Positions 1 to 64,000 of a DNA stretch of 64,000 nucleotides are shown piece after piece. The DNA is from Streptacidiphilus sp. PB12-B1b. Lineage in GTDB: Bacteria > Actinomycetota > Actinomycetes > Streptomycetales > Streptomycetaceae. The stretch spans positions 7,192,001 to 7,256,000 of the forward strand of contig NZ_CP048405.1 of assembly GCF_014084125.1 (NCBI RefSeq). The letters run 5' to 3'. Within the stretch, counting starts at the first letter, position 1, and the number at the start of each line of letters is the position of its first letter. The notes beneath the pieces were generated by a model, which worked only from the letters and a program-made list of their open reading frames with translations, ran no database searches and had not been told where the DNA came from. A program made the translations under genes and the position numbers.

Positions 1-1042
1 GCGTGATGGCCGCCGCCCGCTGCGCCGAGCCGAAGGAGTCCACCTCCTGGGCGACGATCCGGCGGACCGCCTCCACGTCCAGTGCCCCGGCGGCGCCGTC
101 GGTCTGCGCGGCGGCTTCGGCCAGGGTCTCCAGGTCGACCACGTGGACCCCGTCCAGGCCGTGGGCCTCGGTGTCCACGTCCCGCGGCATGGCCAGGTCG
201 AGCAGGGCCAGCGGGGTGCTGCCGGATCTGCGGGCCGCCGCGGCGGTGATGTCGGCGGCGCTGAGGACGGTTCCGGCCGCCCCGGTGCAGGAGACCACCA
301 GGTCCGCCCCGGCCAGTGCGGAGCCGAGGTCGGCGAAGGGCACCGCCCAGGCGCCGTGGTCGGCGAGCGCGGCCGCCAGCCGGACCGCCCGGTCCTCGGT
401 TCGGTTGACGATGACCAGTTCGGACACACCGGCGCGGGCCAGGGTGGTCGCGGCCAGCGAGCTCATCGAGCCGGCGCCGACGACCAGGGCGCGCTTGCCC
501 GCGATCGGACCGGTCGCCTCGGCGACCCGCTCCAGGCCGAAGGTGACCAGCGACTGCCCGGCCCGGTCGATGCCGGTCTCGGTGTGCGCCCGCTTGCCGA
601 CCCGCAGCGCCTGCTGGAACAGCTCGTTGAGGCCGCGCCCGGCGGTGCTCTGCTCCTGCGCCAGCGACAGCCCGTCGCGCAGCTGGCCGAGGATCTGCCC
701 CTCGCCGACCACCATCGAGTCCAGCCCGCACGCCACCGAGAACAGATGGTGCACGGCGCGGTCCTCGTAGTGGACGTACAGGTGCGCGGTCAGCTCCTCG
801 ATGGAGACGCCGGTGTGCTCGGCGAGCAGCACCGACAGCTCGTCCACCCCGGCGTGGAACTTGTCCACGTCGGTGTACAGCTCGATCCGGTTGCAGGTGG
901 AGACCAGCGCCGCCTCGCCCACGGGCGCGGCAGCGGCCGCGGCGTGCAGCAGCCGCCGCGGGGCGTCGCCGGTGAGGGCGGCCCGCTCGAGCAGCCCGAC
1001 CGGCGCGGTGCGGTGGCTGAGGCCGAGTACCAGAAGGCTCAT
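1..1042 (-). CDS. hemA: Glutamyl-tRNA reductase, partial (C-terminus beyond window)
   Basis: NADPH-dependent reduction of glutamyl-tRNA(Glu) to glutamate-1-semialdehyde, the first committed step of C5-pathway heme synthesis; cytoplasmic. The ATG start at 1042 begins MSLLVLGLSHRTAPV, and the family signature STCNRIELY (residues 48-56) carries the catalytic Cys50. An NADPH-binding stretch (VVGAGSMSSLAA) follows near residue 180. About 347 codons are visible; the end lies outside the left edge. It is downstream of rex on the same strand, as in other streptomycetes, and should share the Rex-controlled promoter. A GAGG sequence 7 bases before ATG serves as ribosome binding site. Oddity: the hemA frame is open upstream into the rex frame (see findings). 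Identification is very secure. Confidence 0.96.
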   Translation of the reverse strand, partial: MSLLVLGLSHRTAPVGLLERAALTGDAPRRLLHAAAAAAPVGEAALVSTCNRIELYTDVDKFHAGVDELSVLLAEHTGVSIEELTAHLYVHYEDRAVHHLFSVACGLDSMVVGEGQILGQLRDGLSLAQEQSTAGRGLNELFQQALRVGKRAHTETGIDRAGQSLVTFGLERVAEATGPIAGKRALVVGAGSMSSLAATTLARAGVSELVIVNRTEDRAVRLAAALADHGAWAVPFADLGSALAGADLVVSCTGAAGTVLSAADITAAAARRSGSTPLALLDLAMPRDVDTEAHGLDGVHVVDLETLAEAAAQTDGAAGALDVEAVRRIVAQEVDSFGSAQRAAAIT

Positions 1043-1064
1043 GCTTCTGCCTCGCTTCCCGTGT

Positions 1065-1936
1065 TCACGCCGGCACCACCGCCGGCAGGTCGCCGTCGTC
1101 GCCGCGCTCGCCCTCGGGGCCTTGCCCCGGGCGCGGGAGACGGCGCCGAGGCTGCGGCGCGCAGCGGCGGCCGCCACTGCCTTCGCTCCTGCCCCAGGGC
1201 GCGAGACTACTGCGGGCGGCTCCTCCGGGAGGTGCTCCTCACCGGACTTTCGCTGTTCGTGGAAGGCCAGGATCTGCAGCTCGATCGACAGGTCCACCTT
1301 GCGGACGTCGACGCCGTCGGGGACGGACAGCACCGTGGGGGCGAAGTTGAGGATGCTGGTCACCCCGGCCGCCACCAGCCGGTCGCAGACCTGCTGGGCC
1401 GCGCCGGGGGGCGTGGTGATCACCCCGATGGAGACGTGCTCCGCCCGGATGATCTCCTCCAACTCGTCCATGTGCCGCACCGGCAGGCCGGCGGCGGTGC
1501 GCCCGGCCAGCGCCGGGTCGGCGTCCAGCAGGGCCGCGACCCGGAATCCGCGGGAGGCGAAGCCGCCGTAGTTGGCCAGGGCGTGGCCCAGGTTCCCGAT
1601 GCCGACGATGACCACCGGCCAGTCCTGGGTGAGACCCAGCTCACGGGAGATCTGGTAGACCAGGTACTCCACGTCGTATCCGACGCCGCGGGTGCCGTAG
1701 GAGCCCAGGTAGGAGAAGTCCTTGCGGAGCTTGGCCGAGTTGACCCCGGCTGCGGCGGCGAGTTCCTCGGATGAGACCGTGGGTACCGAGCGCTCGGACA
1801 GGGCGGTCAGCGCGCGCAGGTAGAGCGGCAGGCGCGCGACCGTGGCGTCGGGGATGCCCCGGCCGCGGGAGCGGCGCGGCGTGCCGGCGCCCCCCGTCGG
1901 CGGCGGGGTGGATGAGGTGGAACGTCCAGTTGCCAC
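1065..1936 (-). CDS. rex: Redox-sensing transcriptional repressor Rex (apparent frameshift in tail)
   Basis: NADH-responsive repressor of respiratory and heme genes; a DNA-binding winged helix followed by a Rossmann domain. GTG start at 1936, preceded by AGGAGCACC. N-terminal DNA-binding part about residues 28-85 (SSEELAAAAGVNSAKLRKDF), NAD-binding GIGNLG at residues 112-117, and the conserved core ends at LQILAFHEQRK. After that, the frame used by the core runs on without a stop into hemA, using rare codons (AGA, CGA) and a Cys/Arg/Trp-rich translation. The neighbouring frame gives an acidic tail ending GDDGDLPAVVPA with TGA at 1067-1065, typical of streptomycete Rex. Restoring one base in the G run at 1125-1128 joins the two and gives about 290 residues. 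The end reported here assumes that correction. Confidence 0.88.
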
Positions 1937-1982
1937 GGTGCTCCTGTGTCTGAAGCTGGGCTGCGAACGCCAGGTTATGCGT

Positions 1983-2000
1983 TTGTGAACGTGTGCACAA
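1983..2000. promoter_or_regulatory. Rex operator (ROP) upstream of rex-hemA
   Basis: TTGTGAACGTGTGCACAA is an 18-base near-palindrome matching the known Rex operator TTGTGAA-N4-TTCACAA at 13 of 14 defined positions. It lies 47 bases upstream of the rex start, where it can block the rex-hemA promoter. Rex autoregulation through such a site is established in S. coelicolor; its action here is inferred from the match and position. Confidence 0.88.
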
Positions 2001-2169
2001 AGATGGTGTCCGTTTTGTCCGCCAGGAGTGATGCGCATCACGCGTGCTGCGCACGGGGTTCGCGGTGAGCCGGTGGGCACGTGTCACTCCTTCGACGGTC
2101 GGCCCCCCGACACAAAACCTCTCGATGGTAAGCGCAACCACCATGCATCTCATAAGACCGCGCGTCCGG

Positions 2170-2451
2170 CTACCCGCCCAGCGCGGTGCGCAGCCTGCGC
2201 TCGTCCACCCGCCAGAAGTCGTGCTGCCTGCCGTCGACGAGGGTGACCGGGATCTGCTCCCAGTACTTCCGGTACAGCTCCTCGTCCTGGTTGATGTCGT
2301 GCTCCTCCCAGGCGAAGCCCAGCTCGCCGGCCAGCCGGGCGACCACCGCCCGGGCGTCGTCGCACAGATGGCAGTCCGGCTTGCCGATCAGCGTGACCAG
2401 GTGATCGGACGGTTCCTTGCGGGGGGCGCCGCGGCGCAGCAGAGGGCTCAC
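2170..2451 (-). CDS. Glutaredoxin-like (DUF836-type) thiol protein
   Basis: Small thioredoxin-fold protein of 93 residues. The motif KPDCHLCDDA (CxxC as Cys-His-Leu-Cys) lies near the N-terminus, followed by the cis-Pro region QIPVTLVDG, matching the glutaredoxin-2-like/DUF836 family found beside rex in streptomycetes. Such proteins are presumed thiol-disulfide exchangers; no substrate is known. I chose the GTG at 2451, preceded by GGTGGG; longer upstream reading is not supported. It is divergent from the HAD phosphatase gene (96-base gap) and lies upstream of rex on the same strand with 233 bases between, so it is probably a separate transcript. Confidence 0.82.
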   Translation of the reverse strand: MSPLLRRGAPRKEPSDHLVTLIGKPDCHLCDDARAVVARLAGELGFAWEEHDINQDEELYRKYWEQIPVTLVDGRQHDFWRVDERRLRTALGG

Positions 2452-2547
2452 CCCACCATTCTGCGCCCCGCCCGTACCCCCTCCGTTGCGCCCACCGTCA
2501 GCAGGCGTTCCCTCCCGCTGGTACGGATACGGGAGCCCGCTCTGGCT

Positions 2548-3450
2548 ATGCTCGACACCATGGCCACGCTGCGAAGGCTCCCCCAGGAGAAGCGCTCCCC
2601 CGCCGTGCTCGCCGGCGCGGCCTCCGGAGCGGCCGCCGCCGAGGCCGCGCCCGACACCGCGGCGCCGGAGCCGGGCGACCCCAGGGCCGCCGCCTTCTTC
2701 GACTGCGACAACACCATCGTCCAGGGCGCGGCCATCTTCTACCTGGGCCGGGGCCTGTACAAGCGCAAGTTCTTCAGCCACCGCGAACTGCTGCGCTTCG
2801 CCTGGCAGCAGACGTACTTCCGGCTGCACGGCGCGGAGAACGCCGGGCACATGGCGGACGCCAAGGAGAGCGCGCTGTCGATCGTCTCCGGGCACCGGGT
2901 CGCCGATCTGGAGCGGATCTGCGAGGAGGTCTTCGAGGAGTACATGGCCGAGAAGATCTGGCCGGGCACCCGGGCGCTGGTGCGGATGCACCTGGAGGCC
3001 GGGCAGCGGGTCTGGCTGGTCACCGCCGCCCCGCAGGAGGCGGCCCGGGTGATCGCCGCGCGGCTGGGCATGACCGGCGCGCTGGGCACGGTCGCCGAGG
3101 CCGTCGGCGGCGTCTACACCGGGCGCCTGGTCGGCGAGCCGCTGCACGGCCCGGCCAAGGCCGAGGCGGTCAAGGCGCTGGCCCAGCGCGAGGGCCTGGA
3201 CCTGGCCCGCTGCGCGGCGTACAGCGACTCCTCCAACGACATCCCGATGCTGTCGCTGGTCGGCTACCCCTATGTGATCAACCCTGACGCCGAGTTGCGC
3301 CGCCACGCCCGGGAACAGGGGTGGCGGGTACGGGACTTCAGGACCGGCCGGAAGGCCGCCCGGGTGGGCATCCCGGCCGCCGCCGGGCTGGGCGCGGCTG
3401 CGGGCGGCACCGCCGCCGCCATGGCGCTGTACCGGCACCGCCGACGCTGA
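2548..3450 (+). CDS. HAD-IB family phosphatase, C-terminally membrane anchored
   Basis: Phosphoserine-phosphatase-like hydrolase of the HAD-IB subfamily, 300 residues. Motif I is FFDCDNTIVQ with the nucleophile Asp in DxDxT form; motif II is LVTAAP; motif IV is YSDSSNDIPML. A short C-terminal hydrophobic segment (GIPAAAGLGAAAGG followed by ALYRHRRR) looks like a tail anchor with positive residues inside. The N-terminal 45 residues are Ala-rich and unconserved. Start choice is uncertain: ATG 2548 or ATG 2560, neither with a close ribosome binding site (GGGAG is 12 bases before the first). Substrate unknown. This gene sits before bldN in streptomycetes, but the 405-base gap argues for separate transcription. 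Confidence 0.85.
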   Translation: MLDTMATLRRLPQEKRSPAVLAGAASGAAAAEAAPDTAAPEPGDPRAAAFFDCDNTIVQGAAIFYLGRGLYKRKFFSHRELLRFAWQQTYFRLHGAENAGHMADAKESALSIVSGHRVADLERICEEVFEEYMAEKIWPGTRALVRMHLEAGQRVWLVTAAPQEAARVIAARLGMTGALGTVAEAVGGVYTGRLVGEPLHGPAKAEAVKALAQREGLDLARCAAYSDSSNDIPMLSLVGYPYVINPDAELRRHAREQGWRVRDFRTGRKAARVGIPAAAGLGAAAGGTAAAMALYRHRRR

Positions 3451-3556
3451 CCGCCCGGGCGGTGACGCGTCGGGGTGTCCCGGCTGCAGCGGGTTGACGT
3501 CCCGGGTGACGGAGCGGCCAACTGGCTGATCGTTTCTGATCGTTCGACCCGCTCCG

Positions 3557-3602
3557 GATTCCCTGCGATTTCCCGGGCCGTCGAGCCGCACCGCAGGGAA
3601 TC
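3557..3602. repeat. 11-base inverted repeat between HAD phosphatase gene and bldN
   Basis: GATTCCCTGCG at 3557-3567 is repeated in inverse as CGCAGGGAATC at 3592-3602, with a 24-base loop. It could be a terminator for the phosphatase gene ending at 3450 or an operator for bldN; there is no T-tract. Confidence 0.6.
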
Positions 3603-3679
3603 GGCCCTCGCACGATCACTCCTGGACACCGCCCGATCACGAATCCGCAGCGGCGGTCGGATGCCGCTGGCCATAGTCG

Positions 3680-3714
3680 GTCACATCCTGCCACCAACGA
3701 GTAACAGATGTGAC
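3680..3714. repeat. 8-base inverted repeat upstream of bldN
   Basis: GTCACATC (3680-3687) and GATGTGAC (3707-3714) form perfect arms 19 bases apart, about 140 bases before the bldN start. Spacing suits a dimeric regulator contacting two half sites; the protein is unknown. Confidence 0.5.
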
Positions 3715-3855
3715 GGAAGCGGTGAAATAAGCAACAGGGTGTAGCCGTTGCTGCACAAAGCGTTATCCTCGTCTGACGCACGCCGGTGCCCATGTGTCCC
3801 ACGCTGGGCGAGCGGGCCCGCACTGCACGTAAACAGTTCTGCCTCTGGGAGTCCC

Positions 3856-4674
3856 GTGTACCCACACGTCCGGAACGACGCGCCTGCACCCTCCCTCGCC
3901 CCCGGCTCGGCCGCAGGCGGGCTGGACCTGCTGCGCGCCATGGTGCGCGACCAGCTGTTCCCGCTCGGCCCGCTGCCGATGACCGCACTCGCCGTGGCCG
4001 GCGGCGTGGACGCGCCATTCGGCCCGCAGCCCCCGCGCACGCCCGTCGTCCAGCGCAGCCGCGCCTCCGCCGCCTCCCCGCGCCCGAGAAACCCGTCCTG
4101 GGACAAGGACGACGTCCAGGAGTCGGCCGACAATCCGATCATGCGCCTGGTCGAGCGGGCCCAGGAGGGCGACAGCGAGTCCTTCGGCCGCCTCTACGAC
4201 CACTACGCGGACACGGTCTACCGGTACATCTACTACCGCGTCGGCAGCAAGGCCACCGCCGAGGACCTCACCAGCGAGACGTTTCTGCGGGCGCTGCGCC
4301 GCATCGGCACCTTCACCTGGCAGGGCCGCGACTTCGGCGCCTGGCTGGTCACCATCGCCCGCAACCTGGTCGCCGACCACTTCAAGTCCAGCCGCTTCCG
4401 GCTGGAGGTGACCACCGGCGAGATGCTCGACTCCAACGAGTGCGAGCGCAGCCCGGAGGACTCCGTGCTGGAGTCGCTCTCCAACGCGGCGCTGCTGGAC
4501 GCCGTCCACCGGCTCAACCCGCAGCAGCAGGAGTGCGTCACGCTGCGCTTCCTGCAGGGCCTGTCGGTCGCGGAGACGGCCAGGATCATGGGCAAGAACG
4601 AGGGCGCCATCAAGACCCTCCAGTACCGGGCCGTGCGCACCCTGGCCCGACTGCTGCCGAGCGACGCCAGGTAG
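3856..4674 (+). CDS. bldN: Developmental ECF sigma factor BldN, with pro-sequence
   Basis: ECF sigma factor required for aerial mycelium formation; directs RNA polymerase to bldM, chaplin and rodlin genes in studied streptomycetes. 272 residues from a GTG start at 3856 (MYPHV...), with GGGAG 4 bases upstream. Residues 1-95 are a poorly conserved extension corresponding to the pro-sequence removed from BldN in S. coelicolor. Sigma region 2 spans about residues 97-170 (RYIYYRVGSKATAEDLTSET, DFGAWLVTIARNLVADHF) and region 4 about 210-265 (LNPQQQECVTLRFLQGLSV, GKNEGAIKTLQYRAVRTL). The sigma core is almost identical to the S. coelicolor protein as I recall it. Followed by rsbN on the same strand after 257 bases. 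Confidence 0.95.
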   Translation: MYPHVRNDAPAPSLAPGSAAGGLDLLRAMVRDQLFPLGPLPMTALAVAGGVDAPFGPQPPRTPVVQRSRASAASPRPRNPSWDKDDVQESADNPIMRLVERAQEGDSESFGRLYDHYADTVYRYIYYRVGSKATAEDLTSETFLRALRRIGTFTWQGRDFGAWLVTIARNLVADHFKSSRFRLEVTTGEMLDSNECERSPEDSVLESLSNAALLDAVHRLNPQQQECVTLRFLQGLSVAETARIMGKNEGAIKTLQYRAVRTLARLLPSDAR

Positions 4675-4787
4675 TCGCCGCCGCCCATGAGCCCGTCCCC
4701 GCACCCGTCTCCGAACCCTTGCGCGAGCCCGCCCCGGACAGCCCCGGCGGACCGGCCCGCGACCCGTCACCCGCACGCCCGGGCCCG

Positions 4788-4816
4788 CGTAACCGAGCGT
4801 CCCCACCGCTCGTTGC
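4788..4816 (+). promoter_or_regulatory. Candidate BldN-dependent promoter of rsbN
   Basis: CGTAAC at 4788-4793 and CGTTGC at 4811-4816, 17 bases apart, resemble the BldN promoter pattern CGTAAC-N16-CGTTGA that I recall from S. venezuelae. The -10-like element ends 115 bases before the rsbN ATG. The negative-feedback logic (BldN activating its own anti-sigma) is known there; here it rests on the sequence match only, and the spacing is one base longer than the recalled optimum. Confidence 0.55.
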
Positions 4817-4931
4817 ACAGTGTGCTTGGCCCCGCCGGGGCCCCGCCTCACCCTTTCGGGTGGTTCGAGGCACGACTGCGCAACCGTCCGGTCGGCCGAG
4901 TTGTCGACAACGACGAGAGGAGGTGCTGCCC

Positions 4932-6134
4932 ATGACAGCCAACGTGCTAGAGCACCGCAGGGCGAGAGCCTTCGCAGACGCTGTGGAGGACCGTCCCAGC
5001 ACAGCCGCCGCCCAGCAGTTCCCGGAACTGCTGACGATGGTGGACGCCCTGGACATCCTGGGCTCGCAGTCCGCACCGAGCCTGGACCCCGAGGTCCACA
5101 TGGTGCAGCGGGCCCAGCTGATGGCCGAGTTCGAACGCGCCTTCGCCGGGGGCGGCGGCGTACCGGCCCAGCGCGATCGCGGCAGCCACCGCGCGGCGCC
5201 GGCCGGGCGGTTCCGCCCCAGCGGCCGCTGGGGCCGCAAGCTCGCGGTCAGCGGCCTGGCGGCGGGGGTGGTGGTGAGCGCCTTCGGCGGCGTCGCCGCG
5301 GCCAGCTCCTCGGCCATCCCGGGCGACACCCTGTACGGGGTCAAGCGCGGGCTGGAGAACTGGCGGCTGGACTTCGCCGGCTCCGACGCCCAGCGCGGCA
5401 GGCTGCTGCTCGGCGAGGCCTCCCAGCGCATGGCCGAGGCACGGCAGTTGATCGACCGCCAGCCCGGTGAGCACACCCTCAGCCCGCATGTCGCCGCCGA
5501 GGTCACCAAGGCGCTCAGCGACATGAACGCCGAGGGCACCCAGGGCCGGAACCTGCTCCAGGCGATCTACCAGCAGAGCCACTCGCTGGCTCCGATGCAG
5601 AGCCTGGCCGCCTTCGCCAGCAGCCAGCAGCAGCAGTTGGACGCCATCTCCCCGCACCTGCCCAGCCAGGCCGACCCGATGGCCGGGCGGCTGCAGCAAC
5701 TGCTGTCGGGGATAAGTGCCGAGCTGGCGCCGCTGCACCTGGCGCCCGGCGGGTCCGGCGGCACCGGCGGCGGCTACCGGCCCGGTACCGCCGCCACGCC
5801 CTCCGCCGGGACGGTCTCCGGCACCGGCAGCAGCACCATGGGCGTCCGGCCGAGCAGTGCGCCGCAGGGCGCGACCACCTCCGGCACCGGCTCGATGACC
5901 GGCGGCGCTCCCGGCGCCACGCCCAGCTCCGGCGGCGGCGCCCTGGTCCCCGGGCTGACCGGCGGCCTGCTCGGCGGCGACGGCGGCGGCTCGCCGTCGA
6001 CCACGCCCCCGGCCGGGGCCAAGCAGCCGAGCGCCGCGGCCTCCACCCCGGCGGGCGACGGCCTCACCGTGCCGCCGCTGGTCCCCGGGCTGCTGCCGAC
6101 CATCGGCATCGGCCTGTCCGGCGGCGACGGCTGA
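4932..6134 (+). CDS. rsbN: RsbN-type anti-sigma factor of BldN (DUF5667 protein)
   Basis: Membrane-anchored anti-sigma factor expected to hold BldN inactive. 400 residues from ATG 4932, with a strong AGGAGG-type site upstream. Residues 1-95 form the cytoplasmic part (LEHRRARAFADAVEDR, QQFPELLTMVDAL), which should bind BldN. One hydrophobic helix spans about 103-123, followed by AIPGDTLYGVKRGLE, the DUF5667 extracytoplasmic domain (about 126-230). The last 150 residues are Gly/Ser/Thr/Pro-rich and probably sit in the cell wall. Position directly after bldN matches the described bldN-rsbN pair. There is no zinc-binding HxxxCxxC motif, in line with RsbN being unrelated to classical ZAS anti-sigmas. 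Confidence 0.9.
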   Translation: MTANVLEHRRARAFADAVEDRPSTAAAQQFPELLTMVDALDILGSQSAPSLDPEVHMVQRAQLMAEFERAFAGGGGVPAQRDRGSHRAAPAGRFRPSGRWGRKLAVSGLAAGVVVSAFGGVAAASSSAIPGDTLYGVKRGLENWRLDFAGSDAQRGRLLLGEASQRMAEARQLIDRQPGEHTLSPHVAAEVTKALSDMNAEGTQGRNLLQAIYQQSHSLAPMQSLAAFASSQQQQLDAISPHLPSQADPMAGRLQQLLSGISAELAPLHLAPGGSGGTGGGYRPGTAATPSAGTVSGTGSSTMGVRPSSAPQGATTSGTGSMTGGAPGATPSSGGGALVPGLTGGLLGGDGGGSPSTTPPAGAKQPSAAASTPAGDGLTVPPLVPGLLPTIGIGLSGGDG

Positions 6135-6146
6135 CAGCGCAGCGAG

Positions 6147-6185
6147 ACGGGCCCGACAGCGCAGCGCGCCGCCGGGCCCGCCCGT
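6147..6185. terminator. Possible hairpin between convergent rsbN and acyltransferase genes
   Basis: ACGGGCCCG (6147-6155) can pair with CGGGCCCG plus CCGT at 6173-6185, with a GC-rich loop. It lies just after the rsbN stop and before the end of the convergent gene, where a two-way terminator is expected. No T-tract, as is common in this group. Confidence 0.45.
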
Positions 6186-6227
6186 GCGTCCGGACTCGTC
6201 CGGAATCGTCCAGGAAGGGCAGCAGGC

Positions 6228-7454
6228 TCAGAAGAAGACCGAGCGCCGCTGCACCAGCAGCCGGTACAGGGTGTGCTGGATGGTCTCCCGCACCTGGTCG
6301 GTCAGGTTGAACACCAGCATCGGGTCGTCCGCCGCCTCGGCCGGGTAGTCGTCCGTGGGGATCGGCTCGCCGAACTGGATGGTCCACTTGGTCGGCAGCG
6401 GGACCGCGCCCAGCGGCCCGAGCCAGGGGAACGTCGGGGTGAGCGGCACGTACGGCAGGCCGAGCAGCCGGGCCACCGTCCGGGCGTTGCCGATCATCGG
6501 GTAGGTCTCCTCCGCGCCCATGATCGAGCACGGGACGATCGGCACCCCCGCCTTCAGCGCCGAGGAGACGAAGCCGCCCCGGCCGAAGCGCTGCAGCTTG
6601 TAGCGCTCGGAGAAGGGCTTGCCGATGCCCTTGAAGCCCTCCGGCCAGACGCCGACGATCTCGCCCGCCTCCAGCAGCCGCTGCGCGTCCTCGTTGCAGG
6701 CCAGGGTGTGCCCGGCCTTGCGGGCCAGCTCGTTGACGCCCGGCAGCACGAACACCAGGTCGGCGGCGAGCATCCGCAGGTGCCGCTGGGTGGGCGTGTG
6801 GTCGTGGATGGCGACCTGGGTCATCAGCGCGTCCCAGGGCAGCACCCCGGAGTGGTTGGCGACGACCAGCGCGCCGCCCTCAGTGGGCAGGTTCTCCGCG
6901 CCCCGGACGTCCAGCCGGAAGTACTTCTCCGCGATCGGGCGGACGGCGGTCAGCAGCACCTTCTCGGTCAGCTCCGGGTCGAAGCCGAACTCGTCCACCT
7001 GGTACTCGCCGGTGAGCCGCCGCCGCAGGAAGTCCAGGCCGCCTGCGGCCCTGCGCTCCCAGCCCTTCCCCAGCGCCCGCTCGGCCAGACCGCCCAGCGG
7101 GCCGGACAGGGCGCTGCCGACCGCGCCCGCCAGGCTCTCGGCCATGCCCTGCCCCCGGCGCTCGGCCTGCGGCGCGGGCGCCGCGACCGGTGCCAGCGCG
7201 ACCGGCGAACCGCCCGGCCGGGCCGCCCGGGGCCCGGCCTGCGGGCCCGGCTCGGCCGCGGCCGCCGCCGCGCCCGGGGAGCGCCCCGCGGCCTGGCCCG
7301 CGGACCGGGCCGGGGCGGGCACCGGGACCGGCGCCGGGGCATGGGCCGGGGAGGGCGCCGCGGGCGTGCCGACGGGCTTGGCCCGGCCGCTCCTGCGCCC
7401 GCCGATCGGGATGACCTTGGCCTCGTTCCCGGCCCGCTCGTTCGCCGAACTCAT
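6228..7454 (-). CDS. Lysophospholipid (PlsC-like) acyltransferase
   Basis: Predicted glycerolipid acyltransferase of 408 residues. The PlsC fold occupies about residues 165-400: an acyltransferase motif I with NHSGVLPWD (His201, Asp208; spacing wider than the classical HxxxxD), and VWPEGFKGIGKP as the glycerophosphate-binding motif. The first 110 residues are a Pro/Ala-rich, low-complexity leader of unknown role. The ATG at 7454 overlaps by one base the TGA of the upstream epimerase gene, so the two are translationally coupled. The pair is conserved in streptomycetes. Acyl donor and acceptor cannot be told from sequence. Confidence 0.85.
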   Translation of the reverse strand: MSSANERAGNEAKVIPIGGRRSGRAKPVGTPAAPSPAHAPAPVPVPAPARSAGQAAGRSPGAAAAAAEPGPQAGPRAARPGGSPVALAPVAAPAPQAERRGQGMAESLAGAVGSALSGPLGGLAERALGKGWERRAAGGLDFLRRRLTGEYQVDEFGFDPELTEKVLLTAVRPIAEKYFRLDVRGAENLPTEGGALVVANHSGVLPWDALMTQVAIHDHTPTQRHLRMLAADLVFVLPGVNELARKAGHTLACNEDAQRLLEAGEIVGVWPEGFKGIGKPFSERYKLQRFGRGGFVSSALKAGVPIVPCSIMGAEETYPMIGNARTVARLLGLPYVPLTPTFPWLGPLGAVPLPTKWTIQFGEPIPTDDYPAEAADDPMLVFNLTDQVRETIQHTLYRLLVQRRSVFF

Positions 7455-8524
7455 CAGTTGCCTCCTCCGCCGGCCGGCAGCAGGTCGGCGGCCCTGGACG
7501 TCCACCGCGCGACCCGGGTCGGCGGCAGCAGCCCCGCCCGGGTGCTGCGGGCCAGGTCCGCCAGGGCCGCCTCGGTGCTGAATGCCGGGATGTAGCCGAA
7601 CGTCTCGCGCAGGTGGGTGGTGTCCACGACCCGGCCGTGGGTGAGCAGCCGCAGCTGCTCGGGGGCGAAGTCCAGCATCCTGGTCTGCCGGGCCATCCCG
7701 GCGACCCAGCTGACCGCCGGGAGCAGCAGCGGCACGGTGGGCCGCCCGAGCCGCCGGGCGGCCTGGGAGAGCAGCAGCACGCCGTCCCCGGCGACGTTGA
7801 AGGTGCCGCTGTTGGTCGTGCCGCGCCGGGGGTCCACCGCGGCCAGCCGCAGCACCTCCACGGCGTCGTCCTCGTGGACGAACTGCAGCCGGGGGTCGTA
7901 GCCGAGGACGGTGGGCAGCACCGGCAGCGAGAAGTACTCGTTCAGCGGGGTGTCGGCGTGCGGTCCGACGATGTTGGCGAAGCGCAGCACGCACACCGCC
8001 ACGTCGGGCCGGCGCCGGGAGAAGCCCCGGACGTAGCCCTCCACCTCGACCGCGTCCTTGGCGAATCCGCCGCTGGGCAGCACCTTGGGCTGCATCCGCT
8101 CCTGGAAGACGGCCGGGTCGCGGGGCGCGGAGCCGTAGACGCTGGTGGTCGACTTCACCACCAGCCGCTGCACCGACGGGGACTTCTGCACCGCGGCGAG
8201 CAGTTGCATGGTGCCGATGACGTTGGTCTCCTTGACCGTCGACCGGCTGGTGGAGCCCAGCGTGGTGGTGCTGACGTTGAGGTGCACCACGGTGTCGACG
8301 CCGTGTTCCGCCATCACCCGGGCGACGGTGGGGCGGCGGATGTCGGCGCTGACGAAGGCGTACTCGGCGAGCCCGGCGGCGTCGACGGTCCCGGCCAGGT
8401 CATGGGTGGAGGGCTGGACGTCCACGCCGACGACCAGGTCCACGCCCGGCTGACGGCGGATCGACTGCACGAACCGGCTGCCCAGGTGCCGGGCGACCCC
8501 GGTGACGAGTACGACTCTTCCCAC
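7454..8524 (-). CDS. NAD-dependent epimerase/dehydratase (extended SDR)
   Basis: Extended short-chain dehydrogenase of 356 residues. The N-terminal Rossmann motif is VLVTGVARHLGSRF, followed by VVGVD (adenosine-binding Asp), VVHLNVS and STTSVYGS (active-site Ser/Tyr region). The C-terminal half has the usual substrate-binding part (FVHEDDAVEVLRLA). Start is GTG at 8524, with GGGAAGGGA upstream. Its stop overlaps the start of the acyltransferase gene, suggesting both act on the same envelope or lipid product. Substrate unknown. Confidence 0.86.
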   Translation of the reverse strand: MGRVVLVTGVARHLGSRFVQSIRRQPGVDLVVGVDVQPSTHDLAGTVDAAGLAEYAFVSADIRRPTVARVMAEHGVDTVVHLNVSTTTLGSTSRSTVKETNVIGTMQLLAAVQKSPSVQRLVVKSTTSVYGSAPRDPAVFQERMQPKVLPSGGFAKDAVEVEGYVRGFSRRRPDVAVCVLRFANIVGPHADTPLNEYFSLPVLPTVLGYDPRLQFVHEDDAVEVLRLAAVDPRRGTTNSGTFNVAGDGVLLLSQAARRLGRPTVPLLLPAVSWVAGMARQTRMLDFAPEQLRLLTHGRVVDTTHLRETFGYIPAFSTEAALADLARSTRAGLLPPTRVARWTSRAADLLPAGGGGN

Positions 8525-8645
8525 TGGACAGTCCCTTCCCGCCTCCGCTGCTCGGCCGTGTCACATGGCACCGCCGCCCGCTCCGACACTAGCGTCGGAA
8601 CGGGCGGCGGGACACCTTGCGGCCGCGCGTGGCGGCGTTCGGGTA

Positions 8646-8744
8646 CTACTTCTTGTTGCGACGCTGGATACGCGTGCGCTTGAGAAGCTTCCGGTGCTTC
8701 TTCTTGGCCATACGCTTGCGACGCTTCTTGATTACGGAACCCAC
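8646..8744 (-). CDS. Ribosomal protein bS22 (AURKAIP1/COX24-like), 32 residues
   Basis: Tiny, extremely basic protein: starts [20 protein letters not shown] (GTG at 8744) and ends [11 protein letters not shown] at 8648-8646. It matches the actinobacterial small-subunit protein bS22 seen in mycobacterial ribosome structures, and AURKAIP1/COX24-type annotations in streptomycetes. More A/T at codon third positions than neighbours reflects the Lys/Arg-rich composition. It is a free-standing gene between the epimerase and the excisionase-type gene, both on the same strand. Confidence 0.93.
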
Positions 8745-8934
8745 TGACAACCCTCACTCACTGGACAAACCCGCAGGAGCGGGAGTCAGAGTCCAAACGA
8801 CTGACGTAAGCCACCAGCGTACCGAAACCTGGGCCCAGGGAGTAATCCGCCCCCCGGAGGCACTTCTGACCGACCTTCGGCCGGGGCTTCGGCGGGGCCC
8901 CGAACGGCCCCGAACCGCCCCCGGACGGCCTCGG

Positions 8935-8976
8935 CCCGGCCGGAGGCGGCCCCGCGCGGGGCGTTCTCCGGCCGGG
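8935..8976. terminator. Hairpin downstream of the excisionase-type gene
   Basis: CCCGGCCGGAG (8935-8945) pairs perfectly with CTCCGGCCGGG (8966-8976), and the loop itself contains a GC-rich palindrome. It follows the end of the minus-strand gene at 9011, fitting an intrinsic terminator of the hairpin-only type. Confidence 0.6.
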
Positions 8977-9010
8977 CCGGGTGGCGCTGTGCACTCGCTA
9001 CCGTTCGGAC

Positions 9011-9220
9011 CTACGCGGTCTCCCGCCCCACGTAGGACTCGCGGAGATAGTCGTGGACCGCCTGTTCCGGTACCCGGAAGGAGCGGCCTACGCGGATCGC
9101 AGGCAGCTCGCTGCTGTGCACCAGGCGGTACACGGTCATCTTCGACACTCGCATCACCGAGGCGACTTCCGCCACGGTGAGGAAGTTGACCTCGTTCAGA
9201 GGCCGCTCTCCAGACGCCAT
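9011..9220 (-). CDS. Excisionase-family helix-turn-helix protein
   Basis: Small DNA-binding protein of 69 residues with a MerR/excisionase-type winged helix: FLTVAEVASVMRVSKMTVYR is the helix-turn-helix and LPAIRVGRSFRVPEQAVHDY the wing. Related in fold to BldC but clearly a different protein. Start taken as ATG 9220; a longer in-frame reading to 9286 exists but is unlike relatives. It is conserved next to bS22 in streptomycetes. Target genes unknown; a 6-base inverted repeat (9249-9268) just upstream may be its own operator. Confidence 0.85.
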   Translation of the reverse strand: MASGERPLNEVNFLTVAEVASVMRVSKMTVYRLVHSSELPAIRVGRSFRVPEQAVHDYLRESYVGRETA

Positions 9221-9790
9221 GACAACACCGACCCTTATCCGTGTGACGGGCACCGGCTTCCCCTCCGGTGACTCCAGCCAACACACGCGTATCCCCAGAG
9301 TAGTTATGGGTGGTACCAGTGGGAAGGGGGAGAAGCAGCCAATCGCTACTGAGACATACCGGCCTGTTGCAGTACGTAGGCGGTAGGCATTCCGTAGCAG
9401 TCCGCTCGCTCACCGTGGCCGATTCCGTCGGCCCGCGCACCCGCTGCGGGCCCTCCCCCGGGCCGCCGCGCGGCGCCTGCCGGGGCCGCCGGCGCGGTCG
9501 CCGCCGGGGCGCCGGCCGCCTCCCCGCCGGGCCTGGGCGAGCCGGGAGGAGCAGCGAAAGCGCAGGTCGCAGCGGTGGCGGCAGCCTTTGCCGGGGGCGT
9601 CCGCGCGTCCGGAGGCCGGGGTCGCTGCGGCCCGTCCGGGGGCCGGCACTCCGGAGCGGGGGACTGCCTTCGGGTGCGTCCCTTCCTACACCCGCGCGCC
9701 TGCCGACCGCCGCCCAGGGCACGGAGCGCGGTCGGGCGCGGCCCCCAACGCAGGGGCGCGAACTTTTCGGTGCGCGCCCCCGACCCGCGC
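9221..9790. other. 570-base gap upstream of the excisionase-type gene
   Basis: No gene is supported. The first 180 bases are less GC-rich and probably hold the minus-strand promoter; CACCGG/CCGGTG arms at 9249-9254 and 9263-9268 form a small inverted repeat 29-48 bases before the start codon. The remaining 400 bases are very GC-rich with open frames on several strands but no recognisable protein, ribosome binding site or RNA structure. Confidence 0.6.
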
Positions 9791-10963
9791 TCAGACCACC
9801 AGGCCGTGGTGCGGGAAGACCGCGCGGCGGGTCGCCAGCACCGCCTGGTCCAGCCGGTTGGCCGGGTCGTAGCCGTCGTCGAACTCCCGCCAGCCCGCGT
9901 CCATGCCGTCGGTCATCCGCTCGGGCGCCCGCTGCCCGGTACGGCGGAACACCTCCGCGCGCCACTCCTCGGGCGTGGGCGTCTCCGGTGCGATGGGCCG
10001 ACCTGCGGCGATGGCCACCAGGTGGGTCCAGGCCCGGGGCACCACCTCGGCCACCGCGTACCCGCCGCCGCCCAGGGCCAGCCAGCGGCCCCGGGCGTGC
10101 CGGTCGGCCAGGGCGGCCACGGAGGCGGCGACCGCCCGCTGCGCGTCCAGGGTCACCGCCAGGTGCGCCAGCGGATCCTCCAGATGGGTGTCCGCGCCGT
10201 GCTGGCTCACCAGCACCTGTGGCCGGAAAGCTTCCAGCAGCTGCGGGACGACGGCGTGGAAGGCCCGCAGCCAGCCCGCGTCGGCCGTCCCGGCGGGCAG
10301 CGCCAGGTTCACCGCCGTGCCCTCGGCCCCCGGGCCGCCGGTCTCCTCTGGCCAGCCGGACTGCGGGAACAGCGTGCGGGGGTGCTCGTGCAGCGAGATG
10401 GTCAGCACCCGCGGATCGTCGTAGAACGCGGCCTGGACGCCGTCGCCGTGGTGGACGTCGACGTCCACGTAGGCGACCCGCTCCGCACCCAGCTCCAGCA
10501 GCCGGGCGACGGCCAGGGCGGCGTCGTTGTAGACGCAGAAGCCGGAGGCGCTGCCGGCCATGGCGTGGTGCAGCCCCCCGGCGAAGTTCACCGCCCGCGA
10601 CGGCCCGGGCCCGTGCCAGACCGCCTCGGCCGCCGCCACCGACTGCCCGGCGATCTGCGCGGACGCCTCGTGCATGGCCGCGAAGGCCGGATTGTCCTCG
10701 GTGCCCAGGCCGCGCTCCGGGTCGGCCTGGCCGGTCTCGGCGGCCTTGCGCACCGCCGCCACGTACTGCGGCTCGTGCACCAGCGCCAGCGTGGAGTCGC
10801 CCGCCGGGTGCGCGCCGGTCACGGTCACCCCGGGCAGCCGGTCCAGGCCGAACGCCCGGATCAGCGACATGGTCAGCTCCAGCCGCACCGGGTCCATCGG
10901 ATGGCCGGGCCCGAAGTCGTAACGGGTGTCGGCCTCGTCCCAGAACAGCTGCAGCGGCGTCAT
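9791..10963 (-). CDS. acuC: AcuC-type histone-deacetylase-fold enzyme
   Basis: Zinc-dependent deacetylase of the arginase/HDAC fold, 390 residues. In B. subtilis AcuC deacetylates acetyl-CoA synthetase; protein deacetylation is the likely role. All hallmark segments are present: GGLHHAMAG, YVDVDVHHGDGVQ (zinc Asp and His), SLHEHPRTLFP, SQHGADTH (zinc Asp) and LGGGGYA. Nothing is missing from the active site. ATG 10963 overlaps the TGA of the upstream MFS gene by 4 bases (ATGA), indicating coupling. No acetyl-CoA synthetase or acetyltransferase is adjacent. Confidence 0.9.
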   Translation of the reverse strand: MTPLQLFWDEADTRYDFGPGHPMDPVRLELTMSLIRAFGLDRLPGVTVTGAHPAGDSTLALVHEPQYVAAVRKAAETGQADPERGLGTEDNPAFAAMHEASAQIAGQSVAAAEAVWHGPGPSRAVNFAGGLHHAMAGSASGFCVYNDAALAVARLLELGAERVAYVDVDVHHGDGVQAAFYDDPRVLTISLHEHPRTLFPQSGWPEETGGPGAEGTAVNLALPAGTADAGWLRAFHAVVPQLLEAFRPQVLVSQHGADTHLEDPLAHLAVTLDAQRAVAASVAALADRHARGRWLALGGGGYAVAEVVPRAWTHLVAIAAGRPIAPETPTPEEWRAEVFRRTGQRAPERMTDGMDAGWREFDDGYDPANRLDQAVLATRRAVFPHHGLVV

Positions 10964-12183
10964 ACCGCCACGGTATCGACTGCCGACGGTTGCGGCGCAG
11001 CGGCCCCGAACGCCTTGGTCACGCCGAGGATCGCCAGCACCAGCACCATCGGCACCAGCATCGCCACCCGGTAGCCGGAGCCGCCCGCGATGCCGCCCAC
11101 CAGCGGCGAACCGACCAGGAAGCCGACGTAGTTGAAGATGTTCAGCCGGGCCACGGCCGCGTCCGCGTCGCCCGGGAACAGCCGCCCGCCGGCCGCGAAG
11201 ACCTGCGGGACGACCACGCACACGCCCAGGCCGACCACGGCGAAGGCCACCACCGCCGTCCACTGCTCGGGGGCGACCGCGACCAGGGCGAAGCCCAGCG
11301 CGCAGACCACCGCGCCCAGCCGCACCGTCCGGACGCTGCCCCAGCGCTGCACCCGGTTGTCGCCCAGCATCCGGCCCACCAGCATCACCACCATGTAGGC
11401 GGCGTACGGCACCGAGTACATCTGGCTGGAGGTGTGCATGAGGTCCTGCATGTACTTGGCGCTCCAGTTGGAGACCGTGGAGTCGGCGATGTACGCCACG
11501 CACATGGCCAGGCACAGCGGCAGCAGCGGCTTCCACGGGATGGAGCGGGCGGCGGCGGCCACCGCCTCCTCGACGGCGCGGCCCAGCTCCTGCGGCCCGG
11601 CGTACCAGACGCTCGCCACCAGCACGATCGGGACGGCCACCGCGGCCGTCGTGCCGAACAGCGCCAGCTGGCTGAGGTGCCAGTGCGCCCCGGCCCAGGC
11701 CAGGACCGCACCGACGATCCCGCCCAGGCTGAAGGCCGCGTAGAAGCCCTGCATGATGGAGCGGCCGTAGCGGTGCTGCAGCGCCACCGCCGACATGGCC
11801 TCGCTGGCGTCCAGGCCGCCGACCATCAGCCCGAAGGCGCCCAGCGCGACCGCCGCCTCGGCCAGCCGGTCACCGGCCCCGACGCCGAGCAGGGTCAGGC
11901 ACACCAGTGGCTGGACCACCCGCAGCACCGCGCGCGGCGAGGTGCGCTTGACCACCCACTCCATGGAGATCGAGCCGGCCCCGGCGAGCACCGGCACGGC
12001 CGCCAGGAACACCGGCAGCAGCGCGTTGCTGATGCCGTACTGGGTCTGGATCGCCGGGATCCGGGTCACCAGCAGCGCGAAGACCGCGCCCTGCACCACA
12101 TAGCTGACCAGCAGCGCCACCCGCGCCCGGCGCAGCCCCGGCGGCACCGCACCGGCGTTGCCCGCAGCCGTCTCCGCAGCCAT
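10960..12183 (-). CDS. MFS transporter
   Basis: Major facilitator protein of 407 residues with about 12 hydrophobic segments, the first at ARVALLVSYVVQGAVFALLV. The N-terminal half has a degenerate MFS loop motif (SMEWVVKRTSPRAVLRV). Resembles drug- or sugar-exporter type MFS proteins; substrate cannot be told. ATG 12183 has AAGGA 9 bases upstream. Four-base overlap with acuC makes a two-gene operon. Divergent from the M23-like gene with a 214-base shared promoter region. Confidence 0.86.
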   Translation of the reverse strand: MAAETAAGNAGAVPPGLRRARVALLVSYVVQGAVFALLVTRIPAIQTQYGISNALLPVFLAAVPVLAGAGSISMEWVVKRTSPRAVLRVVQPLVCLTLLGVGAGDRLAEAAVALGAFGLMVGGLDASEAMSAVALQHRYGRSIMQGFYAAFSLGGIVGAVLAWAGAHWHLSQLALFGTTAAVAVPIVLVASVWYAGPQELGRAVEEAVAAAARSIPWKPLLPLCLAMCVAYIADSTVSNWSAKYMQDLMHTSSQMYSVPYAAYMVVMLVGRMLGDNRVQRWGSVRTVRLGAVVCALGFALVAVAPEQWTAVVAFAVVGLGVCVVVPQVFAAGGRLFPGDADAAVARLNIFNYVGFLVGSPLVGGIAGGSGYRVAMLVPMVLVLAILGVTKAFGAAAPQPSAVDTVAV

Positions 12184-12397
12184 GACGCACGTCCTTACTC
12201 GCCGGTACCGGAACAGGTTGGCGTGAGCGTACGGATTTCGCCGGTCCACCGGAAGGGCCCCGGGCAAAAGATCGCGCCGCGCGGCCCCACGTCGATTCCC
12301 GCCCGGCGCTCCGCTCGTTACCTGACGTGAGGGAACAGGCGCGCAGAGAGCACCGTCCGTTCCCGGCCCAGCCGCCGACCGCACCAGAAGGGCCCCC

Positions 12398-13960
12398 ATG
12401 GGTACGCGCGACCGCCTCCTCGCCCCACTCCGCCGGATCGCCTCCCCGGGCCCGGTGGCGCAGGGCCCGACCGCGCGCGCCCTGACCGCGGTGTTCCGCG
12501 CGGAGGCGCTCAGCCCCGCGCTGTTCGCCCCGGAGCTGCTGGCCCGGGTGCCGTTGGCGCGGCTGCAGGAGACGGTGGACGCGCTGCGCGACCGGCACGG
12601 GCCGTTGCGCTCGGTCCGGCCGCAGCAGGAGCTGCACCGGCTGGGCTTCGCCCGCGGCGCCGAGCTGGTCTGGGCCGGGACGGACGCCGCCGGGCGGCTC
12701 ACCACCCTGGTCACCGGTCCCGGCGCGCTGCTCGCCCGGGGCAGCGCCCCCGCCGCCGCCGTACCCGGCCCCGGCCGGCCCGGCGACGACGACCCGGCGG
12801 CGCTGGACGACGCCCTCGGCTACGACTACGACATCCGCACCCCGCCGCTGGGCATCCGGCTGCCGCACCCGGCGCTCACCCCGCCCTGGAAGCCCGCGCC
12901 GCCGCCCGCCGGACGCGCCACGCCCGCCGCGCCGCCCGTCCCGCCGCCCGCCGCGCCGCCCGCGCCGGCCGCGGCCGCGTTGCAGCGCACCGTCCTCGGC
13001 TACGCCGCCGCCACCGCCGTGGAACTGACGATCCCCTTCCTCACCGACACCGCCTCCGGCTGGGCGCTGCTGCTGGCGCAGACCCCGGCGTTCGCCTGGT
13101 ACGTGCTGCGCACCGCGCCCGCGCACACCCTGCCGCCGTGGTTCCGGCTGCTGCCGCTGCTGCCGCTGGCCGCCGCCGTGCTCGCCGCCGCCCGGGCGCT
13201 GCCGCTGCTGGGCCCGGGGCTGCCGTGGACCGCGCCGGGCCTGCCGGAGACCGCCCTGGCCGCCGCCGTGCCCGCGCTGGCCGTCTGGACCCACCGCCGC
13301 AGCGCACCGATCCGGCCCTCGCCCAGCGCCCACCCGCTGGTCCTCGCGTCACCGCTGCGCGGCGGCCGGTTCACCCTCACCGAGGGCGGCGGGCCCGCCG
13401 TCAACCGGTACGCGCAGGAGTCGCTGCTGCCCGGCGGCGGGCGCTCGCACCGCTACGCCGTGGAGCTGGTGCGGCTCGGCGCGGGCCCGCAGTGGCGCGG
13501 ACGCCGGGCGCTGGGCCTGGCCCCGGCCGTCAACGAGCGGTACGCGGTCTACGGGCACCCGGTGGTCAGCCCCTGCGACGGGGTGGTGGTGGCCGCCGTG
13601 GACGGCCTGCCCGACCACGAGCCGTACCGCTCCGGCGCGGACCACCCCGAGGGCAACCACGTCGCCATCGACACCGGCCGCGCGCTGGTGGTGCTCTCCT
13701 GGCTGCGCCAGGACAGCGTCCGGGTGCGGCGCGGCCAGCACCTCACCACCGGGACGCCGGTCGCCGCCGTCGGCAACTCCGGCGACGGCTCCGAGCCGGC
13801 CCTGCAGCTGCGGGCCGAGACCCGGGCCTCGCGCCCGCTGCCGGGCAGCGGTGCCGGGCTGCCGTTCCGACTGGCCGAACTGCGCGGCGCCCCGCTGCGC
13901 GGCCGCCGCTTCGCCGTCCCGGACCGGTCCCCGACCGGGCCCGGGCCAGGGCCCGCCTAG
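12398..13960 (+). CDS. Membrane protein with degenerate M23 peptidase domain
   Basis: 520 residues from ATG 12398 (GAAGGG upstream). Residues 25-115 resemble the small alpha/beta domain found before some serine hydrolases (FRAEALSPALFAPELLARVP). A Pro/Ala linker (160-195) leads to about four hydrophobic segments (197-300). The C-terminal part (about 345-480) has the M23 fold: SHRYAVELVR, SPCDGVVVAA, GNHVAID, VGNSGDGSEPALQLRAE. The zinc ligands are not intact: the usual His-x3-Asp reads HRYAVE and the usual HLHF reads ALQL. It is therefore probably a non-catalytic, peptidoglycan- or partner-binding domain. Confidence 0.72.
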   Translation: MGTRDRLLAPLRRIASPGPVAQGPTARALTAVFRAEALSPALFAPELLARVPLARLQETVDALRDRHGPLRSVRPQQELHRLGFARGAELVWAGTDAAGRLTTLVTGPGALLARGSAPAAAVPGPGRPGDDDPAALDDALGYDYDIRTPPLGIRLPHPALTPPWKPAPPPAGRATPAAPPVPPPAAPPAPAAAALQRTVLGYAAATAVELTIPFLTDTASGWALLLAQTPAFAWYVLRTAPAHTLPPWFRLLPLLPLAAAVLAAARALPLLGPGLPWTAPGLPETALAAAVPALAVWTHRRSAPIRPSPSAHPLVLASPLRGGRFTLTEGGGPAVNRYAQESLLPGGGRSHRYAVELVRLGAGPQWRGRRALGLAPAVNERYAVYGHPVVSPCDGVVVAAVDGLPDHEPYRSGADHPEGNHVAIDTGRALVVLSWLRQDSVRVRRGQHLTTGTPVAAVGNSGDGSEPALQLRAETRASRPLPGSGAGLPFRLAELRGAPLRGRRFAVPDRSPTGPGPGPA

Positions 13961-13963
13961 CGG

Positions 13964-14614
13964 CTACAGCCCCAGCAGCGCCGGGGCCTGCGCCGGGTCG
14001 GTGTAGCGCGCGGTGGCGTCCGCCAGCCGCTCGGGCGGGGTCAGCGCGGTGTAGCCGAAGACGTCCATCCCGGCCGCCCGGGCGGCGGCCACGCCCAGCG
14101 GGCTGTCCTCCAGCACCGCGCAGCGCTCCGGCGGGACTCCCATGGTCCGGGCGGCGTGCAGGAACAGGTCGGGCGCGGGCTTGCCCCGGCCGACGTCCTG
14201 GGCGCTGAACAGCTGCTCGTCGGTGAAGAACGGCAGCAGCCCGGTCCGGGTCAGCGCGGTCCGGATCCAGGCGTGGTGGGCGGAGGAGGCGACGCAGTAG
14301 CGCACCCCCGACGCCTGCACCCGCTTCAGCAGCTCGGCGGCCCCGGCGACCGGGGTCAGCTGCTCCTGGAACGCGGCGAAGACCCGCGCGTGGAAGTCCT
14401 GGTCGAAGCCCTCGGGCAGGGTGGCGCCGCCGAAGCGGGCCGCGACCACGTCGTGGACGGTGTGCGCGGCGGCGCCCATGTAGTCCCGGTAGGAGTCCTC
14501 GATGGTGGTGGGGAAGCCCAGCTCGGTGAGGTAGTCGGCGAGCAGCCGGTTGGAGATGGGCTCGCTGTCCACGAGCACACCGTCGTTGTCGAAGATCACC
14601 AGGTCGTAGCGCAC
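13964..14614 (-). CDS. HAD superfamily phosphatase (beta-phosphoglucomutase-like)
   Basis: Cytoplasmic HAD hydrolase of 216 residues, subfamily IA variant 3. Motif I is FDNDGVLVDSEP (nucleophile Asp in DxD), motif II VASSAH, motif III GKPAPDLFL, motif IV VLEDSPLGVAAARAAGM. The cap between motifs I and II suits small phosphosugar or nucleotide substrates, not determinable here. GTG start at 14614. Ends 3 bases after the convergent M23-like gene, so the two transcripts must terminate within each other. Confidence 0.87.
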   Translation of the reverse strand: MRYDLVIFDNDGVLVDSEPISNRLLADYLTELGFPTTIEDSYRDYMGAAAHTVHDVVAARFGGATLPEGFDQDFHARVFAAFQEQLTPVAGAAELLKRVQASGVRYCVASSAHHAWIRTALTRTGLLPFFTDEQLFSAQDVGRGKPAPDLFLHAARTMGVPPERCAVLEDSPLGVAAARAAGMDVFGYTALTPPERLADATARYTDPAQAPALLGL

Positions 14615-14656
14615 GGGATCACCCTACGGGGGCGCCCCGGGCCGGGGCGGCGCAGG

Positions 14657-15466
14657 TCACCTGCCGCCCGAGGCCAGCTCCTGGGAGCGGTTGCGGGCCG
14701 CCTCCAGCGCGGACAGCAGCGCCGCCCGGACGCCGTGGTTCTCCAGCTCGCGGATGGCGGCGATGGTGGTGCCGGCCGGGGAGGTGACCGCCTCGCGCAG
14801 CTTCACCGGGTGCTCGCCGGAGTCCCGGAGCATCACCGAGGCGCCCACCGCGGCCTGCACGATCATGTCGGCGGCGACCGCGCGCGGCAGGCCCAGCAGG
14901 ATGCCGGCGTCGGTCATCGCCTCGACCAGGAAGTAGAAGTACGCCGGGCCCGATCCGGACAGCGCCGTCGCCGCGTCCTGCTGCGACTCGGGGACGCGCA
15001 GGGTGCGGCCGACCGGCTTGAAGATCTCCTCGGTGCGCAGCAGGTGCGCCTCGGAGGCGTGCGATCCGGCCGAGATGACGCTCATGGCCTCGTCCACCAG
15101 CACCGGGGTGTTGGTCATCACCCGGACCACCGGGGTGCCGGGCGCCAGGCGCTCCTCGAACCAGGCGGTGGGCACCCCGGCCGCGCCGGAGATCACCAGC
15201 CGGTCCACCGAGATGTGCGGCGCCAGCTCGTCCAGCAGCGCGCCCATGTCCTGCGGCTTGACGGTGAGGATCAGGGTGTCGGCGGCGGCGGCCGCCTCGG
15301 CGTTGGAGACGGCCCGCACGCCGTAGCGCTGGTGCAGCTCGGCGGCGCGCTCCGGGCGGCGGGCGGTGACCAGGACGTCCGACGGGGACTTTCCGGCCCG
15401 CAGCAGCCCGGAGACCAGGGCCTCGCCGATCTTGCCGGTGCCGAGGACGGCGACTCGTTGCGTCAT
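14657..15466 (-). CDS. proC: Pyrroline-5-carboxylate reductase
   Basis: Last step of proline synthesis: NAD(P)H reduction of pyrroline-5-carboxylate to proline. 269 residues, the usual size. N-terminal Rossmann motif VAVLGTGKIGEALVSGLLRAG, then LTVKPQDM. The C-terminal helical domain carries ATALSGSGPAYFYFLVEAM and SPAGTTIAAIRELE, diagnostic of ProC. Start ATG 15466. Precedes the HAD phosphatase gene on the same strand by 42 bases, possibly co-transcribed. Divergent from a small membrane protein gene. Confidence 0.95.
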   Translation of the reverse strand: MTQRVAVLGTGKIGEALVSGLLRAGKSPSDVLVTARRPERAAELHQRYGVRAVSNAEAAAAADTLILTVKPQDMGALLDELAPHISVDRLVISGAAGVPTAWFEERLAPGTPVVRVMTNTPVLVDEAMSVISAGSHASEAHLLRTEEIFKPVGRTLRVPESQQDAATALSGSGPAYFYFLVEAMTDAGILLGLPRAVAADMIVQAAVGASVMLRDSGEHPVKLREAVTSPAGTTIAAIRELENHGVRAALLSALEAARNRSQELASGGR

Positions 15467-15630
15467 GGCGCCATCCTGCCACCGCGGCCGGGGCCGGGAA
15501 CGTCCAGCAGCCGGGCACTCGCGCCGCGGGCCCCGGCCGACCGGCCCCTACCACGGGTTTTAACGGCATCGGGGCAAACTCAGGGTTGTCCCCTATAGCT
15601 TCGCGGGGCCGGGGGGAGCACCGTTGAGAT

Positions 15631-16080
15631 ATGACAAGCAGCGATGTCTCGACCCGCGAAACCGGCCACCTCGCCGTCGCCTCCACCACGCTCGGTCCGT
15701 GGCGTGCGGCGGGCGCGGTCGGCGTCGTCGGTGCCGCCGCAGCCGCCGGCATCGACCTGATCAGCCTGCACTGGTCGCTGAGCCTGCTCGCGGGCCCGGC
15801 CAGCATCGGGCTGTTCCTGTTCTTCCTGGTCGGCGGTGTCGGCTCGGTGGTCAGCCGCAAGGGCGGCGACCGCCGGCTGCGCCGCTGGGCGGCGGAGCAC
15901 CCGTGGCAGACGGCGCTGGTCCCGGCCGCCGGGCTGGCCGTGACCAACACCCTCACCCAGTTCTTCCTGAGCAGCTCCGGCGTCTTCGCCAGCATATGGA
16001 CCGGCCTGTGGCACGCCGCGGTCCTGGGCGTCGTCATCGGCGTCGTCGGCCAGGTCATGGGCTCCCGGCACAGCAGCTGA
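15631..16080 (+). CDS. Small membrane protein of unknown function
   Basis: 149 residues from ATG 15631 (GGGGGGAG 14 bases upstream, a rather wide spacing). Hydrophobic segments at about 30-45, 50-72, 93-113 and 120-140 predict a four-helix membrane protein with a basic cytoplasmic loop (SRKGGDRRLRRWAAEHPW). No enzyme motif. It ends only 7 bases from the convergent gene for another membrane protein. Not recognised beyond being conserved-looking streptomycete protein. Confidence 0.7.
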   Translation: MTSSDVSTRETGHLAVASTTLGPWRAAGAVGVVGAAAAAGIDLISLHWSLSLLAGPASIGLFLFFLVGGVGSVVSRKGGDRRLRRWAAEHPWQTALVPAAGLAVTNTLTQFFLSSSGVFASIWTGLWHAAVLGVVIGVVGQVMGSRHSS

Positions 16081-16087
16081 CCGGGCG

Positions 16088-16600
16088 TCAGCGGCGGTCG
16101 CGCCCGGGGCCGGTGGCCGCACCGGCGCGGGGCCGCGAACCGGCCGCACCGGCCTGGGCACGCTCGTAGCGGGCGCGCTTCTCGGCCTCGCCCGGGGCCT
16201 CGACCAGGCTGCGGACGAAGTAGGCGGCCAGCGCGCCGACGAAGCCGATGGCCAGCATGGGCGTCACCGACCGCTCCTCGGCCATCCAGCCGCTGAGCGC
16301 CGCCCGGCCGCGGGCGAACAGCGTCCAGGAGCGGACGGCGGCGGCGACCGTGCACACCGCCACGGCCGCCGTCAGCAGCACGTCCACCAGCGATCCGGAT
16401 CTGGCGACCAGCACCCCCTGCACGGCCAGGCGCATCAGCAGCGCGCCGGCGCAGGTGGCGGCCAACGCACCGGCGCTCACGCCGACGCGGCGCAGCCAGT
16501 AGCCGGTGTCGTGGGTGAGCCAGCCGGTGCCGAAGAAGCGGATCGGCTCGGGGGCCGGTCCCGGTCCGGGGGCGGGCCTGGTGGCGCGGGTGTCAGACAC
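16088..16600 (-). CDS. Membrane protein of unknown function
   Basis: 170 residues with three to four hydrophobic segments (GALAATCAGALLMRLAVQGV, VDVLLTAAVAVCTVAAAVRS, TPMLAIGFVGALAAYFV) and a basic C-terminal tail. The GTG start at 16600 follows GGAGGC with only one base between, unusually tight, so initiation may be weak or the start mis-set. Lies downstream of ilvD on the same strand behind a hairpin. Function not recognised. Confidence 0.65.
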   Translation of the reverse strand: MSDTRATRPAPGPGPAPEPIRFFGTGWLTHDTGYWLRRVGVSAGALAATCAGALLMRLAVQGVLVARSGSLVDVLLTAAVAVCTVAAAVRSWTLFARGRAALSGWMAEERSVTPMLAIGFVGALAAYFVRSLVEAPGEAEKRARYERAQAGAAGSRPRAGAATGPGRDRR

Positions 16601-16618
16601 GCCTCCGATTATGCGGCA

Positions 16619-16656
16619 GCGGGCCGCCCGCCCCCGGCAGGGAGCGGACGGCCCGC
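16619..16656. terminator. Hairpin downstream of ilvD
   Basis: GCGGGCCG (16619-16626) pairs with CGGCCCGC (16649-16656) across a 22-base loop, just beyond the ilvD stop in the direction of transcription. Confidence 0.5.
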
Positions 16657-16693
16657 GTCGCGGCGCCCGGTCGGGTCGCGGTGCGCGGCCCGG

Positions 16694-18538
16694 TCAGCCC
16701 AGGCGCGAGACGTCGCGGACGGCGCCGCGGTCGGCGCTGGTGGCCATCGCCGCGTAGGCCCGCAGCGCGGCCGAGACCTGCCGGTCGCGGTTGCGCGGCC
16801 GGTAGCCGTGGCCGGCCTCCAGCGCGGCGCGGCGGGCGGCCAGCTCCTCGTCGGAGACCTCCAGCCGGATGGACCGGGCCGGGATGTCGATGGTGATCAG
16901 GTCGCCGTCCTGGACCAGCGCGATGGCGCCGCCGGAGGCCGCCTCCGGGGAGGCGTGCCCGATCGACAGCCCCGAGGTGCCGCCGGAGAAGCGCCCGTCG
17001 GTGATCAGCGCGCACGCCTTGCCCAGGCCCCGGCCCTTCAGGTACGAGGTCGGGTACAGCATCTCCTGCATGCCCGGGCCGCCCTTGGGGCCCTCGTAGC
17101 GGATGACGACGACGTCGCCCTCCTTGACCCGCTTGGTGAGGATCGCCTCGACCGCGTCCTCCTGCGACTCGGCGACGACGGCCGGGCCCTGGAAGCGCCA
17201 CAGCGCCTCGTCCACGCCGGCCGTCTTGACCACGCAGCCGTCCACGGCCAGGTTGCCGTAGAGGATCGCCAGGCCGCCCTCGGTGGAGTAGGCGTGCTCC
17301 ACGTCCCGGATGCAGCCGCCGGCGGCGTCGGTGTCCAGCGTCTCCCAGCGCTCGGACTGGGAGAACGCCGAGGCGGAGCGGACGCAGCCGGGCGCGGCGT
17401 GCCACAGCTCGACGGCCTCGGCCGTCGGCGAGCCGCCGCGCACGTCCCAGGTCTTCAGCCAGTCGGCCAGCGACGGGCTGTGCACGGTGTGGACGTCCTC
17501 GTTCAGCAGCCCGCCCCGGTACAGCTCGCCGAGGATGGCCGGGATGCCGCCGGCCCGGTGCACGTCCTCCATGTAGTACGAGCCGTTCGGGGCCACCTTG
17601 GACAGGCACGGCAGCCGGCGCGACAGGGCGTCGATGTCGCTCATGTCGAAGTCCAGCTCGGCCTCCTGGGCGGCGGCGAGCAGGTGCAGGATGGTGTTGG
17701 TCGAGCCGCCCATGGCGACGTCCAGGGCGACGGCGTTCTCGAACGCGCCCCGGGTGGCGACCGAGCGCGGCAGGACGGTGGTGTCGTCCTGGCCGTAGTA
17801 GCGGTTGGTGATCTCCACCACGGTGCGCCCGGCGGCCTGGTAGAGCTCCTTGCGGGCGGTGTGGGTGGCCAGCAGCGAGCCGTTGCCGGGCAGGGACAGG
17901 CCGATGGCCTCGGTCAGGCAGTTCATCGAGTTGGCGGTGAACATGCCGGAACACGACCCGCAGGTCGGGCAGGCGTTCTCCTCGATCCGGGCGATGTCCT
18001 CGTCCGAGACGTTCTCGTTGACGGCGTCCGCGATCGCGTTGATCAGGTCCAGCTTGCGGACGGTGCCGTCGACCAGGGTGGCCTTGCCGGCCTCCATCGG
18101 GCCGCCGGAGACGAACACGGTGGGGATGTTCAGCCGCATGGCGGCCATCAGCATCCCGGGGGTGATCTTGTCGCAGTTGGAGATGCAGATCAGCGCGTCC
18201 GCGCAGTGCGCCTGGACCATGTACTCGACCGAGTCGGCGATCAGGTCGCGCGAGGGCAGCGAGTAGAGCATCCCGGAGTGGCCCATGGCGATGCCGTCGT
18301 CCACGGCGATGGTGTTGAACTCGCGCGGGATGCCCCCGGCCGCCGCGACCGCCTCGGAGACGATCCGGCCCACCGGCTGGAGGTGCGTGTGCCCGGGCAC
18401 GAACTCGGTGAAGCTGTTCGCCACCGCGATGATCGGCTTTCCGAAGTCCTCGCGGGCTACACCGGCGGCCCGGAGCAGGGCGCGGGCTCCAGCCATGTTC
18501 CGACCATGGGTGACCGTACGGGACCTCAGCTCGGGCAC
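16694..18538 (-). CDS. ilvD: Dihydroxy-acid dehydratase
   Basis: Fe-S enzyme converting dihydroxy-isovalerate/methylvalerate to 2-keto acids in branched-chain amino acid synthesis. Cluster-ligand motifs: [12 protein letters not shown] (Cys122) and [19 protein letters not shown] (Cys193 region). C-terminal [20 protein letters not shown] binds substrate and cofactor. I place the start at GTG 18538 ([17 protein letters not shown]), 9 bases after AAGGAG and matching the S. coelicolor start as I recall it; a TTG at 18547 abuts the AAGGAG and is unlikely. 614 residues, the normal length. Confidence 0.96.
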
Positions 18539-18654
18539 TGTGCTCAACTCCTTCGTCGTTGACCCTCGAGCCTACGCCGCGATACCGCCCTTCGGACGCC
18601 GCGTCCGCCATGCGATACAGGGCGTGGACACCGCCCGGTCCACGCCCGCGGCCG

Positions 18655-19419
18655 TCACGCCGCCACGCCGACCGTGACGTCCAGGTCGAAGTCCTCGACC
18701 ACGACGCCGTCCGGGAAGACCCGCAGCAGCGCCGCGCGCTCCGCCGTCAGCACCTGCTCGCGGCGGGACGCGTCCAGCACCGCCACGTAGGAGCGCGAGC
18801 CCAGGTCGGCCAGGGCCTGCTCGACCGGGATGGAGCGGCTCCAGCGCAGCACCGCCCGCCGCACCGACAGGCCCAGCCGCTCCAGCTCGGGCGCGCTGTC
18901 GTTGACCGCGCCGTAGCCGTGGTACTGCGGGCAGGCGGCGATCAGGCGCTGCTCCTGCTCCCGGGGCCAGCCCTGGGTGCGGTCCTTGACGTTCCAGAAC
19001 ACCGCCAGCGCCCCGCCCGGTCGCAGCACCCGGCGGGCCTCCGGCACCGACCTGGCCGGGGTGGTCCAGTGGAACGCCTGGCCGTAGGTGACGAAGTCGG
19101 CCGAGCCGTCGGCGAAGGGCAGCCGGTCGCCGTCGCCGCGCACCAGCGGGATCTCCGGGGAGACCCGGCGCAGCTGCTCCGCCATCCCCGGCGTGGGCTC
19201 GACGGCGACGACGTCGGCGCCGCGCCCGCGCAGCAGCCGGGTGACGATGCCGGTACCTGCGCCCACGTCCAGCACCCGGGCGCCGCGCAGCGGACGGCCG
19301 CTCAGCCGCTCGACGGCGGTGAACAGCTCGTCGGGGTAGCCGGGGCGGGCGGCGTCGTACTGGGCGGCCACCGCGCCGAAGGACGACGACAGCTCACTGC
19401 CGGGCAGGAAGGACGACAT
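18655..19419 (-). CDS. Class I SAM-dependent methyltransferase (UbiE/Methyltransf_11 type)
   Basis: 254 residues. SAM-binding motif I VLDVGAGTGIVTRLL (about residues 49-63), motif II region VVAVEPTPGMAEQL, then GDRLPFADGSADFVTYGQAF and RVLRPGGALAVFW, the standard order. Resembles generic small-molecule methyltransferases; substrate unknown. ATG 19419 with GAGG 8 bases upstream. 22 bases downstream of the isomerase gene on the same strand, so probably co-transcribed with it. Confidence 0.85.
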   Translation of the reverse strand: MSSFLPGSELSSSFGAVAAQYDAARPGYPDELFTAVERLSGRPLRGARVLDVGAGTGIVTRLLRGRGADVVAVEPTPGMAEQLRRVSPEIPLVRGDGDRLPFADGSADFVTYGQAFHWTTPARSVPEARRVLRPGGALAVFWNVKDRTQGWPREQEQRLIAACPQYHGYGAVNDSAPELERLGLSVRRAVLRWSRSIPVEQALADLGSRSYVAVLDASRREQVLTAERAALLRVFPDGVVVEDFDLDVTVGVAA

Positions 19420-19441
19420 GGTCCGGGCCTCGATCCTCGAG

Positions 19442-20596
19442 TCAGCGTTTTCCCGAACCTATCCGGGCGGCCGTCGCCAGGTGCAGCCGGGTGAAGGCCA
19501 GCGCCTCCGCCAGTTCGGCCTCGCGTTCGACCGGGCCCGGGGCGCGCCGGGTGTTGACCTCCAGCACCACGTGGCCGCCGAAGCCGCTGCCGGCCAGCCG
19601 CTCCAGCAGCTCGGCGCAGGGCTGGGTGCCGCGCCCCGGGATCAGGTGCTCGTCCTTGGCCGATCCGGAGCCGTCGGCGAGGTGGACGTGGGCGAGCCGG
19701 TCGCCCATCCGGTCCACCATGGCCAGCGCGTCGGTGCGGGAGGTGGCGACGTGCGAGAGGTCCACGGTGAAGTGCCGGTAGTCCTCGGTGGTGGGATCCC
19801 AGTCGGGCGCGTAGGCGGCGACCTCGCGGTCCCGGTAGCGCCACGGGTACATGTTCTCCACCGCGAAGCGGACGTCGGTCTCCTCCGCCATCCGCCACAC
19901 CCCCTGGACGAAGTCCCGGGCGTACTGCCGCTGCCAGCGGAACGGCGGGTGGACGACGACGGTGGACGCCCCCAGCTTCTCCGCCGCCGCGCGGGCCCGC
20001 ACCAGCTTGGACCACGGGTCGGTGCCCCACACCCGCTGGGTGATCAGCAGGCAGGGCGCGTGCACCGCCAGGATCGGCACGCCGTGGTAGTCCGAGAGGC
20101 GGCGCAGCGCCTCGATGTCCTGGCTGACCGGGTCCGTCCAGACCATGACCTCGACGCCGTCGTAGCCCAGGCGTCCGGCGATCTCGAAGGCGGCGGCGGT
20201 GTTCTCCGGGTAGACCGAGGCGGTGGACAGCGCGACCTTGGCGTCCGGGACGCGGAGGGCCGGGCCGGAGGTGAGCAGCCCGGCCGGGTGCGGGCCCGGC
20301 AGTACCGGCGGCCGCGCGGGCGCCCCGGGCACGGCGCGCGCCGACGCCCGGGGCGCCGCCGTCCTCGCGGCCGACCGCCGGGCGGCGGCCTTCCCGGCCG
20401 CCTTTCCAGCGGGCTTCTCGGCCGCCCTCCTGGCTGTCTTCTCGGCGGCCGTCTTTCCGGCAACCGCCTTCTTGACCGCCGCCGCCTTCTTGGCAGCTGC
20501 TCCGGTCGCCTTGGCCGCACGCCCCGCGCGGGGCCGGTCCGGGGGCTCCCCGGAACGGGAATCCCGCGTCGGCTCTTCCTCAGCTGGTTCCGCCAC
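19442..20596 (-). CDS. Sugar phosphate isomerase/epimerase (AP endonuclease-2 TIM barrel) with histone-H1-like N-terminus
   Basis: The TIM barrel (about residues 112-380) carries the xylose-isomerase-like/EndoIV fold: [102 protein letters not shown], with His, Glu and Asp metal ligands in place. Residues 1-110 are instead an Ala/Lys/Arg-rich segment ([18 protein letters not shown] and similar), like the C-terminal tail of histone H1. The start is unclear: GTG 20596 ([10 protein letters not shown]) is my choice, but it lacks a good binding site; the frame is open to 20665. Substrate unknown. Confidence 0.75.
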
Positions 20597-20692
20597 GAAG
20601 ACAGCGTATGCGTGTCGGCCGCGCCCGGGGACAGCACCTCGCCCCCTGTCACGCAATCCGGACAACCGGCGCGCGGGGCGGGCCCGGGGCTG

Positions 20693-21628
20693 CTACTCCA
20701 CGCCCTCCATCTGGTCCAGCCGCCGCAGGATCACGCCCTCCCGCAGCGCCCACGGGCAGATGTCCAGCTCCTGCACCCCGTACAGGTCCATGGCGCCGTC
20801 CGCGACCAGGGCGCCCGCCAGCAGCTGCCGGGCCCGGCCCTCGGAGACGCCGGGCAGGACGGACCGCTGCGCGGTGGTCATGGTCGCCAGCCTCGGCAGC
20901 CAGGTGGCCAGCGCCTCCCGGGTCAGCGTGCGCTTGAGGAACGGGCCGTCGGCCTCGCGGGCCGCGCCGGTGATCCTGGCCAGCTGCTTGAAGGTCTTGG
21001 AGGTGCCGACGACGTGGTCCGGCACGCCCAGCCGGGCGACGTCCCCCACCGTCCGGGCGATCTGCGCCCGGACGTGGCGGCGCAGCGCCCGCACCGCCTC
21101 CGAGGTGGGCGGGTCGCCGGGCAGCCAGGCGGCGGTGAGCCGGCCGGCCCCCAGCGGCAGCGAGATGGCCGCGTCCGGCTGCTCGTCCACGCCGCACGCT
21201 ATCTCCAGCGAGCCGCCGCCGATGTCGAGCAGCAGCAGCCGCCCCGCCGACCAGCCGTACCAGCGGCGGGCCGCGAGGAAGGTCAGCCGGGCCTCGTCGC
21301 CGCCGGAGAGCACCCGCAGCTGCACGCCGGTCTCCCGCTCGACGCGCTTGAGCACCTCCTCGCCGTTGGCGGCCTCGCGCACGGCGGAGGTGGCGAAGGG
21401 CAGGACCTCCTCGACGCCCTTGTCCTCGGCCACCCGCATCGAGGAGTCGACCATGTCCACCAGCCGCCGCACGCCGTCCTCGCTGATGGCCCCCTCGTCG
21501 TCGAGAAGCTCGGCCAGCCTCAGCTCGATCTTGTGGGAGTACGCGGGCACGGGCGCGGCGCCGGGGTGGGCGTCCACCACGAGGAAGTGGACGGTGTTGG
21601 ATCCCACATCGAGCACGCCAAGTCGCAT
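20693..21628 (-). CDS. Ppx/GppA exopolyphosphatase-family phosphatase
   Basis: ASKHA-fold phosphatase of 311 residues acting on polyphosphate or pppGpp. Phosphate-1 motif [17 protein letters not shown] (residues 3-19), [17 protein letters not shown], phosphate-2 region [15 protein letters not shown] and the C-terminal [17 protein letters not shown] are present. This is the short actinobacterial type lacking the C-terminal HD domain. ATG 21628 preceded by GGAGAG. Divergent from the AIM24 gene with a 133-base intergenic space. Confidence 0.88.
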
Positions 21629-21761
21629 AACTCTCCACGCTACGCGATGCGCGGGCAACGATCATCCCGCGTCAGGAACCGGCCGGGGCGGCTGTGCCGT
21701 TCTCCCCTTCGTACCGGCCCCTTCACGCCGGCCCTTCGTCCCGCCCCCGAGGAGATCCCCT

Positions 21762-22577
21762 GTGGCCCTGCAACTCCAGATCGTCGGCAATGCCATGCAG
21801 ATGGCCGTCGTCCAACTCCAGCCGGGGCAGACGGTGTACAGCGAGGCAGGGAAGTTCCTCTTCAAGACCACCAATGTGAGCATGGACACCCGGCTGTCGA
21901 CGCCCTCCAACGGGCAGCAGGGTTCGATGCCCGGTCAGCAGGGCGGCATGGGCGGGCTGCTGCGACAGGCCATGGGCACCGCGATGCAGGTCGGGCAGCG
22001 GATGCTCGCCGGGGAGAGCGCCGCCTTCCAGTACTTCACCGCCCAGGGCGGCGAGGGCACGCTCGGCTTCGCCGGGCACATCCCGGGCGAGATGCGCGCG
22101 CTGGAGCTGGACGGCAGCCGGGCCTGGCTGGCCGAGAAGGACGCCTTCATCGCGGCGGAGTCCAGCGTGAACTTCGGCATCGCCTTCTCCGGGCTGCGCG
22201 CCGGGATGCGCGGCGGGGAGGGCTTCGTGCTGGAGAAGTTCACCGGCTACGGAACCGTGCTGATCGGCGGCGCGGGCAACTTCATCGACCTGGAGCTGCA
22301 GGACTTCGGCGGCGCGCTGCAGGTGCACACCGGCTGCATCGTGGCCTTCGAGGAGGGCATCAGCTACAGCGTGGAGCGGGTCGGCGCGCTCAACCGCCAG
22401 GGCATGATGAACGCCGTCTTCGGCGGCGACGGCCTGTCGCTGGCCACCCTCCAGGGCCACGGCAAGGTGATCCTGCAGTCCATGACGCTGGAGGGGCTGG
22501 CCAACGCGCTGCGCAAGGCCGAGGGCCCGGACAAGGACGGCCCGACCGGCGGCCTGTTCTCGACCCGGGTCGAGTAG
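21762..22577 (+). CDS. AIM24 family protein
   Basis: 271 residues from GTG 21762 (GAGGAGATCCCCT upstream). Contains the AIM24/TRAP-like beta fold: MAVVQLQPGQTVYSEAGKFL, a Gly/Met/Gln-rich insertion (NGQQGSMPGQQGGMGG), then FQYFTAQGGEGTLGFAGHIP, GGAGNFIDLELQDFGG and VHTGCIVAFEEGI. Mitochondrial AIM24 helps inner-membrane organisation; the bacterial role is not established. Ends 7 bases from the convergent heme oxygenase gene. Confidence 0.84.
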   Translation: MALQLQIVGNAMQMAVVQLQPGQTVYSEAGKFLFKTTNVSMDTRLSTPSNGQQGSMPGQQGGMGGLLRQAMGTAMQVGQRMLAGESAAFQYFTAQGGEGTLGFAGHIPGEMRALELDGSRAWLAEKDAFIAAESSVNFGIAFSGLRAGMRGGEGFVLEKFTGYGTVLIGGAGNFIDLELQDFGGALQVHTGCIVAFEEGISYSVERVGALNRQGMMNAVFGGDGLSLATLQGHGKVILQSMTLEGLANALRKAEGPDKDGPTGGLFSTRVE

Positions 22578-22583
22578 CCGCCG

Positions 22584-23264
22584 CTAGGCGCTCAACGGGT
22601 GCAGCCCGCCCAGGTCGTGGAAGAGGCCGGTGTTCAGCCGGAAGGCGTGCCGGCTCTCGTCGGCGATCCGCCGCTGCTCGATCTCGCCGATCGCCTCGCC
22701 CGCCGCGTCCAGCCGGGCCCGGTAGCCGCGCTTGAACGCGGCCGGGTTGTCCACCGCCTCGAAGACGTAGAACCGCACGCCGTCGCCCTTGCGCTCGAAG
22801 CCCCAGGTCTTCTCGGCGATGCCGCGGATGATCTGACCGCCCGACAGATCGCCCAGGTAGCGGGTGTAGTGGTGGGCGAGGAAGCCGTTCGGCCAGCTCT
22901 CCGCCACCTCCCGCAGCCGGGCGGCGTACGCCTCGGTGGCGGGCAGCGGGACCAGCCCGTCGCGCCAGTGCCGCCCGCGCAGGTGGAGCAGGTCCCGCTC
23001 CAGCTCGGGCGCGCGGTGCAGGGCCGGGTCGACGAACGGGCCGACCACCGGATCGGCGGCCAGCGCCAGCCCGGCGTCCTCCAGGGCGCGGTAGACGAAC
23101 CACAGCTGCCCGCCGAGCTCGGCGTAGGCGTCGACGCCCAGGCGCCCGCCGAGCAGGTTCCCCATGAACGCGGACTGCTCCGCCTCCTGGTGCTCCCGCG
23201 CGGTGGCGCTGCGCAGCAGTGCGGCGAAGCCCGCCTGCGGCTCGGCGGCGGCTTGCTCGGTCAT
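22584..23264 (-). CDS. Biliverdin-producing heme oxygenase (HmuO type)
   Basis: Cleaves heme to biliverdin, CO and Fe2+ for iron recovery. 226 residues, standard for bacterial HO-1-like enzymes. Proximal heme ligand His25 in TAREHQEAEQSAF; the distal-helix Gly motif appears as YLGDLSGGQIIRGIAEK; HHYTRYLGDL precedes it. ATG 23264 has a strong GGGGAGGA 6 bases upstream. A perfect 10-base inverted repeat (23330-23352) sits 66 bases before the start, suggesting repression by a TetR- or iron-type regulator. No heme transporter lies nearby. Confidence 0.92.
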   Translation of the reverse strand: MTEQAAAEPQAGFAALLRSATAREHQEAEQSAFMGNLLGGRLGVDAYAELGGQLWFVYRALEDAGLALAADPVVGPFVDPALHRAPELERDLLHLRGRHWRDGLVPLPATEAYAARLREVAESWPNGFLAHHYTRYLGDLSGGQIIRGIAEKTWGFERKGDGVRFYVFEAVDNPAAFKRGYRARLDAAGEAIGEIEQRRIADESRHAFRLNTGLFHDLGGLHPLSA

Positions 23265-23329
23265 CCGGTCCTCCCCAGTCCTGGGCGTCGCCGCCCTGCC
23301 GCGCCCACGGTCGCGGTCACCGGCCATTC

Positions 23330-23352
23330 TTTACCGACATGCTGTCGGTAAA
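23330..23352. promoter_or_regulatory. Perfect inverted repeat in the heme oxygenase divergent promoter region
   Basis: TTTACCGACA (23330-23339), 3-base centre, TGTCGGTAAA (23343-23352). Located between divergent start codons at 23264 and 23446, so it is an operator candidate and not a terminator. The ACCGACA/TGTCGGT core is the style of TetR-family operators; it does not match the iron box TTAGGTTAGGCTAACCTAA. The regulator is not in the window as far as I can see. Confidence 0.75.
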
Positions 23353-23445
23353 ACCTAACCGATCGGGCCCACTGCCGTCACCGGATGCCGCCACCCCGGT
23401 GAACACCGGCTCTGATCTGCGGCGCCGAGGACATAGGCTGGAGCC

Positions 23446-24273
23446 GTGCCAGCCGTAGACGTCACGCTCACCGATCGCAAGGCAGTCGAGAAGGCTGCGA
23501 AGAAGGCCGCAGCGGCGGCCCGCAAGCGCGAGGTCCCGCTGGACTTCGCCCGCGCCTGGGTCGAATTCGCCGACCCGGACGACGCCGAACAGGTCTTCCG
23601 GTGCGACCTGACCTGGCTCACCTCCAGCTGGACCTGCATCTTCGGCCGGGGCTGCCACGGCATCCGCCCCGGCCGGGCCAGCGACGGCTGCTGCACCCTG
23701 GGGGCGCACTGGTCCGACGAGGACGACCAGCAGCGCGTCCTCGGCCACGCCGCCCGGCTCACCCCGGAGACCTGGCAGTACCACCGGCAGGGCAACGGCC
23801 CCAAGGGCATCAGCGAGCCCGACGAGGACGGCGAGCTGCGCACCCGCCGGGTCGACGGCGCCTGCATCTTCCTCAACCGCCCGGGCTTCCCCGGCGGCGA
23901 GGGCTGCTCACTGCACACCCTGGCCCTGGCCGAGGGGCTGGAGCCGCTGGAGACCAAGCCGGACGTCTGCTGGCAGCTGCCGATCCGGCGCACCTACGAC
24001 TGGATCGACCGCCCGGACGACACCCGCTACCTCCAGGTCAGCATCGGCGAGTACGACCGCCGGGGCTGGGGGCCGGGCGGCCACGACCTGCAGTGGTGGT
24101 GCACCGGCAGCCCGGACGCCCACGTCGGCGCGGAGCCGGTGTACGTCAGCTACCGCGCGGAGCTGACCGAGCTGATGGGCGAGGCCGGCTACGCCGTGCT
24201 GGAACAGCTCTGCACCCGCCACCTGGCCACCCTCGGCGCCCCGGTCGCCCCCCACCCGGCCGACCCGGCCTGA
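23446..24273 (+). CDS. Conserved-looking Cys-rich protein, possible metal/Fe-S binder
   Basis: 275 residues from GTG 23446 (GGAG 5 bases upstream). A Lys/Ala helix (10-30) is followed by a Cys-rich region: Cys53, 64, 70, 82, 83 ([29 protein letters not shown]), then Cys140, 154, 175 ([31 protein letters not shown]). The GCCxxGAHW and GCSLH spacing recalls the YkgJ/CxxxxxCC family of putative zinc or iron-sulfur chelating proteins. The C-terminal part has many Trp/Tyr (LQWWCTGSP). Function unknown. It is divergent from heme oxygenase and shares its operator region, which may hint at an iron link. Confidence 0.75.
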
Positions 24274-24287
24274 CCTGCGGGCGGGCG

Positions 24288-25982
24288 TCAGCCCGGGCGG
24301 CGGTGGCGGCCCTGGGGCTGGTCGGTGGCCGGCGGTGTGGCCGAGGCCACCGGGGCGGGCGTGCCGGAGGCCGGGGCGCTGGGCGTGGAGACCGGCTGAC
24401 CGGTCGGCGGCGCGGTCGGGCTCGCAGTCGGCGTGCCGGGCGCTCCGGCGCTGCCGCTGGGCGCGGGCGTCGGCCCGCTCGGGGCGGTGGGGGCGACCGG
24501 CCCGCCGGGAGCGGTCGGGCTGCTGCTCGGCGCCGAGGGCGGCGGCAGGGTCCGGCGTCCGGTGCCCGGGCCGCGCAGGGTCACCACCGCGCCGGACGGC
24601 TGCACTGTCAGCCGGGCGGTCCACGGGTCGACCGGGGTCAGCCCCGGGTCCACGGTGACCAGCACGGTGGCCCGCTCCCCCGGCCGCAGCGTGCCGGAGC
24701 CCCGGCTGAGCCGCAGCCAGGGCGCGCCGCCGGTGATCTGCCAGGCGGTCGGGTTGCTGCCGCTGTCGGCCAGGGTGACGACGGTCCGTCCGCCGACCTC
24801 GGCGGCGGTCACCTCGAGCTGCGCGGCGGGCTGCGCGGACGCCACCGAGGCCCCGGACGCGCCCGCCGGGCCGGGGGCCGTCCCCGCGCCGCCGGGGGCC
24901 GGGCCTGCGGCGGGCGGACCGGCGGGGGCGGCCGCACCGGCGCCGGGACCGCCCGGGCCGTACGCGGTGGGCCCCGGCTCCGGCGGCTCCCACGGCCCCG
25001 GCGACTGCGGGCCGGCCGGTTCGGGCTCGGGCGTCGCCACGCTGACCGAGGAGACCGGGGCCGACTGGACCGGGTGGCGCTGGTGCGTGGACCAGAACGC
25101 GACGACGGGGGCGGCCACCACCGCCGCGATGACCGAGCCGGCCACGGCCCGCTGCCGCAGCAGCACCGCGCGCTGGCTGGGCGCGGCGCGGTGCACCGGG
25201 AAGCCGCGCCGGTCGAAGCGGGGCTCGCGGGCGGTGTCGTCCCGGCGGCCGAGCTGGGCGACGAAGCCCTCCGCGCCCGCGTCCTGCCGCAGCTCGCCGG
25301 GGGCGGCCACCAGCCCCGGCGTCCCGGGCGCGCGCAGCGTTCCCGGCCAGGGGCCCAGTGCGGCGGCGCGCTCCGCCGTGCCCCGGCAGGTGGGGCAGTC
25401 GTCCAGGTGGCGGACCAGCTCGCCGCGCAGCGCCGGGCCGAGCACCGGGCCGCGCTCGCCGCCGAGCCGCCGCAGTTCCGGGCAGCCGTCGGCGTCCAGG
25501 ACGCTCAGCGCCGCCGCCGTCCGCTCCATCTCGCACACGGCCCGGGCGACCAGCGCCCCGGCCTGCTCGTCGCGCATCCCCAGCACCGCCGCCAGCTCCC
25601 CGGTGCCCAGCCCGTGGCGTCCGGTGAGCTCCAGCGCCTCGCGCTGGGCCGGGGTGGAGCCGGCCGTCTCGGGCCAGGCGAGCCTGCCCAGGCCCGGGGC
25701 CTGCGGTCGGCCGCCGCCCGGCAGCGGGTCGGCGTTCTCCATCCGCAGCAGGCAGCAGTACCGGGCCAGCGCGTACAGCCAGGCGCGCTGGAGCGCCGGC
25801 CGGCGCAGCCGCCGCCGGTGCCGCGCCGCCAGCCGCCGCACCTCGCGTACGGCGGCGACCGCCTCCGCCTGGTCGCACAGGACGGAGAGGCAGTAGGTGT
25901 ACAGCGCGTCGGTCAGGTGTTCCCATGCCTCGTCGAGGCCGCGCTGCCGGGGAACGGCTCTGGCCTGGGTCCGGGTGGTCAC
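24288..25982 (-). CDS. Membrane-spanning ECF-sigma-like/zinc-finger/BACON fusion protein
   Basis: 564 residues. Residues 15-160 look like a degraded ECF sigma factor (EAWEHLTDALYTYCLSVLCD, ALQRAWLYALARYC, TGELAAVLGMRDEQAGALVA as region 4). Residues 188-205 hold HLDDCPTC, i.e. His192-x3-Cys196-x2-Cys199, the zinc anti-sigma signature. One membrane helix is at about 279-297. After a Pro/Ala/Gly linker, residues 388-472 form a BACON beta-sandwich (TAWQITGGAPWLRLSRGSG, RATVLVTVDPG), then a Pro/Ser/Thr tail. The GTG start directly follows GGGGAG. Resembles sigma factors with long C-terminal sensory extensions (ECF52-like). DNA-binding competence is uncertain. Confidence 0.78.
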   Translation of the reverse strand: MTTRTQARAVPRQRGLDEAWEHLTDALYTYCLSVLCDQAEAVAAVREVRRLAARHRRRLRRPALQRAWLYALARYCCLLRMENADPLPGGGRPQAPGLGRLAWPETAGSTPAQREALELTGRHGLGTGELAAVLGMRDEQAGALVARAVCEMERTAAALSVLDADGCPELRRLGGERGPVLGPALRGELVRHLDDCPTCRGTAERAAALGPWPGTLRAPGTPGLVAAPGELRQDAGAEGFVAQLGRRDDTAREPRFDRRGFPVHRAAPSQRAVLLRQRAVAGSVIAAVVAAPVVAFWSTHQRHPVQSAPVSSVSVATPEPEPAGPQSPGPWEPPEPGPTAYGPGGPGAGAAAPAGPPAAGPAPGGAGTAPGPAGASGASVASAQPAAQLEVTAAEVGGRTVVTLADSGSNPTAWQITGGAPWLRLSRGSGTLRPGERATVLVTVDPGLTPVDPWTARLTVQPSGAVVTLRGPGTGRRTLPPPSAPSSSPTAPGGPVAPTAPSGPTPAPSGSAGAPGTPTASPTAPPTGQPVSTPSAPASGTPAPVASATPPATDQPQGRHRRPG

Positions 25983-26091
25983 CTCCCCGACGTTAGGGCC
26001 CGGCCCGCGCCGCCCACCGGAGCTTGCGGGCGGCGTACCCCTTTCGGGTGAGTGGGCGGCGCTGTCAGTGCCGGGTTGTAGCGTTCACGGC

Positions 26092-27678
26092 ATGGCAGCA
26101 CGATCGACGTCTCCCAAGGTCCGCTCCTCGTACCGGTGTACGGAGTGCGGCTCCACCCCGCCCAAGTGGACCGGCCGCTGCACCGAGTGCAACGCCTGGG
26201 GCACCATCGAGGAGGTCGGCGCGGTCCCGGTGCGGACCACCGCCGCCGGCCCGGTGAGCAGCGCCGCCCTGCCCATCGGCCAGGTGGACGCCCGGGTGGC
26301 CGCCTCCCGGCCGACCAACATCGACGAGCTGGACCGGGTGCTGGGCGGCGGCCTGGTGCCGGGCGCGGTCGCGCTGCTGGCCGGGGAGCCCGGTGTGGGC
26401 AAGTCGACGCTGCTGCTGGACGTGGCGGCCAAGGCCGCCAGCGAGACCCACCGCACCCTGTACGTCACCGGCGAGGAGTCGGCGAGCCAGGTCCGGCTAC
26501 GGGCGGACCGGATCAACGCCCTGTCCCCGCACCTCTACCTGGCGGCGGAGACCGACCTGGGGGCGGTGCTGGGCCACATCGAGCAGGTCAACCCGTCGCT
26601 GCTGATCCTGGACTCGGTGCAGACCATCGCCTCCGGCCAGCTGGACAGCGCGCCCGGCGGCCCGGCGCAGATCCGGGAGGTGACGGCGGCGCTGATCCGG
26701 GCGTCCAAGACCCGGGCCATGTCCACGCTGCTGGTGGGCCATGTCACCAAGGACGGCTCGATCGCCGGGCCGCGGCTGCTGGAGCACCTGGTGGACGTGG
26801 TGCTGCACTTCGAGGGCGACCGGCACGCCCGGCTGCGGATCATCCGGGGCATCAAGAACCGCTACGGCGCGACCGACGAGGTGGGCTGTTTCGAGCTGAG
26901 CGACTCCGGCATCGTCGGCCTGCCCGACCCGTCCGGGCTGTTCCTGACGAAACGGGAGAAACCGGTCCCGGGGACCTGCCTGACCGTCACCCTGGAGGGG
27001 CGCCGCCCGCTGGTCGCCGAGGTACAGGCGCTGATGGTGGATTCGCAGATCCCCTCGCCCCGGCGGACCACCTCCGGCCTGGAGTCGCCGCGGATCGCCA
27101 TGATCCTGGCCGTGGTCGAGCGGCACGCCGGGGTGCGGCTGGGCAAGCTCGACATCTACACGGCGACCGTCGGCGGGGTGAAGCTCACCGAGCCCTCGGT
27201 GGACCTGGCGATCGCGCTGTCGGTGGCCAGTTCAGCGGCCGACACGCCGCTGCCGCCGAACCTGGTGGCGATCGGCGAGGTGGGCCTGGCGGGCGAGGTG
27301 CGCCGGGTCACCGGGGTGGAGCGCAGGCTCGCCGAGGCGGCGCGGCTGGGCTTCACCCACGCCCTGGTCCCGCCGGATCCGGGGAAGGTCCCCCGGGGCA
27401 TGCGGGTGACCGAGGTCTCCACCATCGCCGAGGCCATGGCGGCGATCCCCGGCAGGCGCGGCTCCGGCCGCCGCTCGGGCGGGGGCGCGGGCGCGGGTTC
27501 CGGCGCGGGCGCGGGCCGGACGTCGGGCTCCGGAAACGGCGCCGGGCCCGGCTCCCGCCCCGGTTCTGCCTCCGGCTCCGGCGCGGGCCGGGGCGGCAGC
27601 GGCCTGCCCGCGTTCCTGGACGTCCCGGACGATCCGGCCGAGCTGATGGACGGCTGGGAGGAGGTCGATCCCGGCTAG
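26092..27678 (+). CDS. radA: DNA repair protein RadA
   Basis: RecA-related ATPase that promotes branch migration in recombination. 528 residues. N-terminal zinc finger CTECGSTPPKWTGRCTEC (Cys16, 19, 30, 33), Walker A GEPGVGKST (98-106), Walker B LLILDSV, the RadA-specific KNRYG (255-259), and a Lon-like C-terminal domain (LDIYTATVGGVKLTEPSVDL). The tail (about 455-505) is an unusual Gly/Ser/Ala/Arg-rich insertion before a conserved acidic end. ATG 26092 has no strong binding site. disA follows after 128 bases on the same strand, a widespread pairing. Confidence 0.96.
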   Translation: MAARSTSPKVRSSYRCTECGSTPPKWTGRCTECNAWGTIEEVGAVPVRTTAAGPVSSAALPIGQVDARVAASRPTNIDELDRVLGGGLVPGAVALLAGEPGVGKSTLLLDVAAKAASETHRTLYVTGEESASQVRLRADRINALSPHLYLAAETDLGAVLGHIEQVNPSLLILDSVQTIASGQLDSAPGGPAQIREVTAALIRASKTRAMSTLLVGHVTKDGSIAGPRLLEHLVDVVLHFEGDRHARLRIIRGIKNRYGATDEVGCFELSDSGIVGLPDPSGLFLTKREKPVPGTCLTVTLEGRRPLVAEVQALMVDSQIPSPRRTTSGLESPRIAMILAVVERHAGVRLGKLDIYTATVGGVKLTEPSVDLAIALSVASSAADTPLPPNLVAIGEVGLAGEVRRVTGVERRLAEAARLGFTHALVPPDPGKVPRGMRVTEVSTIAEAMAAIPGRRGSGRRSGGGAGAGSGAGAGRTSGSGNGAGPGSRPGSASGSGAGRGGSGLPAFLDVPDDPAELMDGWEEVDPG

Positions 27679-27806
27679 TCCGGGCGCGGCCGGGAGCGCC
27701 CGCGGACACCCGTCGCCCCCCATCCCGCCTATATCCAGCCACGGCCTGCGGCGCCCACCGGTAAACTCAGTCGCGCACCCCCTCACCCCACCGGAGGAGT
27801 CGTCCC

Positions 27807-28913
27807 GTGGCAGCCAACGACCGGGCGGATCGCTCCTCCCGCGAGGAGGCCCTGATGCGGGCCTCGCTCAGCGCCGTAGCCCCTGGCACGCCCCTGCGCG
27901 ACGGCCTGGAGCGGGTGCTGCGCGGCCGCACCGGCGGGCTGATCGTGCTCGGCTTCGACAAGCAGGTGGAGGCGCTGAGCACCGGCGGCTTCGTGCTGGA
28001 CGTCGAGTTCTCGGCGACCCGGCTGCGCGAGCTGTGCAAGCTGGACGGCGCGGTCGTCCTCGACAAGGACATCACCCGGATCGTCCGGGCCGGGGTCCAG
28101 CTCGTCCCGGACGCCACCATCCCCACCGAGGAGACCGGCACCCGGCACCGCACCGCCGAGCGCGTCAACAAGCAGACCGGCTACCCGGTGGTCTCGGTCA
28201 GCCAGTCGATGCGGCTGATCGCGCTGTACGTCAACGGCGTGCGCCGGGTCATCGAGGACTCCGCGGCGATCCTCTCCCGCGCCAACCAGGCCCTGGCCAC
28301 GCTGGAGCGCTACAAGCTGCGCCTGGACGAAGTGGCCGGCACCCTCTCCGCCCTGGAGATCGAGGACCTGGTGACGGTCCGTGATGTCTCCGCCGTCGCC
28401 CAGCGGCTGGAGCTGGTCCGCCGCATCGCCGGGGAGATCGCGGGCTACGTGGTGGAGTTGGGCACCGACGGCCGGCTGCTGTCGCTCCAGCTGGAGGAGC
28501 TGATCGCCGGGGTCGAGCCGGACCGCGAACTGGTCGCCCGGGACTACTTCCCGGACCGCGCCGCCAAGCGGGGCCGCACCGTCAACGACGTCCTCGCCGA
28601 CTTGGACGCGCTCTCCCACCCCGAGCTGCTGGAGCTGCAGACGGTCGCCAAGGCGCTGGGCTACCCGGGCACCCCGGAGGCCCTGGACACCGCCGTCAGC
28701 CCGCGCGGCTACCGGCTGCTGGCCAAGGTCCCGCGGCTGCCCAACACCGTCATCGAGCGGCTGATCGAGCACTTCGGCGGGCTGCAGAAGCTGCTCGCCG
28801 CCAGCCTCGACGACCTCCAGGCCGTCGAGGGCGTCGGCGAGACCCGTGCCCGCTCGGTCCGCGAGGGGCTGTCCCGGCTGGCCGAGTCGTCCATCCTGGA
28901 ACGCTACGTCTGA
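27807..28913 (+). CDS. disA: DNA integrity scanning protein DisA, diadenylate cyclase
   Basis: Makes cyclic di-AMP from two ATP and scans DNA for branched structures. 368 residues; GTG 27807 with CGGAGGAG 7 bases upstream. The DAC domain (about 20-145) has both catalytic motifs: LDGAVVLD (DGA at 80-82) and TRHRTAERV (RHRTAE at 113-118). A helical spine follows, and a C-terminal helix-hairpin-helix DNA-binding domain ([20 protein letters not shown]). All catalytic residues present. In streptomycetes DisA is the main c-di-AMP source. Confidence 0.97.
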
Positions 28914-28934
28914 GCCCGCGCGCGCGGCGCGGGC
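28914..28934. terminator. Hairpin between convergent disA and secreted-protein gene
   Basis: GCCCGCGC (28914-28921) pairs with GCGCGGGC (28927-28934) around a 5-base loop, starting one base after the disA stop codon. GC-only stem without T-tract. Confidence 0.55.
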
Positions 28935-28946
28935 CCAGACGGCCCG

Positions 28947-29888
28947 TCAGCTGCCGAACGGCGCGAGCCGGAACTGGTACGACGGCTGGGCGGTGACGCC
29001 CTTCAGGCTGACCTGGACGACGTAGGTGCCGGGCCCGGCCGCCGCGCCGCCGGTGCCGGGGGTGCAGCCCCGGGCCGAGGTCATCCGGCTCCACTGGAAG
29101 GTGGCGGTGATCGGGGTGCCCGAGCCGGGGACGGCGTACCACTGCGAGGCGGTGTCCGCCGGGCAGTCGCCGGAGGACCAGACGTGGCTGTTGCCGCTGG
29201 TGCTGACGACCACCACGGCCGAGGCGGCGCCGAGGTCGGTCCGGCAGGCGCCGCCGCTGGTGTTGGTGATGGCCAGCTGGAAGGCCGGCAGTTGCGCGGC
29301 CGTGTACGTGGGCTCGGTACTGGTCAGCGAGAGCTCCAGGTCGGAGGCCAGACACACCGGGAGGGCCATGGTGGCCGGGCTGCCGGCGACGACCGGGGTG
29401 CCCCCGGCGCCGGTGCCCGCGCCGGCGCCGGTGCCCGCGCCGCCGCTGGAGCCGCTGCTGCCGCTCGAACCGCCCGAGCCGGCGGCCCCGCTGCCCGGGC
29501 CGCCCTCGGTGACCGTGACCGGCTGCCCGCCGCCCGGCGCCCCGGTGCCCGGCGTGGAGCCGGACCCGCCGGACCCGTGCCCGGATCCGCCGCTGCCGCC
29601 CGCGCCCTTGCCCGTACCGCTGCTCGCCCCGCCGCTCGGCGCGCCGTCGCTGGAGCCGCCGTTGCCCGAGCCGGACGGCGCGGTGGAGCCGGTCGGCCCG
29701 GGGGTGATCGACTTCGCGGGCTGGGTGCCCCTGCCCCCCGTCACGCTCCTGGTGCCGCCGCCTCCCCCGCCGAAGAGGAGCCACCCGACCAGGGCGAGCA
29801 CCGCGACGAGGACGACCAGCACGACAACGCGGCGCCGCCAGTAGATGGACGAGGGCAGAGGCCCGACAGGATTGCGCAGAGAAGGCAC
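28947..29888 (-). CDS. Membrane-anchored Gly/Ser-rich extracytoplasmic protein
   Basis: About 313 residues. PLPSSIYWRRR precedes a single hydrophobic helix (VVVLVVLVAVLALVGWLLF), then a long Gly/Ser/Thr/Pro linker (about 45-170) and a C-terminal globular part (about 175-313) with four Cys likely in disulfides (PVCLASDLELS, GGACRTDLG, SGDCPADT, ARGCTPGTG), ending YVVQVSLKGVTAQPSYQFRL, an Ig-like beta-fold pattern. I chose GTG 29888 (AAGG 8 bases upstream) over TTG 29894. Found next to disA/mutY in streptomycetes; function unknown. Confidence 0.72.
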   Translation of the reverse strand: MPSLRNPVGPLPSSIYWRRRVVVLVVLVAVLALVGWLLFGGGGGGTRSVTGGRGTQPAKSITPGPTGSTAPSGSGNGGSSDGAPSGGASSGTGKGAGGSGGSGHGSGGSGSTPGTGAPGGGQPVTVTEGGPGSGAAGSGGSSGSSGSSGGAGTGAGAGTGAGGTPVVAGSPATMALPVCLASDLELSLTSTEPTYTAAQLPAFQLAITNTSGGACRTDLGAASAVVVVSTSGNSHVWSSGDCPADTASQWYAVPGSGTPITATFQWSRMTSARGCTPGTGGAAAGPGTYVVQVSLKGVTAQPSYQFRLAPFGS

Positions 29889-30047
29889 GAGCAAACCTTA
29901 CGAGAGATCAACCCCCGGTCAGAGCAACACCGCCGTACCCGTGGTCCCTTCTTTCACATCATCGGCCTGATCGGCCATCCGAATGGTTTCCTGCGACCAA
30001 TCCGGTTACCCGGTTGTGACCGGAGGTGTGCGACCATCGACACCGTC

Positions 30048-31022
30048 ATGAACACGAACGCCGCCCTCTCCGCCCCGCGCCTCCACCGCGAGATCCTCGC
30101 CTGGTACGCCGCCAACGCCCGCGAACTCCCCTGGCGCGAGCCGGACGCCGGCGCCTGGGCGGTGATGGTCAGCGAGTTCATGCTCCAGCAGACCTCGGTG
30201 AAGCGGGTGCTGCCCCTGTACGCCGAGTGGCTGGAGCGCTGGCCGACGCCGGCGGCGCTGGCCGCCGACCCGCCCGGCGAGGCCGTCCGCGCCTGGGGGC
30301 GGCTGGGCTACCCGCGCCGGGCGCTGCGGCTGCACGCCGCCGCGACCGCGATCGTCGAGCGCCACGGCGGCTCGGTGCCGACCGACCACGCCGAGCTGCT
30401 GTCGCTGCCCGGCGTCGGCGAGTACACGGCCGCGGCCGTCGCCTCCTTCGCCTTCCGGCAGCGGCACGCCGTGCTGGACACCAACGTCCGCCGGGTGCTG
30501 GCCCGGCTCGTGGACGGCACCGAGTTCCCGCCGACCGCGACCACCGCCGCCGAGCGGCGCACCGCCGCCGCACTGCTGCCGGACGACCCGGAGACCGCCG
30601 CCACCTGGGGCGTCGCCGTGATGGAGCTGGGCGCGCTGGTGTGCACGGCCCGGTCGCCGGAGTGCTCACGCTGCCCGGTGTCGGCGCAGTGCGCCTGGCG
30701 GCTGGCGGGCAGCCCGGCGCACGACGGGCCGCCGCGCCGGGGGCAGACCTACGCCGGGACCGACCGCCAGGTGCGCGGGAAGCTGCTGGCGGTGCTGCGG
30801 GCGACCCGCGCCGAGGTGGCCCAGGCCGACCTGGACGCGGTCTGGCCGGACCAGGTGCAGCGGGCCCGGGCCCTGGACGGCCTGGTCGCGGACGGCCTGG
30901 TGGAGCCGGTCGCGCCCGGGGTCTACCGGCTCCCGGGCGGCGCGCCGGTGCCGGTGGGCGATCTGCGGGGACACGCCAACCTACTTGCCGACCGGCTAGT
31001 ACCCGCGCCGGACGCGCGGTAA
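30048..31022 (+). CDS. mutY: A/G-specific adenine glycosylase
   Basis: Removes adenine mispaired with 8-oxoguanine. 324 residues. Catalytic Glu43 in SEFMLQQTSV, helix-hairpin-helix LPGVGEYTAAAV with Asp144 (VLDTNVRRVL), and the [4Fe-4S] loop Cys199-x6-Cys206-x2-Cys209-x5-Cys215 are all intact. The C-terminal MutT-like 8-oxoG recognition domain of E. coli MutY is short or absent, as common in actinobacteria. ATG 30048 lacks a close binding site. Separated by 47 bases from the tetR gene on the same strand. Confidence 0.93.
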   Translation: MNTNAALSAPRLHREILAWYAANARELPWREPDAGAWAVMVSEFMLQQTSVKRVLPLYAEWLERWPTPAALAADPPGEAVRAWGRLGYPRRALRLHAAATAIVERHGGSVPTDHAELLSLPGVGEYTAAAVASFAFRQRHAVLDTNVRRVLARLVDGTEFPPTATTAAERRTAAALLPDDPETAATWGVAVMELGALVCTARSPECSRCPVSAQCAWRLAGSPAHDGPPRRGQTYAGTDRQVRGKLLAVLRATRAEVAQADLDAVWPDQVQRARALDGLVADGLVEPVAPGVYRLPGGAPVPVGDLRGHANLLADRLVPAPDAR

Positions 31023-31069
31023 GCTCAGTCTCGAACAAACCACCACCACACAGGTCCACAGGCGGAGCG

Positions 31070-31672
31070 ATGACGACCCAGACACCTCGCGGGGACACCC
31101 GGGCGCGCATTGTGGACATCGCTCTGGAGCTGTTCGCCGAGCACGGCTACGAGAAGACCTCGCTGCGCGAGATCGCCGACCGGCTCGGGGTGACCAAGGC
31201 CGCGCTGTACTACCACTTCCGCACCAAGGAGGACATCCTCGCCGGGATCGTGGACAGCATGTCCGCGCCCATCGACGAGGCCATCGCCTGGGGCGAGCAG
31301 CAGCCCTACAGCCCGGCCGTACGGGACGAGATCGTCCGCCGCTTCGCCGAGGGCATGGCCGACCGGCAGCGGCTGCTGCGCTTCTTCCACGAGAACCAGC
31401 CCACCATCCGCGAGCTGAGCGTCGGCAGCCGCTTCAAGGAGCGGATGATCAAGCTGACCAAGCTGATGCAGGGCCCCGAGCCGACCTTCGAGGACCGGGT
31501 CCGCGCGGCGGTGTCGCTGATGGTCGTCAACGTCACGCACTTCATCTCCGACTCGGTCGCCGAGCACGATCCGGCCGCCCCGGAGCTGCCCGACCCGCAG
31601 ACCCGCCAGGAGGTCGCGGTACGGGTCGCGCTGGACGTCGCCGAGCAGATCGGCAAGCCCGCCCGGAGCTAG
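31070..31672 (+). CDS. TetR-family transcriptional regulator
   Basis: 200 residues. N-terminal helix-turn-helix typical of TetR: RARIVDIALELFAEHGYEKT, SLREIADRLGVTKAALYYHF (recognition helix), RTKEDILAGIV. The C-terminal ligand-binding domain is not assignable. ATG 31070 with GGCGGAGCG just upstream. It precedes the aldehyde dehydrogenase and diiron genes on the same strand and may regulate them. Confidence 0.92.
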   Translation: MTTQTPRGDTRARIVDIALELFAEHGYEKTSLREIADRLGVTKAALYYHFRTKEDILAGIVDSMSAPIDEAIAWGEQQPYSPAVRDEIVRRFAEGMADRQRLLRFFHENQPTIRELSVGSRFKERMIKLTKLMQGPEPTFEDRVRAAVSLMVVNVTHFISDSVAEHDPAAPELPDPQTRQEVAVRVALDVAEQIGKPARS

Positions 31673-31867
31673 GCAGGCCCGCCGGGGCGTGGGGAGGCCG
31701 CTCCCGGACGCGGGGATGTCGGTTCCCGGACGCCGGGAGGCCGCGCCGGAGGAGCGTGAGCTGCCCCACTCCCGGCCCAGCTCCCATACCCGCGCACGCC
31801 CTGATCGTGCAAGGCTGGATGACCTGCAAGGCCGAACGCTCCCTCCTCCCTCGATCAGGAGCGCACC

Positions 31868-33436
31868 GTGACCCTCCAGCTCAAATCCGGCACATCCTGG
31901 GCCGAGACCTACGCCCGTTGCATCCGGACCGCACCCGAGGCGTTCTCCCCGGACCGGCTGCTGAACCTGGTCCGCGGCGACTGGCACGCCGTCGGCACCC
32001 CCGGTTTCCACACCACGCCGCTGGACGGCAGCCCGATCCCGGGGCCGCCGCGCGTCGGCGTCGAGGAGGCGGCGGCCGCCGTCGACTTCGCCATCGCCGA
32101 GCACGAGCGCTGGGCCTCGGTACCGCTGGACGAGCGGGCGGCCCGGGTGGGCGCCGCCGTGGACGCCCTGGCCGAGCAGCGGGAGCTGCTGGCGCTGCTG
32201 CTGGTCTGGGAGATCGGCAAGCCCTGGAGGCTGGCCTGCGCCGACGTGGACCGGGCGCTGGACGGGGTGCGCTGGTACCTCGCCAACATCGAACGCCAGC
32301 TGGGGCTGCACTCCGACAGCCCGCGGCGTCCGCTGCCGGGCCCGGTGTCCAACATCGCCAGCTGGAACTACCCGATGAGCGTGCAGGTGCACGCCGAGCT
32401 GGTGCAGCTGCTGGCCGGGAACGCGGTCATCGCCAAGACCCCCTCGCAGGGCGGCTTCCACTGCCTGACCCTGGCCCACGCGCTGATGCGCCGGGCCGGG
32501 CTGCCGGTGTCGCTGCTCTCCGGCATGGGCTCGGAGATCGCCGACTCGCTGATCCGCTCCCCCGGCCTGGGCGCGCTGGCCTTCGTCGGCGGACGCGCCA
32601 ACGGCCGCCGGGCCGCGACCTCGCTGGCGGATCTGAACCGCCGCCACTTCCTGGAGCAGGAGGGCCTGAACACCTGGGGCGTCTGGGACTACAGCGACTG
32701 GCCGACCCTGGCCGCCCACCTGCGCAAGGGCTTCGAGTACGCCAAGCAGCGCTGCACCGCCTACCCGCGCTACGTCGTCCAGCGCCGGCTGTTCCCGGCC
32801 TTCCTGGAGACCTACCTGAGGGTGGTCGGCGGGCTGCGCTTCGGGCATCCACTGGCGGTGGCCGACGACGACCCGCAGACGCCCTTCCCGGAGCTGGACT
32901 TCGGCCCGGTCATCCACGCGGCCAAGGCCAAGGAGCTGGCCCGCCACTTCGAGCAGGCGGTGGCTGCCCGCGCGGTCCCGCTGTACCGGGGCTCCCTGGC
33001 CGAGGGGACCTTCCTGCCCGGCCAGGACACCGCCGCCTACCTGGCCCCGGCCTGCGTGCTGGAGCCGCCGAGCAGCTGGGCGCTGCACCACTCCGAGCCG
33101 TTCGGGCCGCTGGACTCCATCGTCCTGGTGGACACCGAGGCGGAGCTGCTGGCGGCCATGAACGCCGGCAACGGCTCGCTGGTGGCCAGCATCGCCACCG
33201 ACGACGAGGCGTTCGCCGCCCGGATCGCACCGGACCTGCTGGCCTTCAAGATCGGCGTCAACAAGCCCCGCTCGCGCGGCGACCGGGAGGAGGTCTTCGG
33301 CGGGCTCGGCGCCTCCTGGAAGGGCGCGTTCGTCGGCGGCGACCTGCTCGTCCAGGCGGTCACGCACGGGCCGGACGGCGCCGAGGAGAAGCTCTACGGC
33401 AACTTCCCCGGGTACTCGCTCTACCCCTCCCGCTGA
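31868..33436 (+). CDS. Aldehyde dehydrogenase family protein
   Basis: 522 residues from GTG 31868 (AGGAG 8 bases upstream). ALDH fold with SNIASWNYPMSVQVHAEL (oxyanion Asn region), NAVIAKTPSQGGFHCL (NAD binding), a glutamate region RRHFLEQEGLN replacing the usual ELGGK, and the catalytic Cys in KQRCTAYPRYVV. The C-terminal PFGPLDSIVLV is conserved (usual E-x-FGP motif reads SEPFGP). So it is probably an active NAD(P)-dependent oxidoreductase of an unusual subgroup; substrate unknown. A hairpin follows the stop, separating it from the diiron gene. Confidence 0.88.
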   Translation: MTLQLKSGTSWAETYARCIRTAPEAFSPDRLLNLVRGDWHAVGTPGFHTTPLDGSPIPGPPRVGVEEAAAAVDFAIAEHERWASVPLDERAARVGAAVDALAEQRELLALLLVWEIGKPWRLACADVDRALDGVRWYLANIERQLGLHSDSPRRPLPGPVSNIASWNYPMSVQVHAELVQLLAGNAVIAKTPSQGGFHCLTLAHALMRRAGLPVSLLSGMGSEIADSLIRSPGLGALAFVGGRANGRRAATSLADLNRRHFLEQEGLNTWGVWDYSDWPTLAAHLRKGFEYAKQRCTAYPRYVVQRRLFPAFLETYLRVVGGLRFGHPLAVADDDPQTPFPELDFGPVIHAAKAKELARHFEQAVAARAVPLYRGSLAEGTFLPGQDTAAYLAPACVLEPPSSWALHHSEPFGPLDSIVLVDTEAELLAAMNAGNGSLVASIATDDEAFAARIAPDLLAFKIGVNKPRSRGDREEVFGGLGASWKGAFVGGDLLVQAVTHGPDGAEEKLYGNFPGYSLYPSR

Positions 33437-33466
33437 CCCCGGCACCCGCCGCCCCCGTGCTCTCCG

Positions 33467-33497
33467 ACGGCGCCGCGCAGCCCCCGCGCGGCGCCGT
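33467..33497. terminator. Hairpin after the aldehyde dehydrogenase gene
   Basis: ACGGCGCCGCGC (33467-33478) and GCGCGGCGCCGT (33486-33497) form a perfect 12-base stem with a 7-base loop, 31 bases after the stop codon. Confidence 0.75.
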
Positions 33498-33656
33498 TCG
33501 GCTGCGCCCGTGCGCCGCTCCGCCACCGGCCGTGCCCGGGCGCCCCAGGAGTGCGGTCCCGCCCCGGCAAGACTGTTGACCCGTCAGTAACTTCCGTGTG
33601 ACGCTCCTGGATGTGCCCTGCACCGCCCCGCGACGCACACGCCGAGGAGACCGTCG

Positions 33657-34766
33657 ATGACGACCCACGACCGCTACGCCAACCCCGTCGCCGAAGGCCT
33701 CTGGACCGTCCCGGCCTCCGGCTCCGCGCGCTTCACCTGGGAGTACGACGACGGCCGGGACCGGCTGCTGGCGCTCTACCAGAAGGGCAAGGACAAGCAG
33801 TGGGACGCGGCCAAGCGCATCGACTGGTCGCTGGAGGTCGATCCGTACGACCCGCTCGGCCTGCCCGACGAGTCGCTCACCATCCACGGCACCCGCTATT
33901 GGGACAGCTTCAGCCCGCAGAACCGGGCCGAACTGCGCCGGCACTACGCCTCCTGGCAGTTCAGCCAGTTCCTGCACGGCGAGCAGGGCGCGATGGTCTG
34001 CGCCGCCCGGATCGTCGAGTCCGTGCCCGATCTGGACGCCAAGTTCTACTCCGCGACCCAGACCATGGACGAGGCCCGCCACGCCGAGCTGTACTCCCGC
34101 TTCCTGCACGAGAAGATCGGCATGCTCTACCCGATCAACGACAACCTGCAGGCGCTGCTCGGCGACACCCTGCGCGACTCCCGCTGGGACATGCCCTACC
34201 TCGGCATGCAGGTGCTCATCGAGGGCCTGGCACTGGCCGCCTTCGGGCTGATCCGGGACACCACCAGCAAGCCGCTGCCCAAGCAGCTGCTCGCCTACGT
34301 CATGCAGGACGAGGCCCGGCACGTGGCCTTCGGCCGGATGGCGCTGCGCGACTACTACTCCCAGCTGACCCGCGCCGAGCTGGCCGAGCGGGAGGACTTC
34401 GTCATCGAGGGCTGCTACCTGATGCGGGACCGGCTGCGCGGCACGGAGGTGCTGGAGAACTTCGGCATCCCGCTCGCCGACGCGGAGGCCATCAGCGAGC
34501 AGAGCGAGTACCTGACCTTCTTCCGCAAGCTGCTGTTCTCCCGGATCGTGCCCTGCGTCAAGGACATCGGCCTGTGGGGACCGCGGCTCCAGCGGGCCTA
34601 CCTGGACATGGGCGTCTTCGAGCTGGGCGACTCCAACCTGGACCTGCTGATGCAGCAGGACGAGGACATCGCCGAGCAGCTCGACGCGGAGCGCTTCGCC
34701 GCCGAGGAGGCGGCCCGGATCGCCGAGGTGGAGGCGGCCATCGCCTCCGGCGCGGTCGCCGACTGA
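33657..34766 (+). CDS. Ferritin-like diiron carboxylate protein
   Basis: 369 residues from ATG 33657 (GAGGAGA upstream). Two Glu-x29-Glu-x2-His iron-ligand sets are visible: Glu109/Glu139/His142 (HGEQGAM...DEARHAEL) and Glu189/Glu219/His222 (LIEGLAL...QDEARHVAF), the complete ligand set of ribonucleotide-reductase R2/AurF-like oxidases and oxygenases. Acidic Ala/Glu-rich C-terminal tail. Reaction unknown; oxidation of a lipid or aldehyde-type substrate is possible because an aldehyde dehydrogenase gene precedes it. A 16-base tandem duplication covers its stop codon. Confidence 0.87.
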   Translation: MTTHDRYANPVAEGLWTVPASGSARFTWEYDDGRDRLLALYQKGKDKQWDAAKRIDWSLEVDPYDPLGLPDESLTIHGTRYWDSFSPQNRAELRRHYASWQFSQFLHGEQGAMVCAARIVESVPDLDAKFYSATQTMDEARHAELYSRFLHEKIGMLYPINDNLQALLGDTLRDSRWDMPYLGMQVLIEGLALAAFGLIRDTTSKPLPKQLLAYVMQDEARHVAFGRMALRDYYSQLTRAELAEREDFVIEGCYLMRDRLRGTEVLENFGIPLADAEAISEQSEYLTFFRKLLFSRIVPCVKDIGLWGPRLQRAYLDMGVFELGDSNLDLLMQQDEDIAEQLDAERFAAEEAARIAEVEAAIASGAVAD

Positions 34767-34785
34767 GACGGTCGCCGACTGAGAC
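34754..34785. repeat. 16-base tandem duplication over a stop codon
   Basis: GGTCGCCGACTGAGAC occurs twice in direct tandem (34754-34769, 34770-34785). The first copy contains the last codons and TGA of the diiron protein gene; the second is non-coding. Confidence 0.9.
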
Positions 34786-34787
34786 GG

Positions 34788-34836
34788 AAACAGGGCCCGT
34801 CCCGCGCTCACGAGGAGCGGGGGACGGGCCCTGTTT
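34788..34836. terminator. Bidirectional terminator between diiron protein gene and clpC
   Basis: AAACAGGGCCCGTCCC (34788-34803) and its exact inverse at 34821-34836 form a 16-base stem with a 17-base loop; A-tract before and T-tract after make it work for both converging transcripts. Confidence 0.9.
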
Positions 34837-34848
34837 CGTCCGTGCCGG

Positions 34849-37362
34849 TCAGCCCTTGGTGAGATCCGGGCCCGCGGCCACCGGCGGGGTGTCCGCGATC
34901 GGCGACTTGTCGGCGCCGACGAAGGTGAACTTCGCCGTCTTGCCCTCGCCCTCGACGTCGACCAGGACGATGTGCCCGGCCCGCAGCTCGCCGAAGAGGA
35001 TCTTCTCCGAGAGGACGTCCTCGATCTCGCGCTGGATGGTCCGGCGCAGCGGCCGGGCGCCCAGGATCGGGTCGTAGCCGCGCTTGGCCAGCAGCGACTT
35101 GGCGGCCGGGGTCAGCTCCAGGCCCATGTCGCGGTCCTTGAGCCGGTCGTCCACCTTGGCGGCCATGAGGTCGACGATCTGGATGATGTCTTCCTCGGAC
35201 AGCTGGTGGAACACCACGATGTCGTCCACGCGGTTCAGGAACTCGGGGCGGAAGTGCTGCTTCAGCTCCTCGCCGACCTTGGCCTTCATCCGCTCGTACC
35301 CGGTGGAGACGTCGCCCTGGGCGGCGAAGCCCAGGTTGAAGCCCTTGGAGATGTCCCGGGTGCCGAGGTTGGTGGTCATGATGATGACGGTGTTCTTGAA
35401 GTCCACCACCCGGCCCTGGCTGTCGGTCAGCCGACCGTCCTCCAGGATCTGCAGCAGCGAGTTGAAGATGTCCGGGTGGGCCTTCTCGACCTCGTCGAAG
35501 AGGACCACCGAGAACGGCTTCCGGCGGACCTTCTCGGTCAGCTGGCCGCCCTCCTCGTACCCGACGTAGCCGGGAGGCGAGCCGAACAGTCGGGAGACCG
35601 TGTGCTTCTCGCTGAACTCGGACATGTCGAGCTGGATCAGCGCGTCCTCGTCGCCGAAGAGGAACTCCGCCAGCGTCTTGGACAGCTCGGTCTTACCGAC
35701 GCCGGAGGGGCCGGCGAAGATGAACGAGCCGCCGGGGCGCTTCGGGTCCTTGAGGCCCGCACGGGTGCGCCGGATGGCCTGGGAGAGCGCCTTGATGGCG
35801 TCCTTCTGGCCGATGACGCGCTTGTGCAGCTCGTCCTCCATGCGCAGCAGCCGGGAGGACTCCTCCTCGGTGAGCTTGAAGACCGGGATGCCGGTGGCCG
35901 TCGCCAGGACCTCGGCGATCAGCTCCTCGTCCACCTCGGCGACGACGTCCATGTCGCCGGCCTTCCACTCCTTCTCCCGCTTGGCCTTGGCCTGCAGGAG
36001 CTGCTTCTCGTTGTCGCGGAGCGAAGCGGCCTTCTCGAAGTCCTGCGCGTCGATCGCGGACTCCTTCTCCCGGCGCACGTCGGCGATCTTCTCGTCGAAC
36101 TCGCGCAGGTCCGGCGGCGCGGTCATGCGGCGGATGCGCATCCGCGAGCCGGCCTCGTCGATGAGGTCGATCGCCTTGTCGGGGAGGAAGCGGTCCGAGA
36201 TGTAGCGGTCCGCCAGCGTCGCGGCGGCGACCAGCGCGGCGTCCGTGATGGACACCCGGTGGTGCGCCTCGTAGCGGTCGCGCAGACCCTTGAGGATCTC
36301 GATGGTGTGCGCCAGCGAGGGCTCGGCCACCTGGATCGGCTGGAAGCGGCGCTCCAGCGCGGCGTCCTTCTCCAGGTGCTTGCGGTACTCGTCCAGCGTG
36401 GTCGCGCCGATGGTCTGCAGCTCGCCCCGGGCCAGCATGGGCTTGAGGATGCTGGCCGCGTCGATCGCGCCCTCGGCGGCGCCCGCACCCACCAGGGTGT
36501 GCAGTTCGTCGATGAACAGGATGATGTCGCCGCGGGTGCGGATCTCCTTGAGCACCTTCTTGAGGCGCTCCTCGAAGTCACCGCGGTAGCGGGAGCCGGC
36601 GACCAGGGCGCCCAGGTCGAGGGTGTAGAGCTGCTTGTCCTTCAGCGTCTCCGGGACCTCGCCCTTGACGATGGCCTGGGCCAGGCCCTCGACGACGGCG
36701 GTCTTGCCGACGCCGGGCTCGCCGATCAGCACCGGGTTGTTCTTGGTGCGGCGGGACAGCACCTGCATGACCCGCTCGATCTCCTTCTCGCGCCCGATCA
36801 CCGGGTCGAGCTTGGCTTCGCGGGCCGCCTGGGTCAGGTTGCGGCCGAACTGGTCGAGGACCAGCGAGGTCGAGGGAGTGCCCTCGGCCGGGCCCCCGGC
36901 CGTGGCCGACTCCTTGCCGCCGCCCTGGTAGCCGGACAGCAGCTGGATGACCTGCTGCCGGACCCGGTTCAGGTCGGCGCCGAGCTTCACGAGGACCTGG
37001 GCGGCCACGCCCTCGCCCTCACGGATGAGGCCGAGCAGGATGTGCTCGGTCCCGATGTAGTTGTGGCCGAGCTGGAGGGCCTCCCGGAGCGACAGCTCCA
37101 GGACCTTCTTCGCCCGAGGAGTGAAGGGGATGTGGCCGGACGGGGCCTGCTGCCCCTGCCCGATGATCTCCTCAACCTGCTGGCGGACCGCCTCGAGCGA
37201 AATCCCGAGGCTCTCCAGGGCCTTAGCGGCGACACCCTCACCCTCGTGGATCAGACCCAGGAGGATGTGCTCAGTGCCGATGTAGTTGTGGTTGAGCATC
37301 CGGGCTTCTTCCTGAGCCAGGACGACAACCCGCCGCGCGCGGTCGGTGAACCTCTCGAACAT
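34849..37362 (-). CDS. clpC: ATP-dependent Clp protease ATP-binding subunit ClpC
   Basis: Hsp100 unfoldase that feeds substrates to ClpP; cytoplasmic hexamer. 837 residues. N-terminal double Clp-N repeat (1-145; [13 protein letters not shown] occurs at 27-39 and 101-113), AAA1 with Walker A GEPGVGKT (214-221) and ILFIDE, a UVR-type middle helix pair (about 420-465), AAA2 with Walker A GPSGVGKT (551-558). The ClpP-binding loop and the C-terminal D2 small domain are present. ATG 37362 with AGGAG 9 bases upstream. Upstream region is long (610 bases to lsr2). Confidence 0.97.
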
Positions 37363-37972
37363 CGTTAATCGCTCCTCAGAGCGGTCGGGCAGTGAGGGGT
37401 CGGTCCCCTCCCTGTCCTTCCGCATGCTAGTCCCGGCGACCGGAACAGCTCACGTCTACCGCCGACAGCCGACGCCCCGTTATGTACGCGGCGGCCGACA
37501 ATGACTCCAACCGAATGCTCCGGGATGGTGTTCCCGCAGGCCAAGCAGATCCACCTGGAATCGCTACGCCGACGGCGAACGCTCCCGACGACACGCCGCA
37601 GGACCGGCTCTCCGACCCCGGCCGTCCGTGCCTCCACACAGGCTTCATACCCGTGCGGCACCGCCATCCATTCCCGTTCGACCACGACCGGGTGTTCGCC
37701 CGGCGAGAAGCGGGACGAACGGTGCGGGCCAACTGTGTGACATCGGGCGTCCGGTGTGGCGACGCGCGTAACCGGGGCCGTCCGTCGCCCGTTGGGCAGG
37801 GTGTGCCACACCCGAGCAGCACACCCCGAGGCGGCCCGCGCCCCGCGCGGCGCCGCTGCGGCCCCGGACGCGGGCCCGGGGCCCTGTGGACCCCTGGACG
37901 CCCCGCCGGGGCCGGGAACGGCTGCCCGCGCCCGGACGGGGCGGCTCGGCCGGTCGCACCTGGACGGCCGGA
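37363..37972. other. 610-base gap between lsr2 and clpC
   Basis: No gene supported; open frames on both strands lack binding sites and recognisable domains. It should contain the clpC promoter (minus strand). One element, GTTCGCC-C-GGCGAG at 37694-37707, is an imperfect palindrome resembling ClgR sites (GTTCGC-N5-GCG) but lies about 330 bases from the clpC start, so it is only a weak candidate. Confidence 0.5.
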
Positions 37973-38317
37973 TCAGCCGTGGGCCTTCTCGTACGCCTCG
38001 CGGAGGTGGCTGGGCACCCGGCCGCGGTCGTTCACGTCGTAGCCCTCCTCCTTGGCCCAGGCGCGGATCTTCGCCGTGTCCGGGTTGCCCCCGACGGGGC
38101 GCGGCGCGCGGGCGCGGCCGCCGCGGACGGCACTGACGCGCCCGCTCTGCTTGCGGCCGCCTGCCGTGTAGGGGGCGAGCAGCTCGCGCAGCTTGCCTGC
38201 ATTCTCATGAGTGAGATCGATCTCGTAGGCAACCCCGTCGAGAGCGAACGTCACGGTCTCGTCCGCCTCTCCGCCCTCGAGATCGTCGACAAGAAGGACC
38301 TGGACCTTCTGCGCCAC
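37973..38317 (-). CDS. lsr2: Lsr2 nucleoid-associated protein
   Basis: H-NS-like xenogeneic silencer that coats AT-rich DNA. 114 residues from GTG 38317 (AAGGGAAG 8 bases upstream). N-terminal oligomerisation domain MAQKVQVLLVDDLEGG ... VTFALDGVAYEIDLTHENA; basic linker; C-terminal DNA-binding domain with IRAWAKEEGYDVNDRGRVPS, including the RGR minor-groove motif. Typical length and order. The upstream 60 bases are unusually AT-rich for this chromosome, consistent with self-binding. Confidence 0.95.
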   Translation of the reverse strand: MAQKVQVLLVDDLEGGEADETVTFALDGVAYEIDLTHENAGKLRELLAPYTAGGRKQSGRVSAVRGGRARAPRPVGGNPDTAKIRAWAKEEGYDVNDRGRVPSHLREAYEKAHG

Positions 38318-38451
38318 GGGCTTCCCTTTCCTCAAAAGCTCGGATTACTTGTAGGAAAGGAAACCGCTTTTCTGCGGAAAACTCAAACCCCCTGCACGAG
38401 AAGGCCGCATCCGCAGCCCCCGGGACAACGCCGGGGACCGCCCGGGGACAC

Positions 38452-38955
38452 TCAGAGATGCAAGAGCATCCGGGTGTTGCCCAAGGTGTTCGGCTTCACC
38501 CGTTCCAGGTCGAGGAACTCCGCGACGCCCTCGTCGTAGCTGCGCCGCAGCTCCTCGTACACGTCGCCGTCGACCGGCGTGGAGCCGATCTCACTGAAGC
38601 CGTGTTTGCTGAAGAAGTCGACCTCAAAGGTGAGGCAGAAAATCCGGCGCACACCGATCCAGCGTGCGGTGGAGATGAGCTTCTCCAGCAGGACGTGCCC
38701 GATACCGGTCCCGCGGCAGGCCGGATCGACCGCCAGGGTGCGCACCTCGGCCAGATCTTCCCACATCACATGGAGCGCGCCGCAGGCCACGACCTCGGCG
38801 TCGTCGTCCCGTTCGGCGACCCAGAACTCCTGTACGGATTCAAAGAGCGTGACCGTCGGCTTGTTCAACAGGATTCGTTCGCGCGCGTAGCCGTCAACCA
38901 GTCGGCGCACTGCCCGTACATCGCTCGTCCGCGCCCGGCGGATGGTGACCTCCAT
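38452..38955 (-). CDS. Amino-acid N-acetyltransferase (ArgA-like GNAT)
   Basis: GNAT protein of 167 residues, ATG 38955. Core: VTIRRARTSDVRAVRRLVDG, VACGALHVMWEDLAEVRTLA, acetyl-CoA loop VDPACRGTGIGHVLLEKLI (R/QxxGxG/A), IFCLTFEVDFFSKHGF. This matches the short stand-alone N-acetylglutamate synthases of actinobacteria (Rv2747 type), giving the first step of arginine synthesis. 18 bases downstream of the BlaI-like gene, likely co-transcribed. Confidence 0.88.
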   Translation of the reverse strand: MEVTIRRARTSDVRAVRRLVDGYARERILLNKPTVTLFESVQEFWVAERDDDAEVVACGALHVMWEDLAEVRTLAVDPACRGTGIGHVLLEKLISTARWIGVRRIFCLTFEVDFFSKHGFSEIGSTPVDGDVYEELRRSYDEGVAEFLDLERVKPNTLGNTRMLLHL

Positions 38956-38973
38956 GGCAGGACGCTATCGCGC

Positions 38974-39462
38974 TCAGCCGCCCGGCTGCTCCGGGATATC
39001 CGGTCCCGGGCCGGGCTCTTCTTCGGCGGGCTGCTCGGCGGCCTCTTCGGCGGGGGGCTCGACCGACTGTTCGGGCGCCTCTTCCGGGGGCTGTTCGGAC
39101 AGCTGCGGGGCGACCACCCGCAATGCGTCGCGGAGCGCTTCCTGCTGTTCCGGGGACATCATCCCGAAGAAGTGCACCAGAGCCGCCGCCGGGTTGTCAC
39201 TCGTCGCCCACGCGTCGTTCATCAGGGCGGCCGTATAAGCCTCCCGTGAGGAAACCGGCTCATAACGGAAGGCCCGCCCCTCCTGTTCCCGGCGGAGCCA
39301 TCCCTTCTGGAACAACTTGTCCATCACGGTCATGACCGTGGTGTAGGCGAGTTCGCGTTCCTGGAGCAGATCCTCAAGAACCTCACGAACCGTCACCGGG
39401 CGATTCCACTGCCAGAGGCGGGACATCACCTCGTTCTCAAGTTCACCGAGCCGGCGTGCCAT
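38974..39462 (-). CDS. BlaI/MecI-family transcriptional repressor
   Basis: 162 residues from ATG 39462. Winged-helix domain of the penicillinase-repressor type: LGELENEVMSRLWQWNRPVT, VREVLEDLLQERELAYTTVM, TVMDKLFQKGWLRREQEGRA. After residue 118 comes a long Glu/Pro-rich tail (EEAPEQSVEPPAEEAAEQ), not typical of the family. No BlaR1-type membrane protease gene is adjacent, so the signal is unclear; actinobacterial relatives respond to antibiotics or control cytochrome genes. Confidence 0.9.
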   Translation of the reverse strand: MARRLGELENEVMSRLWQWNRPVTVREVLEDLLQERELAYTTVMTVMDKLFQKGWLRREQEGRAFRYEPVSSREAYTAALMNDAWATSDNPAAALVHFFGMMSPEQQEALRDALRVVAPQLSEQPPEEAPEQSVEPPAEEAAEQPAEEEPGPGPDIPEQPGG

Positions 39463-39594
39463 CGCGGTTCTCTTCCCGTGCGTCCGATGGAAACCTTGCG
39501 GGCTTCCAACAGTGCAAATATCACCTTTTCCGGACAAAGCGGCAGAGCCGCGCCCGGGCGGCGCCGGGGAGGAACGGGAAGTGCCGGGGAAAGC

Positions 39595-39753
39595 TCAGTC
39601 CTGCGGGGCGCCCTGCTTCAGGATGATGGCGTCCGCGGCCGCGTCCTCGCGGGCCGCGGCGGCCCCGCCCTGGTTGCGGAACAGGGTGCGGATCATCAGC
39701 GCGAAAGCGATGCACATCACGGTGGGGGGCGTCAGCGCCTCAAGGTACTGCAT
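39595..39753 (-). CDS. 52-residue single-helix membrane protein
   Basis: MQYLEALTPPTVMCIAFALM begins one hydrophobic helix, followed by IRTLFRNQGGAAAAREDAAA and an acidic/polar C-terminus. ATG 39753, TGA at 39597-39595; weak binding site. Sits between lysS and the BlaI-like gene on the same strand. I infer it is real from the clean start, stop and membrane-helix layout; function unknown. Confidence 0.7.
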   Translation of the reverse strand: MQYLEALTPPTVMCIAFALMIRTLFRNQGGAAAAREDAAADAIILKQGAPQD

Positions 39754-39810
39754 TGTTCCGGACCGCCTCGGTGGGTGACTGGATGGGGGAACCGTCCACC
39801 AGAAGGTTAG

Positions 39811-39841
39811 CCCCGGCCCCTGTGCGCTCCAGGGGCCGGGG
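39811..39841. terminator. Terminator of lysS
   Basis: CCCCGGCCCCTG (39811-39822) and CAGGGGCCGGGG (39830-39841) form a perfect 12-base stem with a 7-base loop, 29 bases beyond the lysS stop on the minus strand. Confidence 0.8.
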
Positions 39842-39869
39842 TGAGCGCTGTGCGCGCGCTGTTCCGGGG

Positions 39870-41393
39870 TCAGCCCTGGCTGTCCGGCTTCACCAGCGGG
39901 AACAGCAGCGTCTCGCGGATGTTCTTGCCGGTCAGCAGCATGATCAGCCGGTCCACGCCCATGCCAAGGCCGCCGGTGGGCGGCATGGCGAACTCCAGCG
40001 CCCGCAGGAAGTCCTCGTCCAGCTGCATGGCGTCCACGTCGCCGCCGGCCGCGAGCAGCGACTGCGCGGTGAGCCGGGCCCGCTGCTCGACCGGGTCGAC
40101 CAGCTCGGAGTAGCCGGTGCCGATCTCGGTGCCGAAGATCATCAGATCCCACTTCTCGGCGACCCCGGGGTTGCTCCGGTGCTGCCGGGTGAGCGGGGAG
40201 ACCTCGGTCGGGTAGTCCCGGATGAAGGTCGGCTTGATCGCGTCCTCCTCCAGCAGCCGCTCGACCATCTCCAGCACGATCTGCCCGTGGCCCCACTTCT
40301 TCTCGTAGGGGACGCCGGCCGCGTCGGCCAGCTTGCGCAGCTCCTCGACGGTGCTGTCCGGGGTGATCTCGGTGCCGAGCTTCTCCGAGATGCCGCCGTA
40401 GACGGTGATCTCGGCCCAGGGCTCGGCCAGGTCGATCTCGTGCTCCACCCCGTGCGGGTCCACGCCCCGGATCACCGTGGTGCCCAGCGCGTCCCGGGCG
40501 GCGTTGATGATCGTGGCGCGGATCAGCTCGGCCTGGGTGTCGTAGTCGCCGTACGCCTCGTACGACTCCAGCATGGTGAATTCGGGGTTGTGCGTGGAGT
40601 CCGCGCCCTCGTTGCGGAAGTTGCGGTTGATCTCGAAGATCTTCTCCGCGCCGCCGACCGCCAGCCGCTTGAGGTACAGCTCCGGCGCGATCCGCATGAA
40701 CAGGTCCATGTCGTACGCGTTGATGTGGGTCCGGAACGGGCGCGCGTTGGCGCCGCCGTGGACCGGCTGCATCATCGGCGTCTCGACCTCGGTGAAGCCG
40801 CGCTCCTCGTAGGTGCGGCGGACCGAGCGGACGACCTTGCTGCGCAGGTAGAGCAGCTCCCGCGCCTCGGGGTTGACGATCAGGTCGACGTAGCGCTGCC
40901 GGACCCGGGCCTCCGGGTCGGTCAGCCCCTTGTGCTTGTCGGGCAGCGGGCGCAGGCACTTCGCGGTGAGCGCCCAGCGGTCCACCATGATCGACAGCTC
41001 GCCGCGCTTGGAGGTGATGACCTCGCCCTCGACGCCGACGTGGTCGCCCAGGTCGATGTCGGCCTTCCAGGAGGCCAGGCTGTCGGCGCCGAGCCGGTCC
41101 AGGGACAGCATCACCTGGAGGTCGGCGGTGCCGTCGCGGAGGGTGGCGAAGCACAGCTTGCCGCCGGGCCGGCTGAGCACGACGCGGCCGGTGACCCCGG
41201 CGCGCTCGCCGGTGGCGACGTCCGCCGCCAGGTCGGGGTGGGCGGCGCGGAGGTCGGCGAGGGTCGTCGTCCGGGGGAAGCCCACCGGGTACGGGTCGAC
41301 GCCGGAGGCGCGCAGGCGCTCCAGCTTCTCGCGGCGCACCCGCATCTGCTCGGGGAGGTCATCAGCTGCTGGCACGGGGGTCTGATCAGTCAC
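39870..41393 (-). CDS. lysS: Lysyl-tRNA synthetase (class II)
   Basis: Charges tRNA(Lys). 507 residues from GTG 41393. N-terminal OB-fold anticodon-binding domain (VTGRVVLSRPGGKLCFATLR), class II motif 1 around VETPMMQPVHGGANARPF, motif 2 FRNEGADSTHNPEFTMLE, motif 3 PPTGGLGMGVDRLIMLL. Full length with no tRNA-edit or MprF-like extension. No T-box leader visible upstream. The small membrane protein gene follows it on the same strand. Confidence 0.97.
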   Translation of the reverse strand: MTDQTPVPAADDLPEQMRVRREKLERLRASGVDPYPVGFPRTTTLADLRAAHPDLAADVATGERAGVTGRVVLSRPGGKLCFATLRDGTADLQVMLSLDRLGADSLASWKADIDLGDHVGVEGEVITSKRGELSIMVDRWALTAKCLRPLPDKHKGLTDPEARVRQRYVDLIVNPEARELLYLRSKVVRSVRRTYEERGFTEVETPMMQPVHGGANARPFRTHINAYDMDLFMRIAPELYLKRLAVGGAEKIFEINRNFRNEGADSTHNPEFTMLESYEAYGDYDTQAELIRATIINAARDALGTTVIRGVDPHGVEHEIDLAEPWAEITVYGGISEKLGTEITPDSTVEELRKLADAAGVPYEKKWGHGQIVLEMVERLLEEDAIKPTFIRDYPTEVSPLTRQHRSNPGVAEKWDLMIFGTEIGTGYSELVDPVEQRARLTAQSLLAAGGDVDAMQLDEDFLRALEFAMPPTGGLGMGVDRLIMLLTGKNIRETLLFPLVKPDSQG

Positions 41394-41444
41394 GGCCCCA
41401 GGGTATCCAGGGTGGGGGCCGGTGCTCTAACCGATGGCCCGCGC

Positions 41445-41473
41445 GGCGGCCGGCGCGCTGGGCGCCGGCCGCC
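41445..41473. terminator. Terminator of the LAxTG surface protein gene
   Basis: GGCGGCCGGCGC (41445-41456) and GCGCCGGCCGCC (41462-41473), perfect 12-base stem with a 5-base loop, 32 bases beyond the stop at 41505 on the minus strand. Confidence 0.75.
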
Positions 41474-41504
41474 GCCGGGTGGCCGACCGGTGGTCGGCCG
41501 GGGC

Positions 41505-43262
41505 TCAGCCGCGCCCGCCGGACCTGCGGCGGCGGGTCAGTGCCACCGCGCCCGCGCCGAGCAGCACGGCCACCGCGCCGACCCCGGCCAGCGGCAGCGA
41601 GTCGTCACCGCCGCCGGTCCCGGCCAGGCTGCCCGAGCCGGGCGCGGCCGGGCCGGACGGAGCCGCGGTGGCGGGCGCGGAGGCCGAGGCCGACGCCGGG
41701 GCCGAGGGGGCGGCGGTGGGCGCGGACGAGGCTCCGGCCCGGACCGCCGAGACGGTCAGCGCGGCCAGGTTGTTCTGCGGGGTGGCGTCGTCGTCCGGGC
41801 CGACCGCCACCACCTCGCCCTGGGCCTGGTCCAGCACCCTGGTCGGCTTGGCGGTGAAGCTGAACAGCGCGCTCTGGCCGGGCTTGAGCACGTGGTCGAC
41901 CAGGCAGCCGTAGACCGCGCCGATGTCGCCGGGGAGCCCGCCGTCGTCGGCCGGGCGGTGCGCGCTCAGCGCCGAGCGCACGGCCTGGGGCAGCCGGGCC
42001 GTCTGGGTGGGGTCCGACAGGTCGACCGACTGGCAGTCCGCGGGGGCGCGGGTGATGCTCACGCCCTGGGGGAAGGCCGCCATCACGATGGCGGTGTCCT
42101 TCGGCGAGGGGGCGCCGTCCAGCGGGGGCGTGGGCAGGGTGCCGACGTTCCTGACACCGACGGTGACCGGCAGGGCGCGGCCGACCGTGCCGTGGACGTC
42201 CGCGCCGACGGCGGCGACGTCGTCGGCCTGGCCGGTGCTGATCGGCGAGTAGGCGACGTTGTTGTCGTAGTCGATGTCGACGTTGCCCGGGCCGGGCCGG
42301 GCCTGGCGCGCGGCCGGTGCGGGCACCAGGGTCAGCGCCGGGCCGGTGCCCGGGTGGCCCTTGGTGGTCTGGGTGTCCAGGGCGCCGCCGGTGACGTCGA
42401 AGCCATAGGCGACCATGCCCGACCGCGCCGACCGGGCGGCGAGCACGGTGACCGGCGCCGAGGGCACCAGGACCTCGCCCGGGTGGATCACCGTGCTGTC
42501 GAAGCGGCACAGGACGCCGGTGTCGCTGTCGGCCGGATCGCCGACGTCGCCGACGCCGTAGTGGCAGTTGCTGTAGTTCCCGCCGATGCTGAAGCCGGAG
42601 GAGCCGTCCAGGCCGAGCGACTCGGCGCCGATGAACATCACCACGCCGTGGGAGTCGCGGTCGCCGAGGTTGGTCACCTGGGGGGTGAAGGCGGTGGAGC
42701 CCCCGGGCTTCACCGTCAGGCTGCCGAGCTGCTGGGCGGCCAGGTCGGCGCCGTCGCCCACGGTGACCGGGGTGGTGTCGTCCACGCCGCCCTCGGTGTC
42801 CTCGACGGCGTTGGTGGCGGTGGCCGCGAAGGTGATCCGGCCCTGGGCGCCGGCGGGGGCCCCGGCGACGGCGCGGATGCCCAGGTCGACCCCGGCCGGG
42901 TCGAGGCTGCCGACCGTGCCGACGGTGCAGCTGGCCCGCAGCTCGGCCTTGTCGGTGTAGCGGCACTGGGAGGGCAGCGACAGCTCGGCGACGCCGACCA
43001 GCTCCGAGGCGTCCACGGTGATCGTGACGCCGGTGATCCGGCTGCCCTCGCTCAGGACCACGGGCCTGATGGTGCGGAACGCCGAGCCCTGGGGCAGCGC
43101 GGACTGCGGCAGGATGGTCTGCGCGTCCGGGGCCATCAGCGCGAACAGGTTCTCGGGTGCGGCGGCCTGGGCCGGGATCCCGGCGAAACCGGCGGACAGG
43201 AGGGCGGTCGCGGCGGCGGTCGCCCCGAGCCGTACGGCGGTGCGCATGCGCGGGTGAGGCAT
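41505..43262 (-). CDS. Sortase-anchored (LAxTG) surface protein
   Basis: 585 residues from ATG 43262. Signal peptide with MRTAVRLGATAAATALLSAG and likely cleavage after AQA. The body (about 35-510) has repeated beta-sandwich, Ig/DUF11-like stretches (TAFTPQVTNLGDRDSHGVVM, RALPVTVGVRNVGTLPTPPL) with paired Cys. A Ser/Ala/Pro-rich wall-spanning segment leads to LAGTG at 546-550, a hydrophobic helix and RRRRSGGRG, a class E sortase signal. Role: cell-surface protein, function unknown. GGGGGA precedes the start. Confidence 0.85.
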   Translation of the reverse strand: MPHPRMRTAVRLGATAAATALLSAGFAGIPAQAAAPENLFALMAPDAQTILPQSALPQGSAFRTIRPVVLSEGSRITGVTITVDASELVGVAELSLPSQCRYTDKAELRASCTVGTVGSLDPAGVDLGIRAVAGAPAGAQGRITFAATATNAVEDTEGGVDDTTPVTVGDGADLAAQQLGSLTVKPGGSTAFTPQVTNLGDRDSHGVVMFIGAESLGLDGSSGFSIGGNYSNCHYGVGDVGDPADSDTGVLCRFDSTVIHPGEVLVPSAPVTVLAARSARSGMVAYGFDVTGGALDTQTTKGHPGTGPALTLVPAPAARQARPGPGNVDIDYDNNVAYSPISTGQADDVAAVGADVHGTVGRALPVTVGVRNVGTLPTPPLDGAPSPKDTAIVMAAFPQGVSITRAPADCQSVDLSDPTQTARLPQAVRSALSAHRPADDGGLPGDIGAVYGCLVDHVLKPGQSALFSFTAKPTRVLDQAQGEVVAVGPDDDATPQNNLAALTVSAVRAGASSAPTAAPSAPASASASAPATAAPSGPAAPGSGSLAGTGGGDDSLPLAGVGAVAVLLGAGAVALTRRRRSGGRG

Positions 43263-43589
43263 GGAGATCCCCCGGAGGAATGGTGTGGAGAGCGTGATCA
43301 CACCACTGCCCGCGGGGCCGCCGCCACCGCCGCCGCCCGCGGCCGGGGCGACAATGGGCGCTTTGGGCGATTGGCGTCGGGATCGCCCGCCCAATCGATC
43401 CCCAGCCGTGATCGGGCCGTGACCCCGGCGGCCGTCCGCGCAGGTCAGCCCGGTCGGCGCGGACCCGGACACGTGCACGTATGCGGACGCGGGACGGCGC
43501 GGCCCCGCCGGATCGGCCGGGCCGCGCCGCGCGCTGCCTGTTCGGTGCTGTTCTGCTGCTTCGCTGTTCCGCTCGGACGGGCCGGTGCC
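43263..43589. other. 327-base gap upstream of the LAxTG gene
   Basis: Contains the minus-strand promoter region for the surface protein gene and, near 43496-43528, the terminator hairpin of the next gene upstream. Nothing else recognisable. Confidence 0.55.
43496..43528. terminator. Hairpin downstream of the helical unknown gene
   Basis: GGCGCGGCCC (43496-43505) pairs with GGGCCGCGCC (43519-43528); 62 bases past the stop at 43590 on the minus strand. Confidence 0.6.
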
Positions 43590-44528
43590 TCAGCCGGTGC
43601 CGGTGGCCAGCTCGGCCTCCTCCTCGGCCGCGGCGTCGGCGCCCGCGCGGACGCCGCGCGGCCACAGGTCGCCGGGGGTGGGGATGGAGCGGACCGGGGC
43701 CACCGCGCCGTGGGCGGGGGCCGGGACCGACCCCTGTCCGGGCTCGTCGGACTGGGCGGCAGGGTCAAAGGCGGCCATGGGAATCGCTCCTCCACGTCGG
43801 GTCGGAAGGGGGTGGGGGTGCCCCCCGGTCGCTGGTGCGGCCGGCCGGGACTTGTCGCGCTGGCGCAGCGAGCGGGACGCCCGGGCGAAGTCCGCCACAC
43901 TGCCGTGGCCGGCGCCGGGCTCGGCGGCTTGGCCGGCGGCGGGATCGGTGGCGGGCCGGGCGGCGGGATCGGTGGCGGGCCGGGCGGCGGGGACGCCCGC
44001 GTGCTCCGGGACGGCCGGGCCGCTCCCCGGACCGGGTGTCAGCGCGGCTGCCGCGACCGGGCGTTGCGGCCCGCTCTCCAGGGCCCGCCGGGTGGCGGCC
44101 TGGGCCAGCGCTCCGCAGCGGGAGCGCAGGCCCAGCCGGCGCACCCGCTCCGACGGCGCGCAGGGCAGGGCGGTGAGGTTCCGCAGCGCCGCCAGATCCT
44201 GGTCGTCGGGGAGGTAGCCGTCGGACACCGCCTCCTCCAGCCGTTCCAGGTAGCCGGAGGCGGTGCCGGGCAGGGCGGACCGGTAGCGGGCGAGGTCGGC
44301 GAGGGCGAAGGCGCGCATCCGGCCGGCCTCGTGCACGGCGTCGTCGATGGACTCGGCCAGGCGGAGCACGTCCTGGACGTCCTCGACCCAGGCGCTGCGG
44401 GCCCATCCGGGCAGGGACGGGGCGGCCGGAGTCGCGGGGTTCAGCATGTGGGCAAGGGCGCGGCGCAGCACCCGCAGCTCGTCCGCGCTGAAGGCCATGC
44501 CGCCGCGAGACCCATGAGGCGTAGGCAT
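43590..44528 (-). CDS. Unknown protein, helical N-terminus and low-complexity tail
   Basis: 312 residues from ATG 44528 (an internal ATG at residue 11, MAFSADELRVLRRALAHML, is an alternative start). Residues 10-150 are helical and look folded (WVEDVQDVLRLAESIDDAV, YLERLEEAVSDGYLPDDQDL); the rest is Ala/Pro-rich, including a perfect 8-residue tandem repeat ARPATDPA encoded by a 24-base DNA repeat. No known domain recognised. Upstream of the surface protein gene and downstream of coaX, same strand. Confidence 0.7.
   Translation of the reverse strand: MPTPHGSRGGMAFSADELRVLRRALAHMLNPATPAAPSLPGWARSAWVEDVQDVLRLAESIDDAVHEAGRMRAFALADLARYRSALPGTASGYLERLEEAVSDGYLPDDQDLAALRNLTALPCAPSERVRRLGLRSRCGALAQAATRRALESGPQRPVAAAALTPGPGSGPAVPEHAGVPAARPATDPAARPATDPAAGQAAEPGAGHGSVADFARASRSLRQRDKSRPAAPATGGHPHPLPTRRGGAIPMAAFDPAAQSDEPGQGSVPAPAHGAVAPVRSIPTPGDLWPRGVRAGADAAAEEEAELATGTG
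43941..43988. repeat. Two perfect tandem copies of a 24-base unit
   Basis: The unit starting GGGATCGGTGGCGGGCCGGG occurs at 43941-43964 and 43965-43988, in frame inside the unknown gene, coding for repeated Ala-Arg-Pro-Ala-Thr-Asp-Pro-Ala. A likely site of copy-number change between strains. Confidence 0.9.
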
Positions 44529-44621
44529 GCCTGGAGCCTATGCCGGAAATGCCTGAATTCTGATTATCGACACGCCGTCAGCTGTCGTACCCGGAGCGGC
44601 AGTCGGCCCGGGGCGGGGCGG

Positions 44622-45407
44622 TCAGCCGGCGGTGTTGCGCTCGTACACCAGCCGCAGCCCGATCAGGGTCAGCCACGGCTCGTGGACGTCGATGCTGCCG
44701 GCCTCGCCCAGCACCAGCGGGGCCAGGCCGCCGGTGGCGATCACCTGGACGTCGTCCGGATCGGCCGCGAGCTCGGCGGCCATCCGGTTCACCACGCCGT
44801 CGACCTGCCCGGCGAAGCCGTAGAGGATGCCCGACTGCATGCACTCCACGGTGTTCTTGCCGATGACGTTCCGCGGCCGGATGATCTCGATCTTGGGCAG
44901 CTTGGCGCCGCGCTGGCCCAGCGCGTCCACCGAGATCTCGATGCCCGGGGCGATGGCGCCGCCCAGGTAGTCGCCGCGCTCGTTGACGGCGTCGAAGGTG
45001 GTGGCCGTGCCGAAGTCCACGACGATGCACGGGCCGCCGTAGAGGTGCTTGGCCGCAAGGGTGTTGACGATGCGGTCCGCGCCGACCTCCTTGGGGTTGT
45101 CGGTGAGGACGTGCACGCCGGTCTTGACGCCCGGCTCCACCAGGATCGCCGGGACGTCGCCGTAGTAGCGGCGGGTCACCTCGCGCAGCTCGTGCAGGAC
45201 CGAGGGCACCGTGGAGCAGATGGCCAGGCCGTCCACGGTGTCCTCGCCCAGCGCCGGGTGCGCGCCCATCAGCCCCTGCATCAGCACCGCCGTCTCGTCG
45301 GCGGTCCGGCGGGGGTCGGTGGACACCCGCCAGTGCTCCACGATCTCCTCGCCGTCGAAGAGGCCGAGAACGGTGTGGGTGTTGCCGACATCGATGGTGA
45401 GCAGCAT
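44622..45407 (-). CDS. coaX: Type III pantothenate kinase
   Basis: First step of CoA synthesis from pantothenate, ATP-dependent. 261 residues. ASKHA motifs: phosphate-1 MLLTIDVGNTHTVLGLFDG, phosphate-2 CIVVDFGTATTFDAV, adenosine region VIATGGLAPLV; GADRIVNTLAAKHLYGG is a CoaX signature. ATG 45407. Follows nadC by 68 bases on the same strand; the location beside pan genes fits the pathway. Confidence 0.95.
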   Translation of the reverse strand: MLLTIDVGNTHTVLGLFDGEEIVEHWRVSTDPRRTADETAVLMQGLMGAHPALGEDTVDGLAICSTVPSVLHELREVTRRYYGDVPAILVEPGVKTGVHVLTDNPKEVGADRIVNTLAAKHLYGGPCIVVDFGTATTFDAVNERGDYLGGAIAPGIEISVDALGQRGAKLPKIEIIRPRNVIGKNTVECMQSGILYGFAGQVDGVVNRMAAELAADPDDVQVIATGGLAPLVLGEAGSIDVHEPWLTLIGLRLVYERNTAG

Positions 45408-45475
45408 GGGCGGGTAACCGTTCTTGTCTGTGGCAGCGGACAGGGGCGGTGCGGCGTGCGGGGGCGGTCGGTGGA

Positions 45476-46453
45476 CTATCCGCGCAGGTCCAGACCGATG
45501 TCAAGGACGGGCGAGGAGTGGGTCAGCGCCCCCACCGCCAGGTAGTCCACACCGGTCCCGCCGACCTCCCGGGCGTTGTCCAGGGTCAGGCCGCCGGAGG
45601 ACTCCAGCTTGGCGCGGCCGGCCACCAGCGCGACCGCCTCGCGCAGCTCGGGGACGGTGAAGTTGTCCAGCAGGATCAGGTCGGCGCCCGCCTCCAGCAC
45701 CGGCTGGATCTGGTCGATCCGGTCCACCTCGACCTCGACGTCCAGCTCCGGGTAGGCCGCGCGGACGGCCTTGAACGCCTCGGCGACGCCGCCGGCCGCC
45801 ACCACGTGGTTGTCCTTGACCAGGGCCGCGTCGGACAGGCCCATGCGGTGGTTGACGCCGCCGCCGCAGCGGACCGCGTACTTCTCCAGGGCGCGCAGCC
45901 CGGGGGTGGTCTTGCGGGTGTCGCGGACGACCGCGCCGGTGCCCTCCAGGGCGTCGGCCCAGGCGCGGGTGGCGGTGGCGATGCCGGAGAGGTGGCAGAG
46001 CAGGTTCAGCGCGCTGCGCTCGGCGGTGAGCAGGTCGCGGGTGCGGGCGGTGACGCTGAGCAGGACCTGCCCGGCCTCGACCCGGTCGCCGTCCTCGACG
46101 TGCCGCTCGACGCTGAACTCCTCCTCGGCCACCAGCGAGACCACGGCCTCGGCGACCCGCAGCCCGGCCACCACGCCCGCCGTGCGGGCGGTGAAGTCGG
46201 CGGTGGCGACGGCGGCCTCGGGGACGGTGGCGACCGAGGTGACGTCCTCGCCGCCGGCCAGGTCCTCGGCCAGGGCCAGGGTGGCGATGTCCTCGACCTC
46301 GACCGGGTCCAGCCCGGCCTGCTCCAGCAGCGCGGCGAGCTGCGGGTCCAGGCCGGTCTCGTACCCGCCGTCACCGCAGGTGCAGCCCTCGCCGCAGCCG
46401 TCGGCCAGCGGGAGTTCCTGGTGGTCGTGGCCGTCGTGGTCGTGCGCGCTCAT
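45476..46453 (-). CDS. nadC: Nicotinate-nucleotide pyrophosphorylase with His/Cys-rich N-terminus
   Basis: Converts quinolinate and PRPP to nicotinate mononucleotide. 325 residues. Catalytic-core motifs: LLTAERSALNLLCHLSGIAT, RDTRKTTPGLRALEKYAV, GGGVNHRMGLSDAALVKDNH, ILLDNFTVPEL, LESSGGLTLDNA. The first 35 residues (HDHDGHDHQ, then GCGEGCTCGDGG) add five His and three Cys, absent from typical NadC outside actinobacteria. ATG 46453 overlaps the nadB stop by 4 bases; GAGGAG 9 bases upstream. Confidence 0.95.
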   Translation of the reverse strand: MSAHDHDGHDHQELPLADGCGEGCTCGDGGYETGLDPQLAALLEQAGLDPVEVEDIATLALAEDLAGGEDVTSVATVPEAAVATADFTARTAGVVAGLRVAEAVVSLVAEEEFSVERHVEDGDRVEAGQVLLSVTARTRDLLTAERSALNLLCHLSGIATATRAWADALEGTGAVVRDTRKTTPGLRALEKYAVRCGGGVNHRMGLSDAALVKDNHVVAAGGVAEAFKAVRAAYPELDVEVEVDRIDQIQPVLEAGADLILLDNFTVPELREAVALVAGRAKLESSGGLTLDNAREVGGTGVDYLAVGALTHSSPVLDIGLDLRG

Positions 46454-48150
46454 GCTCGGTGCTCCTCGGGGGTCGTGGTGAGGCCGTCGGTGCCGGCCTT
46501 GGTGATCACGTGGATCCGCCAGCGGTCGTCGTCGCGGTCGGGGAAGTCCTCGCGCCAGTGGCAGCCCCGGGTCTCCTCGCGCAGCCGGGCGGCGGCGGTC
46601 AGCGCGGTGGCCACCAGGTGCAGGTTGGTCGCCTCCCAGGTCTCCACCTGCGGCGCCTCGCCCTTGCCGGCGCCGCCGTGGCCGTGGAGGTCGTCCGGGT
46701 CGTGCTCGACCACGGCGTCCGGGGCGACCAGGGCGTCCAGTCCGGCCGCGGCCTCGGCCATGCTGGCGGCGCTGCGCAGCACGCCGACCCCGCCGGTCAT
46801 CAGCCGCTGGATCTCGGCGCGCGCCTCGGACGCCAGCAGCGGCACCCGCGGCACCGGGCGGGAGGTGTCCTCGTGGCGGGGGGTCAGTCGGCCCGCGCGG
46901 TCGCGCTCGACGATGTCGGCGGCGATCCGCTCGGCGAAGACCAGGCCCTCCAGCAGCGAGTTGGAGGCCAACCGGTTGGCGCCGTGGACGCCGGTGCAGG
47001 CGACCTCGCCGCAGGCGTACAGGCCGGGCACGGAGGTGTGGCCGCGCAGGTCGGTGCGGACGCCGCCGGAAGCGTAGTGCGCGGCCGGGGCCACCGGGAT
47101 GAGCTGGGTCACCGGGTCGATGCCGTGGCTGCGGCAGGAGGCCAGGATGGTGGGGAAGCGCTCCTCCCACATGGCCGCGCCGAAGTGCCGTCCGTCCAGG
47201 TACATGTGCGGGGCGCCGGTCTGCTGCATCCGCCGCATGATGCCCTTGGCGACGATGTCGCGCGGGGCCAGCTCGGCCAGCTCGTGCTGTCCGACCATGA
47301 ACCGCACCTCGTCGGCGTCGACCAGGTACGCGCCCTCGCCGCGCACGGCCTCGGAGATCAGCGGCTGCTGGCCCTCGGCGTCCGGGCCGAGCCACAGCAC
47401 GGTCGGGTGGAACTGGACGAACTCCAGGTCGGTGACCTCGGCCCCGGCGCGCAGCGCGAGGGCGACGCCGTCGCCGGTGGAGACGGCCGGGTTGGTGGTG
47501 GCGGAGAACACCTGGCCCATGCCGCCGGTGGCCAGCACCACCGCGCGGGCGTGGACGGCGCCGACGCCGTCGCGCTGCCCCTCCCCCATGACGTGCAGGG
47601 TCAGCCCGGCGGTGCGGCCCTTGACGTCGGTGAGCAGGTCCAGCACCAGGGCGTGCTCGATCAGCTCGACCCCGGCGTCCGCCCGGACCGCCTCGACCAG
47701 CGCGCGGGAGATCTCCGCGCCGGTAGCGTCGCCGCCGGCGTGGGCGATCCGGCGGCGGTGGTGGCCGCCCTCGCGGGTGAGCAGGATCTCGCCGTCGGCG
47801 TCCTGGTCGAAGGCGGCGCCGGTGGCGATCAGCCGACGGACGGCGTCCGGGCCCTCGGTGACCAGCGTCCGCACGGCGTCCTCGTCGCACAGCCCGGCCC
47901 CGGCCACCAGGGTGTCCTGCAGGTGCTGCTCGGGGCTGTCGCCCTCGCCGAGCGCGGCGGCGATGCCGCCCTGCGCCCAGCGGGTGGAGCCGTCGTCCAG
48001 CATGGCCTTGGTGACGACCAGCACCCGGAGCCCGGCCGCGCGCAGCCGCAGCGCGGTGGTGAGCCCGGCCACGCCCGAGCCGACGACGACGACGTCGGTC
48101 GCGGCCGTCCACCCGGGGGCCGGGGCGGCGAGTCTGCAGGTTGAAGTCAT
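46450..48150 (-). CDS. nadB: L-aspartate oxidase
   Basis: FAD enzyme oxidising aspartate to iminoaspartate, first step of de novo NAD synthesis. 566 residues. FAD motif [97 protein letters not shown], all in the succinate dehydrogenase/NadB order. ATG 48150 overlaps panD by 4 bases (ATGA). NadA, the next enzyme, is not in the window. Confidence 0.96.
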
Positions 48151-48638
48151 GCCTCACTCCGAGCGTGCGTGGGTGCGCCTGGTACCGCACCGTCGACGTC
48201 ACGGTACGCCTGCGCGGGAATCGCACGTTCATCCGCATCTCCGCGCCGCAGGCCGCTGCCGGCCGGGGCGTCGGCCGGGTCGCCGCCCAGGCCGGTGATC
48301 CGGTTGTCGGCGTCCACGAAGACCACGCGCGGCTCGAACACCCGCGCCTCGGCGGTCTCCATCTGCCCGTAGGCGATCAGGATGACCAGGTCGCCGGGGT
48401 GGACCAGGCGCGCGGCGGCGCCGTTGATGCCGATGATGCCGGTGCCGCGCTCCCCGGCGATGGTGTAGGTCTCCAGCCGGTTGCCGTTGTCGATGTCGAC
48501 GATGTGGACCAGCTCGCCGGGGAGCAGGTCGGCGGCGTCCAGCAGGTCGCGGTCGACCGTGACCGAACCGACGTAGTGCAGGTTGGCCTGGGTGACGGTG
48601 GCCCGGTGGATCTTGGACTTGAGCATGGTGCGGAGCAT
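48147..48638 (-). CDS. panD: Aspartate 1-decarboxylase precursor
   Basis: Pyruvoyl enzyme making beta-alanine for pantothenate. 163 residues. Self-cleavage site Gly24-Ser25 in [58 protein letters not shown] are diagnostic. Start at ATG 48638 (GGAGG 7 bases upstream); GTG 48644 would leave too little spacing. The C-terminal 35 residues are an unconserved tail that brings the stop into overlap with nadB. Confidence 0.95.
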
Positions 48639-48720
48639 GGTCACGCCTCCTGGGTGAAGTGCATGCCGGATGGGCGGGGACAGGTCTGGTTGTGCTCTGG
48701 GTCCGGGGCTGGCGCCCGGC

Positions 48721-49638
48721 TCAGGGCGTCTCGGGCGGGAAGCTGATCCGTACGTTGTCGATCAGCCGGGTGCCGCCCACCTTCGCGGCGAGGGCCAGCA
48801 CGGCCTCGCCCCGGTAGTCGTCCCGGTCGATCGCGGTGAAGTCGGCCGGATCGACCAGGGCCAGGTAGTCCAGCGCGATCCCGGCGCCGGACAGGGTCTC
48901 GGTCAGGGCCTCCCCGGCCGCCTCGAGCACGACGCGGGGGCCCTGCGGCGCGGCCTGCCGCCCGGCGAACAGCGCCCGGGAGAGGGCCAGGGCGCGAGTC
49001 CGCTCCTCGGGCGAGAGGTAGCGGTTGCGGCTGGACAGCGCCAGGCCGTCCGGCTCGCGCACGGTCGGCACGCCGACGATCTCCACCGGGAAGTTCAGGT
49101 CCCGCACCATCCGCCGGATCAGCGCCAGCTGCTGGCCGTCCTTCTCGCCGAAGAAGGCGGCGTCCGGCCGGGTCAGGTGGAGCAGCTTGGCGACGACGGT
49201 CAGCATCCCGTCGAAGTGGCCGGGGCGCGACGCCCCCTCGAAGCGCTCCCCCATCGGGCCCGCCGCCAGCCGCACCTGCGGCTCGCCGCCCGGGTAGACC
49301 TCGTCCACGGACGGGGCGAAGACCACGTCCGCCCCGGCCTCGCGGGCCAGCCGGAGATCGGCGTCCAGGGTGCGCGGGTAGCGGTCCAGGTCCTCGCCCG
49401 CGCCGAACTGCAGCGGGTTGACGAAGACCGTCACCACGACCGTCCCGTCCGCCCCGGCCCGCTCGCGGGCGGCGCGGATCAGCGCGGCATGGCCCGGGTG
49501 CAGCGCGCCCATGGTCATCACCACCGCGCGCGGGCCGCCGCCGGACCCACCGCCGGGCCGGGACGCCTGCCCGGAGGCCGGTCTGTCGTCTGCGAGGCGG
49601 TCCAGCTCGGCCGCCGTGCGCACGGGTTCCAGACTCAC
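48721..49638 (-). CDS. panC: Pantoate-beta-alanine ligase (pantothenate synthetase)
   Basis: Joins pantoate and beta-alanine with ATP. 305 residues from GTG 49638 (GGAGGAGGGG upstream). HIGH-like motif [73 protein letters not shown] and the KMSKS-like [15 protein letters not shown] Gly/Pro/Ser insertion lies at residues 20-35. GTGA overlap with the DUF2520 gene upstream; panD begins 82 bases downstream. Confidence 0.96.
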
Positions 49639-50576
49639 TGCCCCTCCTCCGCGAGGACGTCCAGCAGCGCCTCGGCCGCCTCCGCCTTCAGCATCCCGTT
49701 GGCCAGCGCCCGGTCGGCGGTGGCCCGCGCCATCGCGCGATAGCTGTCCAGCACCTGCGGCGCGGACGCCCGCAGCTGGGAGACGTGGGTCCGCACCGTA
49801 CCGGCGTCGCCGCGCGCCACCGGGCCGGTGAGCGCCGCGTCGCCGCTGCGCAGGGCGTTGTCCAGGGCCGCGCCGAGCAGCGGTCCGAGCATCCGGCCCG
49901 GCTCGGCGACCCCGGCGGCGGCCAGCACCTCCATGGCCTGCGCGACCAGCGTCACCAGGTGGTTGGAGCCGTGCGCGAGGGCGGTGTGGTAGAGCGGGCG
50001 GACCTCCTCGGGCACCCATTCGGGCTCCCCGCCCATCTCCACGACCAGCGCCTCGGCGACCGGGCGCAGCTGTTCCGGCGAGGTCACCCCGAACGGGCAG
50101 CCGGCCAGCCGGGCGACGTCCACGGCCGTCCCGGTGAAGGTCATCGCCGGGTGCAGCGCCAGCGGCAGCGCTCCGGCCCGGGTCGCGGGTTCGAGCACCG
50201 CCACGCCGTGCGCGCCGGAGGTGTGCACGATGATCTGGCCGGGGCGTACCGCCCCGGTCTCGGCCAGGCCCGCCACCAGGGCGGCCAGGGCGTCGTCCGG
50301 CACGGTCAGCAGCACCAGGTCGGCGGCGGCCATCACCTGGGGCGGGGTCACCAGCCGCACGCCCGGCAGCAGCGTCTCCGCGCGCCGCCGGGAGGCGGTG
50401 GAGACGCCGGACGCGGCCACCACCCGGTGCCCGGCCAGTTGCAGCGCGGCGCCCAGGGCCGGTCCGACCCGGCCGGTGCCGACCACGCCGACCGCGAGCC
50501 GCGCGGGCCGGTTGCCCGGATCGGCCGGATCGCCCCCCGGCCCGTCGACGGGCAGGTCGAAGCCGTCAGTGCTCAC
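49635..50576 (-). CDS. Rossmann-like/DUF2520 protein, candidate ketopantoate reductase
   Basis: 313 residues from GTG 50576 (GGGAG 8 bases upstream). NADP-type Rossmann domain [50 protein letters not shown], then the helical DUF2520 domain ([40 protein letters not shown]). The four-base overlap with panC places it in the pantothenate pathway. As I recall, the PanG ketopantoate reductase of Francisella belongs to this kind of family, and classical PanE is not seen here, so reduction of ketopantoate is a fair inference, unproven. Confidence 0.82.
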
Positions 50577-50674
50577 CCTCGTGCTCCCTCTTCCGTTCCA
50601 GTCCGCAACGGGTACCGGACGTCCGCCGCCATCCTACGGCGGAGCGGACGGCCCGGGAGGGGCTGCGCGGGCGG

Positions 50675-51361
50675 CTACGCGGCCATCCGCTGCCCCTCGT
50701 TGTAGGCGGGGGCCCGGTCCTGCTGGGACAGGGCCTGAATGGCATCCATGATCTCGTCGGTGACCGCGCGGCGCACCGGGCCGACCGGGGTGCGGCGCTC
50801 GCGGACGGCGGCGGCCCGGTCGCTGAAGTCCAGCGGCTCGCCGAAGCGGACGCTGACCCGGCGGATCCTCGGGAAGCGCGCGCCCACCGGCTGGATGGCC
50901 TCGGTCCCGGCCAGGGCGACCGGCACCACGACCGCGCCCGAGGTCAGCGCCAGCCAGGCGACGCCGGTCCGGCCGCGGTAGATCCGGCCGTCCAGCGAGC
51001 GCTTGCCCTCCGGGTAGATCCCGAACGCCTTGCCCTGGTTCAGCACCTCCAGCGCGGCGTCCAGCGACGCCTGCGCGGCGCGGTGGGTGCCGCGCTCGAC
51101 CGGGACGGCGTCGATCGCGGTGAAGAAGCTGCGGCTGAGCCAGCCCTTGAAGCCGGTGCCGGTGAAGTACTCCGCCTTCGCCAGGAAGACCACCGGACGC
51201 GGCGCGACCAGCGGGATCACCATGCTGTCGATGAAGGAGAGGTGGTTGCTGGCCAGGATCACCGGGCCGCGCCGGGGCACGTTCCCGCGCCCCTCGACCA
51301 CCGGCCGGTAGACCAGCCGGGTGACCGGTGCCAGCAGCGACCTGGCGACATGAGCGAACAC
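50675..51361 (-). CDS. 1-acyl-sn-glycerol-3-phosphate acyltransferase (PlsC family)
   Basis: Membrane-associated phospholipid acyltransferase of 228 residues. Motif I SNHLSFIDSMV (HxxxxD), motif II region FFTAIDAVPVERG, motif III GIYPEGKRSLDG, motif IV VVPVALAG. All catalytic motifs classical, unlike the longer acyltransferase at 6228-7454. GTG 51361 with GGAGGA 5 bases upstream. Located upstream of the pan genes, same strand, 98-base gap. Confidence 0.9.
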   Translation of the reverse strand: MFAHVARSLLAPVTRLVYRPVVEGRGNVPRRGPVILASNHLSFIDSMVIPLVAPRPVVFLAKAEYFTGTGFKGWLSRSFFTAIDAVPVERGTHRAAQASLDAALEVLNQGKAFGIYPEGKRSLDGRIYRGRTGVAWLALTSGAVVVPVALAGTEAIQPVGARFPRIRRVSVRFGEPLDFSDRAAAVRERRTPVGPVRRAVTDEIMDAIQALSQQDRAPAYNEGQRMAA

Positions 51362-51471
51362 GAGTCCTCCGGGAACGTCTGCGGATCGTCACTGGCCGGT
51401 CACCGTACCGGATGGTCCGGCTGCGGCAGGGCATGACATTCGGCACATTGCCGCTGGGGGATGATCGGCCT

Positions 51472-52641
51472 ATGGCTGATGACAGGGACGACCGGTACGG
51501 CACGGATGGCGACGACGGGGAGCAGGACCCGGCGCGGCGGCGGTTCGCGGCCCTGCGCGGCTGCGAGCGGACGCTCTCCGCCTCCCGCCCGATGACGCTG
51601 CGGGAGCGGCTGGCTGATCTCGCCACCGCCGCGGAGACCGCCTACGACCTGGACGAGCGCCCCGACGTCTACGGCAACGGCGTGGTCGAGGCGCTGGAAC
51701 GGCGGGTGGCCGGGCTGCTCGGCACGGAGGCGGCGGCGTTCTTCCCGACCGGGACGATGGCGCAGCAGGTCGCGCTGCGCTGCTGGGCCGACCGGACCGG
51801 GGACCGCACCGTGGCCATGCACCCGCAGGCGCACCCGGAGGTGCATGAACGTTTCGCCTACTCCCAGCTCAGCGGCCTGCGCAGCGTCTGGCCGACGCAG
51901 GAGCGGCGGATGGCCACGGCCGAGGAGGTGGCCGGCTTCGCCGAGCCCTTCGGCACGCTGATGCTGGAGCTGCCGCTGCGCGAGGCAGGCTTCCTGCTGC
52001 CCGGCTGGGACGAGCTGACGGCGACCGTCGCCGCCGCCCGGGCCAGGGACGCCGTGGTGCACCTGGACGGCGCCCGGCTGTGGGAGACCGTGCCGCACTT
52101 CGGCCGCCCGCTGCCGGAGATCGTCGAGCTGGCCGACTCGGTCTACGTCTCCTTCTACAAGTCCCTCGGCGGGCTCAGCGGGGCAGCGCTGGCCGGTCCG
52201 GCGGAGTTCACGGCCCAGGCCAAGACCTGGCGGCACCGCTACGGCGGGCAGCTCTTCGAGCAGTGGCCGGCCGCGCTGTCGGCGCTGGCCGGGCTGGAGC
52301 GCGAACTGCCGCGGCTGGAGTCGTACGTCGCGCACGCCAAGGTGGTCGCGGCGGCGCTGGCCGAGGGGTTCGCGCCGCTGCCCGGCGCCCGGGTGTTCCC
52401 CGAGCCGCCGCACACCCACCAGTTCCAGCTGTGGCTGCCGCTGCCGGCGGAGGCGCTGAACGAGGCCGGGACGCTGCTGGCCGAGCAGACCCGGCAGTCG
52501 CTGTTCGGGATGTGGCGCGAACCGGGGCTGCCGGGGATCTCCTGCACCGAGGTGACGGTGGCGGCGAGCGCGCTGGAGTGGTCGGCGCAGGACGTACGGG
52601 CGGGGGTGTCGGCGTTCCTGGAGCGGGTGGCGGGGCGCTGA
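51472..52641 (+). CDS. Threonine-aldolase-like PLP enzyme
   Basis: Fold type I PLP enzyme of 389 residues, beta-eliminating lyase/low-specificity threonine aldolase family: YGNGVVEALERRVAGLLG, AAFFPTGTMAQQVALR, VHLDGARLWE, SFYKSLGGLSGAAL with the PLP-binding Lys. An acidic, likely disordered N-terminus (MADDRDDRYGTDGDDGEQD) precedes the fold; a longer reading from ATG 51433 exists. Substrate could be threonine, allo-threonine or another beta-hydroxy amino acid. Confidence 0.87.
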   Translation: MADDRDDRYGTDGDDGEQDPARRRFAALRGCERTLSASRPMTLRERLADLATAAETAYDLDERPDVYGNGVVEALERRVAGLLGTEAAAFFPTGTMAQQVALRCWADRTGDRTVAMHPQAHPEVHERFAYSQLSGLRSVWPTQERRMATAEEVAGFAEPFGTLMLELPLREAGFLLPGWDELTATVAAARARDAVVHLDGARLWETVPHFGRPLPEIVELADSVYVSFYKSLGGLSGAALAGPAEFTAQAKTWRHRYGGQLFEQWPAALSALAGLERELPRLESYVAHAKVVAAALAEGFAPLPGARVFPEPPHTHQFQLWLPLPAEALNEAGTLLAEQTRQSLFGMWREPGLPGISCTEVTVAASALEWSAQDVRAGVSAFLERVAGR

Positions 52642-52650
52642 CGGCGGTCG

Positions 52651-52722
52651 TCCCACCGCTGACGGCTGACCGCTGACGGCTGACGGTGATCGGCTGTCAG
52701 CTGACGGCTGTCAGCGGTGGGA
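52651..52722. terminator. Repeat-rich terminator between convergent genes
   Basis: TCCCACCGCTGAC (52651-52663) and GTCAGCGGTGGGA (52710-52722) form a perfect 13-base stem. The 46-base loop and flanks are built from repeated CTGACGG/GCTGAC and GTCAGCTGAC units that can form smaller hairpins. Sits between the aldolase-like gene (ends 52641) and the response regulator gene (ends 52743). Confidence 0.75.
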
Positions 52723-52742
52723 TGACAGCTGACAGATGACGG

Positions 52743-53432
52743 TTATTGTCCGCCGCCCGCGCGGACCAGGCCGGTCTCGTAGGCCAGCACCACCGCCTGC
52801 ACCCGGTCGCGCAGCTCCAGCTTGGTCAGGATCCGCCCCACATGGGTCTTGACCGTCGCCTCGGAGAGCGACAGCCGCGCGGCGATCTCGCCGTTGGACA
52901 GCCCGGTGGCGACCAGCAGCAGCACCTCCCGCTCCCGCTCGGTGAGCCGGGCCATCTCCGGGGTGTCCTGCGGCGGCTGGGAGCTGGGCAGCACGGTGGC
53001 GAAGCGGTCGATCATGCGGCGGGTGGTGGTCGGCGCGACCACGGCCTCGCCGCCGTGCACCGCGTGGATCGCCGCGACCAGCTCGGCCGGGGGCACGTCC
53101 TTCAGCAGGAAGCCGCTGGCCCCGGCCTTGAGCGCGGCGAAGGCGTACTCGTCCAGGTCGAAGGTGGTCAGGATGAGCACGCGCGGGCCGCCGCCCTCGG
53201 GCCCTGCGGCGGCCCGGCCGCAGATCCGGCGGGTGGCCTCCACCCCGTCCATGCGCGGCATCCGCACGTCCATCAGCACCACGTCGACCTCGGTGGCGGC
53301 CAGCACCTCCAGCGCCTGCGCCCCGTCACCGGCCTCGGCGACCACCTCGATGTCCTGCTGCGACTGGAGCACCATCCGGAAACCGGTGCGCAGCAGCTCC
53401 TGATCGTCGACGAGCATGACGCGGATGGGCAT
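52743..53432 (-). CDS. NarL/LuxR-family response regulator
   Basis: 229 residues. Receiver domain IRVMLVDDQELLRTGFRMVL with phospho-acceptor Asp55 (VVLMDVRMPRMDGV), Thr in LILTTFD, Lys in GFLLKDVPP; C-terminal LuxR helix-turn-helix LTEREREVLLLVATGLSNGE, SEATVKTHVGRILTKL. ATG 53432. The kinase gene ends 52 bases upstream, same strand, forming a cognate pair. Regulon unknown. Confidence 0.95.
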   Translation of the reverse strand: MPIRVMLVDDQELLRTGFRMVLQSQQDIEVVAEAGDGAQALEVLAATEVDVVLMDVRMPRMDGVEATRRICGRAAAGPEGGGPRVLILTTFDLDEYAFAALKAGASGFLLKDVPPAELVAAIHAVHGGEAVVAPTTTRRMIDRFATVLPSSQPPQDTPEMARLTEREREVLLLVATGLSNGEIAARLSLSEATVKTHVGRILTKLELRDRVQAVVLAYETGLVRAGGGQ

Positions 53433-53484
53433 GGGACTCCTTGGCAGGGGGGTGGTCGGAAGGGGGGCGGGCCGTGATGGCGGG

Positions 53485-54804
53485 CTAGGAGGCGCGGCTG
53501 TCGCCGCTCAGGTCGGCGGCCGGGGCCGGGGGCGCGACCGGAACGGCGACCGGCGGGGCGGGCGCCGGCGCCGGTGCGGCGGCCGGGGTACGGGTCGGCT
53601 TGAGCGGCAGCCGGGCGTCGATGCGGAAGCCGCCGTCGGCGCGCGGGCCCGCGGCCAGCGTGCCGCCGACCATGCCGACCCGCTCGCGCATCCCGATCAG
53701 CCCGTGGCCGAAGCCGTCCGCGCCGCCGCCCCGGGCCAGCTCGGCGCTGGCCCCGCGCCCGTCGTCCTCGATCAGCACGTCCACGCCGCGGTCGTCGAAG
53801 CGCAGCCGGACGGTGGCGGCGGTCCGCGGGCCGCCGTGCTTGCGGGCGTTGGTGAGCGCCTCCTGCACGATGCGGTACGCGGTCAGCTCCAGGCCGCGCG
53901 GCAGCTCCCGGGGCTCCCCCTCGACCTCGAAGGCGACCGGGAGCCCGGCGTTGCGCACCTGCTCCAGCAGGTCGGGCAGCTGCTCCACGCCGGGCTGCGG
54001 GACGTAGTCGCCGCCGCTGTCGGCGGAGCGCAGCAGCCCCAGCAGCCGGCGCATCTCCTCCAGCGCCTGACGGCCGGTGCCGGCGATGGTGGCCAGTGCC
54101 TGCCGGGCCTGCTCGGGCGAGGAGTCCATGACGAAGGAGGCGCCGTCCGCCTGGACGATCATCACCGAGACGTTGTGGGCGACCACGTCGTGCAGCTCGC
54201 GGGCGATCCGGGCGCGTTCGGCGGCCACCGCGATCTTCGCCTGGGCGTCGCGCTCGCGCTCCAGCCGCTCGGCCCGGTCCTCCAGCTGGACGTAGTAGGC
54301 GCGGCGGATGCGGGTGAGCCGCCCGAGCACCCAGCACAGCACGAACGGGGTCGAGAACACCGCGCTCATCGCGGCGTCGGTCCAGGAGTGGGTGGTGCCC
54401 GCGGGGCGGTCGGCGGCGGCCTGCGCGCTGTAGAAGCGCAGCCACGCCAGCGGGCCCGCGGCCAGCCCGGCGACCAGGGCGATCCGGGAGGTCCACACGT
54501 GCGCGAAGGCCGCGCCGGTGTACGCGAGGACGAGCAGCGCCAGATCGGCGAAGTTGACCGGGGAGCCGACGACGACCTGCCCGAGGCCCACCCCTATGCC
54601 GACCAGCACGGCCACATCGGGCCTGCGGCGGCGGATCACCAGCATGGCGCAGAGCACCACGGTGCACCCGGCCAGGGCCAGGTCGTGCTGGCCCTGGTCC
54701 CAGTCGACGGCGACCTCCAGGGCGCAGAGCAGGAACAGCAGAGCCGCCCACGCGGCATCTGCCACCGTGGGATGCCTGCGGAGCCAGCTGTACATCGTCT
54801 GCAC
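53485..54804 (-). CDS. Sensor histidine kinase (HisKA_3 type)
   Basis: 439 residues from GTG 54804 (MQTMYSWLRRHPTVADAAW; ATG 54795 is an alternative). Four to five hydrophobic segments between residues 15 and 160 form the membrane sensor; no large extracytoplasmic loop, so the signal is probably in the membrane. Dimerisation domain with phospho-acceptor His205 (ARELHDVVAHNVSVM), HATPase with ALTNARKHGG and GHGLIGMRERVGMVGG. The end is an Ala/Pro/Val-rich tail. Divergent from the MidA-like gene. Confidence 0.94.
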   Translation of the reverse strand: MQTMYSWLRRHPTVADAAWAALLFLLCALEVAVDWDQGQHDLALAGCTVVLCAMLVIRRRRPDVAVLVGIGVGLGQVVVGSPVNFADLALLVLAYTGAAFAHVWTSRIALVAGLAAGPLAWLRFYSAQAAADRPAGTTHSWTDAAMSAVFSTPFVLCWVLGRLTRIRRAYYVQLEDRAERLERERDAQAKIAVAAERARIARELHDVVAHNVSVMIVQADGASFVMDSSPEQARQALATIAGTGRQALEEMRRLLGLLRSADSGGDYVPQPGVEQLPDLLEQVRNAGLPVAFEVEGEPRELPRGLELTAYRIVQEALTNARKHGGPRTAATVRLRFDDRGVDVLIEDDGRGASAELARGGGADGFGHGLIGMRERVGMVGGTLAAGPRADGGFRIDARLPLKPTRTPAAAPAPAPAPPVAVPVAPPAPAADLSGDSRAS

Positions 54805-54915
54805 GTTCCAAGCGTAGGCAGCCCGGAGCGCTGCTGGGTCCACCGCCGGAGTGAGCCGGGGATCCTCCGCAGGTCGGAGTTGGTTGCCATCACCACCCGC
54901 TGGGATGGTGGTGGC

Positions 54916-56025
54916 ATGGCGATGATCGGTTGGCGGGACGCGACGCAGGCGGCGCTGTACGGGCCCGGGGGCTTCTTCCGGCAGCCGGTGGGCCCGGCCG
55001 GGCACTTCCGTACCTCGGTGCACGCCTCACCGCTGTTCGCCGCCGCGCTGCTGGAGCTGGTGCGGCAGGTGGACGAGGGGCTGGGCCGTCCGGCGGAGCT
55101 GGTGGTCACCGACGTCGGCGCCGGGCGCGGCGAGCTGCTGCTGGCGCTGGGCGAGCGGGCGCGGGCGCTCGATCCGGGGCTGGCGGCGCGGCTGACGCTG
55201 CGGGCGGTGGAGCTGGCCGACCGCCCGGACCGGCTGCCGGGGTGGATCGGCTGGTCGGACCGGATCGAACCGGCGGCGGCCGGGGTGCTGATCGCCAACG
55301 AGTGGCTGGACAACGTCCCGGTGGACGTGGCCGAGGTGGACGAGGACGGGGTGGTCCGGCTGGTGCTGGTGGATCCGGCCACCGGCGAGGAGCGGCTGGG
55401 CGATCCGGTCGGCGGCGGGCACGGGCGGTGGCTGGAGCGTTGGTGGCCGCTGTCCGGTGCCCGGCCGGGCGCCGCCCGGGCGGACGCACCGCAGGGCGGG
55501 GCCGCTCCGGAGCCGGGCTTCCGGGCGGAGATCGGGCTGCCGCGCGACACCGCCTGGGCGGAGGCGGTCGGCTCGCTGGGCCGGGGGGTGGCGGTGGCCG
55601 TGGACTACGCGCACCACGCCGCCGACCGGCCGCCCTTCGGCAGCCTCGCCGCCTTCCGCGAGGGGCGCGAGGTGCGGCCGGTCCCGGACGGCAGCTGCGA
55701 CCTGACCTCGCACGTCGCCCTGGACGCCTGCCTGGCGGCGGCCGTCCAGGCCCATGGCGGGCGGATTGTCCACAGCCTGTGGACGACGCAGCGCGCGGCG
55801 CTGCGGCTGCTCGGCGTCAGCGGGGCCCGCCCGCCGCTGGAACTGGCGTCCGCCGACCCGGCCGGGTACGTCCGGGCGCTGGCGGCGGCCGGGCAGGCGG
55901 CGGAGCTGACCGAGCCGGGCGGCCTGGGCTCCTTCGTCTGGGCGGTGCAGTCGGTGGGCACGGCCGCACTGCCGGAGGAATGGCACGGCCTCGGAGATGA
56001 CAGACTCTGGGACCATGACGAGTAG
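54916..56025 (+). CDS. MidA-like SAM-dependent methyltransferase (NDUFAF7 family)
   Basis: 369 residues from ATG 54916 (ATG 54922 possible). Matches the MidA/NDUFAF7 layout: [20 protein letters not shown] then [16 protein letters not shown] (substrate-side region), SAM motif [17 protein letters not shown] (64-80), and [14 protein letters not shown], equivalent to the family's ANE-DA-P motif; later VAVAVDYAH and [21 protein letters not shown]7 dimethylates an arginine of the NuoD homologue NDUFS2 in mitochondria. Here the gene overlaps a NuoD-like gene by 11 bases, suggesting the same enzyme-substrate pairing. Confidence 0.85.
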
Positions 56026-57229
56026 GACGCCGACGGGCAGAACGCCGACGAGTGGCACGCACGGCAGCGGCACGCAGCGGGAGACGGTGGTCGGGATCGG
56101 CGCCGGGGCCGCCACCGAGCTGGGCACCAGCGACATGGTGCTGAACATCGGCCCGCAGCACCCCTCGACCCACGGCGTGCTGCGGCTGCGGCTGCGGCTG
56201 GACGGCGAGCTGATCACCTCGGCCGAACCGATCGTCGGCTACATGCACCGCGGCGCGGAGAAGCTGTTCGAGGCGCGCGACTACCGTCAGATCATCATGC
56301 TGGCGAACCGGCACGACTGGCTGTCGGCGTTCGCCAACGAGCTGGGCGTGGTCCTCGGCGTGGAGCGAATGCTCGGCATGGAGGTCCCGGAGCGGGCCAC
56401 CTGGACGCGCACCCTGCTGGCGGAGCTGAACCGGGCGCTCAACCACCTGATGTTCCTCGGCTCCTACCCGCTGGAGCTGGGCGGGATCACCCCGGTCTTC
56501 CACGCCTTCCGCGAACGCGAGCAGCTGCAGTCGCTGCTGGAGGAGGCGTCCGGCGGCCGGATGCACTTCATGTTCAACCGCGTCGGCGGCCTCAAGGAGG
56601 ACCTCCCGGCCGGCTGGTACGGCCGCGCCCGCGCCGCCGTCGCCGCCGTACGCGGCCGGATGGGCGTCTACGACGACCTGGTCCTGGGCAATGACATCTT
56701 CCGCGCCCGCACCCGGGGCGTCGGCGTGCTCGCTCCCGCCACCGTCCACGCGTACGGGGCGAGCGGGCCGATCGCCCGGGCCTCCGGCGTCGACTTCGAC
56801 CTGCGCCGCGACGAGCCCTACCTGGCCTACGGCGAGCTGGGCGACGTGCTGCGGGTGGTCACCCGGACCGACGGCGACTGCCTGGCCCGCTTCGAGTGCC
56901 TGCTGGAGCAGACCCACAACGCGCTCGACCTGGCCGACGCCTGCCTGGACCGCATCGCCGAGCTGGCGCCCGGGCCGATCAACCAGCGGCTGCCCAAGGT
57001 GCTGAAGGCCCCCGAGGGCCACACCTACACCTGGACCGAGAACCCGCTCGGCGTGAACGGCTACTACCTGGTCTCGCGCGGCGACAAGACGCCCTGGCGG
57101 CTGAAGCTGCGCTCGGCCTCGTTCAACAACATCCAGGTGCTGACCGAGCTGCTGCCGGGGACGCTGGTGGCGGACATGGTGGCGATCCTCGGCTCGCTGT
57201 TCTTCGTCGTCGGCGACATCGACAAGTAG
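56015..57229 (+). CDS. Orphan NuoD-like (NADH-quinone oxidoreductase 49-kDa type) protein
   Basis: 404 residues from ATG 56015; ATG 55997 is an alternative. Full-length NuoD/NDUFS2 homology: [101 protein letters not shown]-terminal [18 protein letters not shown]. No other nuo genes flank it, so this is a stand-alone paralogue. By eye, the quinone-site Tyr is Trp102 (RHDWLSAF) and the Asp of the LLDLG segment is Glu154 (PLELGG). It may be a complex-I accessory or a repurposed protein. Confidence 0.88.
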
Positions 57230-57267
57230 CCGACCAGCGGCCGACGGCCGGAAGCCGACAACGCAAG

Positions 57268-57297
57268 GGAGGCGGGGCCCGGCCGGGCCCCGCCTCC
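57268..57297. terminator. Perfect 30-base palindrome, bidirectional terminator
   Basis: A self-complementary stretch from GGAGGCGGGGCCC (57268-57280) to GGGCCCCGCCTCC (57285-57297) with no unpaired base in the duplex form, between the ends of two convergent genes (57229 and 57315). Confidence 0.8.
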
Positions 57298-57314
57298 GCT
57301 GCTGTTCCCGTCGG

Positions 57315-58700
57315 CTACAGGGCGCGCAGCACCCGGACGTCGATCGGCTCGGTCTCGTCCTCGGCGGTCAGGTCCACCAAACCGGCCCCGGCGCGCGCTC
57401 CGCCAGTCTGGGCGGCGTCCTCGCCGCGGCCGTGGGCAGCGGCGTCGAGCGCGGCGCCTGCCTGCTCGGCGGCGGGCTCGGCGGCGCGGGAGACCGCGTC
57501 GTAGCGGTGCTGCGCGGCGGCGGCCTCCTCGCCGACGACGTCGGCCAGATCGGCCGGGACCGGGCCCAGGTCGGTGGAGATCGCGGTCTCCTGGCGGCTG
57601 AAGAAGTTGAAGGTGCCCGCCGCCGTGCCGTGGCCGCTGGTCCCCGCGTGGGCCGATCCGCGCACCGCGCCGCGCTGAAGCGTGGCGGGCAGGATCGTCA
57701 CCGCCGGACGCAGCGGCGGCAGCGCCGCACGCGCCCAGGCGGGCCCCTGGGCGACGATCGGCGCATCCGCATCGGCGTCGGCCTTAGCCCGCGCCGGGGC
57801 GGGAGCGGCAGCCCGGGCGTCGACCTCAGCCGGGGCGGCGGGGGCCGCTGCGGCCGGGGCGGGAGCGGCGGGGGCGGCCGGAGCCGCTGCCGGGGCGGCT
57901 GCGGTGGGGGCCGCTCCAGTCGAAGCGGCTGCGGCCGGGGCGGACGGGGCTGCTGCGGCCGGGACGGTCGGAGCTGCGGCCGCCGGGGCGGCCTGGGCGG
58001 CGATCTCGGGACGGGCCTGCGGCTGCTGCTCGGGGCGGCTCACGGTCAGCCGGACCGAGGCCGGGGCCGGGCCCGCGACCGGGGGCGGCACGGCCACCGG
58101 CACCAGGGCCGGGACGCGGTCCAGGATCCGGCCGGAGCCCTTGGCGGCGATCCGCTGGGCCTGGCCCACGGCCGCGCGCCGCTCCAGGCCGCGCAGCACC
58201 GAGGCCGCCTTGAGGTAGGCGGTGGGCGTCGGCCGGATGCCGCGGAGAGCGGCCTCGCGCCGGCGGGCCTCCTCGGCGGCGCGCGCCGCTTGCTCGGCCG
58301 CCAGCCGGGCCCGCTCGCGCAGCAGTCGCTGGTTGTCGCCCTCGGCGCGGGCGAGCTGGCTGCGCTGCGCCAGCAGCCGCCGCTCCAGCCGCTTGACCTG
58401 CTCCTCGGCGGTCTCGGCCTGGTACTCCAGCTCGGCGATGCGGTCCTCGAAGCGGGCCTCGTCCCGGGCCCGGGCGGAGACCTCGGTCTCCAGTTCGAGC
58501 TCCCCGGCGCGCTCGCGCAGCCGCAGCAGCACGGCGGCCGAGGCGGCGCCGACGGCTGTCGCCACGACCAGGACCCGGAGCAGCGTGAGACTGCCGGTGA
58601 GCGGAGCGGACACCAGTGAGGCGACCGCCAGCACTCCGCAGGCGATGGGTGGGAGCAGCCTGTTCAGAGGCGAGGTTTGGCGATGGCGACCACGTGGCAT
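57315..58700 (-). CDS. Membrane-anchored coiled-coil protein with Ala/Pro-rich tail
   Basis: 461 residues from ATG 58700. Two hydrophobic segments (about 16-34 and 39-60), then a long coiled coil (about 62-150; RIAELEYQAETAEEQVKRLE, RLLRERARLAAEQAARAAEE), a short globular bit (TPTAYLKAASVLRGLERRAA) and a Pro/Ala/Thr-rich region (about 230-330). The C-terminus is acidic. Layout suggests a cytoplasmic scaffold tethered to the membrane, as seen for polarity or septation proteins, but no family is recognised. Confidence 0.75.
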   Translation of the reverse strand: MPRGRHRQTSPLNRLLPPIACGVLAVASLVSAPLTGSLTLLRVLVVATAVGAASAAVLLRLRERAGELELETEVSARARDEARFEDRIAELEYQAETAEEQVKRLERRLLAQRSQLARAEGDNQRLLRERARLAAEQAARAAEEARRREAALRGIRPTPTAYLKAASVLRGLERRAAVGQAQRIAAKGSGRILDRVPALVPVAVPPPVAGPAPASVRLTVSRPEQQPQARPEIAAQAAPAAAAPTVPAAAAPSAPAAAASTGAAPTAAAPAAAPAAPAAPAPAAAAPAAPAEVDARAAAPAPARAKADADADAPIVAQGPAWARAALPPLRPAVTILPATLQRGAVRGSAHAGTSGHGTAAGTFNFFSRQETAISTDLGPVPADLADVVGEEAAAAQHRYDAVSRAAEPAAEQAGAALDAAAHGRGEDAAQTGGARAGAGLVDLTAEDETEPIDVRVLRAL

Positions 58701-58815
58701 GGCCAGAAATCTAGCGTGACCGGAAGCAACATGTCAGCTGAGGTACCAAAGACACCCTTGACAGGAATATGCCGTTACATTGGGTCAGATCGCCGGTACG
58801 GCCGGTCATGCCTGT

Positions 58816-59319
58816 TCAGACCGATGCCGGGTCCATCCGGGTGGTCACCGCGATCCGGTTCCAGGCGTTGATGGTGAAGATCAGCCCGATCAGCTGGGCC
58901 AGCTCCGCCTCGTCGAAGTGGTCGGCGGCCCGCTGGTAGACCGCGTCCGGCACGAAGCCGTCGGTGATCACGGTGACCGCCTCGGTCAGCGCCAGCGCGG
59001 CCTGCTCCCTGGGGGTGAAGAAGGCGCCCGCCTCCTCCCAGGCGCTGAGCAGGTAGATCCGCTGCTCGCTCTCGCCGCCCTTGCGCGCGTCGCGGGTGTG
59101 CATGGCCAGGCAGAAGGCGCAGTGGTTGAGCTGCGAGGCGCGGATCTTGACCAGCTCGGCCAGGGCCGGATCGAAGCCCTTGCTGACCGACCGGTCCAGG
59201 GCGACCATCGCCTGGTAGATCTCCGGGGCGGCCGTGAAGAAGCTCATCCGGGGCGCGTGGTGGTCGTGGCTCCCGCCGTGGGTCGCGTTGTTCGTCGGTG
59301 TCGTCGTCGGTGTCGTCAT
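58816..59319 (-). CDS. AhpD-like/carboxymuconolactone decarboxylase family protein
   Basis: 167 residues from ATG 59319. AhpD signature: LVKIRASQLNHCAFCLAMHT with Cys67, Cys70 and His74, the peroxidatic proton-relay set. Preceded by a short His-rich N-terminus (HGGSHDHHAP). Likely alkylhydroperoxidase-type antioxidant activity with a dithiol partner. Divergent from the MocR-type regulator gene with only 47 bases between starts, so that regulator probably controls it. Confidence 0.9.
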   Translation of the reverse strand: MTTPTTTPTNNATHGGSHDHHAPRMSFFTAAPEIYQAMVALDRSVSKGFDPALAELVKIRASQLNHCAFCLAMHTRDARKGGESEQRIYLLSAWEEAGAFFTPREQAALALTEAVTVITDGFVPDAVYQRAADHFDEAELAQLIGLIFTINAWNRIAVTTRMDPASV

Positions 59320-59366
59320 GACGGCAACGCTACGAGCAGACCGGCCCACAGCTATGGTCCATTTCC

Positions 59367-60802
59367 ATGACGGATTCCCGGGCCACTTCGTCCCCGCCCG
59401 GCGGCGGGCAGGGCGGCGACCTGCATCTCGATCTGGCCCTGCGCGGCCCCGGCGGGGTCCGGGCCGGGCTGATCCGGGCGCTGCGCGGGGCCGTCCGCAG
59501 CGGGCGGCTGGCCCCCGGCACCCGGCTGCCCTCCTCGCGCGCCCTCGCCGCCGATCTGGGCCTGGCCCGCAACACCGTGGCCGACGCCTACGGCGAGCTG
59601 GTCGCCGAGGGCTGGCTGTCCGCCCGGCAGGGCTCGGGCACCCGGGTCGCCCAGCGGACGGCGAGCAGCAGGGCCACCGCGCACCGGCCGGCGGCCCGGC
59701 CCCGCACCGCGCCGCACAACCTCGTCCCGGGCTCGCCCGACCTCTCCGCCTTCCCCCGGACGGCCTGGCTGGCGGCGGCCCGCCGGGCGGTCACCGCCGC
59801 CCCCGGCGACGCCTTCGGCTACGGCGACGGGCTGGGCCGGATCGAGCTGCGGCTGGTCCTGGCCGAGTACCTGGCCCGGGCGCGGGGCGTGCGGGCCGAT
59901 CCGGAGCAGATCGTGGTGTGCGCGGGCTTCGCCCAGGGGCTGTCGCTGCTCAGCCGGGCGCTGCGGCGCGCCGGGGCGCAGCGGCTGGCCGTGGAGTCGT
60001 ACGGCCTGGGCCCGCACTGGGAGCTGGCCGCCCGGGCCGGGCTGCGGACGGTGCCGCTGCCGGTGGACCCGCAGGGCGCGCAGGTCCACGAGCTGGCGCG
60101 GCGCCGGGACGTCCCGGCGGTGCTGCTCACCCCGGCGCACCAGTTCCCGATCGGCGTGCCGCTGCATCCGGACCGCCGCACCGCCGTGGTGGACTGGGCC
60201 AGGGAGTCCGGCGGGATCGTCCTGGAGGACGACTACGACGGCGAGTTCCGCTACGACCGGCAGCCGGTGGGGGCGTTGCAGGGGCTCGACCCGGAGCACG
60301 TGGTCTACCTGGGCACCGCCAGCAAGAGCCTGGCGCCGGCGCTGCGGCTGGGCTGGATGGTGCTGCCGGGCCGACTGGTGGAGCCGGTGCTGGCCGAGCG
60401 GACCGCCGCCGATCGGCAGACCGACGCGCTGACGCAGCTCACCCTGGCCGAGTTCGTCGCCTGCGGCGGGTACGACCGGCACGTCCGGGCGATGCGGCTG
60501 CGCTACCGGCGGCGGCGCGACCGGCTGGTGGCGGCGCTGGCCGAGCGCGCCCCCGGGTGCGGGCCGACGGCATCGCGGCCGGGCTGCACGCGGTGCTGCG
60601 GCTGCCGCCGGGCACCGAGCGCGAGGTGGTGCGCGGCGCGTCCTGGCTGGGGCTGGCGGTCCAGGGGCTCGGCGCGTTCCGCCACCCGGACGTGCCGGAC
60701 CCGGGCGACGCCGACGCCCTGGTCGTCGGCTACGGCACCCCGGCCGAGCACGCCTTCAGCGCGGCGCTGGACGCCCTGTGCCGCACCCTGGAAGCCGTCT
60801 GA
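59367..60802 (+). pseudogene. MocR/PdxR-family regulator, frameshifted near the C-terminus
   Basis: GntR-type winged helix (residues about 25-90: RSGRLAPGTRLPSSRALAAD, LGLARNTVADAYGELVAEGW) fused to an aminotransferase fold I domain with the PLP Lys in YLGTASKSLAPALRLGW and IVLEDDYDGEFRYDR. From ATG 59367 the frame is good to ALAERAPG; then the conserved tail (VRADGIAAGLHAVLRLPPGT to CRTLEAV, stop at 60802) continues in the -1 frame. One missing G in the GGG at 60555-60557 explains it. As written the frame runs on to 60845 with an Arg/Cys/Trp-rich junk tail. Sequencing error or a recent mutation. Confidence 0.82.
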
Positions 60803-60841
60803 CCGTCCGACACCGTCTCGTCCATCGACCTTGGAGGGCCC

Positions 60842-61600
60842 ATGAGCAGCAGCAGGACCGGAGTCGTCGTCGTCACCGGCGGCAGCCGGGGCATCGGCGC
60901 GGCCACCGCGCGGCTCGCGGCACGGCACGGCTACGCGGTGTGCGTGGCCTTCCGCTCGGACGCCGAGGCGGCGCGGGCCGTGGTCGGCGAGGTCGAGGCG
61001 CTGGGCCCGGCGGCCGTGGCGGTACGGGCCGACGTCGGCCTGGAGCAGGACGTGGAGCGGCTGTTCGACACCGCCGAGAACGCGTTGGGCCCGGTGACCG
61101 CGCTGGTGAACAACGCCGGGGTGCTGGAGCGGCAGTGCCGGGTGGACGAGATCACCGCGGACCGGTTGCAGCGGGTGCTGTCGACCAATGTCGTCGGCGC
61201 CTTCCTGTGCGCACGGCAGGCCGTGCTGCGGATGTCCACCCGCTACGGCGGCCGGGGCGGCGCGATCGTCAACGTCTCCTCGGCCGCCTCGCGGCTGGGC
61301 TCGCCCCACGAGTACGTGGACTACGCGGCCTCCAAGGGCGCGGTGGACACGCTCACCCTCGGGCTCTCCAAGGAGGTGGCGGCCGAGGGCATCCGGGTGA
61401 ACTGCGTCCGGCCGGGCATCATCGCCACCGGCATCCATGCCGCCGGGGGTGAGCCGGGCCGGGTGGACCGGATCGGACCACTGCAGCCGATGGGGCGCGG
61501 CGGCACCGCCGAGGAGGTGGCCGAGGCGATCGTCTGGCTGCTGTCGGACGCGGCCTCGTACAGCACCGGGGCGTTCATCGACGTCTCCGGCGGGCGCTAG
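60842..61600 (+). CDS. SDR family oxidoreductase
   Basis: Classical short-chain dehydrogenase of 252 residues; NAD(P) motif VVTGGSRGIGAATARLAA, NNAGV, catalytic Ser in NVSSAASRLGS and YVDYAASKGAV (Tyr-x3-Lys), PG motif CVRPGIIATGI. GGAGGGCCC precedes the ATG. Glucose-dehydrogenase/FabG-like; substrate unknown. It begins 40 bases after the regulator gene and may share its transcript. Confidence 0.93.
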   Translation: MSSSRTGVVVVTGGSRGIGAATARLAARHGYAVCVAFRSDAEAARAVVGEVEALGPAAVAVRADVGLEQDVERLFDTAENALGPVTALVNNAGVLERQCRVDEITADRLQRVLSTNVVGAFLCARQAVLRMSTRYGGRGGAIVNVSSAASRLGSPHEYVDYAASKGAVDTLTLGLSKEVAAEGIRVNCVRPGIIATGIHAAGGEPGRVDRIGPLQPMGRGGTAEEVAEAIVWLLSDAASYSTGAFIDVSGGR

Positions 61601-61880
61601 CCGCGCGGCGGCGGGCGGAAGCGGGCGGCGGGGCGGAAGCGGGGACGGCACCCCGCCGGGCCAGCCGTTCGGAGCAGTCGGGGTAATTCTTACGGACTAC
61701 GAACGCCGGTGCGGTGAGCCGGTTCTGACGGCTTTTCTGCGCTTAGTGTGATGAGCACGCCGACGGCCCGGGGCTCACTCCAACGGACCGTGAATATCCG
61801 CCGTACCGCGCGGAATTCACGGTCTCGTCGGTGTCGTCGAAAGTCCGCTGTCCCGATTTGCATGCGCAGGGAGTTTCCCG

Positions 61881-63062
61881 ATGAATTCCAGCACCCGCAG
61901 CACCCGCAGCACCCGTTCGAAGCGCACCGCCCGGCTGGCCGCCGTCGGCGCGGTGATGGCCGCCGCCACCGCGCTGCTGGCCGCACCGGCCCAGGCCGCC
62001 ACCGCCGCCCATGCGACGGCCGCCCGCGCCGCCGACTCGGCCGTGTTCGTCCAGAGCAACAACGTCAACGGCAACACCGTGGTGGCCTACGACCGCGCCG
62101 CCGACGGCCGGCTGACCCAGGCCGGGGTCTACCGCACCGGCGGCCTCGGCGGGGTGCTGGCCGGGTCGGCCGTGGACCACCTGGCCTCCGAGCACTCGCT
62201 GACCTACGACCCGGCACATCACCTGCTCTACGCCGTCAACGCGGGCAGCAACACCGTGACCGTGTTCCAGGTCTGCGGCGACCAGCTGGTCCGGCTCCAG
62301 GTGATCGGCTCCGGCGGGGAGTTCCCGGTCAGCATCGCCGTCCACGGCAACCTGGTGTACGTGCTGAACGCGCTGGACGGCGGCTCGATCCAGGGCTTCG
62401 AGCGGACCGGCCGGGGCCTGGTGCGGGTCGCCTCCTGGCACCGCGCGCTGGGCCTGGACCCGGCCGCGACGCCGCAGTTCACGCACACGCCCGGGCAGGT
62501 CTCGTTCACCCCGGACGGCTCGGCGCTGGTGGTCACCACCAAGGCCGGCGCCAACAGCATCGACGTCTTCCCGCTCGGCCGGCACCAGGCGCCCTCGGCC
62601 GCACCGGTGACCGATGTCGAGGCCGGTACCGTGCCGTTCGGCTTCACCTTCGACCGGGCCGGGCGGCTGGTGGTCACCCAGGCCGGGCCCAACGCGGTCG
62701 CCACCTTCACCGTGCACCGCAACGGCACCCTCACCCCGCTCGGCTCGGTGCCCACCGGCCAGTCCGCCACCTGCTGGATCACCCGGACCGGCAACCACCT
62801 GTACGCCTCCAACGCGGGCAGCGGCACGGTGTCCGGCTTCCGCTCGGGCCCGGGCGGAGAGCTGACGGCGCTCGGCAACACGGCCACCAACGCCGGTACC
62901 GTGGACGCGGCCGCCTCCGCCGACGGCCGCAACCTGTACGTGCAGACCGGGGCGGCCGGCATCGTGGACGAGTTCCGGGTGCACCACAACGGTTCGCTCA
63001 CCGCGATCGGCTCGGTCACCGTGCCCGGCGCCGTCGGCGGCGAGGGCATCGCCACCACCTGA
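61881..63062 (+). CDS. Secreted lactonase-fold beta-propeller protein
   Basis: 393 residues from ATG 61881. Signal peptide: Ser/Thr/Arg-rich start (repeated STR), hydrophobic RLAAVGAVMAAATALLAAPA, cleavage after AQA. Mature part has seven-blade repeats of the 6-phosphogluconolactonase/YncE type (LTYDPAHHLLYAVNAGSNTV, VSIAVHGNLVYVLNALDGGS, VSFTPDGSALVVTTKAGANS, CWITRTGNHLYASNAGSGTV). Enzyme activity is doubtful; such secreted propellers are often of unknown role. Upstream 280 bases contain no gene. Confidence 0.86.
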   Translation: MNSSTRSTRSTRSKRTARLAAVGAVMAAATALLAAPAQAATAAHATAARAADSAVFVQSNNVNGNTVVAYDRAADGRLTQAGVYRTGGLGGVLAGSAVDHLASEHSLTYDPAHHLLYAVNAGSNTVTVFQVCGDQLVRLQVIGSGGEFPVSIAVHGNLVYVLNALDGGSIQGFERTGRGLVRVASWHRALGLDPAATPQFTHTPGQVSFTPDGSALVVTTKAGANSIDVFPLGRHQAPSAAPVTDVEAGTVPFGFTFDRAGRLVVTQAGPNAVATFTVHRNGTLTPLGSVPTGQSATCWITRTGNHLYASNAGSGTVSGFRSGPGGELTALGNTATNAGTVDAAASADGRNLYVQTGAAGIVDEFRVHHNGSLTAIGSVTVPGAVGGEGIATT

Positions 63063-63087
63063 CGTCACGTCAATCCTGATGTGCAGA

Positions 63088-63137
63088 AGGACTCCCGCGG
63101 GTCGCGCACCCTCGGGGTGCGGACCCGCAGGAGTCCT
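63088..63137. terminator. Bidirectional terminator between propeller and Ig-repeat genes
   Basis: A long near-perfect hairpin: AGGACTCC, GCGGGTC and GCACCC on the left arm pair with GGGTGC, GACCCGC and GGAGTCCT on the right, with isolated mismatches. Located 25 bases after the propeller stop and 41 before the end of the convergent gene. Confidence 0.85.
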
Positions 63138-63178
63138 CGGTGTCTCTCAGCAGTGCCTGTGGCCCAACTTGGCCCGGA

Positions 63179-64000
63179 TCACAGGACGGTGGAGAGGGTG
63201 AACGCCTGCGTGGCCGTGCCCGCGGCGTTCTTGGCGGTGAGCGTGAGCCGGTAGGTGCCCAGCAGCGCCGCCGTGGTGCCGGAGATGGTGGCGGTGCCGT
63301 TGCTCCCGGCGGTGAACTTCAGCCCCGAGGGCAGCGCCCCGGACTCGCTCAGCGTCGCCGCCGGGTAGCCCGTGGTCTTGATCGTGAAGCTGAACGGCAC
63401 TATCCCCAGCGCCGTCGCCGAATCGGCGGTGGTGAACACCGGCAGCTGATTGACCGTCAGATCCAACTCCTGGGTGGTGCTTCCGACGCCGTTCCGGGCG
63501 GTCAGGGTCAGCGGGTAGACGCCGTCGGCGGTGACCGCCGGTGTGCCGGAGAGGGTCGCGGTGCCGTTGCCGTTGTCCTTGAAGGCCACCCCGGAGGGCA
63601 GCGCGCCGGACTCGGTCAGCGTGATCGGCGCGGTGCCGGTCGTGGTCACCGTGAACGTCCCGGCCTTGCCCGCGGCCAGGGTCAGCGCCGCAGCACTGGT
63701 GATGACCGGTCCGGTGGACTGGCTGACCGTGACCGTCACCGTCTCGCTGCCCGCACCGTTGGCGTTGGTCGCGGTCAGCACCACCGGGTAGCTGCCCGCC
63801 GTGCCCGCCGCCGCCGTACCGGAGATGGAGCCGGTGCCGTCGCCGTTGTCCTTGAAGACCAGGCCCGAGGGCAGCGCGCCGCTCTCGGTCAGGACCGGCG
63901 CCGGGTATCCGGTACTGGTCACCGGGTAGCTGCCGGCGGTGCCGGTGCTGAACGCCGCCGTGGCCGGGCTGCTGACGGCGGGCGTGGACGACACCGTGAG
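63179..64000 (-). CDS. Ig-like (putative He_PIG) repeat protein, partial (N-terminus beyond window)
   Basis: C-terminal 273 codons of a larger protein; the frame is open to the right edge and no genuine start is visible. Three tandem Ig-like repeats of about 85-90 residues, each with the signature ESGALPSG followed by an NG(D/N)GT loop and (I/L)SGT (LTESGALPSGLVFKDNGDGT, LTESGALPSGVAFKDNGNGT, LSESGALPSGLKFTAGSNGT). Such repeats occur in secreted, surface or carbohydrate-binding proteins; the function lies in the missing part. Confidence 0.85.
   Translation of the reverse strand, partial: LTVSSTPAVSSPATAAFSTGTAGSYPVTSTGYPAPVLTESGALPSGLVFKDNGDGTGSISGTAAAGTAGSYPVVLTATNANGAGSETVTVTVSQSTGPVITSAAALTLAAGKAGTFTVTTTGTAPITLTESGALPSGVAFKDNGNGTATLSGTPAVTADGVYPLTLTARNGVGSTTQELDLTVNQLPVFTTADSATALGIVPFSFTIKTTGYPAATLSESGALPSGLKFTAGSNGTATISGTTAALLGTYRLTLTAKNAAGTATQAFTLSTVL

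Follow-up and report, generated by a model that had tools for sequence, protein, structure and literature searches.

A radA-linked gene family of Streptomycetaceae encoding a diverged sigma-like domain fused to a zinc anti-sigma domain, a membrane helix and a BACON-like domain

Layout of the gene and its neighbourhood

The window analysed here is a stretch of 64,000 nucleotides from the 7.67 Mb genome of Streptacidiphilus sp. PB12-B1b. On its minus strand an intact open reading frame of 564 codons runs from a GTG start at 25982 to a stop at 24288 (24288..25982). The initial annotation had read its product as a degenerate sigma factor followed by an HxxxCxxC motif, a membrane helix, a linker and a BACON domain; every one of these parts was located in the ORF in that order, and the existence of the fused protein is confirmed. 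The protein begins with sigma region 2-like helices (residues 20-83; 25734..25925) in which the core-binding and promoter-melting positions have diverged, as judged from alignment, family profile and structural model, and continues with region 4-like helices (residues 108-160; 25503..25661) recognized by the Pfam model Sigma70_r4_2 in many members, by the family profile and by the structural model. The zinc anti-sigma domain (residues 165-205; 25368..25490) with ligands C167, H192, C196 and C199 was assigned by alignment and by a weak match of the family profile to RsiW (E 0.059). It is followed by a single membrane helix with arginines on its N side (residues 278-299; 25086..25151), supported by hydrophobicity (core 279-297, Kyte-Doolittle 2.18) and by its conservation in the family. 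A Pro/Ala/Gly-rich linker (24831..25073), probably extracytoplasmic, leads to a BACON-like Ig-type beta sandwich (residues 388-474; 24561..24821) identified by Pfam, family profile and predicted fold. Linker and tail were delimited by composition; the Pro/Ala/Ser/Thr-rich C-terminal tail (residues 475-564; 24291..24560) is an addition to the first description. A chance ORF was considered and ruled out by the homologues, the conserved synteny and the conserved zinc ligands.

The gene is flanked on one side by a 275-aa gene (23446-24273, plus strand), whose product had no Pfam or NCBIfam match at E<=0.001, and on the other by the divergent radA (26092-27678, plus strand; TIGR00416, 506 bits), after which comes disA (27846-28913). 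Beside disA, the minus strand (28947-29894) encodes a Ser/Gly-rich protein of 315 aa that is hydrophobic over a stretch close to its N-terminus and for which neither Pfam nor NCBIfam gave a match at E<=0.001. Judged only by gene order, it may correspond to SCO3353, which the S. coelicolor glycoproteome includes as a hypothetical protein (PMC6593405; this and the other PMC papers are cited from excerpts). SCO3351 is RadA in S. coelicolor (PMC3897704), so by gene order the orthologue of the family gene is expected at SCO3350 or SCO3349; neither is named in the main texts of the literature searched for SCO3349-SCO3353. Nothing that we judged relevant was found in excerpts of the literature joining BACON, sigma and Streptomyces. 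About 20 kb from the fusion gene lies a BldN-family ECF sigma gene (3748-4674, plus strand; TIGR02952, 252 bits), and the reading frame after it may encode its anti-sigma partner.

Distribution of the family

With the 211-aa sigma-zinc part as query, a homologue was found in 40 out of 41 sampled Streptomycetaceae genomes, representing 17/17 genera. A closer draw of genomes gave a homologue in 9/9, including three from other families of the same order. In a wider draw of 98 genomes from the class, the family profile (E<=1e-15) matched at least 17, a lower bound since no more than 23 candidates per genome were scored. A tblastn search of plasmids matched one Nonomuraea record; the matches among relatives were five Streptacidiphilus records plus one MAG (a short match).

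The divergent radA adjoins the family gene in 40/40 Streptomycetaceae loci, and a BACON match is present at 37 of them. The 275-aa gene lies beside the family gene in 29/40; its misses include contig ends and also two long stretches (L055 and L056). DisA was seen at 17/40 loci, most stretches being too short to reach disA. Outside the Streptomycetaceae a RadA neighbour was found in one of 12 stretches and a BACON match in four of 13 homologous proteins, so within this sample both the radA linkage and the BACON domain are mainly tied to the order. Several genera have a second copy in tandem, placed between radA and the family gene (L056, L057, L059, L060, L061, L063, L064 and L065).

Sixty proteins were collected, loci repeating a genome (13) being skipped. 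The 57-row alignment omits three truncated or gapped proteins (L006, L004 and the contig-end piece of L025), and counts out of 46 are made without nine tandem second copies, L008 and L062. Profile A1 (54 rows) omits the second copies of L061 and L056 and L062; profile A2 (53 rows) omits these and L008. In alignment A4 the second copy of L061 was omitted and the window protein replaces L001.

Zinc anti-sigma domain

Zinc anti-sigma (ZAS) domains have the spacing C-x(about 25)-H-x3-C-x2-C, as in RsrA. In the window protein HxxxCxxC begins at residue 192 and C167, 25 residues before H192, is the fourth ligand; the C-H-C-C set is complete and its spacing is close to the RsrA type. C167, H192 and C199 are present in 57/57 aligned members and C196 in 55/57, the two exceptions being second copies in two genomes (G007 and G008), both with D. 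The fused zinc brake suggested by the initial annotation is thus borne out, with a motif that is conserved across the family.

Recognition of the sigma regions

Searches with single sequences gave little. For the window protein alone, the PhyR sigma-like domain was matched in Pfam (E 0.02) and in the PDB (E 0.029), Sigma70_r2 was not found in Pfam, and the best NCBIfam match was the sigma-70 model PRK08241 (E 0.0018, residues 5-85), far under its cut-off. Among 54 family members searched against Pfam (E<=0.01), 29 matched Sigma70_r4_2, 10 the PhyR sigma-like domain, seven zf-HC2 and four Sigma70_r2. The NCBI ECF model TIGR02937 (cut-off 42.9 bits) was not among the matches listed for the window protein; of five family members tested, one had it listed, with 18.2 bits, versus 48.8 bits for an ECF53-like protein and 60.2 bits for the ECF52-like protein of the same genome, both above the cut-off. 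A PF04542 search of the same genome (E<=0.001) listed 37 places, the family gene not among them. The family profile A2, on the other hand, matched SigL in the PDB at 2.6e-9 (profile positions 5-165), Bartonella RpoE at 2.6e-8 and AlgU at 2.2e-6, and the SigL and RpoE matches span both sigma-2 and sigma-4. The sigma regions presumed earlier are therefore detectable by profile search. Taken with the predicted fold, the profile indicates a real sigma homology whose region 2 is mostly missed by single-sequence models.

The PhyR matches raise the possibility that the domain recruits no polymerase and instead, whether set free or still tethered, binds another sigma's regulator, as a PhyR-like decoy, or a zinc anti-sigma, making the protein a transmembrane sigma mimic. 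PhyR is the sole sigma-type match of the window protein alone in Pfam and the PDB, and its presence among the matches of 10/54 members and among the good structural matches points the same way. However, PhyR is itself a sigma mimic, so likeness to it is common to ordinary sigma factors; it is outranked by SigL and RpoE in the profile search and by RpoE, SigW and CnrH in structural comparison; the best NCBIfam match is an ordinary sigma-70 subfamily; and no receiver domain was found in the window protein with Pfam. We consider such a mimic a somewhat doubtful explanation.

Predicted structure of the sigma part

The AlphaFold model of the sigma part (pLDDT 84.1, pTM 0.83) gave no Foldseek match with E < 0.001 (best 5.1e-3). 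Structural realignment fitted it best to sigma factors bound by their anti-sigma: RpoE/NepR (Z 12.8, 3.7 Å over 151 residues), SigW/RsiW (Z 11.8) and CnrH/CnrY (Z 11.6, 3.5 Å over 143 residues). The PhyR entries mostly reached Z of about 9-11, with one at 4.4. Against polymerase-bound SigH both regions align only at about 27 Å. The predicted sigma-2/sigma-4 arrangement is thus the compact form known from anti-sigma complexes. Helical models often get middling Z scores, and the claim of sigma homology is therefore carried by the profile result.

Divergence of the sigma interface

Region 2 was compared by alignment between the family and 20 sigma factors encoded in the same genome, namely those judged ECF-type out of 30 loci fetched from the 37 places listed. 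The core-polymerase contacts of sigma70 region 2.2 were reportedly worked out by Sharp et al. in 1999; we take D403, Q406 and E407 (sigma70 numbering) to be the contact positions and N80 of SigE (Campagne et al.) to be the promoter-melting position. Among the 46 family members the D403-equivalent is D once and E five times, versus D in 18 of the 20 sigma factors, and the Q406-equivalent is Q in 0/46 versus 15/20. An acidic residue (E/D) stands at the E407-equivalent in 26/46 versus 19/20, and N at the N80-equivalent in 1/46 versus 13/20. The word "degenerate" in the initial annotation was well chosen. The Nonomuraea homologue, like some of the second copies, looks nearer to the usual region 2 motif. 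For region 4, the family profile aligned too weakly with the ECF factors of the same genome for residue counts.

The loss of these contacts goes together with conservation of the regions that carried them. Mean pairwise identity among the 46 members is 0.585 in region 2, 0.641 in region 4 and 0.613 in the membrane helix, compared to 0.527 in the zinc domain and 0.23-0.38 in the linkers (0.23 in the linker between regions 2 and 4). Regions 2 and 4 being more alike than the zinc domain or the linkers is as expected under purifying selection, judging from the alignment. With contacts lost and regions conserved, the sigma domain looks not like a decaying remnant but like one that is repurposed or uses another interface. 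The loss of the D403-, Q406- and N80-equivalents in otherwise conserved sigma regions is what a sigma mimic without polymerase recruitment would lead one to expect; the partly kept acidic residue at the E407-equivalent argues against it.

BACON-like domain

Against the Pfam BACON model the window protein scored 18.9 bits, under the cut-off of 25, and BACON_2 was over its cut-off in 4/4 Streptacidiphilus homologues and 8/9 further homologues. A profile built from the BACON part matched 49 of the 60 members. Among the 11 misses, L004, L032, one L025 piece and the first copies of L060 and L063 are gapped or contig-end proteins; at L055 the BACON match sits in another ORF; and L008, L062 and the second copies of L025, L064 and L065 are apparently without the domain. 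The predicted fold of this part is a beta sandwich (pLDDT 95.4). Its closest solved fold (Foldseek 3.5e-5) is one module within multi-domain GH115 enzymes, and the other profile matches are mainly HYDIN-type ciliary proteins and major sperm proteins. Within the sandwich, W27, G43, G48, P63, P75 and G84 are invariant among 48 sequences, and W35 and W67 are nearly so. Actinomycetota contribute 16% of BACON_2 proteins (PMC11216935).

The BACON domain may simply be part of a wall anchor or spacer. The signal would then be membrane or wall stress, or redox state or zinc acting on the zinc domain; zinc anti-sigma factors can act as redox switches. The Pro-rich stretches flanking the BACON domain look like a wall-spanning stalk, the closest solved fold is a single module of larger enzymes, and PMC11216935 ascribes a spacer role to the BACON domain of BoGH5A. 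The invariant W, G and P positions weigh on the other side, and may reflect either the fold or a ligand. We find a spacer role quite plausible, if somewhat short of an even chance, and it is compatible with the other readings. Given the spacer description of the BoGH5A domain, glycan sensing by the BACON part is a mere possibility.

Relation to ECF52, ECF53, IutY and PhyR

The design of the protein is not new. ECF52 of S. coelicolor (SCO4117) has a sigma part, zinc domain, helix, Pro-rich stretch and outside domain in the same order, and according to a proposal cited for it the sigma is set free when the sugar module brings about proteolysis or a shift in conformation (PMC5826349). Proteolytic release has been extended to ECF48, ECF52 and ECF53 (PMC8999054), and glycosyl-hydrolase domains are predicted in some ECF52/53 proteins (PMC10766802). 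The earlier idea of a tethered sigma that needs no separate anti-sigma agrees with the one-chain design, but as an idea it had already been published for ECF52 (PMC5826349) and for ECF48/52/53 (PMC8999054).

The shared part order would also suit a plain ECF52 orthologue of SCO4117. The genome, however, has an NPCBM-bearing ECF52-like protein (L109) at a separate locus, and the window protein had no NPCBM match in Pfam. The family HMM scored L109 at 11.3 bits versus 38-44 bits for five ECF53-like proteins, 42.1 for L098 and 32.9 for L084 (an ordinary sigma), both from the same genome, and 30.8 for L100; in this small database searched with no filters the bits count and the E-values do not. The loci differ too, with SCO4117 next to atrA (PMC5826349) and the family gene next to radA. 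The orthologue reading was rejected on the separate L109 and its 11.3 bits, and we regard it as extremely improbable; "ECF52-like", as the protein was first called, is inexact. Among the matches listed, the other one from the same genome at E<=1e-15 was the L098 protein at 4906254 (E 2e-16).

Instead, the closest paralogues by profile are ECF53-like proteins (L104-L108), a label given here from architecture and PMC10766802, not from the ECF database. Hhalign of the family with these proteins gave a probability of 98.2 (E 4.1e-14, 198 columns) through sigma-2, sigma-4 and the zinc domain, which are collinear on one chain in both. The ECF53-type proteins keep DDVVQET in region 2, whereas the family motif is degenerate. 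L104 ends in Glyco_hydro_cc (Pfam), and L105-L108, all in related genomes, were judged alike from their similar C-termini; the family ends in BACON. The glycosyl-hydrolase core is absent from the window protein, though this core may not define the whole ECF53 group. ECF52 shares the design and has a published release proposal, but has a different carbohydrate module (smart00776 in PMC5826349; NPCBM in L109) and recognisable sigma regions, and its sequence is distant from the family, with L109 standing in for SCO4117. IutY of Pseudomonas putida (ECF243) is a sigma fused to a membrane anti-sigma with proteolytic release as proposed here (PMC8999054); it belongs to an iron cell-surface signalling system and is likened to the family by description only. 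The PhyR sigma-like domain, a sigma-fold mimic, is part of a soluble response regulator with neither zinc domain nor membrane helix, whereas the family has both.

Proposed mechanism

We lean slightly toward a sensor of the ECF52/ECF53 type that combines sigma and anti-sigma in a single transmembrane chain and releases a diverged sigma, over a sigma mimic without polymerase recruitment, and give the sensor a probability just under one half. In the cytoplasm, the zinc domain would keep the compact sigma-2/sigma-4 pair inhibited. One helix would span the membrane, and the Pro-rich stalk would hold the BACON-type sandwich out into the wall or at the cell surface; there it might sense a ligand, wall contact or tension. 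A cut in or near the membrane would free the sigma-like domain, which would then act on transcription with RNA polymerase through a strongly diverged interface.

The conserved zinc ligands, the profile homology to sigma factors and ECF53-like proteins, the compact model and the conserved regions 2 and 4 argue for this sensor, as do the E407-equivalent kept in 26/46 members and the genetics of SCO4117, where deletion gives phenotypes and an allele with the sigma part alone has a milder effect (PMC5826349). The loss of the D403-, Q406- and N80-equivalents, the Pfam region 2 matches in just 4/54 members, the TIGR02937 misses and an upstream region with no sign of self-activation (below) speak against it, and so do the lack of a Foldseek match below 0.001 and the ease with which helical models reach middling Z scores.

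A more speculative and, to us, unlikely proposal is that the family is a Streptomycetaceae-wide transmembrane pseudo-sigma, in which selection has kept the sigma fold without its polymerase and melting contacts. Its release from the membrane would titrate or switch another sigma/anti-sigma pair; its expression might be linked to development, and its gene lies beside the radA-disA genes for damage and c-di-AMP.

The fusion design is known; what is new is that such a fusion, encoded at a conserved radA locus, has a BACON domain, that its kinship is closer to ECF53-like proteins and that its polymerase contacts are lost. The gene is widespread in Streptomycetaceae, which are antibiotic producers, and is mostly overlooked by the sigma models tried. 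The fusion protein offers a testable case of whether a sigma fold may persist as a membrane signalling module once it no longer binds polymerase.

Upstream regions of the family gene and radA

A CTA(C/A)CGTC box, recurrent in the family, lies six bases before the GTG (25989..25996, minus strand) and is likely a -10 region, which would give a near-leaderless transcript. A second recurrent box, TCACCCGAAAGGG, is found 43-44 bases from it (26039..26051, minus strand) and is likely an activator site. Within up to 420 bases upstream, CACYC(G/A)(A/T)AAG occurred in 27/46 members, CTA(C/A)CGTC in 28/46 and both at 43-44 bases in 19/46, these genomes being related and not independent; mononucleotide shuffles gave 0.07, 0.29 and 0.00 per 46, respectively. 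By eye, no conserved -35-like block, a sign of self-activation, was seen 16-18 bases upstream of the promoter box.

In several Streptomyces-type loci the CACYC(G/A)(A/T)AAG box is near the family gene and distant from radA. It is similar to the group I site of BldM, TCACcCgnncGgGTGA (PMC4125116), with one half-site exact and the other poor in the window, and our guess from this likeness is that a developmental activator may act on the family gene promoter. The TCACYCGAAAGGGG box occurred at seven places in the same genome (<=1 mismatch; three exact) versus two for the reversed control, and no coherent gene set was evident by eye among the seven. At L113, an exact TCACTCGAAAGGGG box lies upstream of a frame that by eye resembles a ribosome hibernation factor. 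Directly upstream of radA, TGTCAGTG-N8-TAGCGT is found at 26063-26084 (plus strand), with one match in the window and 0 in 100 shuffles; we take it to fit the RecA-NDp/PafBC damage promoter consensus in full.
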